This document shows, piece after piece, positions 1 through 64,000 of a stretch of DNA of 64,000 bases. The DNA lies in contig NZ_JAKVRD010000001.1 in NCBI RefSeq assembly GCF_022814865.1, positions 248,001-312,000 on the forward strand. The letters are read 5' to 3'. This DNA is from Shimia aestuarii (GTDB taxonomy: Bacteria > Pseudomonadota > Alphaproteobacteria > Rhodobacterales > Rhodobacteraceae). Positions within the stretch are counted from its first letter, which is position 1. Every line of letters begins with the position of its first letter. The notes beneath the pieces were generated by a model. The model was not told the DNA's origin. It ran no database searches and saw only the letters and a program-made list of their open reading frames with translations. The position numbers and the translations under genes were made by a program.

Positions 1-2
1 CA

Positions 3-1154
3 CTCCCCGCCGCGATGTCCGCTGCCGAAACAGGGCGCAGCTTGCTCTGTCCAGAACCTTCCGGTCCAGAAGCCGCATGGGTCGGCGCGGCACAGGTCAT
101 CGCCGCGCGTTCCCTCGCAGACGTGGTGCGCCACTACACAGGTCAATCGCCCCTCCCCCCATCTGAGCCAGGCGAGGTATCGACCGACCCACTCTCAATC
201 GACATGCGCGACGTGAAGGGGCAGGAACGCGCCAAGCGCGCGCTTGAGATCGCCGCCGCCGGGCGGCATCATTTCTTCATGGTCGGCAGTCCCGGCTCAG
301 GCAAATCCATGCTCGCCGCGCGCTTGCCCACGATCCTCCCCCCCCTGACCCCGGCAGAGGCGCTTGAAACCTCGATGATCCATTCCATTGCCGGGCTTCT
401 CGACGCGGGCGGCATCTCGCGCCAGCGGCCCTTCCGGGAGCCACATCACACCGCGTCGATGGCGGCGATCGTCGGCGGTGGTCGCCGCGCAAGCCCCGGC
501 GAGATCAGCCTCGCGCATAACGGCGTCTTGTTCATGGATGAGTTCCCGGAATACTCCCGCTCGGTCCTCGAGACCTTGCGCCAACCCATCGAGACCGGCT
601 CCGTCATGGTCGCCCGCGCCAATGCTCATGTCTCCTACCCGTGTCGGTTCATGCTGGTCGCAGCTGCCAATCCCTGCCGCTGTGGCGAGATGTTCGACCC
701 CAACAAGGCCTGTTCGCGCGCGCCGGTGTGCGGCGAGGACTACCTCGGGCGAATCTCCGGCCCCCTGATGGACCGCTTCGATCTCCGCCTCGAAGTGCCC
801 CCGGTGAGCTTTCAAGACCTTGATCTCCCCGCCAGCGGTGAAACGTCCGCGACCATCGCCGCCCGGGTCGCCGCCGCCCGCGAGACGCAGGCGGCACGCT
901 ATGAAGACATCCCCGGCACCCGCGCCAATGCCGATATTCACGGCGCCCTACTAGAGGAAATCACCGCACCGGATAGCGACGGGCGCGCCTTTCTCAACAG
1001 CGTCGCAGAGAAGATGGGGCTTTCGGCACGCGGCTATCATCGTATCTTACGAGTCGCGCGCACTATCGCCGATCTTGATGACGCGGACCAAATCAAGCGT
1101 CCACATATCGCCGAAGCCGTCAGCTTCCGGCTTCTGTCTGCCAAAGAGAATTGA
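3..1154 (+). CDS. comM: ComM/YifB-family Mg-chelatase-like AAA+ ATPase (5' truncated by window)
   Basis: Partial gene: the reading frame is open to the window edge, so the N-terminal Lon-like domain lies outside; the ATG at 15 is internal, since family members are about 500 aa and about 383 codons are visible. A Walker A (GSPGSGKS) lies about 90 residues in, a Walker B (LFMDEF) about 80 residues later, followed by a Cys-rich stretch (NPCRCGE) and the Mg-chelatase-type C-terminal domain. ComM is a hexameric helicase promoting branch migration in natural transformation; that role is family knowledge, and only the fold is visible here. The last 35 bases overlap the convergent hydrolase gene. Confidence 0.93.
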   Translation, partial: LPAAMSAAETGRSLLCPEPSGPEAAWVGAAQVIAARSLADVVRHYTGQSPLPPSEPGEVSTDPLSIDMRDVKGQERAKRALEIAAAGRHHFFMVGSPGSGKSMLAARLPTILPPLTPAEALETSMIHSIAGLLDAGGISRQRPFREPHHTASMAAIVGGGRRASPGEISLAHNGVLFMDEFPEYSRSVLETLRQPIETGSVMVARANAHVSYPCRFMLVAAANPCRCGEMFDPNKACSRAPVCGEDYLGRISGPLMDRFDLRLEVPPVSFQDLDLPASGETSATIAARVAAARETQAARYEDIPGTRANADIHGALLEEITAPDSDGRAFLNSVAEKMGLSARGYHRILRVARTIADLDDADQIKRPHIAEAVSFRLLSAKEN

Positions 1155-2034
1155 TCCACTCAGCCACGCGTTCGACCGTCTCCCGCGCCTCTGGGATCAA
1201 TCCTTGGAAGAGCGGCCAAGCATGGGGAGCCTCTGCATGCACCTCAAGCGTAACATGTGCCCCGTCTTCGTTGAGCCGCTCGACCATGCGCAGCGTATCA
1301 TCGCGCAGGATTTCGCGTTGTGAGACCGTCAGGTAGATTGGTGGCGCACCCTGCATATCGGCGAAGAGCGGTGAGGCGCGCGGGTCTCGTGGATCTTGCC
1401 CAGCGAGATAGTATTCGGCACAGACAAACGCCCGTTCCGCAGGCAAGAGCACATCGCACCCCGCGTTCTCGCGAATGCTCGGCGCGGTAAAGCTGAGATC
1501 GGTCAGCGGCGACAAGGCGAACACCCCGACTGGCAAGTCTTCACCTTCGGCGATGAGTTGCCCCAACAAAGCGAGCGCCAATCCACCCCCGGCACTATCT
1601 CCACCAATGACGATCTGATCGGACCGATAGCCAGAATCGCGCAACAGATCATAGGCAAGGCGCGCATCGTCGATCGCGGCGGGAAAAGGATTTTCCGGGG
1701 CGAGGCGATAGCTCGGCATACAGGCCGTAACGCCCGAATAGCGCGACAAGTGGGCGACCAGTGCGCCATGGGTGTGCGGCGAGCCAAAAACATAGGCCCC
1801 GCCATGGAAGTAGAGGATTGCGTGATCGTCCGCCGCTTCTGGCCCGGTCACCCAGTGTAGATCAAGCCCCTGCGCCGCCTCATTGCGCCAGGTCGCCCCG
1901 CGTGGCCCATGCAGCCAGACCCGCGCCTTCCAATCCAAGGCCCGCCGAAGCGATGTTGGATCCGGCGCTCGTGCCAAAAGCGGTTTCTCGAAGAACCGCA
2001 TTTGCGCATTTAGGAGAGCGAGGCGGAGGCTCAT
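1120..2034 (-). CDS. alpha/beta hydrolase, hormone-sensitive-lipase family
   Basis: A 304-aa esterase/lipase-like hydrolase. The HGG oxyanion motif is at residues 77-79, the nucleophile Ser147 sits in GDSAGG, and the probable acid and base lie in ILRDD and in APHAW near the C-terminus, so the full triad of the HSL (family IV) esterases is present. There is no signal peptide, so it is probably cytoplasmic with a small acyl-ester substrate; the substrate cannot be read from sequence. Its ATG overlaps the gshB stop in an ATGA, indicating translational coupling. Its 3' end overlaps comM by 35 bases in convergent orientation. Confidence 0.88.
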
Positions 2035-2966
2035 CCGATGCGCGCCTCGATTGCCTCCCAGATCTTCTCGGCAATATTCACCCCATCGAAGCGCTCAAGC
2101 TCTTGGATGCCCGTGGGCGAGGTGACGTTGATCTCGGTGAGGTAGTCGCCGATCACATCGATCCCGACGAAGACTTGCCCCTTTTCGCGCAGAAGCGGGC
2201 CTATCGCGGCGCAAATCTCCATGTCGCGTTCGGTGAGGCCGATTTTCTCGGGGCGCCCGCCCACATGCATGTTCGAGCGCGTCTCTCCTGCAGCGGGCAC
2301 ACGGTTGATTGCGCCGACCGGTTCGCCATCAACAAGGATCACGCGCTTGTCGCCATTGCTCACATCCGGCAGGAACTTCTGCACAATAAGTGGTTCGCGG
2401 CTGAAGCCGGTGAACAACTCGTGCAGCGAGGTCAGGTTGCGGTCATTGGCATCGAGCCGGAAAACACCCGCGCCACCATTGCCGTAAAGCGGCTTCAGGA
2501 TCACATCACCATGGCGCTCTTTGAAGGCCTTGATCGTGTCGAGGTCGCGGGCAATCGTCGTTGGTGGGGTGAGGTCTGGAAAATCCAGCACGAGGAGTTT
2601 CTCGGGATAGTTTCGAACCCAGAAAGGATCATTCACCACAAGCACCTTGTCTTTGAGACGATCAAGAAGATGCGTCGACGTGATATAGTGCATATCGAAC
2701 GGCGGATCCTGACGGAGCCAGATAACGTCGAAGTCGGCGAGGTTTACGTGGGTCTCGGGACCGAGGTCAACGTGATTGCCCACCTCGCGCCGCACCACCA
2801 TGCTTTGGCCGCGAGCGGTGATCTCGCCCTCTTCATAGGCGAGCATGTCCGGGGAATAAAAGAACAGCTCGTGCCCCCGCGCTTGCGCTTCTTCGGCAAG
2901 GCGGAAAGAGCTGTCGGCGTTGATGTCGACAGACGTGATCGGGTCCATCTGAAAGGCGATTTTCAT
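2031..2966 (-). CDS. gshB: glutathione synthetase
   Basis: ATP-grasp ligase joining gamma-glutamylcysteine and glycine to make glutathione in the cytoplasm. The product is 311 aa, the usual length. Seen in order: N-terminal MKIAFQMDP, a WLRQDPPFD segment, the ATP-grasp glycine loop (YGNGGAGV), the [14 protein letters not shown] strand and the metal-binding EINVTSPTG motif. The start at 2966 is preferred over an upstream in-frame ATG (3005) because a purine-rich AGAGGAAC lies just before it and homologues begin MKIAF. It follows yraN by 63 bases and overlaps the hydrolase start by 4 bases, so it belongs to the rsmI-yraN-gshB-hydrolase run. Confidence 0.96.
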
Positions 2967-3029
2967 GGGCGTTCCTCTGCGCTGCTTGCTCCTTAAATGG
3001 CGCATGCCCTCCGCCCTTGCAATGCCTTG

Positions 3030-3413
3030 TCAGAACGCGCTCTCGAGAATTCGGGTTTCCCCTGTCGCATTGACCAATGCGACATCAAAACGGCAGGGCG
3101 TCAATTCGCCCTTTGGCTCACCTGCGAGAAAGTGCGCAGCCCCTGCATGAATGCGCGCGATCTGCCGCTCTGTGACACGGGCTGCCGCGCGTTCGAAATC
3201 AGGGGCTTGCTTTACTTCAACAAAGACAACTCCATCCCCATCGCGCAGGATCAGGTCAATCTCGCCACCCCCTTTGCGCCAACGACGTGCCGCAACGGTC
3301 AGACCCTGGCGCAGATAGAGGCGCTCCACGCTCTCTTCGGCCGACGCACCCGCGTGCCATGCGCGCCGTCCTCGCTCAGCTTTGCGCATGGTTCTCTCTT
3401 CGGCCTCCGTCAT
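3030..3413 (-). CDS. yraN: YraN-family putative endonuclease (UPF0102)
   Basis: A 127-aa protein of the YraN/UPF0102 family with a restriction-endonuclease-like fold. The family core is visible: GEIDLILRDGD, then VVFVEVK, supplying the acidic and lysine residues of a PD-(D/E)XK site. Start chosen at 3413 because AAAGGAGG lies 7 bases upstream; a longer frame upstream runs through rsmI and is spurious. It starts 16 bases after the rsmI stop, the same pairing seen next to lpoA in enterobacteria. The biological role of the family is not established. Confidence 0.9.
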   Translation of the reverse strand: MTEAEERTMRKAERGRRAWHAGASAEESVERLYLRQGLTVAARRWRKGGGEIDLILRDGDGVVFVEVKQAPDFERAAARVTERQIARIHAGAAHFLAGEPKGELTPCRFDVALVNATGETRILESAF

Positions 3414-3429
3414 GGGCGGCCTCCTTTCG

Positions 3430-4302
3430 TCATTCTTCAGACGAAAGCTTGAGCGCCAACTGGTAAATCTTTCGTTTATGCACGTTATAGGCCTTGGCCA
3501 CGCTTTCCGCCGCATCCCGAACGGACATGCTCTCCAACGCTTGACGCACCGCGACCTCGAGATCGGCCTCACCGTGTTCTTCCGTGCCCTGCCGATCAAT
3601 GAGAACCACGATTTCACCGCGCAAAGCGTCGGTGCCGATATCCTCTGCAAGGCTCTGCAACGTGCCACTCCGTACTTCCTCGAACTTCTTGGTCAACTCG
3701 CGACAGAGCACCGCCGCACGTTCTCCGCCAAGAACCTTCGCCGCATCCCGAAGCATCGCGCCGACGCGTTTCGGCGATTCGTAGAACACGAGCGTACCCG
3801 GCACCGCCTTCACGGCCTCAAGCGCGCTCTGCCGCGCGCCTTTGGCGTTCGGGAGAAACCCCGCGAAAAAGAACGCATCCGTTGGCAAACCCGCAAGCGT
3901 CAAGGCAGTGATGATCGCCGAAGGTCCGGGTGCCGAGGTGACGTTGTGCCCCGCGTCCATCGCTTCACGCGCCAGATGGTAGCCCGGATCGGCAATCAGC
4001 GGAGTCCCAGCCTCGGACCCATAAGCTACAGAGTTCCCCTCTTCGAGAAGCTTGAGCAGTTTTGCCCGCCCTTTTGCGCCGGAATGGTCATGGTAAGAGA
4101 TCAGCGGACGATCGCCGAGCCGCACCCCGTGAATCTCAAGAAGCCGACGCATTGATCGCGTGTCTTCCGCAGCGATGACATCAGCGGAGGCAAGAATATC
4201 GAGCGCCCGCAAGGTGATGTCTCGCGCCGTCCCGATGGGCGTGGCAACGAAGTAGAGCCCGGGCTCCAATCTGCGAATTTCGTGATTCAAAGCTGGACCC
4301 AT
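3430..4302 (-). CDS. rsmI: 16S rRNA (cytidine1402-2'-O)-methyltransferase
   Basis: A 290-aa SAM-dependent methyltransferase of the tetrapyrrole-methylase fold that 2'-O-methylates C1402 in the 30S P-site. Visible family motifs: LYFVATPIG near the N-terminus, EDTRSMRRLL, SYHDH, GSEAGTPLIADPG, APGPSAIITAL and FYESPKR. It is divergent from the lpoA-like gene (93-base intergenic region) and followed 16 bases later by yraN, a conserved arrangement. Confidence in the function is high because each diagnostic block is in order and the length is normal. Confidence 0.95.
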   Translation of the reverse strand: MGPALNHEIRRLEPGLYFVATPIGTARDITLRALDILASADVIAAEDTRSMRRLLEIHGVRLGDRPLISYHDHSGAKGRAKLLKLLEEGNSVAYGSEAGTPLIADPGYHLAREAMDAGHNVTSAPGPSAIITALTLAGLPTDAFFFAGFLPNAKGARQSALEAVKAVPGTLVFYESPKRVGAMLRDAAKVLGGERAAVLCRELTKKFEEVRSGTLQSLAEDIGTDALRGEIVVLIDRQGTEEHGEADLEVAVRQALESMSVRDAAESVAKAYNVHKRKIYQLALKLSSEE

Positions 4303-4395
4303 CTTCTGTGTTCTCTATGATTTGCCCAAACCGGGCCAGCGCGTTATACGCCAGCCTGACGCCGCAAACCGACCCGCCAAGGGAGTTATCATTCC

Positions 4396-5559
4396 ATGTT
4401 GTTCCGTTCTAGCCTTGCCCGCCGGTTTCTGAAAGGGGCCGCTGCCACGCTGGCTCTCGTGGGTCTGACCGCCTGTGTTCCTTCAACGGGACCGGTTATC
4501 TCGACGTCGAACCCCGTGCCGGTCGCGCTTCTCGTGCCTTCAGGGTCCGGAGATTCCGGCGATGCCTTGATTGCACAAAGCCTTGAGAACGCGGCACGCC
4601 TTGCAATTTCCGATCTCGACGGGGTCAAGATTGACCTGCGCGTCTATTCTACAGCAGGCAAACCCGCGACCGCCGCCGCCGCCGCGCAAAAGGCTGTCGC
4701 GGAAGGGGCGAAGATCATCGTTGGCCCGCTCTACGGGGCTGCCGCGAATGCTGCAGGCAAGGCCGTTGCGGGGAATGGCGTCAACGTTCTGACCTTCTCC
4801 AACAACACCGAGATCGCGGGCGGCAATGTCTTTGTCCTCGGGTCGACATTTGAGAACACCGCGAACCGGTTGGTGAACTATGCGACGAGCCAAGGGAAAC
4901 GCAACATCCTGATCGTTCACGCCGATACTGTCCCCGGACAGGTCGGGCGCAATGCGATCATGGGCGCGATCAACGCCTCTTCTGCGTCGAGCGCCGGCAC
5001 TGTCGCTTATAAATACTCTCAGGATGGCGTGATCGCCGCCGTGGCCGAGATCAAGGCTGCGGTCGAGCAGAACGCGCCGGACACCATCTTCCTGACGGCC
5101 TCGACCTCCGGCGCACTGCCGCTCTTCTCGCAAATGCTTCCCGAAGCCGGAATCGACCCCCAGACGGTGCAGTATATCGGACTGACCCGCTGGGATTTGC
5201 CGTCGCAAACCGTTGCGCTGCCTGGCGTACAGGGATCGTGGTTCGCACGTCCCGACGAAGCACTGAGCCGCGCCTATACCGATCGCTATGCCCAAGCCTA
5301 TGGTGGCCTGCCGCATAACCTGAGCGGTCTGGCTTATGACGGCATTGCGGCGATCGGCGCACTGGTCAAAGCCGGCAAAAGCAACGCATTGACCACAAGC
5401 GCCCTAACCCAGGGTGCCGGATTCCAAGGGGTGAACGGTATCTTCCGCCTGCGGTCCGATGGAACGAACGAACGCGGCCTGGCGGTTGTCACGATCCGCG
5501 ACAAACAAGTGGTGACCCTTGACCCTGCGCCAAAAAGTTTCGGCGGCTTCGGTTTCTAA
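4396..5559 (+). CDS. LpoA/LppC-like penicillin-binding protein activator lipoprotein
   Basis: A 387-aa exported lipoprotein. The N-terminus has Arg residues, a hydrophobic core and a lipobox LTAC with Cys27 as the lipidation site. The rest is a type I periplasmic-binding-protein fold (VALLVPSGSG start; IIVGPLYGAAAN; TFSNN; YDGIAAIGALVKAG near the end). In enterobacteria LpoA activates PBP1A from the outer membrane; alphaproteobacterial members lack the N-terminal TPR domain, as here, so the activator role is inferred from family and from the rsmI/yraN neighbourhood. The gene overlaps the glnD start by about 41 bases. Confidence 0.85.
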   Translation: MLFRSSLARRFLKGAAATLALVGLTACVPSTGPVISTSNPVPVALLVPSGSGDSGDALIAQSLENAARLAISDLDGVKIDLRVYSTAGKPATAAAAAQKAVAEGAKIIVGPLYGAAANAAGKAVAGNGVNVLTFSNNTEIAGGNVFVLGSTFENTANRLVNYATSQGKRNILIVHADTVPGQVGRNAIMGAINASSASSAGTVAYKYSQDGVIAAVAEIKAAVEQNAPDTIFLTASTSGALPLFSQMLPEAGIDPQTVQYIGLTRWDLPSQTVALPGVQGSWFARPDEALSRAYTDRYAQAYGGLPHNLSGLAYDGIAAIGALVKAGKSNALTTSALTQGAGFQGVNGIFRLRSDGTNERGLAVVTIRDKQVVTLDPAPKSFGGFGF

Positions 5560-8329
5560 ACCGGACGACCTCCCGCTTCCCGCCCCCTCAACCGATCTCG
5601 TCCGCCCCGCAGATGACATCCTTGATCGCAAGGCCCTTCTCGACGCCGTTACCGGCGCTCGGGAAGCGCACGCCGACGACAGGGCCTTTCGCAATGCCGT
5701 TGTGAAGCTCTTGCTTGCTGCGCGCAAAGCGGCCAATGCCGAGATCGAGGCAGGTTTCCTTGACCGCCCCCGTGACGCGCGCGCTATGAAAAGCGCCTAT
5801 ACATGGGTCACCGATTGCCTTGTTGGGACGGCGCACCATGTCGCCACGACCTACTTGCATCCGCTTCAGACCCCAACAGAAGCCGAACGGATCGCCCTCT
5901 TTGCAGTGGGCGGCTATGGGCGCGGCGAGATGGCACCGCAATCCGATGTCGATCTGCTGTTCCTGACACCCTACAAGATCACCCCCTGGGCCGAGAGCGT
6001 GATCGAAACCATGCTCTACATCCTGTGGGATTTACGGCTGAAGGTTGGCCACGCCTCACGCACGGTCAAAGACTGTCTGCGGCTTGGCGGCGAGGACTTC
6101 ACTATTCGCACCGCCTTGCTTGAGAATCGTTTCCTGCGTGGCTATGCCCCACTTGCGGACGAATTGAATGCGCGTCTCGAAAAAGACCTTTTCAAAGGCT
6201 CCGAACGCGAGTTCATCGAAGCAAAGCTGCATGAACGCGACGAGCGTCACAAGAAGCAGGGCGAACGCTACATGGTCGAGCCCAATGTCAAAGAGGGCAA
6301 AGGCGGCCTTCGCGATCTGCAATCGCTATTTTGGATCGCCAAATACGTCTATCACGTACAACAGGCCCGAGACCTTCTAGACAAGGGGCTGTTCCACAAG
6401 GACGAGTATGAGCGTTTCGCCGAGGCCGAGAATTTCCTCTGGGCCGTGCGCGGCCATATGCATATCCTCGCAGGTCGCCCTGTCGAACAACTGACCTTCG
6501 ATCTGCAAGTGCAGGTCGCAGAACGCATGAGGTATCTCGACAAAGGTGGTCGGCGTGCCGTCGAACACTTCATGCAGGACTATTTCCGTCACGCGACCTC
6601 GGTGGGAGATCTGACGCGCATCCTCTTGACCAAGCTCGAAGCTGACCACGCCAAGGCGGCTCCCCTGATGGAGCGCCTCTTCCGTCGCCGCCCAAGGATC
6701 AAACCGGGCTATGAGGTCATCAACAATCGTCTGGCGATCACCGACGAAAAGGACTTCCTTGCTGACAAGCTCAATATCCTGCGCTTGTTCGAGGAAGGGT
6801 TGCGCACGGGCCTCTTGATCCACCCAGACGCCATGCGGCTTGTGACGGCAAATCTAGACCTGATCGACGACGAATTTCGCGCCAACAAGGACGCCCAGAA
6901 GATCTTTCTCGGATTGCTCCTCAAACACGGCAATCCCGAACGCGCGCTCCGCCGGATGAACGAACTTGGTGTGCTCGCCGCTTTCATCCCCGAATTCGCC
7001 CCGGTCGTCGCGATGATGCAGTTCAACATGTACCATTCGTACACCGTCGACGAACACACGATTCAGGTGATTTCAAACTACGCCCAGATCGAACGGGAAG
7101 AGCTTCAGGTCGAACTGCCGCTCTCCTCGGAGATCATTAAGACCGGGATCAACCGGCGCGTCCTCATGGTCGCGATGCTGTTGCACGACATCGGCAAAGG
7201 GCAAGAGACCGACCATTCTATTCTCGGCGCGCAGATCGCCCGCCGCGTCGCGCCTGCGCTTGGTTTGCGCAAAGGCGAATCTGAAACCGTCGAATGGCTC
7301 GTGCGCTATCACTTGTTGATGTCCGACACGGCTCAGAAACGAGATATCGCGGACCCGCGCACCGTGCGCGACTTTGCCAAGGCCGTGCGCTCGGTGGACC
7401 GACTCAACCTCCTAACGGTGCTGACCGTGTGCGATATTCGCGGTGTTGGCCCCGATGTCTGGAACAACTGGAAAGCCGCGCTCCTGCGCGCACTCTACCG
7501 TCAGACACGCGTTGTCCTCGAAGACGGCATGGAGGCCATCAACCGCGAGAACCGCGGCGCCGAAGCCAAGAAAAAGCTTCGCGCGGAACTCAAGGGGTGG
7601 TCCGGCAAGGACATCAAGCGCGAAACCACCCGCCACTACGATCCCTATTGGCAGGGCCTGCACATCACTGCCCATAAGGTCTTTGCCGAGCTGCTACGCG
7701 ATATCGACGACGACGAGGTACGTATCGACCTGCACCCAGACGAGGATCGCGATGCGACCCGCGTCTGTTTTGCCATGTCCGATCACCCCGGCATCTTTAG
7801 CCGCATGTGCGGCGCCTTGGCACTGGTCGGGGCAAACATCGTCGACGCCCGCACCTTCACCTCTAAGGACGGCTACGCGACCGCTGCCTTCTGGATTCAG
7901 GATGCCGACGGCTCGCCCTATGAAGCCAGCCGCCTCAAACGCCTGCAACAGATGATCGACAAGACCCTCAAGGGCGAAGTGATCGCCACTGAAGCGATCA
8001 AATCGCGCGACGTCATCAAGAAACGCGAACGCGCCTTCAAGGTGCCGACGACGATCACCTTCGACAACGAAGGCTCGGAAATCTACACGATTATCGAGGT
8101 CGACACCCGCGACCGCCCCGGCCTTCTCTTCGATCTGACGCGCACCCTTGCCAATAACAACGTCTATATCGCCTCCGCCGTTATCGCGACATACGGTGAA
8201 CAGGTGGTTGATAGCTTCTACGTCAAAGACATGTTCGGCCTGAAATTCCATTCCGCGTCGAAGCAGCAAGCGCTTGAAAAGAAACTGCGTGAAGCAATCG
8301 AGCGCGGCGTCGAAAGGGCTATTTCGTGA
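5519..8329 (+). CDS. glnD: bifunctional [protein-PII] uridylyltransferase / uridylyl-removing enzyme
   Basis: A 936-aa nitrogen sensor that uridylylates PII when glutamine is low and deuridylylates it when glutamine is high. Domains in order: nucleotidyltransferase (GGYGRGEM then SDVDLLFL, around residues 128-147), GlnD linker (NVKEGKGGLRD), HD domain (LLHDIGKG near residue 557) and two C-terminal ACT domains (DHPGIFSR and DRPGLLFD). No ATG exists in frame before residue ~90; the frame is closed by a TGA at 5513-5515, so the likely start is the TTG at 5519, inside the end of the upstream lipoprotein gene. No convincing Shine-Dalgarno is visible. The stop overlaps the murJ start (GTGA). Confidence 0.95.
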   Translation: MTLRQKVSAASVSKPDDLPLPAPSTDLVRPADDILDRKALLDAVTGAREAHADDRAFRNAVVKLLLAARKAANAEIEAGFLDRPRDARAMKSAYTWVTDCLVGTAHHVATTYLHPLQTPTEAERIALFAVGGYGRGEMAPQSDVDLLFLTPYKITPWAESVIETMLYILWDLRLKVGHASRTVKDCLRLGGEDFTIRTALLENRFLRGYAPLADELNARLEKDLFKGSEREFIEAKLHERDERHKKQGERYMVEPNVKEGKGGLRDLQSLFWIAKYVYHVQQARDLLDKGLFHKDEYERFAEAENFLWAVRGHMHILAGRPVEQLTFDLQVQVAERMRYLDKGGRRAVEHFMQDYFRHATSVGDLTRILLTKLEADHAKAAPLMERLFRRRPRIKPGYEVINNRLAITDEKDFLADKLNILRLFEEGLRTGLLIHPDAMRLVTANLDLIDDEFRANKDAQKIFLGLLLKHGNPERALRRMNELGVLAAFIPEFAPVVAMMQFNMYHSYTVDEHTIQVISNYAQIEREELQVELPLSSEIIKTGINRRVLMVAMLLHDIGKGQETDHSILGAQIARRVAPALGLRKGESETVEWLVRYHLLMSDTAQKRDIADPRTVRDFAKAVRSVDRLNLLTVLTVCDIRGVGPDVWNNWKAALLRALYRQTRVVLEDGMEAINRENRGAEAKKKLRAELKGWSGKDIKRETTRHYDPYWQGLHITAHKVFAELLRDIDDDEVRIDLHPDEDRDATRVCFAMSDHPGIFSRMCGALALVGANIVDARTFTSKDGYATAAFWIQDADGSPYEASRLKRLQQMIDKTLKGEVIATEAIKSRDVIKKRERAFKVPTTITFDNEGSEIYTIIEVDTRDRPGLLFDLTRTLANNNVYIASAVIATYGEQVVDSFYVKDMFGLKFHSASKQQALEKKLREAIERGVERAIS

Positions 8330-9867
8330 AGCCGATCCGCCTGATGCGCGGCTTCCTGACCGTGGGGGGCTGGACGATGGCAAGCCGCATCCTCGGCTTC
8401 GTGCGTGATATCCTGATCCTCGCTTTCCTCGGCACTGGCCCTCTCTACGAGGCCTATGTCGTGGCGTTCCGCCTGCCCAATATGTTCCGTCGTTTCTTTG
8501 CCGAAGGCGCGTTCAACATGGCCTTTGTGCCGATGTTCTCAAAGAAGCTGGAGGGCGAAGAAGACCCACTTGGGTTCGCCCGCGAAGCCTTTGCCGGACT
8601 TGCCACGGTGTTGATCGTCCTCACGCTCCTGGCTCAGTTGGTCATGCCTTGGCTTATCCTCGGCCTTGCCTCCGGCTTTGCTGGTCAAGAGCAGTTCGCG
8701 CTCTCGGTGGAATTCGGGCGCATCGCCTTTCCCTATATCCTATTCATCTCACTTGCCGCGCTTTTGTCGGGTGTGCTGAACGCGACAGGGCGCTTCGCCG
8801 CTGCCGCCGCCGCGCCTGTGTTGCTGAATATCCTTTTGGTGGCGGGCATCTCTGGTGCCGCATGGCTTGGCCTCGATGTTGCGCGCGCTCTGATCTGGAT
8901 GATCCCGGTCGCCGGTATCGCGCAGCTTGCCCTTGTCTGGGTCGCCGCCGCGCGCGCCGGTTTCCCGCTGACCCTGCAACGGCCGCGCTGGACCCCCGAG
9001 TTGAAACGCCTCGTGACCATCGCCATCCCTGCCGCGCTCGCGGGCGGTGTCGTGCAGATCAACCTCCTTGTCGGTCAGCAGGTCGCTTCCTATTTCGACC
9101 GTGCCGTGGGTTGGCTCTTCGCCGCCGACCGTCTCTATCAACTGCCGCTCGGCGTTGTCGGCATCGCCATCGGCATCGTGCTCCTGCCCGACCTGTCCCG
9201 CCGCCTCAAAGCTGACGACGAGGCCGGATCGCGCACCGCCCTATCCCGCGCGGCCGAAATCTCGCTGGCCCTGACCATCCCTTGTGCTGTGGCACTCATG
9301 GTGATTCCGCTACCGCTCGTCTCGGTGCTCTTTGAGCGCGGCGCGACAACCGCCGACGATAGCGCCGCTATTGCGCTTGCCGTTGCGGTCTATGGCCTCG
9401 GCCTGCCCTCTTTCGTGATCCAGAAGATCCTGCAACCGCTGTTCTTTGCCCGCGAAGACACCAAAACACCGTTCCGCTACGCGCTCTGGGCGATGGTGGT
9501 GAACGCTGTCGTCGCCATCGGCCTCGCGCCGTTCATTGGCTGGATTGCCCCCGCCATCGCGACAACGCTTGCAGGCTGGGTCATGGTCGCGCTGCTCTAC
9601 AAAGGCACCCGCCCGATGGGCTATGTCGCCAAGTTCGATGAACGCCTGCGCCGACGCCTGCCGCGCATTTGCTTCGCCTCTGCAATCATGGGAGGGGCGC
9701 TTTGGGGCCTAACCATCGTCCTTGGCCCGGCGCTTGGCACCGATGGCTGGCGCTATCTTGCGCTCGCGATCCTGATCCTTCTCGGCTCAGTCGTCTACTT
9801 CGTCTCGGGGCACATTATTGGCGCCTTCCGCCTCTCCGATTTTCGCCGCGCGGCGAAACGCGGCTGA
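8326..9867 (+). CDS. murJ: lipid II flippase MurJ (MviN family)
   Basis: A 513-aa polytopic membrane protein that flips lipid II across the inner membrane for peptidoglycan synthesis. Family signatures at the N-terminus are SRILGFVRD, FRLPNMFRRFFAEGAF and AFVPMFS; about 14 hydrophobic segments follow, including the PLGVVGIAIGIVLLPDLSR block. It starts with GTG, overlapping the glnD stop by 4 bases (GTGA), so translation is coupled to glnD. Following an LpoA-like gene and glnD, it links a cell-wall gene to nitrogen sensing by position only; this order is common in Rhodobacteraceae. Confidence 0.95.
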   Translation: MKPIRLMRGFLTVGGWTMASRILGFVRDILILAFLGTGPLYEAYVVAFRLPNMFRRFFAEGAFNMAFVPMFSKKLEGEEDPLGFAREAFAGLATVLIVLTLLAQLVMPWLILGLASGFAGQEQFALSVEFGRIAFPYILFISLAALLSGVLNATGRFAAAAAAPVLLNILLVAGISGAAWLGLDVARALIWMIPVAGIAQLALVWVAAARAGFPLTLQRPRWTPELKRLVTIAIPAALAGGVVQINLLVGQQVASYFDRAVGWLFAADRLYQLPLGVVGIAIGIVLLPDLSRRLKADDEAGSRTALSRAAEISLALTIPCAVALMVIPLPLVSVLFERGATTADDSAAIALAVAVYGLGLPSFVIQKILQPLFFAREDTKTPFRYALWAMVVNAVVAIGLAPFIGWIAPAIATTLAGWVMVALLYKGTRPMGYVAKFDERLRRRLPRICFASAIMGGALWGLTIVLGPALGTDGWRYLALAILILLGSVVYFVSGHIIGAFRLSDFRRAAKRG

Positions 9868-9875
9868 CGCACGCG

Positions 9876-10565
9876 TCAGTCGCGCTTGCGCAACTTTTCC
9901 ACAAGATGCTGCCAGCCGCCGGGCGCGAGGACAAAAGACATCAGGAATCCCGCTGCGAAACCGCACACATCCGCAACCCAGTCCTTGTTGCCGCCAAAGA
10001 GCAAACCAAAGAGAAGCTGAATCCCCAAAAGGAAACCGATCATCGTGAAAGCCCGCGCCTGATTGGCGCCCAACTGGCCAAGCCGCGTCCAGAGCAGGAA
10101 GGTAAACGCTCCGATCAGCCCATACACGCCGGGGAATGCCCCAAAGAGCGGCTGCGACGCCTCGAGGATAAGCGCGTAGCCAAGCGCGCCGGCAATCCCC
10201 GACAGAACAAAAATCGCGAGTGTCGCGACCCCCGAAAACACCTCGCCCACCATCTTGCCAAGAGCGAGAAGCATCACGCTGGCAAATGCCGCATGGGTAA
10301 AGCTGCCATGCACGAATAGATAGGTCACCGTGCGGATCACATGCTCTACCGGCCAGATATTGTTGACCAGCATCCAGCTAAAAATCTCATCTGCAAACGC
10401 ATATCTCTGTAGCGCCGAGACGCGCCAGCCGATCGCAGCGGGCCCACCGACAACTCCTTGTGCGCCAAGCGTGAAGACGATCTCGATCCCCGCGATCAGC
10501 AGGAAAAGCGCGACCACGACAGGCGGCAGCGGATTGATCGGGTGCGAATGCTCGGGCTGGGACAT
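9876..10565 (-). CDS. rhomboid-fold membrane protein, catalytic residues apparently lost
   Basis: A 229-aa protein with about six transmembrane segments and a rhomboid layout: the HGSFTH motif in the second segment, then the segment that normally carries GxSG, then the one with the catalytic His. Here the serine motif reads GAFPGVYG, with no Ser where the nucleophile should be, and the His position reads [10 protein letters not shown], with Asp in place of His. It therefore looks like a pseudoprotease. Start chosen at 10565 because AAGGAGAG precedes it; an upstream in-frame ATG at 10613 would give 16 extra residues. It lies 8 bases from murJ in convergent orientation and is divergent from trpS. 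Confidence 0.82.
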
Positions 10566-10639
10566 GCCTGCTCTCCTTGACGGGCTTTTGCCCCATCGGT
10601 AAGGCAACGACACCCATAAATCCAGACGGAGTATTCCTC

Positions 10640-11674
10640 ATGAACGAGGCGGTCCAAACGTCCTCTCAATTCACCCCGCGGGTCTTCTCGGGCATCCAAC
10701 CCTCGGGCAACCTGCACCTCGGCAACTATCTCGGTGCGCTCAAGCGCTTCGTAGATATGCAGAGCGATGATACGGAAACCCTCTACTGCATGGTCGACAT
10801 GCATGCGATTACCGTCTGGCAAGACCCTGATGACCTCCGCCATGCCACGCGCGAACTCTGCGCCGGGTTCATCGCCGCGGGCCTCGATCCGACAAAATCG
10901 ATCCTCTTCAACCAGAGTCAGGTTGCTGAACATGCCCAACTCGCATGGATCTTCAACTGTGTCGCGCGGATGGGCTGGATGCAGCGCATGACCCAGTGGA
11001 AGGACAAGGCGGGCAAGAACCAGCAGAACGCCTCGCTCGGCCTCTTGGCCTATCCGGCGCTGATGGCGGCGGATATTCTTGTGTATCACGCGACCCATGT
11101 GCCCGTCGGTGAGGACCAGAAGCAGCATCTCGAGCTGACCCGCGACATCGCGATCAAGTTCAACCATGACTATGGCGTCGATCATTTTCCGATTACCGAG
11201 CCGGTCATCGAAGGCGCGGCGACGCGTGTCATGAGCCTGCGCGACGGGTCCAAAAAGATGTCGAAGTCCGATCCCTCGGATGCCTCCCGGATCAATATGA
11301 CCGATGACGCCGACACCATTGCTAAGAAGATTCGCAAGGCCAAGACAGACCCCGATGCCCTACCCTCCGAGGCCAAGGGGCTTGAAGAGCGTCCCGAGGC
11401 GCGCAACCTCGTCAACATCTACGCCGCGCTCGCGGATACCACTGTTGATGCGGTGCTCGCGGATGTGGGCGGCAAGCAGTTTTCGGAGTTCAAACCGATC
11501 CTCTCTGAACTCGCCGTGGAAAAGCTCGCGCCGATCTCGACCGAGATGGCCCGTCTGATGCAGGAAAAGGACGAGATCGACCGCATCCTCGCCTCCGGCG
11601 CAAGCCGAGCCCGCGAAATCGCTGCACCGATCCTCAAAAAGACCTACGAGATCGTCGGCATGGTCGGCGCCTGA
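10640..11674 (+). CDS. trpS: tryptophanyl-tRNA synthetase
   Basis: Class I aminoacyl-tRNA synthetase charging tRNA-Trp, 344 aa. The HIGH-equivalent LHLGNYLGA is at residues 25-33 within SGIQPSGN, and the KMSKS loop (KKMSKSDPS) is near residue 205. The start at 10640 is chosen over an earlier in-frame ATG at 10577 because ACGGAG precedes it and the family begins just before [11 protein letters not shown]. It is divergent from the rhomboid gene and convergent with the HprK-like/PqqD gene, 21 bases from its stop. Confidence 0.97.
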
Positions 11675-11695
11675 GGCGCTGACCACTGATCTTCT

Positions 11696-12904
11696 TCAAA
11701 CAGCCATGATCAGGCGGTGCTTCAGCATCGCCTGAATGATCTTCCTCACCGCCTGAGACAGATCCTCCCGTGGCTGCTCTGGGAAGGCGGCGGCAAGTGT
11801 CTGCGTGATATCTTCTTGCGTTGTCGGCTCCAACAGAAGCGTCCAGATCCCGGTCGTCACCCCGCTGAACGCATGCATGCCCGGTCCCTCGGCGCAGGCG
11901 ACAAAGACATCCTCTTGAAGCTGAGCCTCGTAGACCGAGGGATTACGTTGGTAGGTGTGATCCCCCGCAACGGCCTTGTCCGTTGTGTAAACTGCATGGC
12001 TGTCTGGCGGCAGGTTCGACGGATCAACCCGTGCTGTCGCCCCCCGGGGGTTCGCATCGCACCACGCTTTGAGGTAGGCCGCCGCCTCTTCGCCGTTGCT
12101 GTATCGCAGACGAAGGCACTGTGACGTCTCAACCAGCCCGTTGAGCATAGCCAGCACCCGCGCCGGGTTCATGCTGCGAGAAAAATTCTGCCGGATAAGC
12201 CGCCGCATGACCTTGGAGGAGGCGACTGGCTCAAGCTCCGCCTCTCCCTCCTCCCGGCGATCCAGAAGGATGATCGTAGAAATGGGCAGCGTCTCACCAT
12301 GCGGCGCCAGCTGACCGTCGGGAAGGTCAAGGTAGAGATACTGCTGGTTTCGCGGCCCCGCATGATGCTCCATCCATCGCGCGAGACCCTGCGAAAACTC
12401 TTTAGGCAATGGCCGACGCAACCGGGGCGCCGCACCGTTTGCAATGCCGCGCATCGCGCCATCCTTGCCGAGGCGTAAAGGCAGGTAGTCATCCGTAAAG
12501 ACATGCGCGCCCAGTGCAGCAAGACAGGCCGTCAGTGTGCTCTTGCCGGCGCGCCGTTGATTGGGGAACAGCATAAGGCTCCCCTCACGCTCAATCGCGG
12601 CACCATGAAAGCACAACAACCCCTGTTCAGCGCGAATTCGCGACCAGGCCAACTCTGCCAACAAAGTGCAGGCAGCATGGAGTGGATCCGAATGGGACTT
12701 CGAAAGGTCGTAGTGATCGGAAGAAAAGCAAAATCTCCCGTCCCTCTGTGACACGGTGAGCGTCGGAACGTCCATTCCGCCTTCGACAGGTGCGTAAGGC
12801 CAGTCACTGAATATCTCTGGAAGAAGAGAGACGACCGCGTCGGCACCTTCAAAAACAACCGGACCGTCCGTGCCCGTGAAATAGAAACGTTGCGTCGCCG
12901 TCAT
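11696..12904 (-). CDS. HPr-kinase-like P-loop domain fused to a C-terminal PqqD domain
   Basis: A 402-aa cytoplasmic protein. Residues about 100-290 resemble HPr serine kinase/phosphorylase: CFHGAAIE, then a P-loop FPNQRRAGKST, then the paired acidic strand TDDYLPL. The P-loop is atypical: Asn replaces the first Gly of GxxxxGK[ST], while GKST is intact. The last ~85 residues (from VYEAQLQEDVF to the end) match the PqqD fold, the leader-binding RRE domain of RiPP pathways. Start at 12904 is preferred to the longer frame from 12961, giving MTATQRFYF. It follows the Gly/Ser-rich gene on the same strand by 82 bases, likely as one transcript. HprK-like kinases that modify peptides are known in some lasso-peptide clusters; that this one phosphorylates its neighbour is my inference. 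Confidence 0.75.
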   Translation of the reverse strand: MTATQRFYFTGTDGPVVFEGADAVVSLLPEIFSDWPYAPVEGGMDVPTLTVSQRDGRFCFSSDHYDLSKSHSDPLHAACTLLAELAWSRIRAEQGLLCFHGAAIEREGSLMLFPNQRRAGKSTLTACLAALGAHVFTDDYLPLRLGKDGAMRGIANGAAPRLRRPLPKEFSQGLARWMEHHAGPRNQQYLYLDLPDGQLAPHGETLPISTIILLDRREEGEAELEPVASSKVMRRLIRQNFSRSMNPARVLAMLNGLVETSQCLRLRYSNGEEAAAYLKAWCDANPRGATARVDPSNLPPDSHAVYTTDKAVAGDHTYQRNPSVYEAQLQEDVFVACAEGPGMHAFSGVTTGIWTLLLEPTTQEDITQTLAAAFPEQPREDLSQAVRKIIQAMLKHRLIMAV

Positions 12905-12986
12905 CGGAAACAGTCTCAAATAATCGGATGCCCGGCACCAGCGATTTCTGGCCCCGGGCATCCTCTTTTCTCAGATCACTCTCAAC

Positions 12987-13445
12987 TTAGTGCATGTCCT
13001 GCGCGGCGTCGCTTGGTCCGGACGCGGTGGACCCACCGTCATCGGAACCATCATCGGACTCGCCACCGGAAGCGCCGTCATCGGCACCAGAGGCGCCATC
13101 GTCGGACTCGCCGCCCGAAGCCCCATCATCACCGCCAGATGCGCCGCCGTCGTCACCACCCGATGCGCCGCCATCGCCGTCTCCGCCCCCGGAACCACCG
13201 CCGGAACCACCGCCAGAGCCACCACCGTCACCGCCACCGGAACCACCACCGTCACCACCGCCGGAACCGCCTCCGCCGTCGCCACCGCCGCCGTCACCGC
13301 CACCGGACCCGCCGGATGCGTGTGCCATGCTCAGCGTCGTGAAGGCCGGTGCAGCATAGATCGCTGTCGCCCCCAAACCGAGTTTGGCAAGGAATTTGCG
13401 GCGATCAACCGCCTCTGTTGTAGTTTCTTCGTTCATGTCGTCCAT
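12987..13445 (-). CDS. Tat-like-signal, Gly/Ser/Asp-rich low-complexity small protein
   Basis: A 152-aa predicted protein not recognised as a named family. Residues 1-14 are acidic and polar, followed by a twin-arginine-like signal (DRRKFLAKLG, residues 14-23), a hydrophobic stretch and a probable cleavage site after MAHA (residue 43). The mature part has two zones: residues about 44-88 are GGG[S/D] repeats, and 89-145 are ASGGDDG / ASGGESDDG repeats, ending in AAQDMH. It is strongly acidic. Start chosen at 13445 because AAGGAGGAG lies upstream; the frame continues to 13514 but without an RBS. It probably forms an operon with the kinase-PqqD gene and could be its substrate. The frames on the opposite strand are repeat artefacts. 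Confidence 0.72.
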   Translation of the reverse strand: MDDMNEETTTEAVDRRKFLAKLGLGATAIYAAPAFTTLSMAHASGGSGGGDGGGGDGGGGSGGGDGGGSGGGDGGGSGGGSGGGSGGGDGDGGASGGDDGGASGGDDGASGGESDDGASGADDGASGGESDDGSDDGGSTASGPSDAAQDMH

Positions 13446-13519
13446 GATAAGCTCCTCCTTCGGTGGGTTTCCCACTCCTGCTTGAGACGAAGTTTCTTGC
13501 GAAACAAATAGCATTTCCT

Positions 13520-13574
13520 GAATGTGACGTTACGGCATGTAAAATTAGAAATCTGTTAAAAATGTGTCACATTC
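13520..13574. promoter_or_regulatory. inverted repeat and 13-bp palindrome, candidate operator
   Basis: GAATGTGAC at 13520-13528 is matched exactly by GTCACATTC at 13566-13574. The right arm is itself inside a perfect odd palindrome, AATGTG-T-CACATT (13561-13573). AATGTG therefore occurs twice on the plus strand, 40 bases apart. The position, 75-130 bases upstream of the Gly/Ser-rich gene start, fits a regulator site for that gene. TGTGA/TCACA resembles CRP/FNR-type half sites, but no factor can be assigned from sequence. Confidence 0.45.
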
Positions 13575-13779
13575 AATTTTTGCGCGGAATTTCGCGAGAG
13601 GTGAGCCAATTGTTGCTACTTCAATCACTGCGGGATCTATCTTCCGGTTGAAAATGTGCCCTTGATAGATGAGTTCCCGCCTCCGGGTGTCATGAACTTG
13701 AATCAATAAAACGCTACCCTTGCCTCAATCGCACCCCGCGAGAATTTCTGAGTTCTGTGATTTGAGTTCCAAACCATTC

Positions 13780-13807
13780 GCCCCCGGTCTTCCCCAGGCC
13801 CGGGGGC
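13780..13807 (+). other. G+C-rich stem-loop in aminotransferase leader
   Basis: GCCCCCGG (13780-13787) pairs with CCGGGGGC (13800-13807) across a 12-base loop, followed by TTCCCTTT. It lies 74 bases before the aminotransferase start on the same strand. It could be a weak terminator or attenuator in the leader. I see no convincing leader peptide with branched-chain amino-acid codons. Confidence 0.35.
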
Positions 13808-13880
13808 TTCCCTTTGCCTCTGGACCTCCCGACAGGCCGCGACTAGCATCCGCCGGAGCGAGCGAGGGAGACCAGCATCA

Positions 13881-14750
13881 ATGGCAATCAGCAACACAAT
13901 CAGAACCTATTTCAACGGCACATGGCATGATGGCGACGTGCCCGTCATGCGCGCCGCAGACCATGGCGCATGGCTTGGCACCACGGTGTTCGACGGCGCA
14001 CGATATTTCGAGGGCATGTCCCCTGATCTCGAACCGCATCTCGCGCGCATCAATCGCTCGGCCAAGGCGCTGATGCTGACGCCGACGGTCTCGACCGAGG
14101 ACATGCTCGACATCGCCCGCGAAGGCCTTTCCGCCTTCGGTCCCGAGGATGCTGTCTATATCCGTCCTATGTATTGGGGCATCGACGGCGATATGAGTGT
14201 CTCCGCCATCGCCCCGACCGAAGAGGCGACCGGCTTTGCCCTCTGCCTCGAGGCCGTTCCCATGGCCCCGCCCGAGGCCTCCACGACCCTGACGCGGACC
14301 CGCTTCCGCCGTCCGGTGCTCGATTGCGCCGTGGTCAACGCCAAGGCCGGGTGCCTTTATCCCAACAACGCCCGAATGCTTGTCGAGGCGCGCTCCAAGG
14401 GTTTTGGCAACGCGCTCGTGGCCGACGCGATGGGCAATGTCGCCGAAAGCGCGACGGCGAACGTCTTCATGGTCAAGGATGGTGAAGTCTTTACGCCCAT
14501 TGAGAACGGCACCTTCCTCGCCGGGATCACCCGCGCGCGCCACATGTCCAACATGCGCGCCGAGGGCATGAAAGTGCATGAAACCGTACTCACTTTCGAA
14601 GATTTTGAAGATGCTGACGAGGTTTTCCTCTCTGGCAACTTCTCCAAGGTGACGCCAGTAACGGCCTTCGACGACCGCCAATATCAGATTGGCCCCGTGA
14701 CCCGCCAGGTGCGTGAGATGTATTGGGACTGGGCGCGCGCCACGGCCTGA
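13881..14750 (+). CDS. branched-chain amino acid aminotransferase (fold-type IV PLP)
   Basis: A 289-aa class IV aminotransferase, most like IlvE (Leu/Ile/Val with 2-oxoglutarate). Visible blocks: YFNGTWHDGDVPVM at the N-terminus, VFDGARYFEG, YIRPMYW, the PLP-lysine region VVNAKAGCLYPNNARM, then GNVAESATANVFMV and GTFLAGITR, and the C-terminal EVFLSGNFSKVTPV. The NVAESATANVF and TFLAGITR motifs separate it from D-amino-acid transaminase only weakly, so ilvE-type substrate use is probable, not proven. A GAGGGAGA ribosome site precedes the ATG. Followed by a hairpin and then uspA. Confidence 0.88.
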   Translation: MAISNTIRTYFNGTWHDGDVPVMRAADHGAWLGTTVFDGARYFEGMSPDLEPHLARINRSAKALMLTPTVSTEDMLDIAREGLSAFGPEDAVYIRPMYWGIDGDMSVSAIAPTEEATGFALCLEAVPMAPPEASTTLTRTRFRRPVLDCAVVNAKAGCLYPNNARMLVEARSKGFGNALVADAMGNVAESATANVFMVKDGEVFTPIENGTFLAGITRARHMSNMRAEGMKVHETVLTFEDFEDADEVFLSGNFSKVTPVTAFDDRQYQIGPVTRQVREMYWDWARATA

Positions 14751-14755
14751 GCCCA

Positions 14756-14791
14756 TCGGGGATCTCGCATCAGACGTTGCCTGATCCCCGA
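14756..14791. other. stem-loop between aminotransferase and uspA
   Basis: TCGGGGATC (14756-14764) is exactly complementary to GATCCCCGA (14783-14791) with an 18-base loop. No U-run follows, so it is more likely an mRNA-stabilising or processing hairpin, or a rho-dependent end, than an intrinsic terminator. Confidence 0.5.
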
Positions 14792-14826
14792 CCATGCGCC
14801 ATGATTGCGCCAAGGGAGACCATCAG

Positions 14827-15282
14827 ATGCGCAAATTCCTCGTCGTTCTCGATGATAGCCGCGAATGCCTGAACGCCATGCGTTTCGCCGCCATGCGGGC
14901 GGCGAATACGGATGCAGGCGTGCAGATTCTCTCGATCATCCCGCCAGACGAGTTCAACCACTGGATCGGTGTCAGCGACATCATGCGCGAAGAGGCCCGC
15001 GAACGCATCATCGCCCATTTCGAGGTCTTCGCCAAATGGATGCGCGATCGGCAAGGCGTGGACCCCGAGTTGGTGATCCGCGAAGGCGAAGCGGTGAAGG
15101 AAATCCTTGGCCAGATACAAGATGATCCGCAGATTGGCGTTCTCGTGCTTGGCGCTGGTGTCGACAAGAAAGGCCCCGGCCCGCTTGTCAGCCAATTGAC
15201 AAAGACCTCTGGAAACCTGCCGGTTCCGATCACCATCGTGCCGGGCGATATGTCCAAGGAACGGCTCGAGTCGATTACCTGA
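14827..15282 (+). CDS. universal stress protein (UspA family)
   Basis: A 151-aa single-domain Usp protein: MRKFLVVLDDSREC strand 1, a central helix pair, and a C-terminal LVLGAGVDKKGPGPLVSQL nucleotide-loop region, then VPITIVPGD. The loop resembles the G-2x-G-9x-G motif of ATP-binding Usps but is not a perfect match. Start at 14827 is chosen for the AGGGAGA upstream and the family start MRKFLVVLD; an ATG at 14794 would add 11 residues that do not fit the fold. It lies ahead of the nfu-tsaB-rimI run. Confidence 0.9.
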   Translation: MRKFLVVLDDSRECLNAMRFAAMRAANTDAGVQILSIIPPDEFNHWIGVSDIMREEARERIIAHFEVFAKWMRDRQGVDPELVIREGEAVKEILGQIQDDPQIGVLVLGAGVDKKGPGPLVSQLTKTSGNLPVPITIVPGDMSKERLESIT

Positions 15283-15374
15283 CCTGTCGCACCCAGTTTA
15301 GAATCATTCCAAACCTTGACTATCCGGGTTCGGAGGCGCATATCTCAAGACGAGATAGAAAAGGTGCATCCGCT

Positions 15375-15938
15375 ATGTTTATTCAGACCGAATCCACGCC
15401 GAACCCCGCCACGCTCAAGTTCCTTCCGGGGCAGACCGTGCTTGAAGCAGGCACCGCTGATTTCCCCTCCTCCGAAGGTGCCGAGGCGTCGCCTCTGGCG
15501 AGCCGTGTTTTCGCGGTCAAGGGTGTCTCTGCCGTGTTCTTTGGCACCGATTTCATCACCGTGACCAAGGAAGAGGCGGTCGAGTGGGACCACATCAAGC
15601 CCTCGATCCTCGGCGCTATCATGGAGCATTTCCAATCCGGTCAACCGGTCATGGCCGGTGCGGCCACCGCCGCCTCCGGGCATGCCGATCATGACGGTCC
15701 CGACTCCGAAGTTGTTGGCCAGATCAAGGAACTGCTCGACACCCGCGTGCGTCCCGCCGTGGCCCAAGACGGTGGTGACATCACGTTCCACGGTTTCGAC
15801 CGCGGTGTTGTCTATCTGCATATGCAGGGCGCCTGCGCGGGCTGCCCCTCTTCGACCCTGACGTTGAAGATGGGTATTGAGAACCTCCTGCGTCATTACA
15901 TCCCGGAAGTCACCGAGGTGCGCCCGGTTGCCGTCTGA
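15375..15938 (+). CDS. Nfu-type iron-sulfur cluster scaffold/carrier protein
   Basis: A 187-aa NifU-family protein. Residues 1-90 form the Nfu_N domain (MFIQTESTPNPATLKFLPG) and the C-terminal NifU domain carries the cluster ligands in GACAGCPSST. It assembles or delivers [4Fe-4S] clusters to apoproteins. This two-domain form is typical of alphaproteobacteria and mitochondria (NFU1), unlike gammaproteobacterial NfuA with its degenerate A-type domain. The 3' end overlaps the tsaB start by 11 bases if the TTG start of tsaB is used. Confidence 0.93.
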   Translation: MFIQTESTPNPATLKFLPGQTVLEAGTADFPSSEGAEASPLASRVFAVKGVSAVFFGTDFITVTKEEAVEWDHIKPSILGAIMEHFQSGQPVMAGAATAASGHADHDGPDSEVVGQIKELLDTRVRPAVAQDGGDITFHGFDRGVVYLHMQGACAGCPSSTLTLKMGIENLLRHYIPEVTEVRPVAV

Positions 15939-16581
15939 TCCTCTGATCCTCGGCTTTGACACATCGGCGGCGCATTGCGCCGCCGCTCTGCTTTGTGGCG
16001 ACCGCATTCTCGCATCTGCCCAAGAAGAGATGAAACGCGGACAGGCCGAGCGCCTTTTTCCGCTTCTGGAAGGCGTGCTAGCCGAAGCTGGGGTGGCATG
16101 GTCTGATCTGTCGGCCATCGGCGTCGGCATCGGCCCCGGCAATTTCACCGGTATCCGCCTTTCGGTCTCTGCCGCGCGCGGCCTTGCCCTCGCACGCGCC
16201 ATCCCGGCTGTCGGGGTGTCGAGCCTCGACGCCCTAGCGCATGGCGCGAACGGCCCCACGCTCACCTGCCTCGCCGCGCCCCGCGATCACGCCTATATCG
16301 CAGGACATCGCATGGCCAAGGCCATCGCGCCGTCGCTGGTCTCCATCGCTGACATCCCCGCCTCCCTTGCCGAACCCGACCTGACCTGCATCGGCTCTGC
16401 GTCCGCCCCGGTGGCCGCCGCGCTTGGCGCCGCTGAGGCTGCACCGGCCTACCCGACCGCAGAAGCCATCGCCCGCATCGCGGCAGGCCGCTGGCAGGAC
16501 ACCCCAGACCGTCCGGCCCCGCTCTACCTCAAGCCCGCCGACGCCGCCCCGGCCCGCGACTCCGCGCCGGTCATTCTCTGA
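15928..16581 (+). CDS. tsaB: tRNA threonylcarbamoyladenosine biosynthesis protein TsaB
   Basis: A 217-aa ASKHA-fold protein, partner of TsaD in making t6A37 on ANN-decoding tRNAs. LILGFDTSAAHCAAAL opens the fold, and GVGIGPGNFTGIRLSVSAARGLALA is the family signature (split here: GVGIGPGNFTGIR and SAARGLALA). The frame has no good ATG near the right place; the TTG at 15928 lies 7 bases after GAGGTG and yields MPSDPLILGF, matching the family length, so it is chosen over the ATG at 15877 deep in nfu. Its stop overlaps rimI in TGATG. Confidence 0.9.
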   Translation: MPSDPLILGFDTSAAHCAAALLCGDRILASAQEEMKRGQAERLFPLLEGVLAEAGVAWSDLSAIGVGIGPGNFTGIRLSVSAARGLALARAIPAVGVSSLDALAHGANGPTLTCLAAPRDHAYIAGHRMAKAIAPSLVSIADIPASLAEPDLTCIGSASAPVAAALGAAEAAPAYPTAEAIARIAAGRWQDTPDRPAPLYLKPADAAPARDSAPVIL

Positions 16582-17003
16582 TGACACCCGACGACCTCGC
16601 CGCCCTCCATGCCGCGGCCTTTACCCAAAGCCGTCCTTGGAGTGCCGAGGAATTCACCGCACTTCTTGCCTCGCCCCATTGCTTTCTCGTCGCCCAAGGA
16701 CAGAGCTTCGCTCTGGGTCGCGCCATCGCTGGGGAGGCCGAACTTCTCACTATTGCGACCCATCCTAAGGCTCGGCGCCAAGGCCTTGCCCGAGCGTGCC
16801 TCTCGCAGTTCGAAACCGCCGCCCGCGCGCGCAGCGCCAAAAGCGCCTTTCTCGAAGTTGCCGCCGACAACCCGGCAGCCATCGCGCTCTACCGGGCAGC
16901 GGGCTTTACCGATGCCGGGCAACGCAAAGGCTATTACACGCGCCCCGACGGACCTGCAGTTGATGCGTTGATCCTGACCAAGCCCTTGGAGCAACTTGCC
17001 TAA
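16581..17003 (+). CDS. rimI: RimI-like ribosomal-protein-alanine N-acetyltransferase
   Basis: A 140-aa GNAT acetyltransferase coupled to tsaB by a 1-base stop/start overlap; the tsaB-rimI pairing is very conserved and supports the RimI assignment. Motif A for acetyl-CoA binding is ATHPKARRQGLARACL, and the C-terminal NPAAIALYRAAGF is typical. The E. coli enzyme acetylates the N-terminal alanine of S18. Confidence 0.9.
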   Translation: MTPDDLAALHAAAFTQSRPWSAEEFTALLASPHCFLVAQGQSFALGRAIAGEAELLTIATHPKARRQGLARACLSQFETAARARSAKSAFLEVAADNPAAIALYRAAGFTDAGQRKGYYTRPDGPAVDALILTKPLEQLA

Positions 17004-17095
17004 GCCGTGACGGAAATCTGAGATTCTTCCGGTGCCCCAATCTCTTGCCCTGTTCACATATTGCATTGCCGTCGCCCCTCCCGCAAAGTGAAGCT

Positions 17096-18010
17096 ATGCA
17101 AATCTACCTACCGATCGCCGAAGTCTCCGTTAATGCCTTCCTGCTCCTCGGGCTTGGCGGCATTGTCGGTATTCTCTCGGGCATGTTCGGCGTCGGCGGT
17201 GGGTTTCTGATCACGCCGCTTCTGTTCTTTGTCGGCATCCCGCCCGCTGTCGCCGTGGCCACCTCCGCGACCCAGATTGTCGCCTCTTCGGTCTCAGGGG
17301 TGCTGGCCCACCTCAAAAGGCGATCCGTGGACCTGAAGATGGGCCTTGTCCTGCTCGCTGGCGGCCTTGTCGGCGCCGCCCTCGGCGTGTTGGTCTTCAA
17401 CTACCTGAAATCACTGGGTCAGGTCGATCTACTGGTGAAGCTCTGTTATGTGGTCTTCCTCGGCATCATCGGCACTCTGATGTTTATCGAGAGCGTCAAC
17501 GCGATCCGAAAATCGCGCCGCAACGCCCCCGTCAAGCGACGCAACCATAACTGGATTCACGGCCTGCCATTTAAGATGCGCTTTCGCGTTTCCGGCCTCT
17601 ACATCTCTGTCATCCCGCCGCTTCTCGTCGGCCTGAGCGTCGGTGTCCTGGCCGCAATCATGGGGGTCGGTGGCGGCTTCATCATGGTGCCCGCCATGAT
17701 CTACCTATTGTCCATGCCAACCAAGGTCGTGATCGGCACATCGCTTTTCCAGATCATCTTCGTGACCGCCTTCACGACGCTCCTGCACGCCACGACAAAC
17801 TACACGGTCGACATCGCCCTCGCGGTGCTCTTGCTGATCGGTGGCGTCATCGGCGCCCAGTTCGGAACCCGTATCGGCACCCTTCTCAATGCCGAGCAAC
17901 TACGCATTCTGCTGTCGCTCATGGTCATTGTGGTCTGCGGCAATCTCGCCCTTGGCCTGCTGCTTCAACCGGACGAGCTTTTTAGCATCGGCGCGGTCGG
18001 AGGCCACTGA
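17096..18010 (+). CDS. TauE/SafE (TSUP) family sulfite/sulfonate-type membrane permease
   Basis: A 304-aa inner-membrane protein with about eight hydrophobic segments and the two internal repeats of the TSUP family: GMFGVGGGFLITPLL in the first half and AIMGVGGGFIMVPAM in the second. A basic cytoplasmic loop (RKSRRNAPVKRRNHN) separates the halves. Start at 17096 preferred over 17045. It is followed 1 base later by the TIGR02186 gene, a recurrent alphaproteobacterial pair, suggesting a two-part transport unit; sulfite or sulfoacetate export is the usual proposal for relatives, not proven here. Confidence 0.9.
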   Translation: MQIYLPIAEVSVNAFLLLGLGGIVGILSGMFGVGGGFLITPLLFFVGIPPAVAVATSATQIVASSVSGVLAHLKRRSVDLKMGLVLLAGGLVGAALGVLVFNYLKSLGQVDLLVKLCYVVFLGIIGTLMFIESVNAIRKSRRNAPVKRRNHNWIHGLPFKMRFRVSGLYISVIPPLLVGLSVGVLAAIMGVGGGFIMVPAMIYLLSMPTKVVIGTSLFQIIFVTAFTTLLHATTNYTVDIALAVLLLIGGVIGAQFGTRIGTLLNAEQLRILLSLMVIVVCGNLALGLLLQPDELFSIGAVGGH

Positions 18011-18011
18011 G

Positions 18012-18770
18012 ATGCGCGCGATCCTTGCCCTTTTCCTCTTCTTCGCCGCGCCGCTCATGGCCGAAGAGGTCGTGCTTGGCCTTAGCAAGAAAAACGTCTC
18101 GATCACCGCGAATTTCGACGGTTCCGAAATCCTCATCTTCGGCGCCGTCAAGCGCGAGACCCCGATCATCGAAGATCCGCCGCTGGATGTGGTCATCGCC
18201 GTCTCCGGCCCCTTGCAGCCCCTGACCGTGCGCCGCAAGGAAAAACGGTTCGGCATCTGGGTCAACACCGAGAGCGTCGAGATCGACGCCGCTCCAAGTT
18301 TCTATGCCGTCGCCACGAGCGCGCCCTTCCGCGAAGCCCTGACTGACGTCGAAGATTTGCGCCACAAGGTCTCGATTCCGCGCGCCATCCGCTCGGTCGG
18401 CGCGCCCTATAACGTGCAAGACTCCGCCGCATTTACCCGCGCTGTGATCCGCATCCGAACAGAGAACGGCAATTATCAATTGCGCGAAAACGCTGTCTCC
18501 CTTGACCAGCAGACCCTGTTCCGGACCTCCATCGACCTACCCGCCAACCTAACTGAAGGCGACTACGAAACGCGTATCTTCCTCACCCGTGAGGGACAGG
18601 TCGTGTCGAAATTCGAAACCGTGATCGGTGTGCGTAAGGTCGGGCTGGAGCGTTGGCTCTATACCTTGTCGCGCCAACAGCCGCTTCTCTACGGGCTCTT
18701 GTCACTCTTCATCGCTGTGACCGCTGGTTGGGGTGCCTCGACACTTTTCCGCATCCTACGCCAAGGCTAG
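18012..18770 (+). CDS. TIGR02186 family exported/membrane-anchored protein
   Basis: A 252-aa protein with an N-terminal signal peptide (cleavage probably after PLMA), a periplasmic beta-rich body (EVVLGLSKKNVSITANFDG; RRKEKRFGIWVN) and a C-terminal transmembrane helix (LLYGLLSLFIAVTAGWGA) followed by a short basic tail. It matches the TIGR02186 conserved hypothetical family known to sit beside TauE-like permeases. Its ATG is one base after the permease stop, so the two are co-translated. Function unknown; an accessory role for the permease is inferred from the pairing. Confidence 0.85.
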   Translation: MRAILALFLFFAAPLMAEEVVLGLSKKNVSITANFDGSEILIFGAVKRETPIIEDPPLDVVIAVSGPLQPLTVRRKEKRFGIWVNTESVEIDAAPSFYAVATSAPFREALTDVEDLRHKVSIPRAIRSVGAPYNVQDSAAFTRAVIRIRTENGNYQLRENAVSLDQQTLFRTSIDLPANLTEGDYETRIFLTREGQVVSKFETVIGVRKVGLERWLYTLSRQQPLLYGLLSLFIAVTAGWGASTLFRILRQG

Positions 18771-18780
18771 CGCGCAAACC

Positions 18781-19509
18781 CTACCCGCGCCCGATATAAG
18801 GCATCTTCGTCGCCATCACCGTCATGAACTGCACATTCGCGTTGAGCGGAAGCTCTGCCATATGCAGCACCGACCGCGCCGCGTCTCGCACGTCCATTGT
18901 GGCATTGGGCGGCTGCCCGGCCTCGATCAACCGCGCATTCAACCCGGCGACCATGTCTGTCTCGGCATTGCCGATATCGATCTGCCCACAGGCAATATCG
19001 AGCGCCCGCCCATCAAGCGACAGGCTCCGCGTCAACCCGGTGATCGCGTGTTTGGTCGTGGTGTAGCTAACCGATCCCTCGCGCGGCACATGCGCCGAGA
19101 TTGACCCGTTGTTGATGATCCGTCCGCCGCGCGGGCTCTGCACCCGCATCCGGGCAAAAGCCTCACGGGCACAAATGAACATGCCGCGCAAATTGACATT
19201 CACAACCGCATCAAAATCTTCGACCTCTATTTCGTCAATCGCCCCCGGCGCGCCAAACATGCCGGCATTGTTGAAGAGCGCATCAATCCGCCCGGCCTCC
19301 GCCACGAAGCGCGCGAACACCTCCCGCATCGCCGCCGCATCCGTCACATCACCGGGAAGCGCCATCGCCCCCTTATGCGCCGCGGCCATCTCCTCGAGCG
19401 GCTCTGCCCGCCGCGCCACAAGCCCCACGCACCAGCCCGCCTCGAGGAAAGCTTCCGCTGTCGCCTTTCCAATGCCAGAGCTCGCGCCCGTGATCAGGAT
19501 CGTCTTCAT
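18781..19509 (-). CDS. short-chain dehydrogenase/reductase
   Basis: A 242-aa classical SDR. The NAD(P)-binding TGASSGIG is at residues 7-14, NNAG near residue 84 and the catalytic Tyr/Lys pair in YTTTK near residue 153. The Arg residues after the second strand (LVARRAE) suggest NADP(H). The substrate cannot be told. Its start overlaps the upstream helicase stop by 4 bases (ATGA), so the two genes are co-translated though functionally unrelated as far as known. Confidence 0.9.
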   Translation of the reverse strand: MKTILITGASSGIGKATAEAFLEAGWCVGLVARRAEPLEEMAAAHKGAMALPGDVTDAAAMREVFARFVAEAGRIDALFNNAGMFGAPGAIDEIEVEDFDAVVNVNLRGMFICAREAFARMRVQSPRGGRIINNGSISAHVPREGSVSYTTTKHAITGLTRSLSLDGRALDIACGQIDIGNAETDMVAGLNARLIEAGQPPNATMDVRDAARSVLHMAELPLNANVQFMTVMATKMPYIGRG

Positions 19510-21038
19510 GCCGCGCCCTCTTCTTCTGCTTCGAGTGTGAGCGGGGCCGGAGCCACCGCGAGGTCATCCGTCCCGAGAGGATGCGTAGGACGCGCCAAAC
19601 GGTTGCGCACCACCCAATGAAGCCGTTCCGACGCCCGAGTGATCGCCACATAGGCCAACCGTTTCCAAAGTGGCTGCCCCGCTTCGACCCGGCCCATCCG
19701 TGCCGCCGCATATAGATCCGGTGCAAAGACCTGCACGTTCTCCCATTGCGAGCCTTGCGCCTTGTGGATCGTAACGGCGGCCCCATGCAAGAACGTCGCG
19801 CCCATGCGGGCCGCATAGGGGATAAAAGGCTCTTCTTCCTCTGGCTTCTCGATCTTCACAATCGACGCTGCCGACACGCGCGGGTCTTCCGCCCCGATCA
19901 CATGCAGCCGCGAAAACCCCGGCTTGCGTCCGGGCCCGAGATAGATCACCTGCGCCCCCTTGATGAGACCCCGCGCCTCGAGGTCGAGCCGCTTCTTACG
20001 GTGCTTGAGTGGCAGCTCAATCCCATCACATATGAGCGGCTCCCCCTCAAGAAGCGCATCCTCGGGCGCGCCATGCACCTGCCGGAACGCATTGATGAGA
20101 CGAATGCGCGTCGCATTGCGCCAGACGAGCACCGGCGAACGCGCCATGAGGTCCACCTCGACCCGCTGCCCCCAGACCACTCGGTCATCGCGCTTGGCCG
20201 TTTCCTCGACAAGCCGCTCGAACTCCTCGAACCCCAGCGCCGGATCGCCGAGCGCATGCGCAAGGTCAAGGATCGGGCTATCGGCATCCTGCCGGTGCAC
20301 CCGGCTCAGCTCGAGCTTGGACGGCGCGGGCATCGCGTCAAACACCATGCTTCCAGACTGGTTCACCGGGGCAAGCTGTGCCGGATCTCCAAAAAGAAGC
20401 AGCGTCGGAAAAATCTCTTTCAAGTCCTCGAACTGGCGATCATCCAACATCGACGCCTCATCGACGAACCCGATATCGAGCGGTTCATCGCGGCGCTTCC
20501 ATCCGGTGATGAAATCCGACCCGCGCAGTCCCGCCGCGGCAAGCGCGCCAGGGATCGACTTGTGCAACTGGTAAAAGGCCTGCGCCCGCGCGAGCGCCTC
20601 TTCGGTGAGGCCCTCGATCTCTGGCTTGTCGCCATTGCCGACAAGCCACTCCGCGATGCGTTCGTATTCCGGGTCGTAGACGGGCGTATAGATAATGCGG
20701 TGGATCGTCGTCGCAGGGACGCCGCGCATCCGAAGCACACTCGCCGCCTTGTTCGTCGGCGCAAGAATGGCCAACGTGCGGCGGTCCTTGCGCCGCTTGC
20801 CTTCATAGTCCCCCGAAACGATATCCACGCCTGCCGCTTCGAGCGCCTTGACCAATTCGGCAAGCAGCAGTGTCTTGCCCGACCCCGCCTTGCCAAGCAC
20901 CGCGGCAAGCGCCTGTTTGCTCTCGCGTGGCGGTGTCAAAATCCCGTCGTCGAGATCAACGCCCACCCCGCGCAGAAGCTCGGCGATCGTGTCATAGGCT
21001 TCGGCCTGGTCATGCGAAAGGGTCAGCGCGTTTGTCAT
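19506..21038 (-). CDS. RecD-like / UvrD-type ATP-dependent DNA helicase (superfamily 1)
   Basis: A 510-aa SF1 helicase. Motif I is GKAGSGKT near residue 49, motif Ia LAPTNKAA, motif II VDEAS, motif III FGDPAQLAPV, motif IV area LSRVHRQD, and motifs V/VI near the C-terminus GAAVTIHKAQGSQWENV and YVAITRASERL. The pattern fits RecD2-like or Dda-like 5'-3' helicases without the N-terminal RecD2 extension. No RecBC partner is nearby. The stop overlaps the downstream SDR by 4 bases. Confidence 0.9.
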   Translation of the reverse strand: MTNALTLSHDQAEAYDTIAELLRGVGVDLDDGILTPPRESKQALAAVLGKAGSGKTLLLAELVKALEAAGVDIVSGDYEGKRRKDRRTLAILAPTNKAASVLRMRGVPATTIHRIIYTPVYDPEYERIAEWLVGNGDKPEIEGLTEEALARAQAFYQLHKSIPGALAAAGLRGSDFITGWKRRDEPLDIGFVDEASMLDDRQFEDLKEIFPTLLLFGDPAQLAPVNQSGSMVFDAMPAPSKLELSRVHRQDADSPILDLAHALGDPALGFEEFERLVEETAKRDDRVVWGQRVEVDLMARSPVLVWRNATRIRLINAFRQVHGAPEDALLEGEPLICDGIELPLKHRKKRLDLEARGLIKGAQVIYLGPGRKPGFSRLHVIGAEDPRVSAASIVKIEKPEEEEPFIPYAARMGATFLHGAAVTIHKAQGSQWENVQVFAPDLYAAARMGRVEAGQPLWKRLAYVAITRASERLHWVVRNRLARPTHPLGTDDLAVAPAPLTLEAEEEGAA

Positions 21039-21089
21039 GCGCTGACCCTACCGTTGCCCCGGTCCAAGCGCCAGCGGCTTTGCCTGCCC

Positions 21090-21728
21090 TCAGGCTGTTT
21101 GCGCAAGGGTCTGACGGCACTCACCGCCAAAGGCTCGTTCAAACCACATCCGCGAAGTCTCGGGCGCGATCCCGGCACGTTCTGCGACGGTTCGGCGCGC
21201 GGCTTCGCAGAAACCCCAGAGGCCGACACTGATCCTGTCGCGTCCTTCGCCTTGCGCGCCGATGATCTCTGGCGACGCGCCGATCATCCGATAGATCCGC
21301 ACCATTCGCGCATCGAAAACACCCACGTAGTGCTCGACACCAAACCCCGCCATGACCTCGCCGCCGCCAAGCATCAGCGCGGCTGCCGTCTTCGGCTCGC
21401 AATCACGCGCCAGACAGAACCGCGTGCATTCCCAGACGAAAGGCGAGGTGATCCGGACCCCGTTGGTCAGGTCAAGGAAATGATCGTTGACCATACAAGG
21501 CCCCGTGGTCGGCAAAAGCCGCATGGAACCGCCATGAGTCCCGTCTGGCTTTTCCCAGAGGACATAGAGAGGGTTCATTTCATCATAGGCGTCACGTTCT
21601 TCCCCCGTCGGATCGACCGTCACATCCCAACCGAGACGCGTCTTGAACTGATCCGCACGGTCAAGAAACATGCTGCGTTTCAGCTTGGGGAATCTGTCGA
21701 TCTCATCGCCATAAATAAACCGGAGCAT
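21090..21728 (-). CDS. luxI: acyl-homoserine-lactone synthase (LuxI family)
   Basis: A 212-aa autoinducer synthase joining an acyl chain from acyl-ACP with SAM to make an AHL. The invariant residues are recognisable: Arg and Phe in RADQFKTRLGW, the acidic set in EERDAYDEMNPLY, Arg in GSMRLLP and Glu/Arg in WECTRFCL. Start at 21728 chosen for GGAAGGGA upstream; an earlier ATG at 21776 has no support. It follows luxR by 78 bases on the same strand, so it may be co-transcribed with it. Chain length cannot be predicted from sequence. Confidence 0.95.
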   Translation of the reverse strand: MLRFIYGDEIDRFPKLKRSMFLDRADQFKTRLGWDVTVDPTGEERDAYDEMNPLYVLWEKPDGTHGGSMRLLPTTGPCMVNDHFLDLTNGVRITSPFVWECTRFCLARDCEPKTAAALMLGGGEVMAGFGVEHYVGVFDARMVRIYRMIGASPEIIGAQGEGRDRISVGLWGFCEAARRTVAERAGIAPETSRMWFERAFGGECRQTLAQTA

Positions 21729-21806
21729 TCTGCCATCCCTTCCCATTCTCGATAGGGAATAGAGATAGGACGCCATGGTTAATGCCCGGCTAACTTGCCG
21801 CGCGCC

Positions 21807-22526
21807 CTAGACCACGATCAACCCGCGGCTCAGCGCTCGCGCCACTGCATGCGTGGTGTTGAGCGCCCCGAGCTTCGAGCGCGCAGATTCAATATAGACG
21901 CGCAGCGTATGCTCCGAGATCGAGAGCGTTTCCGCGACCTGTGCCCGGCTATACCCCATCGCCACAAGGGTCATCGCGTCAATCTCCCGCGGGCTTAGAG
22001 CGCGGGATTGCTCCGGGGTGCGCCCCGGCGCCAGTTCGAGCGCCCGCTCGTTGAACCCATGTGCAAAGAGGATTAGGTCACGCCGGTTTGCCTCAGTGAA
22101 GCGCGCCCATTCCTCATCGTCGCAAGTGTGGCTCACGGTGAAGAGCGCGAACTGCCCCACAGGACCACGGATCGGAACAGAGAAGCCTTGATTGCCGACG
22201 CCGTGGGAAATCGCCTCTGCCTGAAATGCCCGCGCCGCCTTCGAGGACCAGTCGAGCCGCTTCCAGTCGACCGGGTGAAACCGTTGATAACAGCCGATAA
22301 TGACCGGATCGACGCGCAGATAATCTTGATCGACATAGCGCTGCACCCAAGCGTCCGAATACGTGCCACAGCCAAACTGCTCACCATCCGAACTCACCCA
22401 GTGATAGACCATATGATCGACGCGGAAGTGATCCCGAAGGTCTAGGATCGCGGATTGTAGTTGCTCAAGCCCTTGCGCCCGTTCGAGCTCTCCGAGCAAT
22501 GTCTCCCGTCTTTCGATCTTCCCCAT
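21807..22526 (-). CDS. luxR: LuxR-family AHL-responsive transcriptional regulator
   Basis: A 239-aa regulator. The N-terminal autoinducer-binding domain has HWVSSDGEQFGCGTY, YVDQDYLRVDPVI and HPVDW, holding the Trp/Tyr/Asp/Trp ligand residues of the family. The C-terminal GerE-type HTH is ALSPREIDAMTLVAMGYS with VAETLSISEHTLRVYI. Start at 22526 is the best fit, but it lies 62 bases inside a small upstream gene. It is upstream of luxI on the same strand, a cognate pair by position. Confidence 0.93.
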   Translation of the reverse strand: MGKIERRETLLGELERAQGLEQLQSAILDLRDHFRVDHMVYHWVSSDGEQFGCGTYSDAWVQRYVDQDYLRVDPVIIGCYQRFHPVDWKRLDWSSKAARAFQAEAISHGVGNQGFSVPIRGPVGQFALFTVSHTCDDEEWARFTEANRRDLILFAHGFNERALELAPGRTPEQSRALSPREIDAMTLVAMGYSRAQVAETLSISEHTLRVYIESARSKLGALNTTHAVARALSRGLIVV

Positions 22527-22683
22527 GAGGCCAAGCACCACCCGCCATGTCACCCGATGACGCGATCTCGACCGAGGCAACCATCCGGGTCTGCTCCAGC
22601 TCTTGTGCCAGGGCGTTCAGACCGTTGGCCTGGGCGAAGGTTCTCAGGTCCACGAGAACGTCGAGTATCCAGTCATATTTCAT
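22465..22683 (-). CDS. small protein overlapping the luxR start
   Basis: A 72-aa frame with ATG at 22683 preceded by GAGAG. Residues 1-42 (starting MKYDWILDVLVDLRTFAQ) look like a real helical protein with normal composition, whereas the C-terminal ~30 residues, which lie over the luxR N-terminus, are Arg/Gly-rich and may be poorly constrained. I have the impression that similar small proteins precede luxR in other roseobacters, but cannot confirm this. It would couple translation to luxR. Function unknown. Confidence 0.55.
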   Translation of the reverse strand: MKYDWILDVLVDLRTFAQANGLNALAQELEQTRMVASVEIASSGDMAGGAWPHGEDRKTGDIARRARTGARA

Positions 22684-22767
22684 GTTAACTCTCGTTTTCA
22701 GGGGTTAATGAAAGGTTAATACAAGCATAGCACGAATGCCTTTCAGTCGAATATTCGCAGATTTCCA

Positions 22768-22785
22768 CTCCCCCGAAATGGGGAG
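22768..22785. promoter_or_regulatory. 18-bp dyad upstream of the luxR operon, candidate lux-type box
   Basis: CTCCCC-CGAAAT-GGGGAG is a perfect 6-6-6 dyad, the size expected for a LuxR-type binding site. It lies 85 bases upstream of the small gene that precedes luxR and on the correct side for transcription leftward. Its sequence differs from the classical lux box core, so assignment to LuxR is only a hypothesis. Confidence 0.4.
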
Positions 22786-22837
22786 GGACCGCATCCTTAA
22801 GCCTCTGAATACACCCGAACCTCTTTCGCAAACGTAA

Positions 22838-22871
22838 ATCCCCCGCGAATCCTGTGTGATTCGCGGGGGAT
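22838..22871 (-). terminator. intrinsic terminator of ccr
   Basis: A perfect 14-bp stem (ATCCCCCGCGAATC against GATTCGCGGGGGAT) with a 6-base loop lies 40 bases past the ccr stop. On the minus strand the stem is followed by TTTACGTTT, consistent with a factor-independent terminator separating ccr from the luxR operon. Confidence 0.85.
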
Positions 22872-22911
22872 CCAAGTCACCTGTCCCGCTAGGCGCGCGG
22901 GACGAAACGGC

Positions 22912-24198
22912 TTACTTGCCGGCTTCGAGCACATCCTCGAGAGTACGCAGGCCGGTCTTCGGGGCCTGCACGAGGACGGACATGTTGCCCGGCTTGTGTT
23001 CGTTCTTGAGCATCTTCATATGCGCCGCCGGGATCTCGTCCCACGCGAACACTTCCGACATGCACGGGTCGAGACGACGCTCGCACATCAGACGGTTGGC
23101 CGATGCGGCCTGTTTCAGGTTGGCAAAGTGCGACCCCTGAAGACGCTTCTGGTGCATCCACATGTAGCGCACGTCAAAAGTACAGTTGAACCCGGAGGTA
23201 CCCGCACAGATCACAACGATACCACCTTTCTTGACCACGAGGGTCGAGACAGGGAAAGTCGCCTCGCCGGGGTGTTCGAACACCATGTCGACGCTGACGC
23301 CTTTGCCGGTGATGTCCCAGATCGCCTTGCCGAACTTGCGCGCTTCCTTGAGCCACTCGTTGTATTCCGGCGAGTTGACCGTCGGGAGCTGACCCCAGCA
23401 GTTGAATTCCTTGCGGTTGATGACGCCCTTGGCGCCCTGATCCATTACGAACTGACGCTTGCTCTCGTCCGAGATCACACCGATCGCGTTGGCGCCTGCT
23501 GTGTTGGCAAGCTGGATCGCGTAAGAGCCAAGACCGCCCGACGCGCCCCAAACGAGGACGTTCTGGCCGGGCTTGAGCTCATGCGGGTGGTGACCGAAAA
23601 GCATCCGGTACGCGGTCGCAAGCGTCAGCGTGTAGCAGGCAGACTCTTCCCAGGTCAGGTGCTTCGGACGCGGCATGAGCTGCTGAGCCTGCACCTTGGT
23701 GAATTGCGAGAACGACCCATCGCCGGTCTCATAGCCCCAGATCCGCTGGGTCGGCGAGAACATCGGATCGCCACCGTTACATTCTTCGTCGTCACCATCG
23801 TCCTGGTTACAGTGGATCACGACCTCGTCGCCCACTTTCCAGTTCTTCACCTTGTCACCGACTTTCCAGACGATGCCCGACGCATCGGAACCCGCAATGT
23901 GGTAGTCCTGACCATGCACGTCAAAGGGCGAGATCGGCTGGCCGAGACCGGCCCAAACGCCGTTATAGTTCACACCAGCCGCCATCACGAGCACGAGAAC
24001 TTCGTGGCTGTCGATGTCCCAAGTGTCGACAACTTCGACCTCAAAGGACTTATCCGGCTCGCCATGACGATCACGACGGATCGCCCAAGCGTACATTTTC
24101 TTGGGCACATAGCCCATCGGCGGCATTTCACCGACCTCATAGAGGTCTTTTTCCGGGGCGTCGTAGGTGGCCAGACCGTTTTCGGTATCGAGAGCCAT
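22912..24198 (-). CDS. ccr: crotonyl-CoA carboxylase/reductase
   Basis: A 428-aa medium-chain dehydrogenase/reductase that reductively carboxylates crotonyl-CoA to ethylmalonyl-CoA with NADPH and CO2, the key step of the ethylmalonyl-CoA pathway. Seen: the Ccr-type N-terminus (MYAWAIRRDRHGEP), GQDYHIAGSDASG, the NADPH-binding VWGASGGLGSYA and the FEHPGEATFP block typical of Ccr rather than plain quinone reductases. Start at 24198 follows CAGGAGACG; an upstream ATG at 24297 is unsupported. A strong terminator follows. ecm lies about 2.3 kb away on the other strand. Confidence 0.96.
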   Translation of the reverse strand: MALDTENGLATYDAPEKDLYEVGEMPPMGYVPKKMYAWAIRRDRHGEPDKSFEVEVVDTWDIDSHEVLVLVMAAGVNYNGVWAGLGQPISPFDVHGQDYHIAGSDASGIVWKVGDKVKNWKVGDEVVIHCNQDDGDDEECNGGDPMFSPTQRIWGYETGDGSFSQFTKVQAQQLMPRPKHLTWEESACYTLTLATAYRMLFGHHPHELKPGQNVLVWGASGGLGSYAIQLANTAGANAIGVISDESKRQFVMDQGAKGVINRKEFNCWGQLPTVNSPEYNEWLKEARKFGKAIWDITGKGVSVDMVFEHPGEATFPVSTLVVKKGGIVVICAGTSGFNCTFDVRYMWMHQKRLQGSHFANLKQAASANRLMCERRLDPCMSEVFAWDEIPAAHMKMLKNEHKPGNMSVLVQAPKTGLRTLEDVLEAGK

Positions 24199-24353
24199 TT
24201 TCGTCTCCTGATTTTGAACTCTTGCCGCGATGCAGAATCGCGCTTCCTGTCCAGTGAAATAAAGACGGCCGCGCAACATTGCAACCGCAATTGGCATAGT
24301 TTTGTAATTTTATGACCGAGCCGATGCAGAAAAATCCTGCCGCAACTGCGAAA
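24199..24353. other. ccr upstream region
   Basis: The 155 bases between ccr and the acyltransferase stop should hold the ccr promoter (leftward). I see no clear -35/-10 pair. TGCCGCAAC at 24338-24346 also occurs upstream of ecm (26385-26393), which is weak evidence for a shared site. Confidence 0.4.
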
Positions 24354-25712
24354 TCAGGGGAAAAGATGCCCGATTGAGCGTGCGTAGTAGGTCAGAAGGG
24401 CGCCCTCCGACGGATTCGCGCTGTAGCACCCGGCTTCGCGACGGATCGCTCCACGCTTCTCAAGGCTGCGCAGGCCAACCTCCGCCGCATAGGCCACATC
24501 GCCCCGAGGTAGGTGCACATGTTCCGGCGCAAGCTTCGCGATCCGCTCCCCAAAGGCGTTCTCGACGGCGGCACGGGACAAAGGTGCCTCTGCGCCGTCG
24601 ATGATCGACGCGACAAGCGGAACAGGCAAAGCCGGCACCACGTCCGAAATGCGCGCCATGAGGGCCTCTGCAAGCGGTTCTGCCACATCGCCGTCCTGCC
24701 TCGCCGCAAACGCTGCAAGCGAAAGCGGTTCGCCGAAACTCACCGCCGCATAGCCGAACCTGTGATAGCGTCCGCGGAGACGCAGCCAGAGCTGCTTGAG
24801 CAAGAACCCGGCGATGACGCTGATCCGCGCACGGAACCGCCGACGCTTCTTATCCTGCGCGGCAATCAGGATGCGATCCTCCAACACGCGGTCATAGTTG
24901 AGCGCCACCGGCACAAACACGACGTCGCGGATCGCCGGGTCGAACCCGTCCACGATATACTTCAGAAGCCCGAGTTTCGGCGGATGAAGCCCGCCATCAA
25001 CCGACAAGCCCCCTTCCGGGAACATCGCCTGCGTCACACCGCCATCCGTCGCAAGCCGCACGTAGCGCGCAAGCACCTTACGGTAGAGCGCATTGCGCGA
25101 TTGCCGCCGGATAAAATACGCCCCCATTGCCTTGATGAGGCGGCTAAGCGGCCAGACCCGCGCCCACTCCCCGACCGCATAGGCCAGTGCCGAACGCTCC
25201 GCCGCGAGATAGGTCACAAGCACGTAATCCATGTTCGAACGATGGTTCATCACGAAAACCACTGTCGAATCCTTTGGGATATTCTGAATGCCCGCCTCAT
25301 CGAAATACCCGAGCCGCACACGATAGAGCGCCCTGCTCAGAAGTTTCGCCGCCCGGATGGCAAAACCGAAATAGGTCGAGGCACTAAAGGAAGGCACGAT
25401 TTCCCGCGCATATCGCTTGGCTTGTTCAAAGGCGACGTTCTCGGGAATACCTTCTTCCTTCGCGTGATCGGCAATCGCTTGGCTAACGTCAGGCGAATAG
25501 ACAATGCGCTGAATCATGTCATGGCGCCGCAATAGCTTGAACGGCTCAATCGGACGCTCGAGACGCTCGTTCAGACGTGACACCGCCTTTTCCATACGCC
25601 GCCGAAAGAACCACCGTACCGATGGAAAAAGAAGATGGCTCGCCGCCGTCACCGCTGCGAATAGCAGGATCAGGATGAAGAGCCAGATCGGAAGTTCGAT
25701 GGTCGATGTCAT
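24354..25712 (-). CDS. PlsB-like glycerol-3-phosphate / 1-acyl acyltransferase
   Basis: A 452-aa acyltransferase with an N-terminal membrane helix (LPIWLFILILLFAAVTAASHLLF). The catalytic block NHRSNMD (HX4D) is near residue 156 and the substrate-binding FPEGG near residue 229, as in the PlsB/PlsC superfamily. It is about half the length of E. coli PlsB, so the exact acceptor (glycerol-3-phosphate or another) is open. It lies between ccr and ecm, on the ccr strand. Confidence 0.82.
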   Translation of the reverse strand: MTSTIELPIWLFILILLFAAVTAASHLLFPSVRWFFRRRMEKAVSRLNERLERPIEPFKLLRRHDMIQRIVYSPDVSQAIADHAKEEGIPENVAFEQAKRYAREIVPSFSASTYFGFAIRAAKLLSRALYRVRLGYFDEAGIQNIPKDSTVVFVMNHRSNMDYVLVTYLAAERSALAYAVGEWARVWPLSRLIKAMGAYFIRRQSRNALYRKVLARYVRLATDGGVTQAMFPEGGLSVDGGLHPPKLGLLKYIVDGFDPAIRDVVFVPVALNYDRVLEDRILIAAQDKKRRRFRARISVIAGFLLKQLWLRLRGRYHRFGYAAVSFGEPLSLAAFAARQDGDVAEPLAEALMARISDVVPALPVPLVASIIDGAEAPLSRAAVENAFGERIAKLAPEHVHLPRGDVAYAAEVGLRSLEKRGAIRREAGCYSANPSEGALLTYYARSIGHLFP

Positions 25713-25777
25713 AACCTGACTCTTGCAATGGCGGGGCCGCAGGTAAATATCAAATACGACCTTGTTCCGAGAAACCT

Positions 25778-26368
25778 ATGCCCGCACTGACGATCTCAGC
25801 CGGCTTTTCCGATGCCGAACGCTCCCTCGCAGCCCGCCTCTACTGGCAGGCGTTCAAGGGCAAGCTCGGCCCGGTCATGCGGCCGACAGCGCGCGCCCTT
25901 GCCTTTTTCGAGACAATCCTGGATCCGCGTTTCGCCCTCGTCGCCCGCGACGACAAGGGCGTCCTACTCGGCCTCGCGGGTTTTAAGACCGCCGAAGGCG
26001 CCCTCACGGGCGGAAGCCTTGGCGACCTGTGCCGTGCCTATGGATGGATCGGCGGAACGTGGCGCGGCCTCGTGCTCTCGGTGCTCGAACGCGATCTTGC
26101 CGCAGACACGCTCCTGATGGATGGCATTTTCGTCTCCGAAGCTGCGCGGGGGCAAGGTGTCGGCACTGCGCTGCTCTCGGCGATCAAGGACGAAGCCCGC
26201 GCCCGCGGCCTTTCATGCGTGCGCCTCGACGTGATCGACACCAACTCGCGCGCCCGCGCGCTCTACGAACGCGAGGGTTTTGTCGCCTGCGGCACCGAAG
26301 ACACCGGACCGTTCCGTTATATCTTTGGCTTCAAGACAAGCACCAAGATGGTTTACCGCCTGCCGTAA
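25778..26368 (+). CDS. GNAT-family N-acetyltransferase
   Basis: A 196-aa acetyltransferase. Motif A is FVSEAARGQGVGTALL near residue 118, followed by NSRARALYEREGF, the usual C-terminal helix of GNAT enzymes. Substrate unknown. It sits directly upstream of ecm on the same strand, but the ecm gene has its own promoter in the 108-base gap, so co-transcription is not required. Divergent from the acyltransferase. Confidence 0.85.
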   Translation: MPALTISAGFSDAERSLAARLYWQAFKGKLGPVMRPTARALAFFETILDPRFALVARDDKGVLLGLAGFKTAEGALTGGSLGDLCRAYGWIGGTWRGLVLSVLERDLAADTLLMDGIFVSEAARGQGVGTALLSAIKDEARARGLSCVRLDVIDTNSRARALYEREGFVACGTEDTGPFRYIFGFKTSTKMVYRLP

Positions 26369-26401
26369 CGTTCCAATCTGATTTTGCCGCAACGCAGCGA
26401 A

Positions 26402-26430
26402 TTGACTTGCACATGATCTTTCGCATATCT
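26402..26430 (+). promoter_or_regulatory. sigma-70-type promoter of ecm
   Basis: TTGACT (26402-26407) and ATATCT (26425-26430) are separated by 17 bases, a good housekeeping promoter. It lies 46 bases before the ecm start codon. Confidence 0.6.
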
Positions 26431-26476
26431 ACCCTCTGACGCAATAAAATTGCCAAGCTGATTCAAGAGGACGCCC

Positions 26477-28444
26477 ATGTCGCAGACGCAGAAAGATCGC
26501 CCCTGGCTGATCCGAACCTATGCTGGCCACTCGACCGCCAAGGCCTCGAACGCGCTTTACCGCTCCAACCTCGAAAGGGGCCAGACAGGGCTCTCGGTCG
26601 CCTTCGACCTGCCGACCCAAACTGGCTACGATTCTGACCACGTCCTGTCGCGCGGCGAAGTCGGCAAGGTGGGTGTTCCCGTTTGCCATCTCGGCGACAT
26701 GCGGACGCTGTTCGACCAGATCCCCCTCGAGCAGATGAACACATCGATGACAATCAATGCCACCGCGCCGTGGCTCCTGTCGCTTTACATCGCCGTGGCC
26801 GAGGAACAGGGCGCCGACGTGTCCAAGCTCCAAGGCACCGTGCAGAACGACCTGATCAAGGAATACCTGTCTCGCGGCACCTATATTTGCCCGCCCGCGC
26901 CCTCGCTCAAGATGATCGCGGATGTGGCCGAGTATTGCTACACCAACGTGCCCAAATGGAACCCGATGAACGTCTGTTCCTATCACCTGCAAGAGGCCGG
27001 CGCGACGCCCGAGCAGGAACTGGCCTTCGCACTGGCAACCGCCATCGCGGTTCTCGACGCGCTGAAACCCCGCGTCCCCGAAGAAGACTTCCCGCGCCTC
27101 TGCGGACGGATTTCCTTCTTCGTCAACGCTGGCATCCGCTTCGTCACAGAGATGTGCAAGATGCGCGCCTTCGTCGATCTCTGGGATGAGATCCTTGTCG
27201 AACGCTACGGTATCACCGATCCAAAATCCCGCCGCTTCCGCTATGGTGTGCAGGTGAACTCTCTGGGGCTGACCGAACAACAACCCGAGAACAACGTCTA
27301 TCGTATCCTGATCGAGATGCTCGCCGTGACGCTTTCCAAGAAAGCCCGCGCCCGCGCCGTACAGCTTCCGGCGTGGAACGAGGCGCTTGGCCTGCCGCGT
27401 CCTTGGGATCAGCAATGGTCCATGCGCATGCAGCAGATCATGGCCTACGAGACAGACCTCCTCGAGTATGACGACCTGTTCGACAACAACCCCGCCGTCG
27501 ACAAGAAAGTCGCTGAACTCAAGGACGGCGCGCGCGCCGAGTTGGCGAACCTCGATTCCATGGGCGGCGCCATCAGCGCCATCGACTACATGAAATCGCG
27601 GCTTGTTGAATCCAACGCCGAACGCCTCAACCGCATCGAGGCAGGGGAAACCGTCGTGGTGGGTGTCAACAAGTGGCAGCAGGGCGAACCCTCGCCGCTG
27701 ATGACAGGCGACGGCGGCATCATGGTTGTCGATCCCGCCGTGGAACAGGAGCAAATCGCCCGCCTGAATGACTGGCGAAACGAGCGCGATGACGACGCGG
27801 TCTGTGCCGCCCTTACGGCGCTGAAAGAGGCCGCTAGCAAGGGCGAAAACATCATGCCTGCCTCCATCGACTGCGCCAAGGCCGGTGTGACGACCGGCGA
27901 ATGGGCACAGGAGATGCGCTCGGTGCATGGCGAATACCGCGGCCCGACCGGCGTTTCGCCTTCGCCCTCCAACAAGACCGAAGGCCTCGACGATCTGCGC
28001 GCTGCCGTGGATGCGGTTTCTGATCGTCTCGGGCGTCGCCTGAAATTTGTCATCGGCAAACCTGGCCTCGACGGCCACTCGAACGGCGCAGAGCAGATTG
28101 CCTTCCGCGCCCGAGATTGCGGCATGGACATCGAATATGACGGCATCCGCCTCACCCCCGAGGAAATCGTCGCTTCGGCCATCGAAACCGAGGCCCATGT
28201 CGTTGGGCTATCGATCCTCTCTGGCTCTCATATCCCGCTCGTCGAGGATCTCATGAATCGGATGCGTGAAGCGGGTCTGGGCAATACGCCGGTGATCGTG
28301 GGCGGCATTATCCCTGATGACGACGCAGAACGCCTGAAGGCAATGGGCGTGGCGCGGGTCTACACACCCAAGGATTTCGAATTGAATACGATCATGAATG
28401 ATGTGGTGGTGCTCGTAGATCCCGAAGCTGTCGCCGCTGAATAG
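26477..28444 (+). CDS. ecm: ethylmalonyl-CoA mutase (B12-dependent)
   Basis: A 655-aa single-chain mutase converting (2R)-ethylmalonyl-CoA to (2S)-methylsuccinyl-CoA in the ethylmalonyl-CoA pathway. Residues about 1-510 are the TIM-barrel acyl-CoA-mutase domain (YAGHSTAKASN; LPTQTGYDSDH). The C-terminal cobalamin domain carries the DXHXXG motif in GLDGHSNG and GLSILSGSH. The length and the closeness to ccr separate it from methylmalonyl-CoA mutase (about 710 aa) and isobutyryl-CoA mutase. AAGAGGAC precedes the ATG. A terminator follows. Confidence 0.93.
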   Translation: MSQTQKDRPWLIRTYAGHSTAKASNALYRSNLERGQTGLSVAFDLPTQTGYDSDHVLSRGEVGKVGVPVCHLGDMRTLFDQIPLEQMNTSMTINATAPWLLSLYIAVAEEQGADVSKLQGTVQNDLIKEYLSRGTYICPPAPSLKMIADVAEYCYTNVPKWNPMNVCSYHLQEAGATPEQELAFALATAIAVLDALKPRVPEEDFPRLCGRISFFVNAGIRFVTEMCKMRAFVDLWDEILVERYGITDPKSRRFRYGVQVNSLGLTEQQPENNVYRILIEMLAVTLSKKARARAVQLPAWNEALGLPRPWDQQWSMRMQQIMAYETDLLEYDDLFDNNPAVDKKVAELKDGARAELANLDSMGGAISAIDYMKSRLVESNAERLNRIEAGETVVVGVNKWQQGEPSPLMTGDGGIMVVDPAVEQEQIARLNDWRNERDDDAVCAALTALKEAASKGENIMPASIDCAKAGVTTGEWAQEMRSVHGEYRGPTGVSPSPSNKTEGLDDLRAAVDAVSDRLGRRLKFVIGKPGLDGHSNGAEQIAFRARDCGMDIEYDGIRLTPEEIVASAIETEAHVVGLSILSGSHIPLVEDLMNRMREAGLGNTPVIVGGIIPDDDAERLKAMGVARVYTPKDFELNTIMNDVVVLVDPEAVAAE

Positions 28445-28481
28445 CGTCAACCTCGCCTCACAATTCGCTAAACAGATGAAA

Positions 28482-28514
28482 ACCCTCGCCTATTAGGCGA
28501 GGGTCTTTCTTTTG
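28482..28514 (+). terminator. intrinsic terminator of ecm
   Basis: ACCCTCGCCT (28482-28491) pairs with AGGCGAGGGT (28495-28504) with a 3-base loop, followed by CTTTCTTTT. It lies 37 bases after the ecm stop. Confidence 0.88.
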
Positions 28515-28626
28515 CCCTCAACCGGAATACTGCCCCATCAAGAAAAGTCTCAATTCGGCAAAAAATATCTCTTGCCAGTTTTCGTCTTTGCGCCAGATTA
28601 AAGGGTTCTAGAAAAGGACAGCATAT

Positions 28627-28941
28627 ATGGCACTTGATGGTATGACACGCACCGAGCTTGTCGAACTGAAGACCAAGATCGACATTCAACTCGGTCGCCT
28701 TGAGGCACAGCGCAAATCCGACGCCCTAGAAGCGGCGCGCAAAGCCGCTGAGGAATTCGGCTTCTCCCTCGAAGAACTCGCCGATGCCAAGAAAGCCAAG
28801 AACGGCAAACTGGTCAAAGGCATGCCGAAATACGCGGACCCCAAAGACATCTCCCGAACCTGGACGGGCAAGGGACGCAAACCGAAATGGTTCGACGAAG
28901 CATTGTCCGCCGGTATTCACCCGGAAGACATGGAGCTCTGA
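28627..28941 (+). CDS. H-NS/HvrA-type nucleoid-associated protein
   Basis: A 104-aa protein with an N-terminal coiled coil (residues 8-60, rich in Leu, Lys, Ala and Glu) for oligomerisation and a C-terminal DNA-binding segment, YADPKDISRTWTGKGRKPKWF, with the TWTGKGRKPKW core of the H-NS family. HvrA in Rhodobacter is a relative that acts on photosynthesis and nitrogen genes. AAAAGGAC lies 8 bases before the ATG. It has its own transcript after the ecm terminator. Confidence 0.92.
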   Translation: MALDGMTRTELVELKTKIDIQLGRLEAQRKSDALEAARKAAEEFGFSLEELADAKKAKNGKLVKGMPKYADPKDISRTWTGKGRKPKWFDEALSAGIHPEDMEL

Positions 28942-29052
28942 TCCGGAGTTTCAAGCCGCCTTCGGCTTGACGCTCAGTCGCAAAGTTTGCGCGCCTGCTT
29001 TCGTTTGAAGCGGTCGATGCCGATGCTATGGTCTAGGCAAAAGGAGTTACCC

Positions 29053-29763
29053 ATGACCATACATATCGGCGCTGCGCCCGGAGACATCGCGGAAACGGTT
29101 CTGATGCCCGGCGACCCGCTGCGCGCGAAATGGGCCGCCGAGCGGTTTCTCGAGAACCCGCGCTGCGTCAACGAAGTGCGCGGCATGTTAGGCTTTACTG
29201 GCACATGGCAAGGCCATCCGGTCACGATCCATGGCTCTGGCATGGGGATGCCCTCGCTTTCGATATATGCCAACGAGTTGATCCGCGACTATAGCGCGAA
29301 AACCCTGATTCGGATCGGTTCCTGCGGCGCGATGCAGCCCCAAGTGGCGCTGCGCGACCTCGTCCTCGCCATGTCGGCCACCGCTGTCTCGACCCCGTCC
29401 TCGACCATCTTCCGCGAATTGACCTACGCACCCACCGCTGACTTCTCCTTGCTCGAAGCTGCCGCCGCCACTGCGCGCGCCCGCGGTCTCGTGCCGCATG
29501 TGGGGGGCATCTATTCCTCCGACACCTTCTATGATGAACGCCCCGACCTAGATGAACAGATGGTGCGCCACGGCATTCTCGCCGTCGAGATGGAAGCCGC
29601 CGAGCTTTATACGCTCGCAGCACGCTACCAGTGTCGCGCACTCGCGATCCTGACGGTCTCTGATCACCTTCCGAGCGGTGAACGTCTCTCTTCCGCCGAC
29701 CGCGAACAGAGTTTCTCAGACATGGTCGAGATCGCCCTCGAAACCGCCTTCTCCGCACAGTAA
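29053..29763 (+). CDS. deoD: purine-nucleoside phosphorylase, DeoD type
   Basis: A 236-aa hexameric-type phosphorylase cleaving purine (deoxy)nucleosides with phosphate. Visible: the opening [48 protein letters not shown] and the base/ribose site [13 protein letters not shown]. Start at 29053 is chosen for AAGGAG upstream rather than the ATG at 28987. The last 48 bases overlap the end of the convergent LysR gene. Confidence 0.95.
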
Positions 29764-30603
29764 ATCAAGAAGCGCCTGCGCCGGTCCGGTTGGCACGCTC
29801 CGCATCCCCGCTTCGAGCCATCGGCCCGTCGCCACGCGCGGCCCAAACGGTGCCACCAAGGCACCGCTCCGCAAATGCCGCGCCACAAGCGCGCCATGCC
29901 CCATGAGCACCCCCGCACCGTTCACAGTTTCCTCAACCGCCAGCGCATAGAGCGAATACACCGGTCCAGAGACATCAATCTCCCGCTCCACAGCCCTGAG
30001 CCAGAGCGCCCAATCCTCACGCCATACCGCATCGCCAAGGCAGGGCACCGTCGCGAGGTCGTCAACAGTCGACAACCCTTTCGCAACCTGCGGCGCGCAG
30101 ACCGGAAAGATCACGTCCCGCGCAAGGCATAACCCACCCCCATCGCCATAGAACACCGTCAGGTCGAACGGTTCTCGGCCAAGGTTCGGCGGGGTTTCCA
30201 TCGCGGTGATCGACACCTCAAGCTCGGGCATCGCACGCCGCACCTCTGGCAATCGCGGCGAAAGCCAGAGCTGCGCAATCGCCGGAAGCGCCGCCACATG
30301 GAGCCGCTCTGGACGCGCTGCCTCGCGCAGGACCCCGACCGCGAGGCCCATCGCGTCAAACGCCGCGACCATTTTCGGCAACACCCTCTCGCCCACCGAT
30401 GTAAGGCGCACCCCTTGCGCCCCGCGCTCGAAAAGCGCCGCCCCGGCCCAGGCCTCGAGCGCCTTGACCTGCTGCGCAATCGCCCCCGGCGTCACGCAAA
30501 GCTCCTCCGCCGCCCGCGTAAACCCACCAAGCCGCGCCGCCGCCTCAAAGGCGCGCATCGCGTTCATAGGTGGCCCTTGCGGGCGCGGTGGCTGAACCGA
30601 CAT
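29716..30603 (-). CDS. LysR-family regulator (GcvA-like)
   Basis: A 295-aa regulator. The N-terminal winged HTH is [19 protein letters not shown] with [17 protein letters not shown], close to GcvA-type regulators that begin [14 protein letters not shown]. The effector domain follows. Start at 30603; an open frame runs further upstream antisense to the next gene but is not coding. Divergent from the SHMT-fold gene with a T-N11-A palindrome between them, so it probably controls that gene. Its 3' end overlaps deoD by 48 bases, convergently. Confidence 0.9.
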
Positions 30604-30623
30604 AACATGACCCCTAGATTTCC

Positions 30624-30636
30624 TATGCCTAGCATA
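30624..30636. promoter_or_regulatory. T-N11-A palindrome, candidate LysR box
   Basis: TATGC-CTA-GCATA is a perfect interrupted palindrome matching the T-N11-A form of LysR-type sites. It lies 20 bases from the LysR start and 69 bases from the SHMT-fold start, in the divergent intergenic region. Confidence 0.55.
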
Positions 30637-30705
30637 CATGAAAACTCGTTTGCGCCAATCTCGCGTTTCCGCTTCGATACCCGCACCAAACTCAAGGATC
30701 AGTCC

Positions 30706-32028
30706 ATGCCAACCCTCGCCCTGCGCCCATGGGTGCCTGCCCATTGCGAAACCTATATCCAGACCCTCGCCGACGAGACCGCCCAAGGCACAAGCGCCGC
30801 GCTCAACGCCCGGCTCGACGCGCTGGTGGCCGAGAACCGCGCCATCCACGAGCGCGACTGTTTCAACCTCAACCCGGCGACCAACGTGCTCAACCCACGC
30901 GCCGAAGCGATGCTCGCCTCTGGCCTCGGGTCGCGCCCCTCGCTTGGCTATCCCGGCGACAAGTACGAGATGGGCCTCGAAGCCATGGAGCAGATCGAAG
31001 TCATCGCCGCCGAGCTCGCGGCGGAGATCTTTGACGCGCGCTATGCCGAGATCCGTGTGCCCTCCGGCGCCATCGCCAATCTTTATGGCTTCATGGCCCT
31101 GACCAAACCGGGTGACGCCATCATCACGCCCCCGGCCTCCGTGGGCGGCCATGTCACGCATCATGCCGACGGCTGTGCCGGGCTCTATGGGCTGACATCG
31201 CACCCAGCCCCGGTCGATGCCGACGGCTATACGATCGACCTTGTTGGATTGCGCGCGCTTGCTCATGAGGTCAAGCCGACGCTCATCACCATCGGCGGCT
31301 CCCTGAACCTCCTTGAACACCCGGTCTCTGAGATCCGGACGATTGCCGACGAGGTCGGCGCGCATGTCCTCTTCGACGCAGCACATCAATGCGGCATCAT
31401 CGCGGGCAAGGCTTGGAAGAACCCGCTGGCCGAGGGCGCCCATATGATGACCATGTCCACCTACAAGAGCCTCGGCGGCCCGCCCTCTGGCCTCATCGTC
31501 ACCAACGATGCCGAAATTGCCCAGCGCCTCGATGCCATCGCCTTTCCCGGCATGACCGCGAATTTCGACGCCGCCAAATCCGCGGCGCTCGCCGCGACGA
31601 TGCTCGACTGGCGTGACTTCGGAGCGGCCTACGCCTCCGCCATGATCGACCTCTCTCAATCCCTTGCCGAGGCGCTCAAATCCGAAGGCCTCCCCGTGTT
31701 CGAAACCCGTCACGGCCCGACGCAGTCGCATCAGTTCGCCGTCGAAGCCGCCTCTTTCGGTGGTGGACAGGCCGCGTCCAAGACCCTGCGCAAGGCGGGC
31801 TTCCTCGCCTGCGGCATCGGCCTGCCCATCCCGGCGGTCGAAGGCGATATGAACGGGTTGCGCATCGGCACACCGGAACTTGTCCGCTGGGGCATGACCC
31901 CCGAGGACGCGCCGGAACTGGCCCGACGCATCGCCGCCGCCCTGCGCGCAAACGATCCCGCCACGCTCGCCCCCGAGACGGCCACATGGCGCAAGAGCTT
32001 CGACCGGATTCACTATATTCATAGCTGA
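30706..32028 (+). CDS. SHMT-related fold-type I PLP enzyme, divergent active site
   Basis: A 440-aa PLP enzyme whose layout resembles serine hydroxymethyltransferase: GYPGDKYEMG near residue 85, PSGAIANLYGFMA, GGHVTHH, the PLP Asp in LFDAAHQCGI and the Schiff-base Lys in MSTYKSLGGPPSGL. The SHMT SEN block with its catalytic Glu is replaced by NPATNVLNP, and the usual THK before the loop reads TYK, so tetrahydrofolate-dependent serine cleavage is doubtful. It may act on another beta-hydroxy amino acid. AAGGATC precedes the ATG. Followed by an AEC permease 50 bases on; divergent from LysR. Confidence 0.78.
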   Translation: MPTLALRPWVPAHCETYIQTLADETAQGTSAALNARLDALVAENRAIHERDCFNLNPATNVLNPRAEAMLASGLGSRPSLGYPGDKYEMGLEAMEQIEVIAAELAAEIFDARYAEIRVPSGAIANLYGFMALTKPGDAIITPPASVGGHVTHHADGCAGLYGLTSHPAPVDADGYTIDLVGLRALAHEVKPTLITIGGSLNLLEHPVSEIRTIADEVGAHVLFDAAHQCGIIAGKAWKNPLAEGAHMMTMSTYKSLGGPPSGLIVTNDAEIAQRLDAIAFPGMTANFDAAKSAALAATMLDWRDFGAAYASAMIDLSQSLAEALKSEGLPVFETRHGPTQSHQFAVEAASFGGGQAASKTLRKAGFLACGIGLPIPAVEGDMNGLRIGTPELVRWGMTPEDAPELARRIAAALRANDPATLAPETATWRKSFDRIHYIHS

Positions 32029-32078
32029 TCACCGTGCGGGCGATTGTGCCCGCGCACCGTTCGGCCTAGACCGTCTGC

Positions 32079-32987
32079 ATGGTGTTCGTCACGATCCTCC
32101 TCGGGCTCTTGCCCTCCTTCCTCATGGTCGCCCTTGGCGGCCTCCTGCGCAGTCGCCTCTCGCGTGATGCGTGGCAGGGGCTCGACCGGCTGAACTTCGA
32201 AGTCCTGTTTCCCGCGCTGATCTTTGTCGCGGCTTCCTCGCGCCCCATTGCCGTGGCCGACATCTTGCGCATTGGTCCCGCTGTCTGGGCAATCCTCTTC
32301 ACAGGCCTCGCACTCGGCTATCTTGCCCGTCCCTTTGGCCCGCCACGTTTCGTTGACTTCGCTGGCGCATGGCAGACAGCGTGGCGTTTCAACACCGCGA
32401 TGGCCTTTGTCGCCGTTGAAACCCTGATCAATCCGCCGCTTGGCGCGCTCGCCGTCGCCGTAGGCCTGGCCATCCCGATGGCGAACCTCCTCGCCGTCTC
32501 CGCCCTCTCGCGCGGAAGTGGGTCTCTGATCCAAACCATCCGCCGCGTGGCCACCAATCCCTTCCTGATCGCTTCGGTCTCCGGCGTGATCGTCGGCCTC
32601 TCGGGCTTCACGATTCCCGATCCCATCATGGCGCCGCTTGAGATGCTCTCGCGCGCCGCGATCCCCATCGCCCTGATCTCCGTGGGGGCCACGATGAACT
32701 GGGGCGCGCTGGCGCGTCTCGACCGCTTTAGCGGCATTATCTGCGCGACAAAGCTCGTCGCCCTGCCCGCCTTGACCTTCACCGCTTGCAAGCTCCTCTC
32801 GGTCGAGCCCACCATCGCCCGCACGCTCACACTCTTTGCCGCCATGCCAACTGCGTCTGCGGCCCATGTCCTCGCTGGCGGATTTGGCGCAGACCGCCGC
32901 CTCTCGGCCACGCTTGTCGCGCAATCCACACTGCTCGCAGCCCTCACATTGCCCCTCTGGATCACACTGATCGCGCTCTCCTTCTGA
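32079..32987 (+). CDS. AEC-family (auxin efflux carrier-type) permease
   Basis: A 302-aa inner-membrane protein with about ten hydrophobic segments split in two halves (LLPSFLMVALGGLLR at the N-terminus; EMLSRAAIPIALISVGATMN and LFAAMPTASAAHVLAGGFG in the second half). These are typical of AEC transporters, which move carboxylates or amino-acid derivatives. It follows the SHMT-fold gene by 50 bases, suggesting export or import of its substrate or product. No clear ribosome site precedes the ATG. Confidence 0.85.
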   Translation: MVFVTILLGLLPSFLMVALGGLLRSRLSRDAWQGLDRLNFEVLFPALIFVAASSRPIAVADILRIGPAVWAILFTGLALGYLARPFGPPRFVDFAGAWQTAWRFNTAMAFVAVETLINPPLGALAVAVGLAIPMANLLAVSALSRGSGSLIQTIRRVATNPFLIASVSGVIVGLSGFTIPDPIMAPLEMLSRAAIPIALISVGATMNWGALARLDRFSGIICATKLVALPALTFTACKLLSVEPTIARTLTLFAAMPTASAAHVLAGGFGADRRLSATLVAQSTLLAALTLPLWITLIALSF

Positions 32988-33129
32988 CGCGAAACAGATC
33001 GTTTCGGCGTTTCCAAGTCGCAAACGATCCGCGACAAATCCCCGATATTGTCAGCCCCCTGCCCTGCTTTGGCCCGATTTCGCGCTGATACCTGAGCCTC
33101 GACGAACAGTGTTACGAGGACGCAGAACG

Positions 33130-34035
33130 ATGGATCGCCTGACTGAAATGGAAGCCTTTGCCACGGTTGTGGATCAAGGTGGCTTCACCGATGCCGCCAA
33201 GAAGATGGGGATTTCCAAGTCCGCCGTGTCCAAGCACGTCTCATCGCTCGAGGCCCGCCTCGGCGCGCGTTTGCTGAACCGGACCACGCGCCGCGTCTCG
33301 CCAACAGAGATCGGTCTCGCGTATTACGACCGCGCCCGCCGCGTCCTCAATGATGCGGGCGAAGCCGACTCCCTCGTGACCTCGATGCAGTCCGCCCCCT
33401 CCGGCCTCCTGCGCATCTCCGTGGCGACGGACTTTGGCGTCAATCATCTTTCCCCGGTGCTCGGCGACTTCCTCGCCGAGTTCCCCGAGATCAACGTCAA
33501 CATGGTGCTGAACAACCGCTATGTGGAGCTGATCTCCGAAGGGTTCGACATGGCGATCCGCATTGGCGAGTTGGAGGATTCCTCCCTACGCGCTCGAAAG
33601 TTCTCCGAAACCACGCGCCGCATGATCGCAAGCCCCGCCTATATCGAAAAATACGGCCGCCCGGAAAAGATCGACGACCTGAACGAGCACAAGCTCCTGC
33701 ATTACTCGAGCCAATCGAACGGCGCCGTCTGGAAGCTGACCGCACCTTCGGGCGAAAAGCGTCAAATCCGCACCGCGGGCTGGCTCTCCGTCAATGACGG
33801 CCAATCGCTCCTCAACGCCGCAATTGCGGGCCTCGGGATCGCCTACCTGCCGTCCTTCCTCTATGCCGACGCAATGGCACAAGGCCTTGTCGAGGACGTA
33901 ATCCCCGACCTTCCGGTCGAGACCCAAGGCATCTACGCGGTTTACCCGCCGGGTCGCTTTACCCAGCCCAAGGTTCGCGCCTTCATCGACTTCCTCGTCC
34001 ATGCCTTCGCAGACAAAGGCCCCACCGACTGGTGA
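33130..34035 (+). CDS. LysR-family transcriptional regulator
   Basis: A 301-aa regulator. HTH: MDRLTEMEAFATVVDQGGFTDAAKKMG with SKSAVSKHVSSLE, the CrgA/DsdC-like subgroup of LysR proteins. The effector-binding domain follows (FSETTRRMIASPAYIEKYG). Start at 33130 is chosen, since an earlier ATG at 33109 adds 7 residues outside the domain. It stands alone, flanked by its own terminator, so its target cannot be inferred from neighbours; the AEC gene upstream is on the same strand but 142 bases away. Confidence 0.92.
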   Translation: MDRLTEMEAFATVVDQGGFTDAAKKMGISKSAVSKHVSSLEARLGARLLNRTTRRVSPTEIGLAYYDRARRVLNDAGEADSLVTSMQSAPSGLLRISVATDFGVNHLSPVLGDFLAEFPEINVNMVLNNRYVELISEGFDMAIRIGELEDSSLRARKFSETTRRMIASPAYIEKYGRPEKIDDLNEHKLLHYSSQSNGAVWKLTAPSGEKRQIRTAGWLSVNDGQSLLNAAIAGLGIAYLPSFLYADAMAQGLVEDVIPDLPVETQGIYAVYPPGRFTQPKVRAFIDFLVHAFADKGPTDW

Positions 34036-34085
34036 GGCTGGACTTCCCCAGGATTCCCCAAGGCTTTCCGATAGAAAGCTGACTT

Positions 34086-34115
34086 GCCCGGGCCACCCAA
34101 GCGCCCGGGCTTTTT
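34086..34115 (+). terminator. intrinsic terminator after LysR gene
   Basis: GCCCGGGC (34086-34093) pairs with an identical GCCCGGGC (34103-34110) and is followed by TTTTT. It is 50 bases past the LysR stop. Confidence 0.88.
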
Positions 34116-34159
34116 CTTGGCGAAAGAAGGCGTTTCGAAATCGCTTACCAGCACAAACC

Positions 34160-35095
34160 CTAGGGCCGCACCACGACTTCAACGCGCCGGTTGGCCTTTC
34201 GGCCTTCTTCGGTCGCGTTGCTTTTGCGTGGCGCAAGGAACCCGATCCCGCGCGCACTCATCTGTTCGGCGTTGACGCCGTAGTCATTGCTAAGCGCTTC
34301 AAGCACCGCCTGCGCCCGCTCTTGCGAAAGCGCGATATTGCGATCAAGGTCTCCCTCGCTATCGGTATGCCCAACGAGAACAACCCGCCGCGTCTCATCG
34401 GCCAAAAGCCATGCCGCCAACGCTTCAAGCGTTTCGAACGGCCCCTCTCCTAGCTCTGACGCCCCGGTCTTGAAGGTCAGTCCCGCAAGAACCGCCGCAC
34501 CGCGCGCCTCAAGCGCCTGCGCCAGCGTCCCCGCCCCGGATCCGGTCACATGCCCCACCTGCGGCGCCTCTCCCGGCGCCGGTGCCGGTGCAAGCGTCAA
34601 TGGCGCCCCCGCTCCCGGCGAGACGCGCATGATCTGCACCATCGCTGCAAGCACCGTCTGGCTGATCATGATACCAACCGCCTCATCCCCATCGGTGCGC
34701 TGCGCCGAAATGAAATGGTAATCGGCGAGATCGACAAACATGCTTGGCGGCGGCAACACTTCGACCGCGAAACGGAAATCGAACCCTCCGCAACGTTGCG
34801 AGATACAGTTGAGAACAATCTCATAACCCTGCGCAACAAGCTGTTCTTCGATGCTGCGCGCAATGGCCGCCGTCTTGTCCGAAAGCCCCGGAATACGCCA
34901 GCTTCGCCGCGTCACCCGCCCCTCAACCGTCTCGAGCGGAACTGCGCTCCCGTCAAAGACACCAGTCGGCAGGCGATACGCCCCGTCCTCTACAATCTCC
35001 GCGGCAAGGGGTTCTGCGCCCTCCGGCAAGGACGCATCAAATGCCGCCGCCATACTCGGCACAAGTAGAACGCATATGGCGGCGAAACGGATCAT
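34160..35095 (-). CDS. OmpA-family outer-membrane/peptidoglycan-associated protein
   Basis: A 311-aa exported protein. Signal peptide MIRFAAICVLLVPSMAAA, a central domain with two cysteines (NCISQRCGGFDF) that may form a disulfide, a Pro/Ala-rich linker (LAPAPAPGEAP) and a C-terminal OmpA-like peptidoglycan-binding domain (VGHTDSEGDLDRNIALSQERAQAV; ARGIGFLAP). Its start overlaps the AhpD-like gene stop in ATGA, so the two are co-translated. Confidence 0.88.
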   Translation of the reverse strand: MIRFAAICVLLVPSMAAAFDASLPEGAEPLAAEIVEDGAYRLPTGVFDGSAVPLETVEGRVTRRSWRIPGLSDKTAAIARSIEEQLVAQGYEIVLNCISQRCGGFDFRFAVEVLPPPSMFVDLADYHFISAQRTDGDEAVGIMISQTVLAAMVQIMRVSPGAGAPLTLAPAPAPGEAPQVGHVTGSGAGTLAQALEARGAAVLAGLTFKTGASELGEGPFETLEALAAWLLADETRRVVLVGHTDSEGDLDRNIALSQERAQAVLEALSNDYGVNAEQMSARGIGFLAPRKSNATEEGRKANRRVEVVVRP

Positions 35096-35664
35096 CTGTG
35101 CTGGGCGTGGTATTCGTCGTTGGGGCGCATATCCGTCGCCGAGGCGACACGGTTGGACATATTGAAGAACCCCGTGACATTCGCAATGTCCCAGATGTCG
35201 CGGTCGGTGAACCCCAGATCGCGCAGCGCTTGACGGTCCCCTTCGGTGACCGCGCTGCTTTCCTTGGTGATCTTCTCCGCAAAGCCGAGCATCGCGCGCT
35301 GGCGATCATCTAGACGCGCGGCCTTCCAATTCATCACCATCAACTCGCCAAGCACCGGATCGCCCGAAAGCTCGCGCACCGCCGCGCCATGCGCAGTAAG
35401 GCAATAGAAACACTTGTTGATCGAGGACACGACAACGGCGATCATCTCCCGCTCAAGCTTGCTGAGGTTGCTCTCGCCAAGCATGATATCGTTATAAAGC
35501 GCCGTGAACGCGTTGAGCTTATTGATATCAAACGCATGCGCCTTGAGCACATTCGGCACCATGCCAAGCTTCTCGTCACAGATATCAAAATACTTCTGCG
35601 TCGCCTCCGGCAACGGATCGACCATCGGCAGATCAAGCGCCGTGGGCTGGTCTGACTGACTCAT
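35092..35664 (-). CDS. AhpD-like peroxidase-related (carboxymuconolactone decarboxylase fold) protein
   Basis: A 190-aa protein of the CMD/AhpD superfamily with the redox CXXC-H motif in KCFYCLTAHG near residue 86. It fits the uncharacterised peroxidase-related enzyme family (TIGR01926-like). GGGAGG lies before the ATG. It starts 12 bases after the GNAT stop, and its stop overlaps the OmpA-like gene start. Likely alkylhydroperoxidase-like activity, by family only. Confidence 0.88.
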   Translation of the reverse strand: MSQSDQPTALDLPMVDPLPEATQKYFDICDEKLGMVPNVLKAHAFDINKLNAFTALYNDIMLGESNLSKLEREMIAVVVSSINKCFYCLTAHGAAVRELSGDPVLGELMVMNWKAARLDDRQRAMLGFAEKITKESSAVTEGDRQALRDLGFTDRDIWDIANVTGFFNMSNRVASATDMRPNDEYHAQHR

Positions 35665-35676
35665 AATTCCTCCCTT

Positions 35677-36402
35677 TCAGTCCGACAAAATGCGGTAGTG
35701 ATACTGTCCCACAACCGTCATGCCGAGGGAAGCATAGAGCCCATTTGCCGCTGCGTTCTCATTGGTGCAAATAACCGAAAGCGTATGCCCGCCATTATCG
35801 AGCGTCCAATAGGCCGCCCGCCGCATGAGCCACCGCCCCACCCCCTGACGGCGTTGGAACGGCAGGATTTCCACGGCGTGCACCATGCTGATCCCTTTGT
35901 GCATGGCGCAGAAACTCGCGCCCGCCGGCTTGTCGCGCCATCGGCTGACAAACCCGGTCTTCGGCTTGCAGGCTCGAAACATCACGTCAATCCGCGCCTC
36001 GTCGATCCCGCCCGCGGCCCAGATTTCGCGCATGATCTGCAACGGTTCCCACGCTTGGATCGCCGCCGTGCGTGGCGGCAGTTCGGTGGCAATATCCTCC
36101 GCCTTGGCCGCATACATGGTCACCGGGTCAATGACCTCATAGCCGCGCGCCGCAAGCGCCGCATCAAGCGCCTCATCTCCCGCGCGCACCTGAAATAGCG
36201 CCCCCTGGCCCAGCGCCCGCATCGCTGCTTCCGCCGCCGCGATATCCGCCTCTTCAAAAGGACCGGAACAGGTCGCCGCCGAGACCCGCTTACCACCGCC
36301 CTTGCCTTCACGAATACGGAACGGCCCGCACTCCGACACCGCCGCTGCGGGCCATGTCGCGTCGATCACGTCATAAAGCTCGGTTGCGCTCGGAAGGCTC
36401 AT
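35677..36402 (-). CDS. GNAT-family N-acetyltransferase
   Basis: A 241-aa protein whose C-terminal half is a GNAT domain: AVEILPFQRRQGVGRWLMRRA (motif A; the RRQGVG core) and NENAAANGLYASLGM. The N-terminal half is a diverged repeat of the fold, as in the two-domain Roseobacter GNATs. Substrate unknown. Starts within the end of the CinA-like gene (ATGA) and runs on to the AhpD-like gene. Confidence 0.82.
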   Translation of the reverse strand: MSLPSATELYDVIDATWPAAAVSECGPFRIREGKGGGKRVSAATCSGPFEEADIAAAEAAMRALGQGALFQVRAGDEALDAALAARGYEVIDPVTMYAAKAEDIATELPPRTAAIQAWEPLQIMREIWAAGGIDEARIDVMFRACKPKTGFVSRWRDKPAGASFCAMHKGISMVHAVEILPFQRRQGVGRWLMRRAAYWTLDNGGHTLSVICTNENAAANGLYASLGMTVVGQYHYRILSD

Positions 36403-37118
36403 GCGAACATCTCCGCCAGTCTGGTCATCGCCGCGTCAATCTGTGCTCCGTCCGTCCCCCGGATCACGATATTCGCCCCATATGCCCCGTCCTTCTGATA
36501 GGGATACGACCCGATCGACAGGTCCGGATAGGCCTCCGCCAAAGCGCGCAGCGGCCCGGCAATCTCGCCTTCGCCCCGCTCAATCCGAAGACTCTGTGAC
36601 AAGAGCGGCTTGCCCCCGGTCAACGTCGGCAACACACTCGCCACCATCGCCTGAAACACCGCTGGCACCCCTGCCATCACATGCACATTCTCAATCGTAA
36701 AGCCCGGCGCGATGGACACAGGGTTTTCGATCAACACCGCATTATCCGGGATCCGCGCCATCCGTTGACGCGCCTCATTGAACTCCATGCCCTGCCGCTC
36801 GTAATGCGCCGCGAGAAGCGCGCGCGCATCGTCGCGCACACTGATCCCCTGCCCAAAGGCCTCGGCCATACAATCGGCGGTGATATCATCATGGGTCGGC
36901 CCGATACCGCCGCTCGTGAACACATGGTCAAAAAGGTTCGCCAACTCGCGCACCGCGTAGACGATATCGCCCCGGTCGTCGCCAACGATCCGCACCTGCG
37001 CAAGGTCGATCCCGAGCTTGGAAAGCTCACAGGCAAGGAAATGCATGTTGCTGTCACGCGTGCGCCCCGAAAGGATTTCATCACCGATGACAAGCATCGC
37101 CGCCGTGGGATTGGACAT
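36399..37118 (-). CDS. CinA N-terminal-type molybdopterin-binding-fold protein
   Basis: A 239-aa protein with the MoaB/MogA-like fold found in the N-terminus of CinA: MLVIGDEILSGRTRDSN at the start, TSGGIGPTHDDIT in the middle and MAGVPAVFQAM. The C-terminal nicotinamide-mononucleotide deamidase domain of full CinA is absent, so it is the short form. It begins at 37118 after AAGGAGG; the earlier ATG at 37151 lacks support. Divergent from sfsA by 49 bases. Confidence 0.88.
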   Translation of the reverse strand: MSNPTAAMLVIGDEILSGRTRDSNMHFLACELSKLGIDLAQVRIVGDDRGDIVYAVRELANLFDHVFTSGGIGPTHDDITADCMAEAFGQGISVRDDARALLAAHYERQGMEFNEARQRMARIPDNAVLIENPVSIAPGFTIENVHVMAGVPAVFQAMVASVLPTLTGGKPLLSQSLRIERGEGEIAGPLRALAEAYPDLSIGSYPYQKDGAYGANIVIRGTDGAQIDAAMTRLAEMFA

Positions 37119-37167
37119 GAAAAGTGCCTCCTTGCCAGATGTCACCTGCATCTATAGGCCCCTGCCC

Positions 37168-37872
37168 ATGCGCTTTCAAACCCCCCTTGTGCCAGCGGTG
37201 CTGATCCGCCGCTACAAACGCTTCCTCGCCGACGCCCGGCTTGAGGACGGGCGCGAGGTCACGGCCCATTGCGCCAACCCCGGCTCGATGATGGGGCTCG
37301 CCACCCCCGGAAGCCGGATTTGGCTCGAACCCAATGATGACCCGAAGAAAAAGCTCAAATACGGCTGGCGGCTCGTTGAACATGCTGATGGTCACTATAC
37401 CGGGGTCGACACCTCCGTGCCCAACCGCGCTCTGAAGTCCGCTCTGCGCGCCCATGCCATTCCGGAACTCGCCGACTACCCGCTCGTGCGCCCCGAGGTG
37501 AAATACGGCGAAAAAAGCCGGATTGATTTCCTCCTTTCCGGTGACGGCAAGCCCGACCTCTATGTCGAGGTCAAGAGCGTCACCCTCTCGCGCCGCCCCG
37601 GTCTTGCCGAGTTCCCCGACAGTGTGACCGCGCGCGGCGCCAAACACCTGAGCGAGCTTCAGGCGATGATCGCAGAGGGCCACCGCGCCATGATGCTCTA
37701 CCTCGTACAACGGACCGATGCCACGTCCGCGACCCTCGCCGCCGATATCGACCCGGCCTACGCCGCCGCCTTTGACGCAGCCCGTGCCGCAGGGGTCGAG
37801 GTTCTGGCCTATGGCTGCCGCATCTCTCCACAGGAAATCGAGATCGGCGCGCCGCTCGCATTTCATCGCTGA
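37168..37872 (+). CDS. sfsA: SfsA-family DNA-binding/nuclease-like protein
   Basis: A 234-aa protein with SfsA hallmarks: VPAVLIRRYKRFLADARL, HCANPGSMMGL, SRIDFLL and YVEVKSVTL, the last two resembling a PD-(D/E)XK core. Named for sugar-fermentation stimulation in E. coli; its molecular role is not settled. A long upstream extension of the frame lies over the divergent CinA-like gene and is not used. The following 142 bases hold hairpins, then map. Confidence 0.93.
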   Translation: MRFQTPLVPAVLIRRYKRFLADARLEDGREVTAHCANPGSMMGLATPGSRIWLEPNDDPKKKLKYGWRLVEHADGHYTGVDTSVPNRALKSALRAHAIPELADYPLVRPEVKYGEKSRIDFLLSGDGKPDLYVEVKSVTLSRRPGLAEFPDSVTARGAKHLSELQAMIAEGHRAMMLYLVQRTDATSATLAADIDPAYAAAFDAARAAGVEVLAYGCRISPQEIEIGAPLAFHR

Positions 37873-37879
37873 GGCGCCA

Positions 37880-37975
37880 CTTCCTCTTGCCAGAAATATC
37901 CTGGGGTGAATTGGCCCAACGGGCCAAGAGGGGCAAAGCCCCTGCCCCCTCTGGCATCCGGGCGCATTTCGACGT
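37880..37975. repeat. hairpin-rich intergenic element, REP-like
   Basis: Between sfsA and map lie two adjacent small palindromes: TTGGCCC-AAC-GGGCCAA and GGGGC-AAA-GCCCC, flanked by CCAGAAATATCC. The layout resembles the extragenic palindromic repeats common in Rhodobacteraceae, but I cannot confirm copy number from one window. It could also serve as an sfsA transcript end. Confidence 0.45.
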
Positions 37976-38014
37976 AAATAGCGCGGGAAAAGATACAAAC
38001 GGAGCACCGGGCAG

Positions 38015-38821
38015 ATGATCGGCAAAGGGCACCAGACCCGCGACGGGATCAGGATTCACCAAGACGCGGATTTCGCAGGCATGCATAAGGCCGGCGAACT
38101 GGCCGCGCGTATCCTCGACGAAATCGCAGAGCATATCTTCCCGGGCCAGACCACGGGCGAAATCGACCGCCTGATCGAAGAGAAAGTCGACGCCGCGGGC
38201 GCGACATCCGCCACCATCGGCTATCGCGGCTATCAGCACGCCTCCTGCATTTCCGTGAACCATGTGGTCTGTCATGGCATTCCCGGCGACAAAAAGCTCA
38301 AGGATGGTGACATTCTGAATATCGACGTGACCGTGATCGTCGATGGCTGGTTCGGCGACACCTCGCGAATGTATGTCGCGGGCAAGCTCAACCGCAAAGC
38401 CGAGCGCCTGATCCAAGTGACCCACGATTCCCTGATGAAAGGGATCGAAGCCGTGAAACCCGGCAACACCTTTGGCGACATCGGCCACGCCATCCAGAGC
38501 TTTGTTGAAGGCCATCGCATGTCTGTGGTGCGCGATTTCTGCGGCCACGGCCTCGGCCGTGTGTTCCACGCGCCGCCCAACGTCCTGCACTATGGTCGCG
38601 CGGGCACGGGACCGACGCTCGAAGAAGGCATGTTCTTCACCATCGAACCGATGGTCAATCTCGGTCGGCCCGAAACCAAGGTGCTCGCCGATGACTGGAC
38701 CGCGGTGACCCGTGACAAGTCGCTTTCGGCCCAATTCGAGCATTCCGTCGGCGTCACGGCGACCGGCGTGGAAATTTTTACGCTCTCACCGGCCGGAAAA
38801 TTTCATCCGACCTACGGCTGA
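38015..38821 (+). CDS. map: type I methionine aminopeptidase
   Basis: A 268-aa dinuclear metalloprotease removing the initiator Met from nascent proteins. All five metal ligands are visible: Asp in NIDVTV, Asp in GDTSRM, His in FCGHGLG, Glu in FTIEPM and Glu in QFEHS. The substrate-contacting HASCISVNHVVCHGIP block is also present. ACGGAG precedes the ATG. It stands alone on the plus strand. Confidence 0.97.
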   Translation: MIGKGHQTRDGIRIHQDADFAGMHKAGELAARILDEIAEHIFPGQTTGEIDRLIEEKVDAAGATSATIGYRGYQHASCISVNHVVCHGIPGDKKLKDGDILNIDVTVIVDGWFGDTSRMYVAGKLNRKAERLIQVTHDSLMKGIEAVKPGNTFGDIGHAIQSFVEGHRMSVVRDFCGHGLGRVFHAPPNVLHYGRAGTGPTLEEGMFFTIEPMVNLGRPETKVLADDWTAVTRDKSLSAQFEHSVGVTATGVEIFTLSPAGKFHPTYG

Positions 38822-39064
38822 TCTTCTTTGCTGCGGGGCGGATCAGGACGCATTTTCCGCCTTTGCTTTACGTAGGGGAAGTTTTACCGAATTTTCCCAC
38901 ACGGTCAAAAATTATTATGACTTTTCAGGGCATTATCGTGGGTGAAAATCGCCTGCGACCCTGAGAACCATTTGAATCGAGAAGACGCATCTCGTATATA
39001 CCTCCCACGCCGCGGTGCAGAGATGCGCCGATCTGACGTTCATAACCAAAAGGAGGCTCGCGCG

Positions 39065-40111
39065 ATGTTCCACTTCAAGTCCGCAGCCCTCGCCGCCCTA
39101 CTCGGGCTGACCGCAACCACAAGCTTCGCACAGGAAGTCACCCTACGCTTCCAGCATTTCGTCTCACCGAAATCCGCGAACCCGAAATACTTCATCGAGC
39201 CTTGGGCCGAGAAGGTCGAGAAAGACTCAGGCGGCCGCATCAAGGTCGAGATCTATCCCTTCATGCAACTGGGCGGCAAAGCCCCGAGCCAGTATGACCT
39301 GATCCGCGATGGCGCGATCGACGGTGGCTGGGTCATCCCCGGCTACCAGCCCGGTCGCTTCCCCGAGGCCGAGGCCATGGAAATGCCCTTCCTCGTGACC
39401 AAATCCGCTGAGGAAGCCTCCAAGGCTGCATGGCTCTATACGCAAAAGCACCTGATGGACGACTTCAAGGATGTCCATGTCATCGCCGCGCACATGCACG
39501 GCCGTGGCCTCGTGCACAAGAAAGGCCCCGCCGTCGCAGCGGTTGGCGACTTTTCCGGCCTCAAGCTGCGTGGCCCCTCGCGCCCGGCAACGCTGCTGCT
39601 GAAAAAGCTCGGTGCAACGCCCATCGGTATGCCCGTGCCTGCCTTCCCCGAAGCGCTCTCCAAGGGCGTGGTCGATGGCGGCGTCATCACATGGGAAATG
39701 TCGCCCTCGCTCAAGCTCGACGAGCTGACCGATAGCCACACCGACGTGGCTGGCGACAAGTCGCTCTACAACCTCTATTTCATCTGGGCGATGAACAAAG
39801 AGAAATACGAGAGCCTCCCCGATGACCTCAAGGCCGTGATCGACGCCAACTCTGGCTTCTTCGCCTCTGCTTGGGCCGGACGCGCCCACGATACTGGCGA
39901 CAAAGAAGGCAAGCAGGTCATGACCGATGCGGGCAACGAGATCGCCACGCTGAGCGAGGCCGAGACGGACCGCATCAAGACCCTCGGAGACGAGGTTATC
40001 GCGGAATGGATTGCCGATGTGACCAAAAAAGGCCTCGATGGGGCCGCGCTTATCGACGACGCCCGCGCCGCCGTGCAAGTGACGCGCGACGTCTCGGGTC
40101 GCGAATACTGA
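39065..40111 (+). CDS. TRAP transporter substrate-binding protein (DctP family)
   Basis: A 348-aa periplasmic binding protein with a signal peptide cleaved near SFAQ (residue 21). DctP-type features: LRFQHFVSPKSANPKYF, the AEAMEMPFLV loop, and the substrate-carboxylate Arg probably in LKLRGPSRPA. AAAGGAGG lies upstream. No DctQ or DctM membrane genes are adjacent, so it is an orphan that must work with a distant permease. A strong terminator follows. The 243-base upstream gap shows no further gene. Confidence 0.92.
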   Translation: MFHFKSAALAALLGLTATTSFAQEVTLRFQHFVSPKSANPKYFIEPWAEKVEKDSGGRIKVEIYPFMQLGGKAPSQYDLIRDGAIDGGWVIPGYQPGRFPEAEAMEMPFLVTKSAEEASKAAWLYTQKHLMDDFKDVHVIAAHMHGRGLVHKKGPAVAAVGDFSGLKLRGPSRPATLLLKKLGATPIGMPVPAFPEALSKGVVDGGVITWEMSPSLKLDELTDSHTDVAGDKSLYNLYFIWAMNKEKYESLPDDLKAVIDANSGFFASAWAGRAHDTGDKEGKQVMTDAGNEIATLSEAETDRIKTLGDEVIAEWIADVTKKGLDGAALIDDARAAVQVTRDVSGREY

Positions 40112-40136
40112 TCGCACCGTATATCCCGAAAGAAAA

Positions 40137-40160
40137 GGCCGCTCCCCGAGCGGCCTTTTT
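40137..40160 (+). terminator. intrinsic terminator of the dctP-like gene
   Basis: GGCCGCTC (40137-40144) pairs with GAGCGGCC (40148-40155), then TTTTT. It is preceded by AAAA, so it may also work leftward for the DUF3833 gene. Confidence 0.9.
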
Positions 40161-40171
40161 CGTCTCCGGCC

Positions 40172-40702
40172 TTAAGACCGTTTTTCAAAGAAGATCGTGA
40201 CCTCGCCAAGCCGAACACCCGCCTTCGACATATAGGCCTTATTGAGCACCCGCCCGTCTTCCATGAGCCACATCCAGTCATCGAATTTGACACGGATCGT
40301 CTCGCCGCTCGCACGCGGCAGGTCGATCACATAGGACCAGTTGAACGTATCGCCCCGTTCCTCGCCACGCGCCACGCCCTGCACACCTTCCGCCGTGCCT
40401 TCCCAAGTTTCGTCGCCGGTCTTGGTGAGCCGCCAGACGCGCGTTTCCTTGCCGCCATCGTCATAGCGGAACCTCTCCGTGAGCGTGAGAACCTCGCCGT
40501 CCCACTCTCCGTCAATCGTAACCTTGAACCGCCGCTGCACCGATCCGAACCGGTCCATGAACTGGCCATAGGCGACGCTCTGCCCATCGAAATAGCGTTC
40601 GAGATCGAACTCTCTGTCGCTCAGACTCTCATCGTCAAGCGACGGCGACCCGCAGGCGGCCAAACCGGTCAGAAGGGCAGTGGCAAGAGCAAAACGGCGC
40701 AT
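40172..40702 (-). CDS. DUF3833 family lipoprotein
   Basis: A 176-aa lipoprotein with lipobox LAAC (Cys17) and a body rich in Trp/Arg strands (FDLERYFDGQSVAYGQFMDR; FDDWMWLMEDGRVLNKAYMSK) typical of DUF3833. Two ATGs lie close together (40708 and 40702); the second is 6 bases after AAAGGAG and is preferred, since the first abuts the ribosome site. Function unknown. The long upstream frame over ttcA is not coding. Confidence 0.85.
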   Translation of the reverse strand: MRRFALATALLTGLAACGSPSLDDESLSDREFDLERYFDGQSVAYGQFMDRFGSVQRRFKVTIDGEWDGEVLTLTERFRYDDGGKETRVWRLTKTGDETWEGTAEGVQGVARGEERGDTFNWSYVIDLPRASGETIRVKFDDWMWLMEDGRVLNKAYMSKAGVRLGEVTIFFEKRS

Positions 40703-40813
40703 AGACATCTCCTTTGAACTTTCCCGGAATACGGTCCACCCCGCGCTTTGGATGACTTTCCCCCGCCTGTCTCTTCTCTTGCCTGATCGTCCGCCTTGCC
40801 CTAAAGCGCCCCC

Positions 40814-41692
40814 ATGCTCGACGATCTTGACGATATTCATCCGCTCTTTCATGGCGCGCCTTCCTCGGCGGGCTTTAAGAAGCTGCGCAAACGCATCGTG
40901 CGCCAGACACGCGAAGCGATTGACCAATATGGCATGATTGAACGCGACGGGAAAAAACAGAAATGGCTCGTCTGCCTTTCCGGTGGCAAGGATAGCTACA
41001 CGCTCCTCGCTGTGCTGCACGAATTGAAATGGCGCGGCCTCTTGCCCGTCGATCTCCTCGCCTGCAACCTCGATCAGGGCCAGCCCGGCTTCCCGGCCAC
41101 CGTTCTGCCCGAATTCCTCGAGAGAATGGGCGTTGAACACCGGATCGAGTATCAAGACACCTATTCCATCGTGAAGGACAAGGTGCCAGCGGGCCGAACC
41201 TATTGTGCGCTCTGCTCGCGCCTGCGCCGCGGAAACCTCTACCGCATTGCCCGTGAAGAGGGCTGTTCGGCGGTCGTGCTCGGCCATCACCGCGACGACA
41301 TCCTCGAAACCTTCTTCATGAACCTCTTTCATGGTGGGCGCCTCGCCACCATGCCGCCGAAACTCGTCAATGAAGAGGGCGATCTCTTTCTCTACCGCCC
41401 GCTCGCCCACGTGGCCGAAGCTGATTGCGAGAAATTTGCCACCGCGATGAACTACCCGATCATCCCCTGCGATCTCTGCGGCTCACAGGACGGGCTTCAG
41501 CGCCAGCAGGTAAAACAGATTCTCGACCAATGGGAAAAGAACTCCCCCGGTCGCCGTCAGGTCATTTTCCGGTCTCTGATGAATATCCGCCCCTCCCATA
41601 TGCTCGACCCGAAACTCTTTGATTTCGCGGGGCTGGCGCTGGGGTCGGAAAAATTTGAACAAATTGACACGGAAATTCCGAAGCTGCGTTAA
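40814..41692 (+). CDS. ttcA: tRNA 2-thiocytidine(32) synthetase
   Basis: A 292-aa ATP-dependent thiolase making s2C32 in tRNA. The PP-loop is [10 protein letters not shown] near residue 56, and the cysteine pairs CALC and CDLC, which bind the [4Fe-4S] cluster, are present. [14 protein letters not shown] is a further family signature. Divergent from the DUF3833 gene; the GGDEF-EAL gene follows after 56 bases. Confidence 0.95.
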
Positions 41693-41748
41693 CGGCTGCC
41701 TTACAGACCCTCCCCTAGCCTGCGAGCGATGTTTGCAGGGGACGAACC

Positions 41749-43266
41749 ATGTATGCGCTGAGTTGGTTGAGGATGACCTCCCGCTATTTTCAGGTGCTCG
41801 CACCGCTGATCGCGATCTGCGGCTATCTGTGGGGTGGGGAAATCTGGCTGCTTGCGGTGCTCGCGCTTTTGCCGCTGGCGGGTTTTCTGGCCGCGCCGCT
41901 GGCCAACGCCCGGCCCCACGGCCTCGAACCGCAACAGCGCGATATGCTGACCGGAGTGTTGACGCGTGACGGCTTCGAGAATCAGGTGCGCGCGACCTTT
42001 GCGGCCTCTGAAACCGGCCAACACGCAAGCGCGATCCTCCTTCTGGAACTCAACGGGTTTGCCGATATACGCGCCCGTCATGGAGAGGCGGCGGCGGATG
42101 CCGTCCTGAAACAGGCTGCGTTGCGCATCCGCGCCGCGTTGCGGCAGGATGATATCCTCGCAAGGGTCGGTGAGGCCCGCATGGGCGTCTGCCTCGCACC
42201 CGCCCCCTCTCTCGACGACGAGGCCTGCCTGCAACTTGCCGCCCGGCTTCAGACTGCGCTGGAAGAGCCGGTTGCCCTACCGATGGCCTCGATCCTGCCA
42301 GGCTGGACGATTGGCCTGCACCGCGCATCTCTCAGAACCGAGGCGGCCGAGCCTGCAATCGATTGCGCTGCACAGGCGCTCGAGGACGCTCTGCGGGTTG
42401 GTCCCTCTGCGCTCCGCCTGTTTACACCTGCCCTTGGCCGTCGCGCCACGCGCCAGCGTCAGATCGCGCTGGATGCGGGCCATGCGCTCGATCGCAATCA
42501 GATTGAAGCCTGGTTTCAGCCACAAATTTCAACTGATACCGGCGATATCTCCGGCTTCGAGGCGCTGGCGCGTTGGCGCCACCCGCACCTCGGCCTCGTG
42601 CCGCCCTATGATTTCCTCCCCCTTCTGCAGAAATCCGGTCAATCCGAACGGCTTTCCGATCGCATGCTGCATCTCGCGCTTGCCGCTTTGCGCGATTGGG
42701 ACGCGGCGGGGCTGCACGTGCCGGGAATCGGTGTCAACTTTGCTGCCGAAGACCTCTCCAACCCGGCCCTGCCGGACAAGATCGCCTGGACGCTTGACCG
42801 ATTCGACCTCACACCGGGGCGGCTATCGGTCGAAATCCTCGAATCCGTCGCCGCTGGCCCCGGTGACAGCATCGTGATCGAGACCGTCAACCGCCTCGCG
42901 GCGATGGGATGCGCCATCGACCTCGATGATTTCGGCACTGGTCACACGTCGATCAGCGCGATGCGCCGCCTCGCCGTGTCGCGTCTCAAGATCGACCGTT
43001 CCTTCGTGACACATGTCGATTTGGACGGTGAACAACGCCGCATGGTTGCTGCGATCCTGACGATGTGTGAACGGCTTGGCCTCGAAACCGTCGCCGAGGG
43101 CGTTGAAACGCCGGGCGAACATGCCATGCTCGCCCAGCTTGGCTGTACCCATGTGCAGGGATTTGGAATCGCCCGCCCCATGCCGCTTGAGGAAACGGCC
43201 GAATGGATCGCCGCGCACCGCGCCGCCCTCGCCGCCCCTCCGGCCATCGGTCGCAGCACTGGCTGA
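41749..43266 (+). CDS. GGDEF-EAL protein, degenerate cyclase and intact-looking phosphodiesterase
   Basis: A 505-aa membrane protein. Residues 12-52 form one or two transmembrane helices. The GGDEF domain (about 65-220) has lost the active-site motif: the loop reads VGEARMG. The EAL domain (about 245-495) has its key parts: FEALARW, the Glu in EILES, DLDDFGTGHTS, LKIDRSF, EGVET and QGFGIARP. It should therefore act as a c-di-GMP phosphodiesterase, possibly with GTP sensing by the dead GGDEF. Followed by yidC. Confidence 0.9.
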   Translation: MYALSWLRMTSRYFQVLAPLIAICGYLWGGEIWLLAVLALLPLAGFLAAPLANARPHGLEPQQRDMLTGVLTRDGFENQVRATFAASETGQHASAILLLELNGFADIRARHGEAAADAVLKQAALRIRAALRQDDILARVGEARMGVCLAPAPSLDDEACLQLAARLQTALEEPVALPMASILPGWTIGLHRASLRTEAAEPAIDCAAQALEDALRVGPSALRLFTPALGRRATRQRQIALDAGHALDRNQIEAWFQPQISTDTGDISGFEALARWRHPHLGLVPPYDFLPLLQKSGQSERLSDRMLHLALAALRDWDAAGLHVPGIGVNFAAEDLSNPALPDKIAWTLDRFDLTPGRLSVEILESVAAGPGDSIVIETVNRLAAMGCAIDLDDFGTGHTSISAMRRLAVSRLKIDRSFVTHVDLDGEQRRMVAAILTMCERLGLETVAEGVETPGEHAMLAQLGCTHVQGFGIARPMPLEETAEWIAAHRAALAAPPAIGRSTG

Positions 43267-43374
43267 TCGCCTCTGGCTGGCGTCAAACCCGCCGATTCCC
43301 CATAATCCGCTTGACCTTTGCCCCACACCTCTGTTGAACCCTCCCAAAGTTTCAAGGAACAGGTGTCTTCGGCA

Positions 43375-45192
43375 ATGGACGATCAGAACAAGAACCTCAT
43401 CCTCGCGACCGTGCTGAGCTTCGTCGTGATTTTGGTATGGTTTGTCATGTTTCCCCCCCCCGAAGAGCCGGTGGTCGACCCCAACGCCCCGGCCGTGACG
43501 AGTCAGGCCGACACGCCTCAAGCGGCCCCCGTCGCCAATCCGAGCGCGACAACCGGGGATCAGGCCGCCGCCTCTCCCGACGTGACCGCCCTCGCCGAGG
43601 CGCCGCGGATCAAGATCGAAACCGCACGCCTGTCCGGCTCGATTTCGCTTCTGGGTGGCCGCATCGACGACCTGCATCTCGATGACTATCGCGAAACCCT
43701 TGACCCCGGCGCGCCGACGGTGACTTTCCTCGCCCCCCGTGGTGAACAGGATGCCTTCTACGCGCTTTATGGCTGGGCGCCCGGCGCAGGCCTGTCGCTT
43801 GATGCGGTGCCTGGTGCCAACACCGAATGGACCGCCGCCGCCGACGCGACCTTGACCGAGGACAGCCCGGTCACCCTCACATGGGACAACGGCGCTGGCC
43901 TGACCTTCCGCCGCACCATCTCGGTCGATGAAAACTACATGTTCTCCATCGACCAAAGCGTCGAGAACACCGGCGCGGGCACCGTATCGCTCGCCCCATA
44001 TGGCATCCTCGCCCGCCATGGCGAACCGACCGACCTCAAGAACTTCTTCATCCTGCACGAGGGCGTCGTCGGCATGGCCGATGGCGAACTGTCGGAAGTC
44101 GATTATGACGAGATCACCGACTTTGCCTTTGACCAGCGTGAAGGCGCCAAGGCCGAAGTCACCCCGGTAACGGAAAACGGCTGGATCGGCTTTACCGATC
44201 ATTACTGGATGGCAACCCTCATCCCGACCCAGAACAGCCCCTTCAAATCCGTCGTCAAATACGATGACCGCCGCGACATCTACCAGACCGAAGCCGTCAT
44301 GCCGACCGTGACCCTCGCCGCTGGCGAGACCGTCTCTGTCGACAGCCAGCTTTTCGCCGGTGCCAAGGAATGGGCCACGATCCGCGAATACGAAAAGGAC
44401 GGTGTGACCGGCTTCCTCGACTCGATCGACTGGGGCTGGTTCTTCTTCCTGACCAAGCCGATCTTCGCGACCCTGCATTGGCTGAACTCGCTGATCGGCA
44501 ACATGGGCTGGGCGATCATCGGCCTGACCGTGATCCTCAAGATCATCGTCTTCCCGCTGGCCTATAAATCCTATGCCTCCATGGCCAAGATGAAAGAGCT
44601 TCAACCGCAAATGGAGAAGCTCAAAGAAGCCGCGGGCGACGACCGTCAGAAGATGCAGCAATCCATGATGGAGCTCTACAAGAAGGAAAAGGTGAACCCT
44701 GCCTCGGGCTGTCTGCCGATCCTGATCCAGATCCCCATCTTCTTCTCGCTCTACAAGGTGATCTTCGTAACGCTCGAATTGCGTCACGCGCCTTGGCTCG
44801 GCTGGATCACGGACCTTTCCGCCCCGGACCCGTCCTCGATCCTGAACCTCTTCGGCCTGCTGCCCTTTGCAGCGCCCGATCCCGGCTCCTTCCTCGCCAT
44901 CATCAGCCTCGGCATCCTGCCGATCCTGCTCGGGATTTCCATGTGGCTTCAGCAGAAGCTGAACCCGGCGCCCACCGACCAGACGCAAGCGATGATCTTT
45001 GCGTGGATGCCATGGGTCTTCATGTTCATGCTCGGCAGCTTTGCCTCGGGCCTGGTCCTCTACTGGATCACCAACAACGTGATTACCTTCACCCAGCAGT
45101 ACCTCATCATGCGCAGCCACGGGTATAAGCCCGATGTCTTCGGCAACATCAAATCGAGCTTCTCGCGCAGCAAGAAGACCGACGCGAAATGA
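43375..45192 (+). CDS. yidC: membrane protein insertase YidC
   Basis: A 605-aa insertase with an N-terminal signal anchor (NLILATVLSFVVILVWFVMF), a Pro/Ala/Asp-rich linker, a large periplasmic domain (about 70-350) and the C-terminal five-helix core (NPASGCLPILIQIPIFFSLYK). It inserts inner-membrane proteins alone or with SecYEG. Start at 43375 (MDDQNKNL) fits the family; the upstream extension lacks support. Its stop overlaps the MOSC start in ATGA. Confidence 0.97.
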   Translation: MDDQNKNLILATVLSFVVILVWFVMFPPPEEPVVDPNAPAVTSQADTPQAAPVANPSATTGDQAAASPDVTALAEAPRIKIETARLSGSISLLGGRIDDLHLDDYRETLDPGAPTVTFLAPRGEQDAFYALYGWAPGAGLSLDAVPGANTEWTAAADATLTEDSPVTLTWDNGAGLTFRRTISVDENYMFSIDQSVENTGAGTVSLAPYGILARHGEPTDLKNFFILHEGVVGMADGELSEVDYDEITDFAFDQREGAKAEVTPVTENGWIGFTDHYWMATLIPTQNSPFKSVVKYDDRRDIYQTEAVMPTVTLAAGETVSVDSQLFAGAKEWATIREYEKDGVTGFLDSIDWGWFFFLTKPIFATLHWLNSLIGNMGWAIIGLTVILKIIVFPLAYKSYASMAKMKELQPQMEKLKEAAGDDRQKMQQSMMELYKKEKVNPASGCLPILIQIPIFFSLYKVIFVTLELRHAPWLGWITDLSAPDPSSILNLFGLLPFAAPDPGSFLAIISLGILPILLGISMWLQQKLNPAPTDQTQAMIFAWMPWVFMFMLGSFASGLVLYWITNNVITFTQQYLIMRSHGYKPDVFGNIKSSFSRSKKTDAK

Positions 45193-45941
45193 CCGCGCGT
45201 GTCGCGGCCCTCTGGCGACACCCGATCAAGTCGCACGGGCGGGAATCCCTCTCGCACGTGCATCTTGAACAAGGGCAGACCATGCCCTGGGACCGACGCT
45301 GGGCCGTGGCACATGAGGACGCCAAGATTGTTGATATGGCAGCTTGGGCACCGTGCCAGAACTTCTCGCGCGGGGCCAAGGCACCGCGCCTGATGGCGAT
45401 CAACGCGTCGGTCGATGAGACCAGCGGGACAGTGACCCTGAGCCACCCGCACCGCCCAGACCTGCGCTTTGACCCCGACACCGATCAGGCCGCCTTCCTC
45501 GACTGGGTGCGCCCTCTGATGCCGGAGAACCGCTCGGCCTCCGCAAAGCTCTTGCGCCCGACACAGAACGGCATGACCGACACGGATTTTCCTTCGGTGA
45601 GCCTTCTGAACCTCGCCTCTAACGACGCGCTCTCTTCGGCAATGGGCGGTGCGCCGCTATCGATGCTGCGTTGGCGCGGCAATATCCACCTCGAGGGCCT
45701 CGCCCCGTGGGAGGAACAGGGCTGGCTCGGCAAGCGCCTGCGCATCGGCACCGTCGAATTTGAAGTGCGCGAAGAGATCGTGCGCTGCCTTGCGACGACC
45801 GCAAACCCCGAGACGGGCGAACGCGATGCCGATACACTCGGCGCGCTCAACGCAACCTTCGGTCATCAGAATTTCGGCGTCTATGCCGTGGTGACGCAAT
45901 CCGGTGACATCGCGCTTGGTGATCGCCTAGAGGTGCTCTGA
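45189..45941 (+). CDS. MOSC-domain protein (molybdenum-cofactor binding fold)
   Basis: A 250-aa protein with the N-terminal beta barrel ([13 protein letters not shown]) and MOSC core, including [17 protein letters not shown] and the conserved Cys in [18 protein letters not shown], which holds molybdopterin in relatives such as mARC and YiiM. Reaction unknown. Co-translated with yidC (ATGA) and overlapping engB in TGATG, so it is embedded in a core operon. Confidence 0.88.
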
Positions 45942-46594
45942 TGCAGCTTCCCTTCCCCATCGCCGAAGAGCCGGATGAAATCAGCCGCGAGAAGGGCCGC
46001 AAGCTCTTTGCCGGAAGCAACGCCGACTTTCTCAAGGGCGTCGTCGCCATGTCCGGCCTGCCGCCCGATGACCGGATCGAGGTCTGCTTTGCCGGGCGCT
46101 CAAACGTTGGCAAATCCTCCCTCATCAACGCGCTGACCGGCCGCACCCGCCTCGCGCGGGCCTCCAACACGCCGGGCCGCACGCAAGAGATCAACTACTT
46201 CACGCTGGCGGATGATCACTATCTCGTCGACCTCCCCGGCTATGGCTATGCCAATGCCCCGCTCGACGTGATCGCCAAGTGGCAGAAGTTGCTCAAGCAA
46301 TATCTCTCCGGCCGCGCGACCCTGCGGCGCGCATTCGTCCTCATCGACGCGCGCCACGGGATCAAGGACGTGGACGAGGAAATCATGTCCCTCCTCGATA
46401 GCTCCGCCGTGACCTTTCAGGCGGTGCTGACCAAGGCCGACAAGGTCAAGCTGAAGGACCGCGAAAAGGTGCTCGCTCAGGTGCGCGAGAAACTCGCCAA
46501 ACACCCCGCCGCCTTCCCCGAGATCGTCCTGACCTCGTCCGAAAAAGGCGACGGCCTGCCGACCCTGCGCGCCATCATCGCCAACCTCATCTAG
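45941..46594 (+). CDS. engB: ribosome-biogenesis GTP-binding protein YsxC/EngB (YihA)
   Basis: A 217-aa GTPase needed for 50S assembly. G1 is GRSNVGKSS near residue 53, the G2 area holds [13 protein letters not shown]3 is DLPGYGYA, and G4 is TKADK. It starts within the MOSC stop (TGATG). Convergent with the SDR gene downstream. Confidence 0.95.
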
Positions 46595-46762
46595 CGCTTT
46601 TTCTGAACCAGTCTTCGGCAACGCCCAGCGCGCGGTGCCCCCTCGATTCGCGCAACGCCCGTCGTCTTAGACCGGGTCTTGGCCGAACCGGCACAGACGC
46701 AATACCGACGTGATACCGAAAGACATTTTTCCCCCGAAATCAGCGTGTTAACCCTGATTCGC
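46595..46762. other. convergent intergenic region with tandem-repeat element
   Basis: This 168-base gap between engB and the SDR gene holds no gene. Its only structure is the repeat at 46688-46718. Confidence 0.6.
46688..46718 (-). repeat. 11-bp tandem repeat, copy A
   Basis: Read on the minus strand this is CGGTATCACGT, CGGTATTGCGT, CTGTGCCGG: two 11-bp units and a partial third. The same 31-base block, with one mismatch, is at 60032-60062 on the plus strand. Confidence 0.75.
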
Positions 46763-47494
46763 CTAGACGTGCTGCGCGCCGTTGACTTCGATCTCCGCCC
46801 CCGAGATATACGAGCTCTCATCTGAGCACAGGAAGTAAATCGCCGAGGCCACTTCCTCGGGCTGACCAAGGCGTTGGAGCGGCAGTTTCTCGACGATCTT
46901 GTCCGTGCCGGGACTAAGGATCGCGGTCTCGACTTCCCCCGGTGCAATGGCGTTGACGCGGACCCCTAAGGGCCCGAAATCATGGGCCATTTCTCGGGTG
47001 AGCGCCGCAAGCGCCGCCTTCGATGTGGCATAGGCCGCGCCGGCAAACGGGTGCACCCGGCTGCCTGCAATCGAGGTGATGTTGACAACCGATCCTTTCG
47101 CCGCCGCCAGCTCGTCCTTGAGCCCGCGCGCCAACACCACGGAGGCGAAGAAATTGACGTGGAACACCTGCCCCCATGTCATCAGATCGGTGTTGAGAGT
47201 ATTGAGCCGCTCTCCTTCCGGCCCCTTCGGCGACACACCGGCGTTATTGACCAACGCATCCAACCTCCCACCGAGCATTTCTTGAAGGATTCCAATGGCA
47301 TTGACCGTATCCGCGGCATCCGACAGGTCGAGCATGAGGTGGTTTTCGGGGCTCGCAAATGGGCATTCCGGCGCACAGGGCGTGCGCGACACGGTAACGA
47401 CCCGCCAGCCTTCGCGATTGAACCGCCGAACCGTCGCGTGGCCGATCCCCCGGCTCGCGCCCGTGATAAGGAGCGTCTTCTGTGAATCGGCCAT
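46763..47494 (-). CDS. short-chain dehydrogenase/reductase
   Basis: A 243-aa SDR with the TGASRGIG cofactor loop, NNAG, and the active-site YATSK; the C-terminus [13 protein letters not shown] is common in 3-oxoacyl reductase-like SDRs. SRTP after the second strand suggests NADP(H). Start at 47494 ([11 protein letters not shown]) with AGAGAGG upstream. Divergent from argB by 112 bases. Substrate unknown. Confidence 0.9.
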
Positions 47495-47606
47495 GTCACA
47501 CCTCTCTCTGCCCTCCCAAGTCCTGCGCCAAACCGCGTCAAAGGGCAATGGCTCTTGGCAGCCAAGGCCCAAAGGGCTAACACATTTGCCCAAGAGGATC
47601 TCAGAC

Positions 47607-48470
47607 ATGAAGAAGCAAGACATGAACCGCGACTGGATCGCAACCGCCCGCACACTCTCTCAGGCGCTCCCCTACCTGCAGCGCTACTCCGGCGCTATCG
47701 TCGTCATCAAGCTCGGCGGTCACGCCATGGGCAGCGACGAGGCGATGGAAGAATTCGCCCGCGATGTGGTTCTCATGCGACAGGTTGGGGTCAATCCGGT
47801 GATCGTCCATGGCGGCGGTCCGATGATCAACGCGATGCTGGAACGTCTTGATATCAAATCCGATTTCGTCAACGGCAAACGTGTCACCGATGCCGCAACG
47901 GTCGAAGTGGTCGAGATGGTGCTGTCCGGCATCGTCAACAAGCGTATCGTGCAAGCGATCAATGGTCAGGGGGGCAAGGCCGTCGGCCTTTCGGGCAAGG
48001 ACGCGAACCTCATGATTTGCGACCAGACCAATCCCGACCTTGGTTTCGTCGGCACGCCATCCGAAATGGATCCCGATATCCTGCACGAGCTTTTCGCCCA
48101 TGACACGATCCCCGTGATCGCCCCCCTTGGTGCGGGCCGTGATGGCGAAACCTTCAACGTCAATGGCGACACTGCCGCCGGGGCCATCGCCGCCGCCCTC
48201 AATGCCGACCGGTTGCTTCTTCTGACGGATGTCGCTGGTGTCAAAGACAAGACCGGAGATGTCATCACCGAGCTCAAGGCCCAGCAAATCCGCGATCTTA
48301 TTGAAGACGGCACCATCGCGGGCGGCATGATCCCCAAGACCGAAACCGCTCTCTATGCAATTGATGGCGGAGTGCGCGCCGTGGTCATCCTTGATGGTCG
48401 CGCGCCTCATGCCTGCTTGCTCGAACTCTATACCGAGCACGGTGCCGGGTCGCTCATTCGTGCGGACTGA
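47607..48470 (+). CDS. argB: acetylglutamate kinase
   Basis: A 287-aa kinase phosphorylating N-acetylglutamate in arginine synthesis. Visible: [44 protein letters not shown] and [11 protein letters not shown], the last being the C-terminal signature. Start at 47607 follows AAGAGGAT by 8 bases; the ATG at 47622 is an alternative. Its length and N-terminal helix ([18 protein letters not shown]) are as in arginine-inhibitable hexameric forms. Confidence 0.96.
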
Positions 48471-48493
48471 GTGATGCAGTATCGCGGACGCTC

Positions 48494-49153
48494 ATGAACT
48501 ACGAGACGCTGAAATCCGCCGCGAACGCGCTACACCTCGATATCTTGGGCGGGTTTCATCCGGCGCTGGACGACACCGATCTAGATGGATTCGGCACCCT
48601 GCTTATGCTCGGCCCGCTCGAGCCCGCCTTCTGGACCCATTTCAAGACCCAGAAAGAGTATCTCGACGGCGGCCCGAACCCGGTTGATCGCTGGTCCTCG
48701 CGGGTCGTCACCGCGCTGGCAACCGCACTTGGCGGGCACCCGTTCTTTCCCTATTCCGGCCCGCCCTACATGCCGTTCTATCAGTGGGCGCTGCGCACCG
48801 AACGGTGCCATAGCTCTCCTGTAAACCTTCTCGTGCATGATCGTGCTGGTCTGTTCGTGTCGTTCCGCGGCGCGCTCGCCCTGCGCCAGCATGTCGACCT
48901 ACCCGATTCGCCGCCCTCGCCTTGCGAAACATGCCCGGATCGCCCCTGTATCACCGCCTGCCCCGTCGATGCCTTTGCATCCGGGAGCTACGATGTCGCC
49001 GCTTGCCGCAAGGTCATCCGCGATGACGGTCCCGCCTGCTGCCTAACGCGCGGCTGTGCAGTTCGGCGCGCTTGTCCGGCGTCACAAGGCTATGGCAGAC
49101 TGGAAGAGCAATCGTCTTACCATATGCGAGTCTTCCTCGAAAATGACCCTTAG
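48494..49153 (+). CDS. ferredoxin-like 4Fe-4S protein, epoxyqueuosine-reductase-like
   Basis: A 219-aa protein with a C-terminal cysteine cluster: CETCPDRPCITACP, spaced C-2-C-4-C-3-C rather than the usual 2-2-3, then a second Cys-rich part (CRKVIRDDGPACC, TRGCAVRRACP). The N-terminal region GPLEPAFWTHFKTQKE is common to an uncharacterised Rhodobacteraceae ferredoxin family. It resembles the C-terminus of QueG but lacks its cobalamin domain, so reductase activity is uncertain. Its end overlaps the SixA-like gene by 11 bases. Confidence 0.78.
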   Translation: MNYETLKSAANALHLDILGGFHPALDDTDLDGFGTLLMLGPLEPAFWTHFKTQKEYLDGGPNPVDRWSSRVVTALATALGGHPFFPYSGPPYMPFYQWALRTERCHSSPVNLLVHDRAGLFVSFRGALALRQHVDLPDSPPSPCETCPDRPCITACPVDAFASGSYDVAACRKVIRDDGPACCLTRGCAVRRACPASQGYGRLEEQSSYHMRVFLENDP

Positions 49154-49634
49154 ACTGATCCTCATGCGGCATGCGAAATCGAGCTGGAGACAGACCGACC
49201 TTGCCGATCATGAACGCACCCTGAACCAGCGGGGCCGCGACTCGGCTGATGCCATCGGCGACTGGCTGCGCAAGAATGGCTATGCGCCAGACACTGTCTT
49301 GAGCTCGTCCTCTGAACGCACGCGCGAAACCTATGCCCACCTGCGGTTCGACGCCAAGCCGACCTACACCCGCAAGCTCTATCTCGCCCCCGCCACGGCC
49401 ATGTTCGACTGCCTCCGCGAGGCGACGGGCGACACAGTTCTGATGCTCGGCCATAACCCCGGCATTGGCGAATTTGCAGAGCGGCTGGCCAAGAAAATCC
49501 CAGAGCATTCGCGTTTTCTCGACTATCCGACCTGCGCAACGACAGTATTCGAATTCAAGGTCGATCGCTGGCAGGATATTCAACTCGGCAAGGGCAAGGT
49601 CCGCGCCTTCATCGTCCCGCGCGAGTTGCTCTAA
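49143..49634 (+). CDS. SixA-like histidine phosphatase
   Basis: A 163-aa histidine phosphatase of the SixA type: LMRHAKSSW carries the catalytic His (RHG-type motif as RHA) and LGHNPG the second His. SixA dephosphorylates His-phosphorylated relay proteins in E. coli; the target here is unknown. It starts at 49143 in the end of the ferredoxin-like gene. A terminator lies between it and aapP. Confidence 0.88.
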   Translation: MTLRLILMRHAKSSWRQTDLADHERTLNQRGRDSADAIGDWLRKNGYAPDTVLSSSSERTRETYAHLRFDAKPTYTRKLYLAPATAMFDCLREATGDTVLMLGHNPGIGEFAERLAKKIPEHSRFLDYPTCATTVFEFKVDRWQDIQLGKGKVRAFIVPRELL

Positions 49635-49643
49635 CCAAAAGCA

Positions 49644-49670
49644 AAGAGCCCCGCACTTGGCAGGGCTCTT
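49644..49670. terminator. bidirectional terminator between sixA-like and aapP
   Basis: AAGAGCCC (49644-49651) pairs with GGGCTCTT (49663-49670), with CTTATTC beyond it on the plus strand and A-rich sequence before it. It serves both convergent genes. Confidence 0.7.
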
Positions 49671-49691
49671 CTTATTCTCACGCAGCCGCGC

Positions 49692-50483
49692 TTAGTGTCC
49701 GAGGATCTGGCTCAGGAAAAGCTTGGTGCGGTCGCTCTTCGGGTTATTGAAGAACTCTTCCGGCTCGTTCTGCTCCACGATCTGACCCTCATCCATAAAG
49801 ATCACGCGGTTCGCGACTTGCCGTGCAAAGCCCATCTCATGCGTCACGCAGAGCATCGTCATCCCCTCTTCCGCGAGCTCAATCATGGTATCGAGCACCT
49901 CTTTGATCATCTCCGGGTCGAGCGCCGAAGTCGGTTCGTCAAAGAGCATGATACGGGGCTTCATGCAGAGCGAGCGCGCAATCGCCACACGCTGCTGTTG
50001 CCCGCCCGAAAGCTGGCCGGGATACTTGTGCGCCTGATCCGGAATTTTCACCTTCTCAAGATAGTGCATCGCCGTTTCCTCGGCTTCCTTCTTGGGTGTC
50101 TTGCGAACCCAGATCGGCGCCAACGTGCAGTTCTCAAGGATCGTCAGGTGCGGGAAAAGGTTGAAGTGCTGAAAGCACATGCCAACTTCCGACCGGATCT
50201 TGTCGATGTTCTTGAGATCGTTGGTAAGCTCCGTGCCATCGACGACAATACTGCCCGACTGATGCTCCTCGAGGCGGTTGATACAGCGGATCAACGTCGA
50301 CTTGCCCGACCCCGACGGGCCACAGATCACGATCCGCTCGCCCGAGTTGACGGTTAGGTTGATGTCGCGCAGCACGTGGAACGTACCGTACCACTTGTTC
50401 ATCGCGTTGATTTCAATGGCAATATCGCTGCCCACTTGCATTTTGGAGCGGTCGATATCGCGTTCAGACATAAGTTCAGACAT
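49692..50483 (-). CDS. aapP: general L-amino-acid ABC transporter, ATP-binding protein AapP
   Basis: A 263-aa ATPase of the polar amino-acid family. Walker [10 protein letters not shown] near residue 56, Q-loop FQHFNLFPH, signature [15 protein letters not shown], Walker [14 protein letters not shown], and H-loop VTHEMGFA. It energises the AapQM permease. AAGGAG lies 8 bases before the ATG. Last gene of the aapJQMP transcript. Confidence 0.95.
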
Positions 50484-50495
50484 TTGCAGAACTCC

Positions 50496-51794
50496 TTAGC
50501 GGTGGTCGGTGGCAAGGCGACGCTCGAGCCACTGAGAATATTGAGAGATGCCGTAGCAGACGATGAAGAAAAGCAGGGCCGCAAAGCCAAGCAATTCCCA
50601 ATAGACGCCGTTCCATTCCGTAGAAGCGAGGATCGGCCCGCGGATCATACCGACAAGGTCGAACATCGAGATCACCGAGACGAGCGTGGTATCTTTAAAA
50701 AGACCCACGGCCACATTCACGATGCCCGGAATGGAGATCTTGAGCGCCTGCGGCAAGATGATGAGACGCATCGCCTGCGGGTAGGCAAGGCCGATGCTGT
50801 CCGCGGCCTCGTACTGCCCTTTGGGAAGGGCCGCGAGACCGCCACGGATCACCTCTGCGATATAGGCAGAGGCAAACATCGTGATCATGATGACCACACG
50901 CAGGAACAGGTCCACCGTGCTCTCTGGCGGGAAGAAGTAGGACAACATCACCGACGCCACGAAGAGCAGCGTGATAAGCGGAACGCCCCTCACGAACTCA
51001 ATGAAGATCACACAGACCCACTTGATAAGCGGCATGTCCGACTGACGCCCGAGGGCAAGCACGATCCCGATCGGCAGGGAGAGCGACACGCAGGTCGCGC
51101 CCAGCATCAGGTTGAGCATGAACCCACCTAGATCACGGCTTGGCACCGAGGACAGGAACGCGTTTTCCGACGCGGATTCCGGGATCAACGCCCCGCCTCC
51201 GAGCCAGACAACAAAGGCCGCGATCACCGCCCCGAAGAAGCCGATGGCAAAACTGCCCTTGCTGAAGGTCTGAAAGACCATGCCCGCCACGACGAAGCCG
51301 AGAAGTGCGATCAGCGGCACAAAGATCGTCCCGCCCCAGATCAGCCAATAGGCGAGAAACGGATAGATCGCCGTAAAGATAAGAAGCTTGCGCGGCAGGT
51401 CGAAGAACAGAACCGGCGCTGCGGCAACGATCATGAACAGAAGTGCCAAGTTCGGGCGCCAATACTCATCCACGGGGTATTTGAACCCATAGAGCAACTG
51501 GTTCCAGCGCTCCGTCAGGACCGAGAAACACGCCCCGGTCTCACCGTTCAGAACCTCCCGGCATTGTGCGAGACTGGACGTCGTCCAGACCCCGTTCAAC
51601 ATCCAGGGCATGGTGTTCTTGAGAACGAGAAAGATCACGTAGAGCGAAACGATCGTCAGGATGGAGTTGGGAATATTCGAGAACAGGTTCTCTCGCAGCC
51701 ATTTGACCGCCCCTGTTTCGCGTGCAGGCGGTGGCGAGGGCGGGATGGTGCCCTCTGCCACGAAAGCCACGGAATTCGTTGATTGATCACTCAT
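50496..51794 (-). CDS. aapM: general L-amino-acid ABC transporter, permease AapM
   Basis: A 432-aa inner-membrane permease with eight or more hydrophobic segments. The His/Glu/Gln/Arg/opine-type EAA loop is EVIRGGLAALPKGQYEAADSIGLAYPQAMRLIILPQA (in parts). Long N-terminal segments before the core permease domain are typical of AapM. It is 3 bases after aapQ and 12 bases before aapP, so it is co-translated. Confidence 0.93.
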   Translation of the reverse strand: MSDQSTNSVAFVAEGTIPPSPPPARETGAVKWLRENLFSNIPNSILTIVSLYVIFLVLKNTMPWMLNGVWTTSSLAQCREVLNGETGACFSVLTERWNQLLYGFKYPVDEYWRPNLALLFMIVAAAPVLFFDLPRKLLIFTAIYPFLAYWLIWGGTIFVPLIALLGFVVAGMVFQTFSKGSFAIGFFGAVIAAFVVWLGGGALIPESASENAFLSSVPSRDLGGFMLNLMLGATCVSLSLPIGIVLALGRQSDMPLIKWVCVIFIEFVRGVPLITLLFVASVMLSYFFPPESTVDLFLRVVIMITMFASAYIAEVIRGGLAALPKGQYEAADSIGLAYPQAMRLIILPQALKISIPGIVNVAVGLFKDTTLVSVISMFDLVGMIRGPILASTEWNGVYWELLGFAALLFFIVCYGISQYSQWLERRLATDHR

Positions 51795-51797
51795 GGC

Positions 51798-53030
51798 TTA
51801 GCGCTCCTTCAGCTTGACGGACGCGTTATAGGCATTCATCCCAAGCGAGATCAGCAACGACGCCGTCAGGTAGAACAACATCAACAGCAAGACACTCTCA
51901 ATCGCACGGCCCGTCTGGTTGAGCGTGATCCCACCAAGCGTTGCGGTGATGTCGGCATAGCCCACGGCAATCGCTAGCGAAGAGTTCTTGGTAATGTTGA
52001 GATACTGCGAGATCAGCGGAGGGATGATGACCCGAAGAGCCTGCGGCAGAACCACAAGGTTCATGACACGACGCGGCCGTAGCCCAAGCGCGGCGGCGGC
52101 TTCTGTCTGCCCCTTGGAAATCGCTTGGATCCCGGCACGCACGTTCTCTGCGATAAATGCGCCCGTGTAGATCGAAAGCGCGAACCAAAGCGCGATCAAC
52201 GGTCCACCGATCTTGATACCGCCACGGAAGTTGAAGCCTTTCAACTCCGGGGTTTCCCAACTCAGCCCCATGATGAGCATGAGAACAAGGAAAGGCACAA
52301 GCCAGGTCGCAAGAAGCGGCAGGAGCGTCTTGGGGCGAATGCCCGTCGCTTCCTGTTTTACCGTGGCCCAATGATTGATGCGATGCGCAACGAACCAAGA
52401 AAGAGCAAATCCAGCCAGCACCAAGAGCCAGTTCATCGTCGGGCTTGCGAAAATCCCGTTCTCGAACCAAGGCATCGGGATATAGACACCGCGGTTCGTG
52501 AAGGCGAAAGAGCTAAACAGCATGCTCGCGGCCGGATCATCGCCGCGGAAAGCTCGTGGTCCGGGTAGAACCGCGGTCATGATCGTAAAGATGATGATGA
52601 TCCAGATCAGGACCGGGATATTGCGGAAGATCTCGACATAGCCGGCCATCAACTTGGACACCAACCAGTTGTTGGACAAACGCAATACGCCGGCGATCAC
52701 GCCGAAGATCGTTGCGGTCACACAGGCCAGGAAGGCGACAAGTACAGTATTGAGCAGGCCAACCAAGGCAGCCCGCGCGTGGGTTGACTGGCTGTCGTAC
52801 TCAACGAGACGTTGGTTGATGTCATATCCGGAAGGGTCGCCAAGGAAATCGAAGGCGATGTTCAGCCCGGCGGCACGCAGGTTCTGTATCAGGTTGTTCC
52901 CTAGGTACCAGATACAAAGCGCAAGGACGACGGCTGTGATTGCTTGAAACGTGAGTGAACGATACCGGGTATCGTAGATCAGCATAGATAGCCGGAACGA
53001 CTCCTTGTGAGGGTCGGTCGTTGTTGTCAT
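51798..53030 (-). CDS. aapQ: general L-amino-acid ABC transporter, permease AapQ
   Basis: A 410-aa inner-membrane permease partnered with AapM. The EAA loop is ENVRAGIQAISKGQTEAAAALGLRP followed by LPQALRVIIPPL; the split TM domain with a long loop after the second helix is typical. It follows aapJ across a 117-base gap holding a hairpin, which can lower permease expression relative to the binding protein. Confidence 0.93.
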   Translation of the reverse strand: MTTTTDPHKESFRLSMLIYDTRYRSLTFQAITAVVLALCIWYLGNNLIQNLRAAGLNIAFDFLGDPSGYDINQRLVEYDSQSTHARAALVGLLNTVLVAFLACVTATIFGVIAGVLRLSNNWLVSKLMAGYVEIFRNIPVLIWIIIIFTIMTAVLPGPRAFRGDDPAASMLFSSFAFTNRGVYIPMPWFENGIFASPTMNWLLVLAGFALSWFVAHRINHWATVKQEATGIRPKTLLPLLATWLVPFLVLMLIMGLSWETPELKGFNFRGGIKIGGPLIALWFALSIYTGAFIAENVRAGIQAISKGQTEAAAALGLRPRRVMNLVVLPQALRVIIPPLISQYLNITKNSSLAIAVGYADITATLGGITLNQTGRAIESVLLLMLFYLTASLLISLGMNAYNASVKLKER

Positions 53031-53107
53031 CTGAGATGTTCCCCGTTGTTCGGCCTTATTTTCAAAGGTGGCTTTTGTGCCGTTGGCCGATCTGTATGGA
53101 AAATCGA

Positions 53108-53135
53108 AGGGGCGCGAAGTTGCCTCCGCGCCCCT
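53108..53135 (-). other. intercistronic hairpin between aapJ and aapQ
   Basis: AGGGGCGCG (53108-53116) pairs with CGCGCCCCT (53127-53135). It lies 12 bases past the aapJ stop in transcription direction, so it can stabilise aapJ mRNA or partly terminate transcription, raising binding protein over permease. Confidence 0.7.
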
Positions 53136-53147
53136 CCAATGTCGTTC

Positions 53148-54164
53148 TTAGCGGAAGGGCGGCGAGTAGAGCAGGCCGCCATTCGTCCACTGGGCGTTCA
53201 GCCCGCGTGCGAGGCCAACCGGGGTTTCTTCGCCGATGTTCTTGGCAAAGAGTTCACCATAGTTGCCGCCTGCTGCGATTGCGCGCTTGGCCCAATCTGC
53301 GTCAAGGCCGAGCATCTCGCCGAGCGAACCTTCGGTGCCCATCATACGGTTGATTTCCGGGTTGTTCGTGCCCTTGGCCATCTCTTCGAGGTTGGCCGAG
53401 GTGATGCCGAGCTCTTCAGACGCGATGAGCGCATTGAGGGTCCAGCGCACAACGTCGCCCCACTCATTGTCGCCGTGGCGCACGAGTGGGCCAAGCGGCT
53501 CTTTCGAGATGATTTCCGGAAGAACGGCGTGCTCGCCCGGGTTCTCGAAGGTCGCACGGGTGGCTGCGAGGCCGGATGCGTCGGTGGTGAAGACGTCGCA
53601 AGCACCGGCAAGGTACTGCTGCTGTGCTTCTGCGTTGGTTTCGATCGGAACCGGCTCATAGCTGATGTTGTTGGCGCGGAAGAAGTCCGCAAGGTTCAGC
53701 TCGGTGGTGGTACCGGTCTGGATGCAGACGGTGGCGCCATCGAGTTCCTTGGCCGAGCTCACGCCGAGCTCTTTCGGAACCATGAAGCCCTGACCGTCGT
53801 AGTAGTTCACACCAACGAATTCGAACTTGAGGTCGACGTCGCGCGAGAAGGTCCAGGTGGTGTTACGAGCCAGCATGTCGATCTCACCCGAAGCCAGCGC
53901 GGTGAAGCGGGTCTTACCGGTGGTCGGTACAAACTCGACGGCTGTCGGGTCGCCAAGAACAGCAGCTGCAACAGCGCGGCAGACGCCAACGTCAAAGCCA
54001 TCCCAGTTGCCGTTCGCATCCGGCGCCGCAAAGCCGACGAGACCAGTGGTCACGCCACAGTTCAGCTTGCCGCGTGCTTTCACGTCGTCCAGCGTACCTG
54101 CAGCGGCTGCGCCTGCTGCGAGACCGGCTACGGTCAGTGCGCCAAGAATAACGGATTTTTTCAT
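53148..54164 (-). CDS. aapJ: general L-amino-acid-binding periplasmic protein AapJ
   Basis: A 338-aa substrate-binding protein with a signal peptide (MKKSVILGALTVAGLAAGAAAAG). The family-3 binding fold is shown by KARGKLNCGVTTGLVGFAAPD, GFDVGVCRAVAAAV, TFSRDVDLKFEFVGVNYYDGQGFMV and GDNEWGDVVRW. Start at 54164 (MKKSVIL) preferred over 54245. First gene of aapJQMP. Confidence 0.95.
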   Translation of the reverse strand: MKKSVILGALTVAGLAAGAAAAGTLDDVKARGKLNCGVTTGLVGFAAPDANGNWDGFDVGVCRAVAAAVLGDPTAVEFVPTTGKTRFTALASGEIDMLARNTTWTFSRDVDLKFEFVGVNYYDGQGFMVPKELGVSSAKELDGATVCIQTGTTTELNLADFFRANNISYEPVPIETNAEAQQQYLAGACDVFTTDASGLAATRATFENPGEHAVLPEIISKEPLGPLVRHGDNEWGDVVRWTLNALIASEELGITSANLEEMAKGTNNPEINRMMGTEGSLGEMLGLDADWAKRAIAAGGNYGELFAKNIGEETPVGLARGLNAQWTNGGLLYSPPFR

Positions 54165-54367
54165 GTTTACCTCTTCCTGATGGTCCGCCCCTACGGGCGT
54201 TTTGTCCGGCCATGCATGACCGAATGGGTTACTGGAAAGGGGCAATCCCCTCAGTAAGAGTCAGTTTGGGCGGATTCATCGGAAAACGTCAAGGGCAGTA
54301 TCACAGGTTACAATCATTCCGATAATGCCTGCCCGAGAATTCAGAAAAACGACAAGTTACTATGCAG

Positions 54368-55075
54368 TTAGCGGGCCATCGCGAAGAATCGATCAGCATG
54401 CAAAAATGCTTCTTTCTTGATTGCGGCCTGCGCTTGCGCCTCTTCATCGACGCCCCACTGCTCTTCTTGCCAGGTTTCGTCGATACGCGAGACGTCCCAA
54501 AGCTCGTCAATCGGAGCCCAGCCATGTACCGCAGCGAAACCGATCACCAAAGAGCCCGACAAGCTCACGAGATCATGGAACGCCGCCAGCTCGAATTCGT
54601 TCAGCGCGTGAACGCGCTTGCGCAACTCGGCAAGGCTCCGTGCGTCTTGGTCGACATGCATGATCCCAGAGAGCGGCCGCAGTGACGCTGAAAGCTCTTT
54701 AGCCGCCCGCTCAAGCAACGGATCCCAAGCCTCTGCTTGTCGTGCGATCAACTCCTGCGGCTGTGCCGCTCGATAACAGAGAAGATCGCTATTGCCATAC
54801 TCCGCAAGCATGTCCGCCACTTCGCCATGCTGAATCCGTACTTTGTCGATCGCCGCATTGGCACCACGTGTTGTCGGCATGGCGGTCGGATTGATCTCGG
54901 CTTCCTGCGCGTCCCACTCTGCCGCGATGGCCTCGGCCATTGCGCGGGTCGGTACGATGAGCGCCGCCTTTGCCGGTGTCTTTACCGCGCGTCCATCGAG
55001 GCGCACGCCAAATCCTTCGCCCTCGTCCTCGACCGTTGTCTCTTTCCAGAACCGTTTCTTTGCCCAACCACTCAT
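54368..55075 (-). CDS. ATP12-family F1-ATPase assembly chaperone
   Basis: A 235-aa protein of the ATP12 family, typical of alphaproteobacteria and mitochondria, where it helps assemble the F1 alpha subunit. Visible: KRFWKETTVEDEGEGFGV, LDGRAVKTPAKA, AEWDAQEAEINP, and the C-terminal WGVDEEA. The start overlaps the HAD gene stop in ATGA. Part of the coupled run crcB-rlu-HAD-ATP12. Confidence 0.93.
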   Translation of the reverse strand: MSGWAKKRFWKETTVEDEGEGFGVRLDGRAVKTPAKAALIVPTRAMAEAIAAEWDAQEAEINPTAMPTTRGANAAIDKVRIQHGEVADMLAEYGNSDLLCYRAAQPQELIARQAEAWDPLLERAAKELSASLRPLSGIMHVDQDARSLAELRKRVHALNEFELAAFHDLVSLSGSLVIGFAAVHGWAPIDELWDVSRIDETWQEEQWGVDEEAQAQAAIKKEAFLHADRFFAMAR

Positions 55076-55752
55076 GTGTCTCGTCTCCAGATATCATCCA
55101 AAGCTGCGGGCAGGTCGTCGAATCGCTCGATGATCCGGTCCGCTGCAGAAAGCCGTGCCGCGTCGTGGTAGCCCCAGCCGACGCCAATCCCCCGCATCCC
55201 CGCCGCGCGCGCCATGTCCATATCAAAGCTCGTATCACCGATCATCACGGCATCCTGCGCTTGAACACCTGTCTCTGCGAGGGCTGCCTCGAGCATTGCA
55301 GGATGAGGTTTGGACGGGTGGAAGTCCGCAACTTGCTCGGTCACGAAAACCCCTTCGAGGCCATGCCCTGCGATCAGTTTGTCGAGACCACGCCGAGACT
55401 TTCCCGTCGCCACGCCAAGCAGAAGATCCTCCCGTGCGGCCAGCGACATGAGCGTGTCCCTCGCGCCGGGAAAGAAGGGGGAAGAGAGCTTTGTTCCCTC
55501 GCGCGCGCGCAAATCTACGTAGGCACTCTTATAAGCGTCTGCGAGCGCATGATGGGTCTCGCGCGGAGCATCGGGTGCAAGTTCAGCCATCGCTACATCA
55601 AGCGAGAGACCAACGATCCCAAGCACGTCCTCACGCGTGGGCTGCGTAACTCCGACCGCCTCAAATGCACGCCGCATGGACTCGAGGATCGTGCGCTGAC
55701 TATCCACCAACGTCCCGTCGACATCGAACACCACGAGGCGCAATGCGCTCAT
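55072..55752 (-). CDS. HAD-superfamily phosphatase, Gph/PgmB-like
   Basis: A 226-aa HAD hydrolase. Motif I is FDVDGTLVDS with the nucleophilic Asp; motif II lies in GVATGKS; motif III/IV are KPHPAM and IGDTSFDMDMA. It resembles phosphoglycolate phosphatase, but the cap is short and substrate remains open. It overlaps its neighbours by 4 bases at both ends (ATGA). Confidence 0.9.
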   Translation of the reverse strand: MSALRLVVFDVDGTLVDSQRTILESMRRAFEAVGVTQPTREDVLGIVGLSLDVAMAELAPDAPRETHHALADAYKSAYVDLRAREGTKLSSPFFPGARDTLMSLAAREDLLLGVATGKSRRGLDKLIAGHGLEGVFVTEQVADFHPSKPHPAMLEAALAETGVQAQDAVMIGDTSFDMDMARAAGMRGIGVGWGYHDAARLSAADRIIERFDDLPAALDDIWRRDT

Positions 55753-56801
55753 TGCAGCGCCTCGAAGGGATCATCCGCGGCAAGGTCTGGCGTCCAGCCG
55801 AACGTTTCCCATGTTGCGGCCATATGATCCGGCAGGTCCGCCGTGATCGTCATCGCCTCAAACGTCGCGGGATGCTCGAATGTAAAGCTGCGTGCATGAA
55901 GGTGGAGCTTGTTGCTGATGACGCCGCCCATATGTGCGCCCCAGCCGTCGCCAAGGTTTTCCTGCCCCGATCCGCCGTATTTGCCATCGCCAATGATCGG
56001 ATGCCCGATCTCGGCCATGTGCGCCCGAAGTTGGTGCGTGCGCCCGGTGATCGGCTCGAGCGCGACCCAGGCCGCACGGCTAGCCACACGGTAGAGCGTC
56101 GCATACTGGGTAATCGCACGCTTGGCGCCCTCTGTCTGAGCCACGTCACGAGGATGGACGCAGAGCATCTTTTCGCCTTCGCCACGCTTACCATGCCCCG
56201 GTGCTTTGACGAGGCCGTATTTGATCTCTCCAAGATAAGGCGTCGGCACACCGGCCACCACGGCCCAATAAATCTTGCGTGTGGCATGGTGTCGGAATGC
56301 CGTGGTCAGCGCACTCGCCATCTTGCGCGTTCGCGCTAGGATCAGGACACCGGACGTATCCTTGTCGAGCCGGTGCACGAGGCGCGGCTTTTCGTCGAGA
56401 TCGAACTTCAACGCCTCGGCCAGCCCATCCACGTGCTTGGTCTGTTTGCTACCGCCTTGCGTCGGAAGGCCCGGCGGCTTGTTCAGCGCGATGATGTGAT
56501 CGTCCTTGTAGATCACGCAATCGCGGATCATCCGTGCATCCGCATCCGAGACGCGTGTCGGGGCCGACTTGCGCGCAGCGGCAACTTCGCCCGCATCTGG
56601 CAGAGGCGGAATCCGAACCTGCTGTCCTGCCTGCAATCGCGTCGCCGGTTTGACCCGCCCGCCATCGACCCGAATTTCGCCCTTGCGGCACATCTTCTCG
56701 ATGCGGATCTGATTGATGTGCGGGAAAATGCGACGCAGCCAACGGTCGAGCCGCTGATCGGAATCGTCTTCGCCAACCTCGATGACCTGAACCTTGCTCA
56801 T
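55749..56801 (-). CDS. RluC/RluD-type 23S rRNA pseudouridine synthase
   Basis: A 350-aa synthase with an N-terminal S4 RNA-binding domain (SDQRLDRWLRRIFPHINQ) and the RluA-family catalytic block HRLDKDTSGVLILA with the essential Asp. Roseobacter members like this are annotated RluC (U955, 2504, 2580 in 23S). Start at 56801 with ATGA overlap to crcB. The C-terminal tail (EHPATFEAMTITADLP) fits family length. Confidence 0.92.
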   Translation of the reverse strand: MSKVQVIEVGEDDSDQRLDRWLRRIFPHINQIRIEKMCRKGEIRVDGGRVKPATRLQAGQQVRIPPLPDAGEVAAARKSAPTRVSDADARMIRDCVIYKDDHIIALNKPPGLPTQGGSKQTKHVDGLAEALKFDLDEKPRLVHRLDKDTSGVLILARTRKMASALTTAFRHHATRKIYWAVVAGVPTPYLGEIKYGLVKAPGHGKRGEGEKMLCVHPRDVAQTEGAKRAITQYATLYRVASRAAWVALEPITGRTHQLRAHMAEIGHPIIGDGKYGGSGQENLGDGWGAHMGGVISNKLHLHARSFTFEHPATFEAMTITADLPDHMAATWETFGWTPDLAADDPFEALQ

Positions 56802-57175
56802 GCGAACATCCCCCGCGCCATCCAAAGCCCTGCAAAAAGAGCGGCTACCGAGCCTACAACCGATATCATCACATAGAGCGCGGCCGCCCCGGTCTGCCCA
56901 CGTTCAAATAGCGTCACCGCCTCAAGCGAGAAGGCCGAGAATGTCGTGAACCCGCCAAGGAACCCCGTCATGACGAGAGGCGACAAATGGGTCAGGCTGC
57001 GCTGCGCCGCAAGGACCACGAAAGCCCCCATTAGGAACGAGCCGAGAATATTCACCACGATCACGCCAAGCGGGAAGCCATGCCCAAACAGGCGGGTGAT
57101 CCCGATCCCGGAGGCATAGCGCAAGGACGCCCCGGCCGCGCCGCCGATCGCCACATATATAAGGTTTGCAAACAT
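56798..57175 (-). CDS. crcB: fluoride channel CrcB/Fluc
   Basis: A 125-aa, four-helix membrane protein exporting F-. Motifs: GGAAGASLRY at the N-terminus, NILGSFLMG and GGFTTFSAFSLEA, the last carrying the phenyl residues that line the pore. It overlaps the downstream rlu gene by 4 bases. The 53 bases before it contain no fluoride riboswitch core. Confidence 0.94.
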   Translation of the reverse strand: MFANLIYVAIGGAAGASLRYASGIGITRLFGHGFPLGVIVVNILGSFLMGAFVVLAAQRSLTHLSPLVMTGFLGGFTTFSAFSLEAVTLFERGQTGAAALYVMISVVGSVAALFAGLWMARGMFA

Positions 57176-57228
57176 GTCGCGTCTCTCACCTGCCCTTGCT
57201 CATTTGTCAAGCAATGCAGGCAAACCCG

Positions 57229-58545
57229 TCAGCTGTTGCGCTTGATCCTGAGCTTGGAGAAATAGTCGAGCCGCTTCTTCAGCTCCCGTTCAAACCCTCG
57301 TTCAACCGGCGAGTAGAGGACCGGGCGTTTCATTGTCTCGGGGAAGTAGTCCTGCCCAGAAAACCCGTCTTCCGCGTCATGATCGTACTGGTAGCCCGAG
57401 CCATAGCCCTGCTCTTCCATGAGCCGTGTTGGCGCATTGAGGATATGCTTTGGTGGCGGCTCGGAGCCCGTCTTACGGGCGGCGGCACGAGCTTGTTTGT
57501 AGGCCGCGTAGGTAGCGTTCGATTTCGGCGCGAGCGCGAGGTAGACCAGTGCCTGCGCCAATGCCAATTCGCCTTCTGGGCTTCCAAGCCGCTCATAGGT
57601 TTGCCAGCTCTGAAGACAGACGTCCTGCGCCTGTGGATCCGCTAGCCCAATATCTTCGACCGCCATCCGGGTGATCCGGCGCGCAAGGAATCGAGGATCT
57701 TCCCCCCCTTCGAGCATCCGAGCGAACCAATAGAGCGCGGCATCCGGGTCCGATCCACGCACGGACTTGTGCAGGGCAGAGATCAGATTGTAGTGCTCTT
57801 CCCCACCCTTGTCGTATTTTGCAGCGCGTTTCATGAGACGCGTTGCAAGTGCCTGCGAGTCGAGCTTGCCCTTTACGGTCCATGCCGCAACTTGTTCGAT
57901 CAAGTTGAGCAAAGCACGTCCATCGCCATCCGCCATCTCCAGAAGCGCCTCGCGCGCCGGACCGTCGAGAGGGAGGGCGCGACCGAGATCCTGTTCAGCG
58001 CGCTGCGCGAGCCGCTCAAGATCGGCCAAGGAAAGCCTTTCGAGAACAAGGACTTGCGATCGACTCAGCACAGCGGCGTTCAACTCGAAAGAAGGGTTTT
58101 CCGTCGTCGCCCCGACAAGGAGGATCGTCCCGTCTTCCATATGCGGTAGAAAACCATCCTGCTGGGCCTTGTTGAAACGGTGGATTTCGTCCACGAACAA
58201 TAGCGTGCCCTGCCCGTTCTGACGCCTGATCTTGGCGGCTTCAAAGACCTTGCGAAGCTCAGGCACCCCAGTGAAGATCGCACTTATCTGGACAAAATGA
58301 AGATTGGTCTCATCCGCGAGGAGCCGCGCGATGGTCGTCTTGCCGACACCCGGCGGCCCCCAGAAGATCAAAGATGACAAAGATCCCGAGGCCAGCATGA
58401 CACCAAGCGGCGCGTCAGGACCAAGCACCTGTTCTTGACCGATCACCTCACTAAGGGATTTCGGGCGTAGGCGATCCGCAAGGGGACGCGGCGCGTTGCC
58501 ATCCTTGGGCGAGTCGCCGGGGGATTGATCGAACAGGTCAGCCAT
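57229..58545 (-). CDS. rarA: replication-associated recombination protein A (RarA/MgsA AAA+ ATPase)
   Basis: A 438-aa AAA+ ATPase acting at stalled forks. [14 protein letters not shown] at the N-terminus, Walker [10 protein letters not shown], Walker [12 protein letters not shown], sensor 1 [10 protein letters not shown], and the C-terminal RarA part with [14 protein letters not shown] and [11 protein letters not shown]. It is 3 bases after the protease gene and upstream of crcB. Confidence 0.95.
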
Positions 58546-58548
58546 CGT

Positions 58549-59925
58549 TTAGAGACGAAAGCGAGAGACAATGCGTTGGGTTCCGCGCTGAATCTCGAGG
58601 GTGATGTTCCGCGATGCTTTGCGCAGGGCGGTTTCCGCGTCTTTGGTGGTCTCAATCTCAACGCCGTCGATGACCCGTAGGATGTCGCCGGGACGCAATC
58701 CGATCCGTGCTCCGACCGGGCCGGGGTTCTCGACAGCCACACCGGTCACGTTGAGCGGCAGATTGAACTCGGAAATGACCGCCGGGTTGATGTTCGAGAA
58801 CGTAAGTTCAGGGACCGCAGAGTCGCTATCGGTCAGGCGAGTCTCCCGATCCGGGCTCTCCGGCGCGACGATCATAGGCACGTCTACCACCGTCTCCTCT
58901 CCTGCCATGAGCGCAAGGATCTTCGTCTCATGTCCTATACCTGCCACCGACATGCGAAAGATCATTTCCGCAGGCGTGTTGACCGGTTGACCATCCACCT
59001 CAAGGATCACGTCCCCAGGCGCGAACCCTTTGGCCGCAAACGGACTTTCCGGATGAAGGTCGGAAACAAGCACCCCTTCGGGTCGCCCGAGGCCAAGCCC
59101 TTCTGCAAGGTCGGAATCGACAGGTTGCCCACCCATACCAGCCCAAGGCCTTGCAAAACTCGCACGGCCCGCGCGAGCCTGTTCAACGAACTCGCGCACA
59201 AGCGCCGAGGGGATCGCGAACCCGATCCCGTTCGATCCGCCCGAGCGGGTCAGGATCGAGGTATTCACCCCGACAAGATCGCCATTCACGTCAATGAGCG
59301 CGCCGCCGGAATTGCCCGGATTGATCGGCGCGTCAGTTTGCAGGAAATACCCGCGGGCGTTGCCGGTGGCGGTGCCGGAGCGGGCGAGGCCGGAGATGAT
59401 GCCGGAGGTGACGGTCTGGCCGACGCCGAATGGGTTGCCGATCGCGAGGACCAATTCGCCAACTTCGACCGTATCGCTATCGCGCAGATAGAGGTAGGGC
59501 ATGGCGTCCGCATCCTCGATCTGAAGGATGGCGAGATCGCTTTCCTGATCGGCGAGAAGCACCTTGGCGGAATACTCACGACGGTCCTTCAGTTGCACGC
59601 GAATGTCGGTGGCGTGGCCCACAACATGGAAGTTGGACACGACGATACCATCCTCCGACAGGATCACACCCGAGCCCAAGGAATTCTGCACGCGAGGACG
59701 CTGACGTCCTTGATTTCTAAAGAGATTTCCAAAGAATGGATCGCCTGCGAACGGGCTTTCGCGCACGGCAACGACGCGTTTGGCGTATATATTGACGACC
59801 GCCGGGGCAGCCTCTTTCACAAGTGGCGCAAAGCCGAGGGAAATCTCGGCCCGGCTCTGAGGAATGCGGGTTTCGGCGTGGGCCGGAACCACGAGGATTA
59901 CAAGGGCAATCAACAGTCGAAACAT
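58549..59925 (-). CDS. DegP/DegQ-family periplasmic serine protease with two PDZ domains
   Basis: A 458-aa protease with a signal peptide (MFRLLIALVILVVPAHAE) and the full triad: His in VVSNFHVVGHA, Asp in ESDLAILQI, and Ser in INPGNSGGA. Two PDZ domains follow, about residues 260-345 (PEGVLVSDLHPESPFAAKGF) and 370-458 (NPGPVGARIGLRPGDILRVIDG). Start at 59925 is chosen for MFRLLIA. It could be DegQ, DegP or a DegS-like sigma-E protease; the two PDZ domains favour DegP/Q. Upstream lies the tandem repeat and a terminator. Confidence 0.92.
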   Translation of the reverse strand: MFRLLIALVILVVPAHAETRIPQSRAEISLGFAPLVKEAAPAVVNIYAKRVVAVRESPFAGDPFFGNLFRNQGRQRPRVQNSLGSGVILSEDGIVVSNFHVVGHATDIRVQLKDRREYSAKVLLADQESDLAILQIEDADAMPYLYLRDSDTVEVGELVLAIGNPFGVGQTVTSGIISGLARSGTATGNARGYFLQTDAPINPGNSGGALIDVNGDLVGVNTSILTRSGGSNGIGFAIPSALVREFVEQARAGRASFARPWAGMGGQPVDSDLAEGLGLGRPEGVLVSDLHPESPFAAKGFAPGDVILEVDGQPVNTPAEMIFRMSVAGIGHETKILALMAGEETVVDVPMIVAPESPDRETRLTDSDSAVPELTFSNINPAVISEFNLPLNVTGVAVENPGPVGARIGLRPGDILRVIDGVEIETTKDAETALRKASRNITLEIQRGTQRIVSRFRL

Positions 59926-60020
59926 GGGGCCTCCGGAAATACCTGACCATGATATGCGGAGACGCGGCACAGATTGCAAGCGCCACGGCCGAATCGGGAG
60001 AAAGGCGCAAAAACGCGGGT

Positions 60021-60062
60021 CTGTATCGCGTCGGTATCACGTCGGTATTGCGTCGGTGCCGG
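60021..60062 (+). repeat. 11-bp tandem repeat, copy B
   Basis: CTGTATCGCGT, CGGTATCACGT, CGGTATTGCGT and a partial CGGTGCCGG, so 3.8 units with period 11, roughly one turn of DNA. It lies 96-137 bases before the protease start. Bases 60032-60062 match 46688-46718 (opposite strand) with one mismatch. Confidence 0.8.
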
Positions 60063-60123
60063 ACTCCGAATTCCACCCGTTTCGCACGTTTAATGCAGCG
60101 CACGCAGTTACCAAAAGGCAAAG

Positions 60124-60154
60124 AAAAACCCCCGCCTGAAACCTCAGGCGGGGG
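60124..60154 (-). terminator. intrinsic terminator of the rpsM-rplQ operon
   Basis: CCCCCGCCTGA (60129-60139) pairs with TCAGGCGGGGG (60144-60154), with AAAAA at 60124-60128, which is a U-run on the minus strand. It lies 29 bases past the rplQ stop. Confidence 0.92.
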
Positions 60155-60182
60155 CCGTCCAGCGGGCGATGCCCGGCGGAAC

Positions 60183-60608
60183 TTATGCTTCGTCGGCGTC
60201 GATCTCTTCGGCGGCAACGCGTGCCTTATCGGCGGCGCCTTTGGCATCGACATCACGGTCAACGAATTCGATGATCGCCATCGGTGCCATGTCGCCATAG
60301 CGGAAGCCGGCTTTCAGGATGCGGACATAGCCACCCTGACGGTCGGCAAAGCGCGGGCCGAGCACGTCAAACAGTTTGGTGACATACTGGTCTTCCTTGA
60401 GACGGGCACGGGCCTGACGGCGGGCGTGCACGTCGCCGCGCTTGGCGAGGGTGATGAGTTTTTCCACGACCGGGCGCAGTTCTTTCGCCTTGGGCAGGGT
60501 GGTCTTGATCTGTTCGTGTTCGATCAGCGAGCCAGCCATGTTGGCGAAGAGCGCCTTGCGGTGCTCGTGGGTACGGTTCAGGCGACGGTAGCCTTTTGCG
60601 TGACGCAT
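60183..60608 (-). CDS. rplQ: 50S ribosomal protein L17
   Basis: A 141-aa ribosomal protein. Starts [17 protein letters not shown], then [16 protein letters not shown] and [16 protein letters not shown] short acidic/Ala C-terminal extension follows the core, as in other alphaproteobacteria. Last gene of the rpsM-rpsK-rpoA-rplQ operon, before the strong terminator. Confidence 0.98.
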
Positions 60609-60745
60609 TGTTCAAATCCTTATCTTGCGTTTTGCTTTGTCTGGCGGCCGATGCGTGTCAGCCGCTCTCCTTGGGGCATGTGCCCAGTTTGTCCCCGGCG
60701 GCCCGGGCATTTATGCGGGTGGACCAGAGGCCCACCCGAATTCAC

Positions 60746-61762
60746 TTAGAAGCTGTCTTCGAACTTCTTGGCCAGCTCTTCGATGTTGTCCGGCGGCCAG
60801 TCCTCGACGTCCATGCCGAGGTGCAGACCCATGCCCGAGAGCACTTCTTTGATCTCGTTGAGCGACTTGCGGCCGAAGTTCGGGGTGCGGAGCATCTCGG
60901 CTTCGGTCTTCTGGATGAGATCGCCAATATAGACGATGTTGTCGTTCTTGAGGCAGTTTGCCGAACGGACCGACAGTTCCAGCTCGTCGACCTTCTTGAG
61001 GAGCAGCGGGTTGAATTCGAGACCGTCGTCTTCTTCCTGACGGCCCGCGGATTCGGGCTCTTCGAAGTTGACGAAGATGGTCAGCTGGTCCTGAAGGATG
61101 CGCGCGGCGAAGGCCACGGCGTCTTCGGGGGTCAGCGACCCGTCGGTTTCGATCTTCATGGTCAGTTTGTCATAGTCGAGCACCTGGCCCTCGCGGGTCG
61201 GCTGCACGTCATAGGAAACTTTCTTGACCGGCGAATAGATGGCGTCGATCGGGATCAGGCCGATGGGCGCGTCTTCGGGCTTGTTCTTGTCAGCCGAGAC
61301 ATAGCCTTTGCCGGTGTTGACCGTCAGTTCAACGTAGAGGTTCGCACCTTCGTCGAGGTGGCAGATCACGTGATCCTTGTTCAGGATCTCGATGCCCGCG
61401 CTGTCGGAGATGTCACCAGCGGTCACGGCGCCCGGACCCTTGGCATTAATCGAGAGGCGCTTGGGGCCTTCGACTTCCATGCGGAGGGAAACGCCCTTGA
61501 GGTTCAGAATGACGTCGGTCACGTCTTCGCGCACACCGGCGACGGACGAGAACTCGTGCAGCACGTTGTCGATCTGCACCGAGGTGATGGCCGCGCCCTG
61601 AAGCGACGACATCAGCACGCGACGCAGCGCGTTGCCGAGCGTCAGGCCAAAGCCACGCTCAAGCGGTTCTGCCACGATGGTGGCCTGACGTGCGGGGTCA
61701 TTGCCCGGCTTCACGTCAAGTTGGGTCGGCTTGATAAGTTCAGCCCAGTTCTTGTGGATCAT
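60746..61762 (-). CDS. rpoA: RNA polymerase subunit alpha
   Basis: A 338-aa subunit. The N-terminal domain ([34 protein letters not shown]) mediates assembly with beta and beta', and the C-terminal domain ([16 protein letters not shown]) binds UP elements and activators. Start at 61762, since the ATG at 61774 lacks conservation. The gap to rplQ (137 bases) carries hairpins but no gene. Confidence 0.98.
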
Positions 61763-61831
61763 GCGTCCCTCCATTCCTGTCTGCCCTCCATGTCCAAAAA
61801 AGGTCAGACGCCCGAGGTTTAAAACGGCGAA

Positions 61832-61860
61832 CTGGGGCCGTGAAAATCACGCGGCCCCAG
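61832..61860 (-). other. intercistronic hairpin between rpsK and rpoA
   Basis: CTGGGGCC and GGCCCCAG form a perfect 8-bp stem enclosing a smaller GTG/CAC stem. It lies 16 bases past the rpsK stop, in line with an mRNA processing or stability element. There is no U-run, so it should not stop transcription into rpoA. Confidence 0.65.
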
Positions 61861-61876
61861 CAGTAAAGTCATGTGT

Positions 61877-62266
61877 TTAGACGCGGCGGCGTTTCGGCGG
61901 GCGGCAGCCGTTGTGCGCGATCGGGGTCACATCACGGATCGAAGTGATGTTGAAACCGATTGCGGCCAGCGCGCGCAGTGCCGATTCACGGCCCGAACCG
62001 GGGCCCTGAACCTCGACCTCGAGGGTCTTGACGCCGTGTTCCTGAGCCTTGCGGCCAGCATCTTCTGCAGCCATCTGGGCGGCATAAGGTGTCGACTTAC
62101 GCGACCCTTTGAAGCCCATGGTGCCGGCGGAGGACCACGAAATCGCGTTGCCCTGCACGTCCGAGATCAGGATCTTGGTGTTGTTGAACGAAGAGTTCAC
62201 ATGTGCAACGCCGGTGGCGATGTTCTTGCGCTCTTTACGCTTGGTACGAGTCTTATCGCGTGCCAT
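61877..62266 (-). CDS. rpsK: 30S ribosomal protein S11
   Basis: A 129-aa ribosomal protein with KKNIATG-type N-terminus ([20 protein letters not shown]), [19 protein letters not shown] and the C-terminal [18 protein letters not shown]. Starts 15 bases after rpsM. Confidence 0.98.
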
Positions 62267-62281
62267 TGATCGAACCCTCCC

Positions 62282-62650
62282 TTATTTCTTCTTACCGGCA
62301 ATGGCCTTTGCGGGGCCTTTGCGGGTGCGAGCGTTGGTGTGGGTGCGCTGACCGCGAACCGGCAGGTTGCGGCGGTGACGCAGGCCGCGGTAGCAGCCGA
62401 GGTCCATGAGACGCTTGATGTTCATCTGAACTTCGCGGCGCAGGTCACCTTCGACGGTGAAGTTGGCGTCGATGTGCTCGCGGATGGCGAGGACTTCTGC
62501 GTCGGAGAGTTCGTTCACACGACGGGTGACGTCGATGCCGACCGCGTCGCAGATAGCTTTGGCGGAAGTGTTGCCAATGCCGGTGATATAGGTGAGGGCG
62601 ATGGGGACCCGCTTTGCAGTCGGGATGTTAACGCCGGCGATACGTGCCAC
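62282..62650 (-). CDS. rpsM: 30S ribosomal protein S13
   Basis: A 122-aa ribosomal protein. It starts with GTG at 62650 ([18 protein letters not shown]), 8 bases after AAAGGAAA; the longer frame to 62827 runs through the leader and is not coding. [20 protein letters not shown] and [16 protein letters not shown] complete the family pattern. In most bacteria secY and adk precede rpsM, but here the operon starts with rpsM. Confidence 0.97.
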
Positions 62651-62671
62651 GTGACATTTCCTTTTCGTTGC

Positions 62672-62691
62672 GGTTCCGTAGTTCCGGAACC
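62672..62691. other. hairpin in the rpsM leader
   Basis: GGTTCCG (62672-62678) pairs with CGGAACC (62685-62691) with a 6-base loop. On the plus strand TTTTTT follows, so it could also end antisense transcription arriving from the left. In the rpsM mRNA it sits just upstream of the ribosome site. Confidence 0.55.
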
Positions 62692-62805
62692 TTTTTTCAC
62701 AACGTAAGCCCGACGATTTTGCGCCGGGCCTCAGCTGATTCAGGTGATCTTGCGATGCGGGTGCGACCCGCAGCAAAAGATTGATTCTCTCTAAAGAGAT
62801 GGTGC

Positions 62806-62834
62806 GGTTTATGGGGATTTGCCCCAAGGGTCAA
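62806..62834 (-). promoter_or_regulatory. sigma-70-type promoter of rpsM operon
   Basis: On the minus strand TTGACC (62829-62834) and TAAACC (62806-62811) are 17 bases apart. It gives a leader of about 150 bases before the rpsM GTG. Confidence 0.6.
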
Positions 62835-63107
62835 GCCCCTGATTGGCATGGATTTCCCTTCGCGACAGTCATGGAAAGATACGTCCCTCCCCGGCGAGTC
62901 AAGATAAAAGATGCGGCTCTTCGTGTCGTTTTTCTTGTCTGATGGGGCGGGCATGCCTGTTTTTATGGCGATTTCGCCTGTAGGCTGTATCGGAACAGCC
63001 AATGTTACGGCTGTTTCAGGAAGGAAACGCGCGAGGCCCGGACAACCGGCCAAAGAGCTGGACCAACATCTCCCGGGCTCGTGCCAGTAACGAAAAGGGA
63101 GCAAGAC
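62835..63107. other. intergenic region upstream of rpsM operon and uspA
   Basis: With the leader this forms a 457-base gene-free stretch (62651-63107) between two divergent units. A 149-codon frame on the minus strand has no ribosome site or recognisable fold and is rejected. Promoter elements for uspA (rightward) are not clear. Confidence 0.55.
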
Positions 63108-63521
63108 GTGTTCAAACACATCATGGTGCCTGTGGACCTTGCCCATGCCGGGCAGCTCGACAAGGCACTGACCTGTGCATCCGACCTCGCAAAGCTATAC
63201 GGCGCGAAGGTGACCTATGTCGCCGTCACCGCCGGAACGCCCGGGTCTGTCGCACATAACCCGAAGGAATTCGCGGAAAAGCTCGACGCCTTTGCCGCGG
63301 ATCAGGCCAAGGCGCACGGCATCGACGCAAGCGCCCATGCCGTAACCAGCCACGACCCGACGGTGGATCTCGATCCCACCTTGCTCAAGGCCATGACGGA
63401 AACCGGAGCCGATCTTGTCGTGATGGGAAGCCATGTGCCCAACATCACCGACTACATCTGGCCATCGAACGGGGGCACGATCGCGGGGCACGCGAAAGTG
63501 ACCGTCATGGTGGTGCGCTGA
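63108..63521 (+). CDS. universal stress protein (UspA family)
   Basis: A 137-aa Usp protein: FKHIMVPVDLAHAGQ, then the helix pair, then LVVMGSHVPNITDYIWPSNG and AKVTVMVVR. The GXXXG-type nucleotide loop is poor, so ATP binding is uncertain. Start is the GTG at 63108, 7 bases after AAGGGAG; the ATG at 63081 adds 9 residues outside the fold. It precedes the BCCT gene by 53 bases on the same strand, so the two are probably co-expressed. Confidence 0.9.
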   Translation: MFKHIMVPVDLAHAGQLDKALTCASDLAKLYGAKVTYVAVTAGTPGSVAHNPKEFAEKLDAFAADQAKAHGIDASAHAVTSHDPTVDLDPTLLKAMTETGADLVVMGSHVPNITDYIWPSNGGTIAGHAKVTVMVVR

Positions 63522-63574
63522 TCCTTGCAGGATCGGAGCATCTCAACTGAAACGCGCAAGATGAGGAGGCCACC

Positions 63575-64000
63575 ATGGCCGAAACAAACAACGATCAGGG
63601 CATTCCGGAACCGGAAGGTGTCTCTGAAGTGATCGATACCGAATACGAGATCGGTCAAGACAATATCGAAACCCAGATTGGCCCGTTCGGGCTTGATATC
63701 CACAACCCGGTGTTCCTTGTATCCGGGCTTAGCATCATGCTGTTCGTGTTCTACGCGCTCGCCCTGCCCGAGCAGGCCGCGTCGATCTTCGGATGGCTGC
63801 GTCCCTACCTGACCAGCACCTTCGACTTCTTCTTCCTCGGGGCAGCGAACGTCTTCGTGATCTTCTGCCTCCTGCTGATTGTCTTGCCGCTTGGCAAGGT
63901 GCGGCTTGGTGGCGACGACGCGACACCGGACTATAGCTATATCGGCTGGTTCGCGATGCTGTTTGCCGCCGGTATGGGCATCGGCCTGATGTTCTACGGC
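63575..64000 (+). CDS. BCCT-family transporter (3' truncated by window)
   Basis: The first 142 codons of a betaine/carnitine/choline-type secondary transporter. A polar, acidic N-terminal segment of ~45 residues is followed by the first hydrophobic helices (PVFLVSGLSIMLFVFYALAL; FFLGAANVFVIFCLLLIVLPLG) and the family block GWFAMLFAAGMGIGLMFYG, where the window ends. GAGGAGG lies before the ATG. It is an osmolyte importer by family; the substrate cannot be told from this part. Confidence 0.93.
   Translation, partial: MAETNNDQGIPEPEGVSEVIDTEYEIGQDNIETQIGPFGLDIHNPVFLVSGLSIMLFVFYALALPEQAASIFGWLRPYLTSTFDFFFLGAANVFVIFCLLLIVLPLGKVRLGGDDATPDYSYIGWFAMLFAAGMGIGLMFYG

Follow-up and report, generated by a model that had tools for sequence, protein, structure and literature searches.

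A small serine-rich protein of Shimia aestuarii and the enzyme encoded directly downstream of it probably form a RiPP-like system, a reading to which we assign a probability of roughly 0.7. In this system, the RRE domain of the enzyme would grip the Tat signal of the precursor, a kinase domain fused to the RRE would phosphorylate serines in the precursor core, and Tat would export the product. Both genes lie in a 64,000-nucleotide stretch of DNA (referred to here as the window), and their features are listed in Table 1. The pair was first proposed as substrate and kinase by an earlier inspection of the letters of the window (the sequence-only reading), which we followed up with profile searches, alignments, and comparison of relatives.

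Table 1. Features of the precursor-kinase pair, in window coordinates
Feature	Position	Strand	Basis
Precursor, 152 aa, Tat-signal leader and Gly/Ser/Asp core	12987..13445	(-)	ORF reading; homologues beside kinase in 25/25 distinct family loci
HprK-like kinase/RRE (PqqD) fusion, 402 aa, stop included in coordinates	11696..12904	(-)	ORF, Pfam, profile search
Leader, residues 1-43, ends AHA (predicted signal peptidase I site AxA)	13317..13445	(-)	24-leader alignment; predicted cleavage site
Twin arginine R15-R16	13398..13403	(-)	Invariant in 24/24 and 27/27 leaders
YxxP motif Y30-A-A-P33, hydrophobic region of signal	13347..13358	(-)	Invariant in leader alignments; 0/46 ordinary Tat signals
Core with 18 Ser in a Gly/Asp/Ala background; net charge -22; single Pro-Ser close to C-terminus	12990..13316	(-)	
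P-loop N115-QRRAGKS122	12539..12562	(-)	AGKS in 24/24; aligned with HprK 3tqf, 1jb1
H100, part of HprK-type core	12605-12607	(-)	H in 24/24
D138-D139, part of HprK-type core	12488-12493	(-)	DD in 24/24
RRE/PqqD domain, residues 317-402 of fusion	11699..11956	(-)	Pfam, profile, Foldseek
Strong RNA hairpin between genes, possible attenuator or processing site	12926..12963	(-)	Folding of 82-base gap

Both proteins are present as the sequence-only reading had described them: a 152-residue Gly/Ser/Asp protein with an RRKFLAKLGLGATAIYAAPAFTTLSMAHA Tat-like signal, and, 82 bases on, a single protein that joins an HprK-like part, recognized by a profile match, to a PqqD domain (Pfam PF05402, E 1e-6). 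The gap between the two genes, which are on the same strand, measures 82 bases if the fusion starts at 12904; the kinase ORF has an alternative start at 12961, and the 12904 start agrees with homologues. In the window this gap folds with an energy of -41 kcal/mol (z -6.3), whereas the same gap in five other loci folds more weakly (z -1.0 to -2.9; L002, -2.3). The sequence-only reading had also seen no cyclase, protease, or radical SAM gene nearby. No cyclase or radical SAM enzyme was found among the 10 neighbour proteins scanned (4.4-18 kb), but a rhomboid protease gene (9879-10613) lies about 1 kb from the pair, in a gene order common only to two near relatives. The neighbours trpS, aminotransferase, UspA, and NifU are also kept in L002 and L003, and we therefore discarded them as functional evidence and left them out of the interpretation; the aminotransferase family has a further member in L080.

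The association of the two genes recurs in every fusion locus found in the family. In a protein search, 32 of 295 family genomes matched at E 1e-3 or better, and 3 loci came from a scan of GTDB contigs; after removal of one duplicate, 25 distinct fusion-type loci were obtained (L001-L004, L006-L026). In 25/25, a small protein with an RR signal, rich in Ser/Gly/Ala/Pro or in Arg, is encoded directly upstream on the same strand. Adjacency was likewise seen in 9/9 fusions fetched from outside the family, and four genomes of one other Pseudomonadota family, beyond the class, carry fusions with adjacent precursors. Among the weaker family matches, L027-L029 have no clear RRE (L028 reaches E 0.048 only), and L030-L033 were seen as P-loop motifs only. 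The fusion occurs in 3/25 genomes of the genus and is thus accessory there.

The sequence-only reading had suggested checking co-occurrence across the family. The kinase is found in 23 of the 295 genomes, the leader in 24, and both in 23, at cut-offs (kinase 1e-20, leader 1e-8) set by eye at gaps after the lists had been seen. Thus 23/23 kinase genomes have a leader and 23/24 leader genomes have a kinase. In G196, the lone leader-only genome, a contig ends about 480 bases from the leader. Of 34 family leader matches below E 1e-8, 31 have a kinase within about 3 kb, and the remaining three are that of G196, a subtilase (G026:C11), and a YVAT variant (G206:C6). Across 385 Alphaproteobacteria genomes, at cut-offs placed in the same manner (kinase 2.2e-22, leader 1.7e-10), the kinase is found in 35, the leader in 35, and both in 33 (Fisher p 6e-43, with genomes that are not independent). 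A kinase with no leader detected was seen in G397 and G478, and a leader with no kinase detected in G407 and G666. Weaker HprK-like or PqqD matches were counted as absent in this comparison; at E 1e-3, a match of some kind is present in 146/385 genomes of the class.

In many genomes of the class, the kinase and the RRE are separate adjacent genes, which we call split systems. For ten split loci, the stretch fetched contained no precursor, and another two are at contig edges; in each of the 12 genomes a precursor is found elsewhere, at a distance of about 37-43 kb in G502, G668, and G591. This bears on whether the two genes are merely neighbours, biochemically unrelated, with the kinase acting on another target. 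HprK-like proteins are diverse, which leaves room for such a target, but kinase and leader still co-occur in genomes in which about 37-43 kb separate them, and we regard a chance neighbourhood as very improbable. The pairing of precursor and kinase is far beyond chance.

We next consider the leader. Twenty-four leaders, chosen by position, RR, and a low-complexity tail and not by YxxP, were aligned; RR, A26, Y30, P33, A41, and A43 are invariant, and in a wider-range set of 27 leaders RR, G23, Y30, and P33 remain so. The second residue after the Pro is Leu in 10, Phe in 8, Met in 4, and Val in 2 of the 24. The twin arginine, hydrophobic region, and AxA of a Tat substrate are all present, and from these features the precursor is predicted to be a Tat-exported protein. 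YxxP was found in 0/46 ordinary Tat signals from the own genome and relatives, several of them near-copies. These 46 were retained from 49 loci (21 own-genome matches and 28 of the best matches in relatives) and picked by frame, L201 being short and L158 and L166 having failed. In a wider collection, 78/80 distinct precursor-like proteins have YxxP, although these were found partly by a profile containing that motif.

A [Y/W]xxPx[hydrophobic] motif is what discrete lasso RREs bind, and it is common to the leaders of linear polyphosphorylated peptides, or LPPs (LppA/LppB/LppK, Bacillota; PMC13381572, PMC12710340). If AxA is taken as the cut, the window Tyr is at -14 and the Pro at -11, nearly the distances published for lasso and LPP leaders (LppA, Y-16/P-13; PbaA, W-15/P-12; PMC13381572). 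That lasso and LPP RREs bind YxxP-type leaders is already known; new here is the YxxP motif within the Tat signal itself, which the sequence-only reading had missed.

The C-terminal PF05402 match of the fusion is over the cut-off in the window and was found in 24/24 full-length family fusions scanned (L024, split in two frames, was outside the scan). A profile of the fusions (A1) matched TbiB1 (3e-7), LppB (1.2e-6), TfuB1 (6.6e-5), and the PbaB1 entry 9x90 (5e-4) over its RRE region and solved HprKs over its kinase core. We also built an AlphaFold2 model of the fusion from an alignment of the window with L002-L004 only. This model is poor overall (mean pLDDT 50), with residues 90-313 under 50; the kinase half is too uncertain, and therefore the RRE part alone was interpreted. 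There, pLDDT is 56-66 over 311-350 (strands) and 76-86 over 351-402 (helices), and in a Foldseek search with the model TbiB1-leader complexes ranked first (TM 0.86 by target).

In the LppB pocket, an Asp hydrogen-bonds the leader Tyr, and F74 flanks both pockets (PMC13381572). When this pocket was mapped by sequence onto the 24 fusions, the YxxP-binding surface appeared mostly kept: the Tyr-binding Asp is Asp in 21/24, the Asn near the Pro site is Asn in 19/24, and 7/10 hydrophobic positions are hydrophobic in all 24. The positions of V35 and V63 vary freely, and the equivalent of F74 is Phe in 0/24. YxxP is invariant and most pocket positions are kept, while one pocket Phe never is. The exceptions include the window itself, where the Tyr-contacting Asp is Ala, as in L002 and L003, and where Ser replaces the Asn beside the Pro site (L003 and L004 have Asp there).

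The HprK part alone has no Pfam match and scores 46 bits against NCBIfam HprK_rel_A, far below the cut-off of 200 for that equivalog. A 26-row profile of this part matches solved HprK structures with E 7e-5 to 2.5e-3 over 55-78 aligned residues. The His, AGKS, and Asp-Asp, which line up with HprK 3tqf and 1jb1, are present in 24/24 fusions, so that the H, P-loop GKS, and DD core of an HPr kinase is complete; from the roles known for HprK, we take these to be the catalytic residues. Of the Walker A glycines, the first is kept in only 7/24 fusions, and in the window Asn takes its place. In a kinase tree of 59 rows, mostly unlinked split systems group together (16 rows, support 100/100), and the fusions and most linked split systems lie on the other side.

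These observations led us to consider how the fusion would act. The RRE would bind YxxPx[L/F] in the hydrophobic region of the Tat signal, keeping the precursor cytoplasmic and perhaps masking the signal. The fused HprK-type kinase would then phosphorylate core serines, probably at many sites in fusion-type systems, after which the modified protein would be released to Tat and cut at AxA by ordinary signal peptidase. Outside the cytoplasmic membrane, the product would act as a polymer rich in phosphoserine, which possibly binds metals. Export by Tat fits a product that is completed in the cytoplasm. The fusion could instead be mainly a Tat proofreading chaperone, with the RRE masking the signal, the NTPase timing release, and the core left unmodified. 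In favor of this, the recognition motif lies inside the Tat signal, and in Sec-type RiPPs partner proteins have been proposed to mask the signal peptide (PMC12452194); against it, the HprK His, GKS, and Asp-Asp are invariant, and Ser is kept while the remaining core changes. We therefore consider an unmodifying chaperone quite improbable.

The core offers a view of which residue the kinase would modify. The window core is made of 55 Gly, 20 Asp, 18 Ser, and 9 Ala, among other residues, and at the DNA level diverged 12/24/48-base arrays are visible in it. Its longest exact DNA repeat is 17 bases, and Gly and Asp codons are mixed. Because the exact repeats are short, the codons mixed, and the arrays diverged, the repeat is old and not freshly expanded. 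Recent tandem expansion of DNA was accordingly rejected as the whole explanation of the core, given the mixed codons and the retention of Ser despite changing filler. Ser codons make a weak argument against expansion in the window (16 TCN, 1 AGY) and a stronger one in some relatives (TCN/AGY 12/10 in L065 and 11/14 in L082; 13 precursors counted).

Among relatives, Ser is found in 76/76 small cores and is their commonest residue (19.9%), whereas the filler varies (SGG, SAA, EPS, RPS, KPS, YSRP). Arg-rich cores such as RPSRPARPS, RGRSRGRS, and YSRPDYSRP, RS-domain-like in composition, were seen in L081, L083, L079, L110, and L119-L123, and 19/44 fusion-type precursors have at least 2 Cys, with two Cys near the C-terminus in L007, L011, L012, L014, and L015. 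The L010 core is partly masked (N). The sequence-only reading had placed the target serines in acidic SGGESDDG-type repeats, and these are not what is conserved. Since the relatives' repeats are SAA, EPS, RPS, or KPS, the acidic polymer it described holds for the window's clade and is limited to it; the acidic repeats belong to that clade only. An acidic context was likewise rejected as a general kinase site, since the filler of relatives is rich in Arg, Pro, or Ala; DS occurs 9 times against 38 in shuffles and ES 15 times against 32. The other main claims fared better: the pairing of substrate and enzyme is well supported by the 25/25 linkage and the co-occurrence, recognition of the leader by the PqqD/RRE domain is made likely by these together with the invariant YxxP, and conservation of Ser in all cores points to Ser as the probable target.

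The most over-represented Ser context is Pro-Ser. Across the 76 cores, which are related and not independent sequences, the count of PS is 223, where shuffles give 88, and that of SP is 47, where they give 87; PS is present in 64/76 of these related cores, compared with 42 in shuffles. The window core has a single PS, in SGPSDAAQ. These data raise the question of whether one or a few serines per core are modified, namely those in Pro-Ser, with the repeats as a spacer or surface polymer. In the 9/9 cores with a single Ser (again related sequences) that Ser is in PS, often as xxPSxC just after the leader; split-system cores more generally often begin xxxPSxC. In the LPP system, LppK similarly modifies one Ser, close to where the core begins, and places several phosphates on that Ser, not on many (PMC13381572). 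However, the median Ser number rises from 2.5 in 32 split-type precursors to 18.5 in 44 fusion-type precursors (Ser fraction 0.10 versus 0.22), with the precursor of G196 (L046), whose kinase was not seen, placed in the fusion group; and the L002 core is Ser-rich without any PS. We consider modification of so few serines somewhat unlikely, and favor phosphorylation of many core serines in the fusion-type systems.

The same leader is also carried by other proteins. Seven genomes (L004, L064-L067, L069, L072) share the order precursor, fusion, second precursor, response regulator, histidine kinase. Pfam scans of two second precursors gave PepSY in L009/L067 (PF03413, E 1.7e-5, over the cut-off) and, weakly, in L065 (0.014). 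Two subtilases (PF00082, E 4e-30 and 5e-24) combine this leader with a Ser-rich stretch, and one of the two is encoded beside a fusion. In L077, a subtilase with the leader and a Ser/Gly/Arg stretch (7520-8836, plus strand) is encoded directly upstream of a precursor and fusion kinase, and L088 encodes a subtilase-family protein with an RR...YxxP leader and a Ser/Gly/Arg stretch (5154-6536, plus strand). In L176, L177, L179, L183, L184, and L185, split kinase-RRE pairs lie beside a histidine kinase and response regulator, a pair resembling RegB/RegA, and the precursors are elsewhere in the genome. RTX-type Ca-binding repeat proteins, read by eye, are encoded beside precursors in L229, L240, L242, and L066. 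A metal- or envelope-related role of the product is only suggested by the PepSY, two-component, and RTX neighbours.

In L027/L086 and L029, HprK-like proteins in which no RRE was detected follow a Ser-repeat RR protein without YxxP and a small lipoprotein-like ORF. These sets are a possible sister system, and from the two RRE-less cases (L027, L029), which are few, the YxxP motif and the RRE domain seem to go together. Tentatively, and with somewhat less than even confidence, we extend our reading to an unnamed, widespread class in Pseudomonadota in which the Tat signal serves as the RRE docking motif, the fusion both modifies its substrate and gates export, and the Ser-rich phospho-tag is modular, its carriers being plain repeat proteins, secreted subtilases, and PepSY-like proteins encoded next to a two-component system.

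The closest described systems are the LPPs, which share an RRE with an HprK-like kinase, a Ser acceptor, the lack of a cyclase, and a leader whose YxxP lies about as far from the cut (PMC13381572). What sets the present pair apart is the fusion of RRE and kinase, a Tat signal as leader, and cores made of Ser repeats. Of the LPP leader consensus YxxPxVLxHQxIxFETxxS, only YxxPx[hydrophobic] is present, and the HQxIxFET part is missing. For the archaeal-type SpI peptidase of LPPs (TIGR02228), a search of the whole own genome at E 1e-3 found nothing, and the 10 neighbours scanned gave no match to it either; the LPP NTP transferase (PF14907, NTP_transf_5) is likewise unmatched in the whole genome but is present by split relatives, and an MsbA-like transporter is absent from the 10 neighbours scanned. 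Because the SpI peptidase, NTP_transf_5, neighbouring exporter, and full leader consensus were not found, we do not class the pair as an LPP.

The NTP transferase is relevant to a further scenario, in which phosphorylation is only a first step, followed by the attachment of a nucleotide or sugar to the phosphoserine by another enzyme or by the formation of a polyphosphate chain. An NTP_transf_5-like gene is near split pairs in 7/30 loci compared (L171, L173, L174, L175, L098, L185, L186), directly adjacent in 5; the one scanned, in L171, matched PF14907 with E 1e-32. Paeninodin and LPP clusters likewise have such a gene (PMC13381572), but deletion of LppN changed nothing detectable in the published host, according to the same report, and PF14907 is unmatched in the window's whole genome. 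Such a second step is unlikely, and phosphoserine itself is the product that we favor.

Other known systems share fewer elements. Paeninodin-like lasso clusters also combine an HprK-like kinase, a PqqD-type RRE, and a YxxP/WxxP leader, whereas the core here is long and linear, and neither a lasso macrolactam cyclase nor a B2/leader protease was found among the 10 neighbours scanned. In bufferins and other RiPPs with a Sec signal, a signal peptide similarly stands in place of the leader, but it is Sec, not Tat, and the enzymes are MNIOs acting mostly on Cys (PMC12452194). For DUF2063-type RREs, precursors are reported to show no fixed recognition motif (PMC12710340). The HPr-rel-A system of NCBIfam (HprK_rel_A/PqqD_rel_X) has the same two domain types, and the matches here are below its cut-offs.

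Taken together, the pair looks like an undescribed, export-coupled variant of the newly found phosphorylated-peptide family, the LPPs. If our reading is true, this would be the first RiPP-type system that uses Tat, as none was found in the literature as judged by titles and the beginnings of abstracts. In such a system the export signal would itself be the docking site of the enzyme, which makes directly testable the idea that partner proteins mask a signal peptide until modification is complete. Secreted materials with multiple phosphoserines are better known from animals, as in caseins and dentin proteins. If our reading is true, Gram-negative bacteria would have such a secreted multi-phosphoserine material as well, one whose charge has evolved from strongly acidic to Arg-rich.
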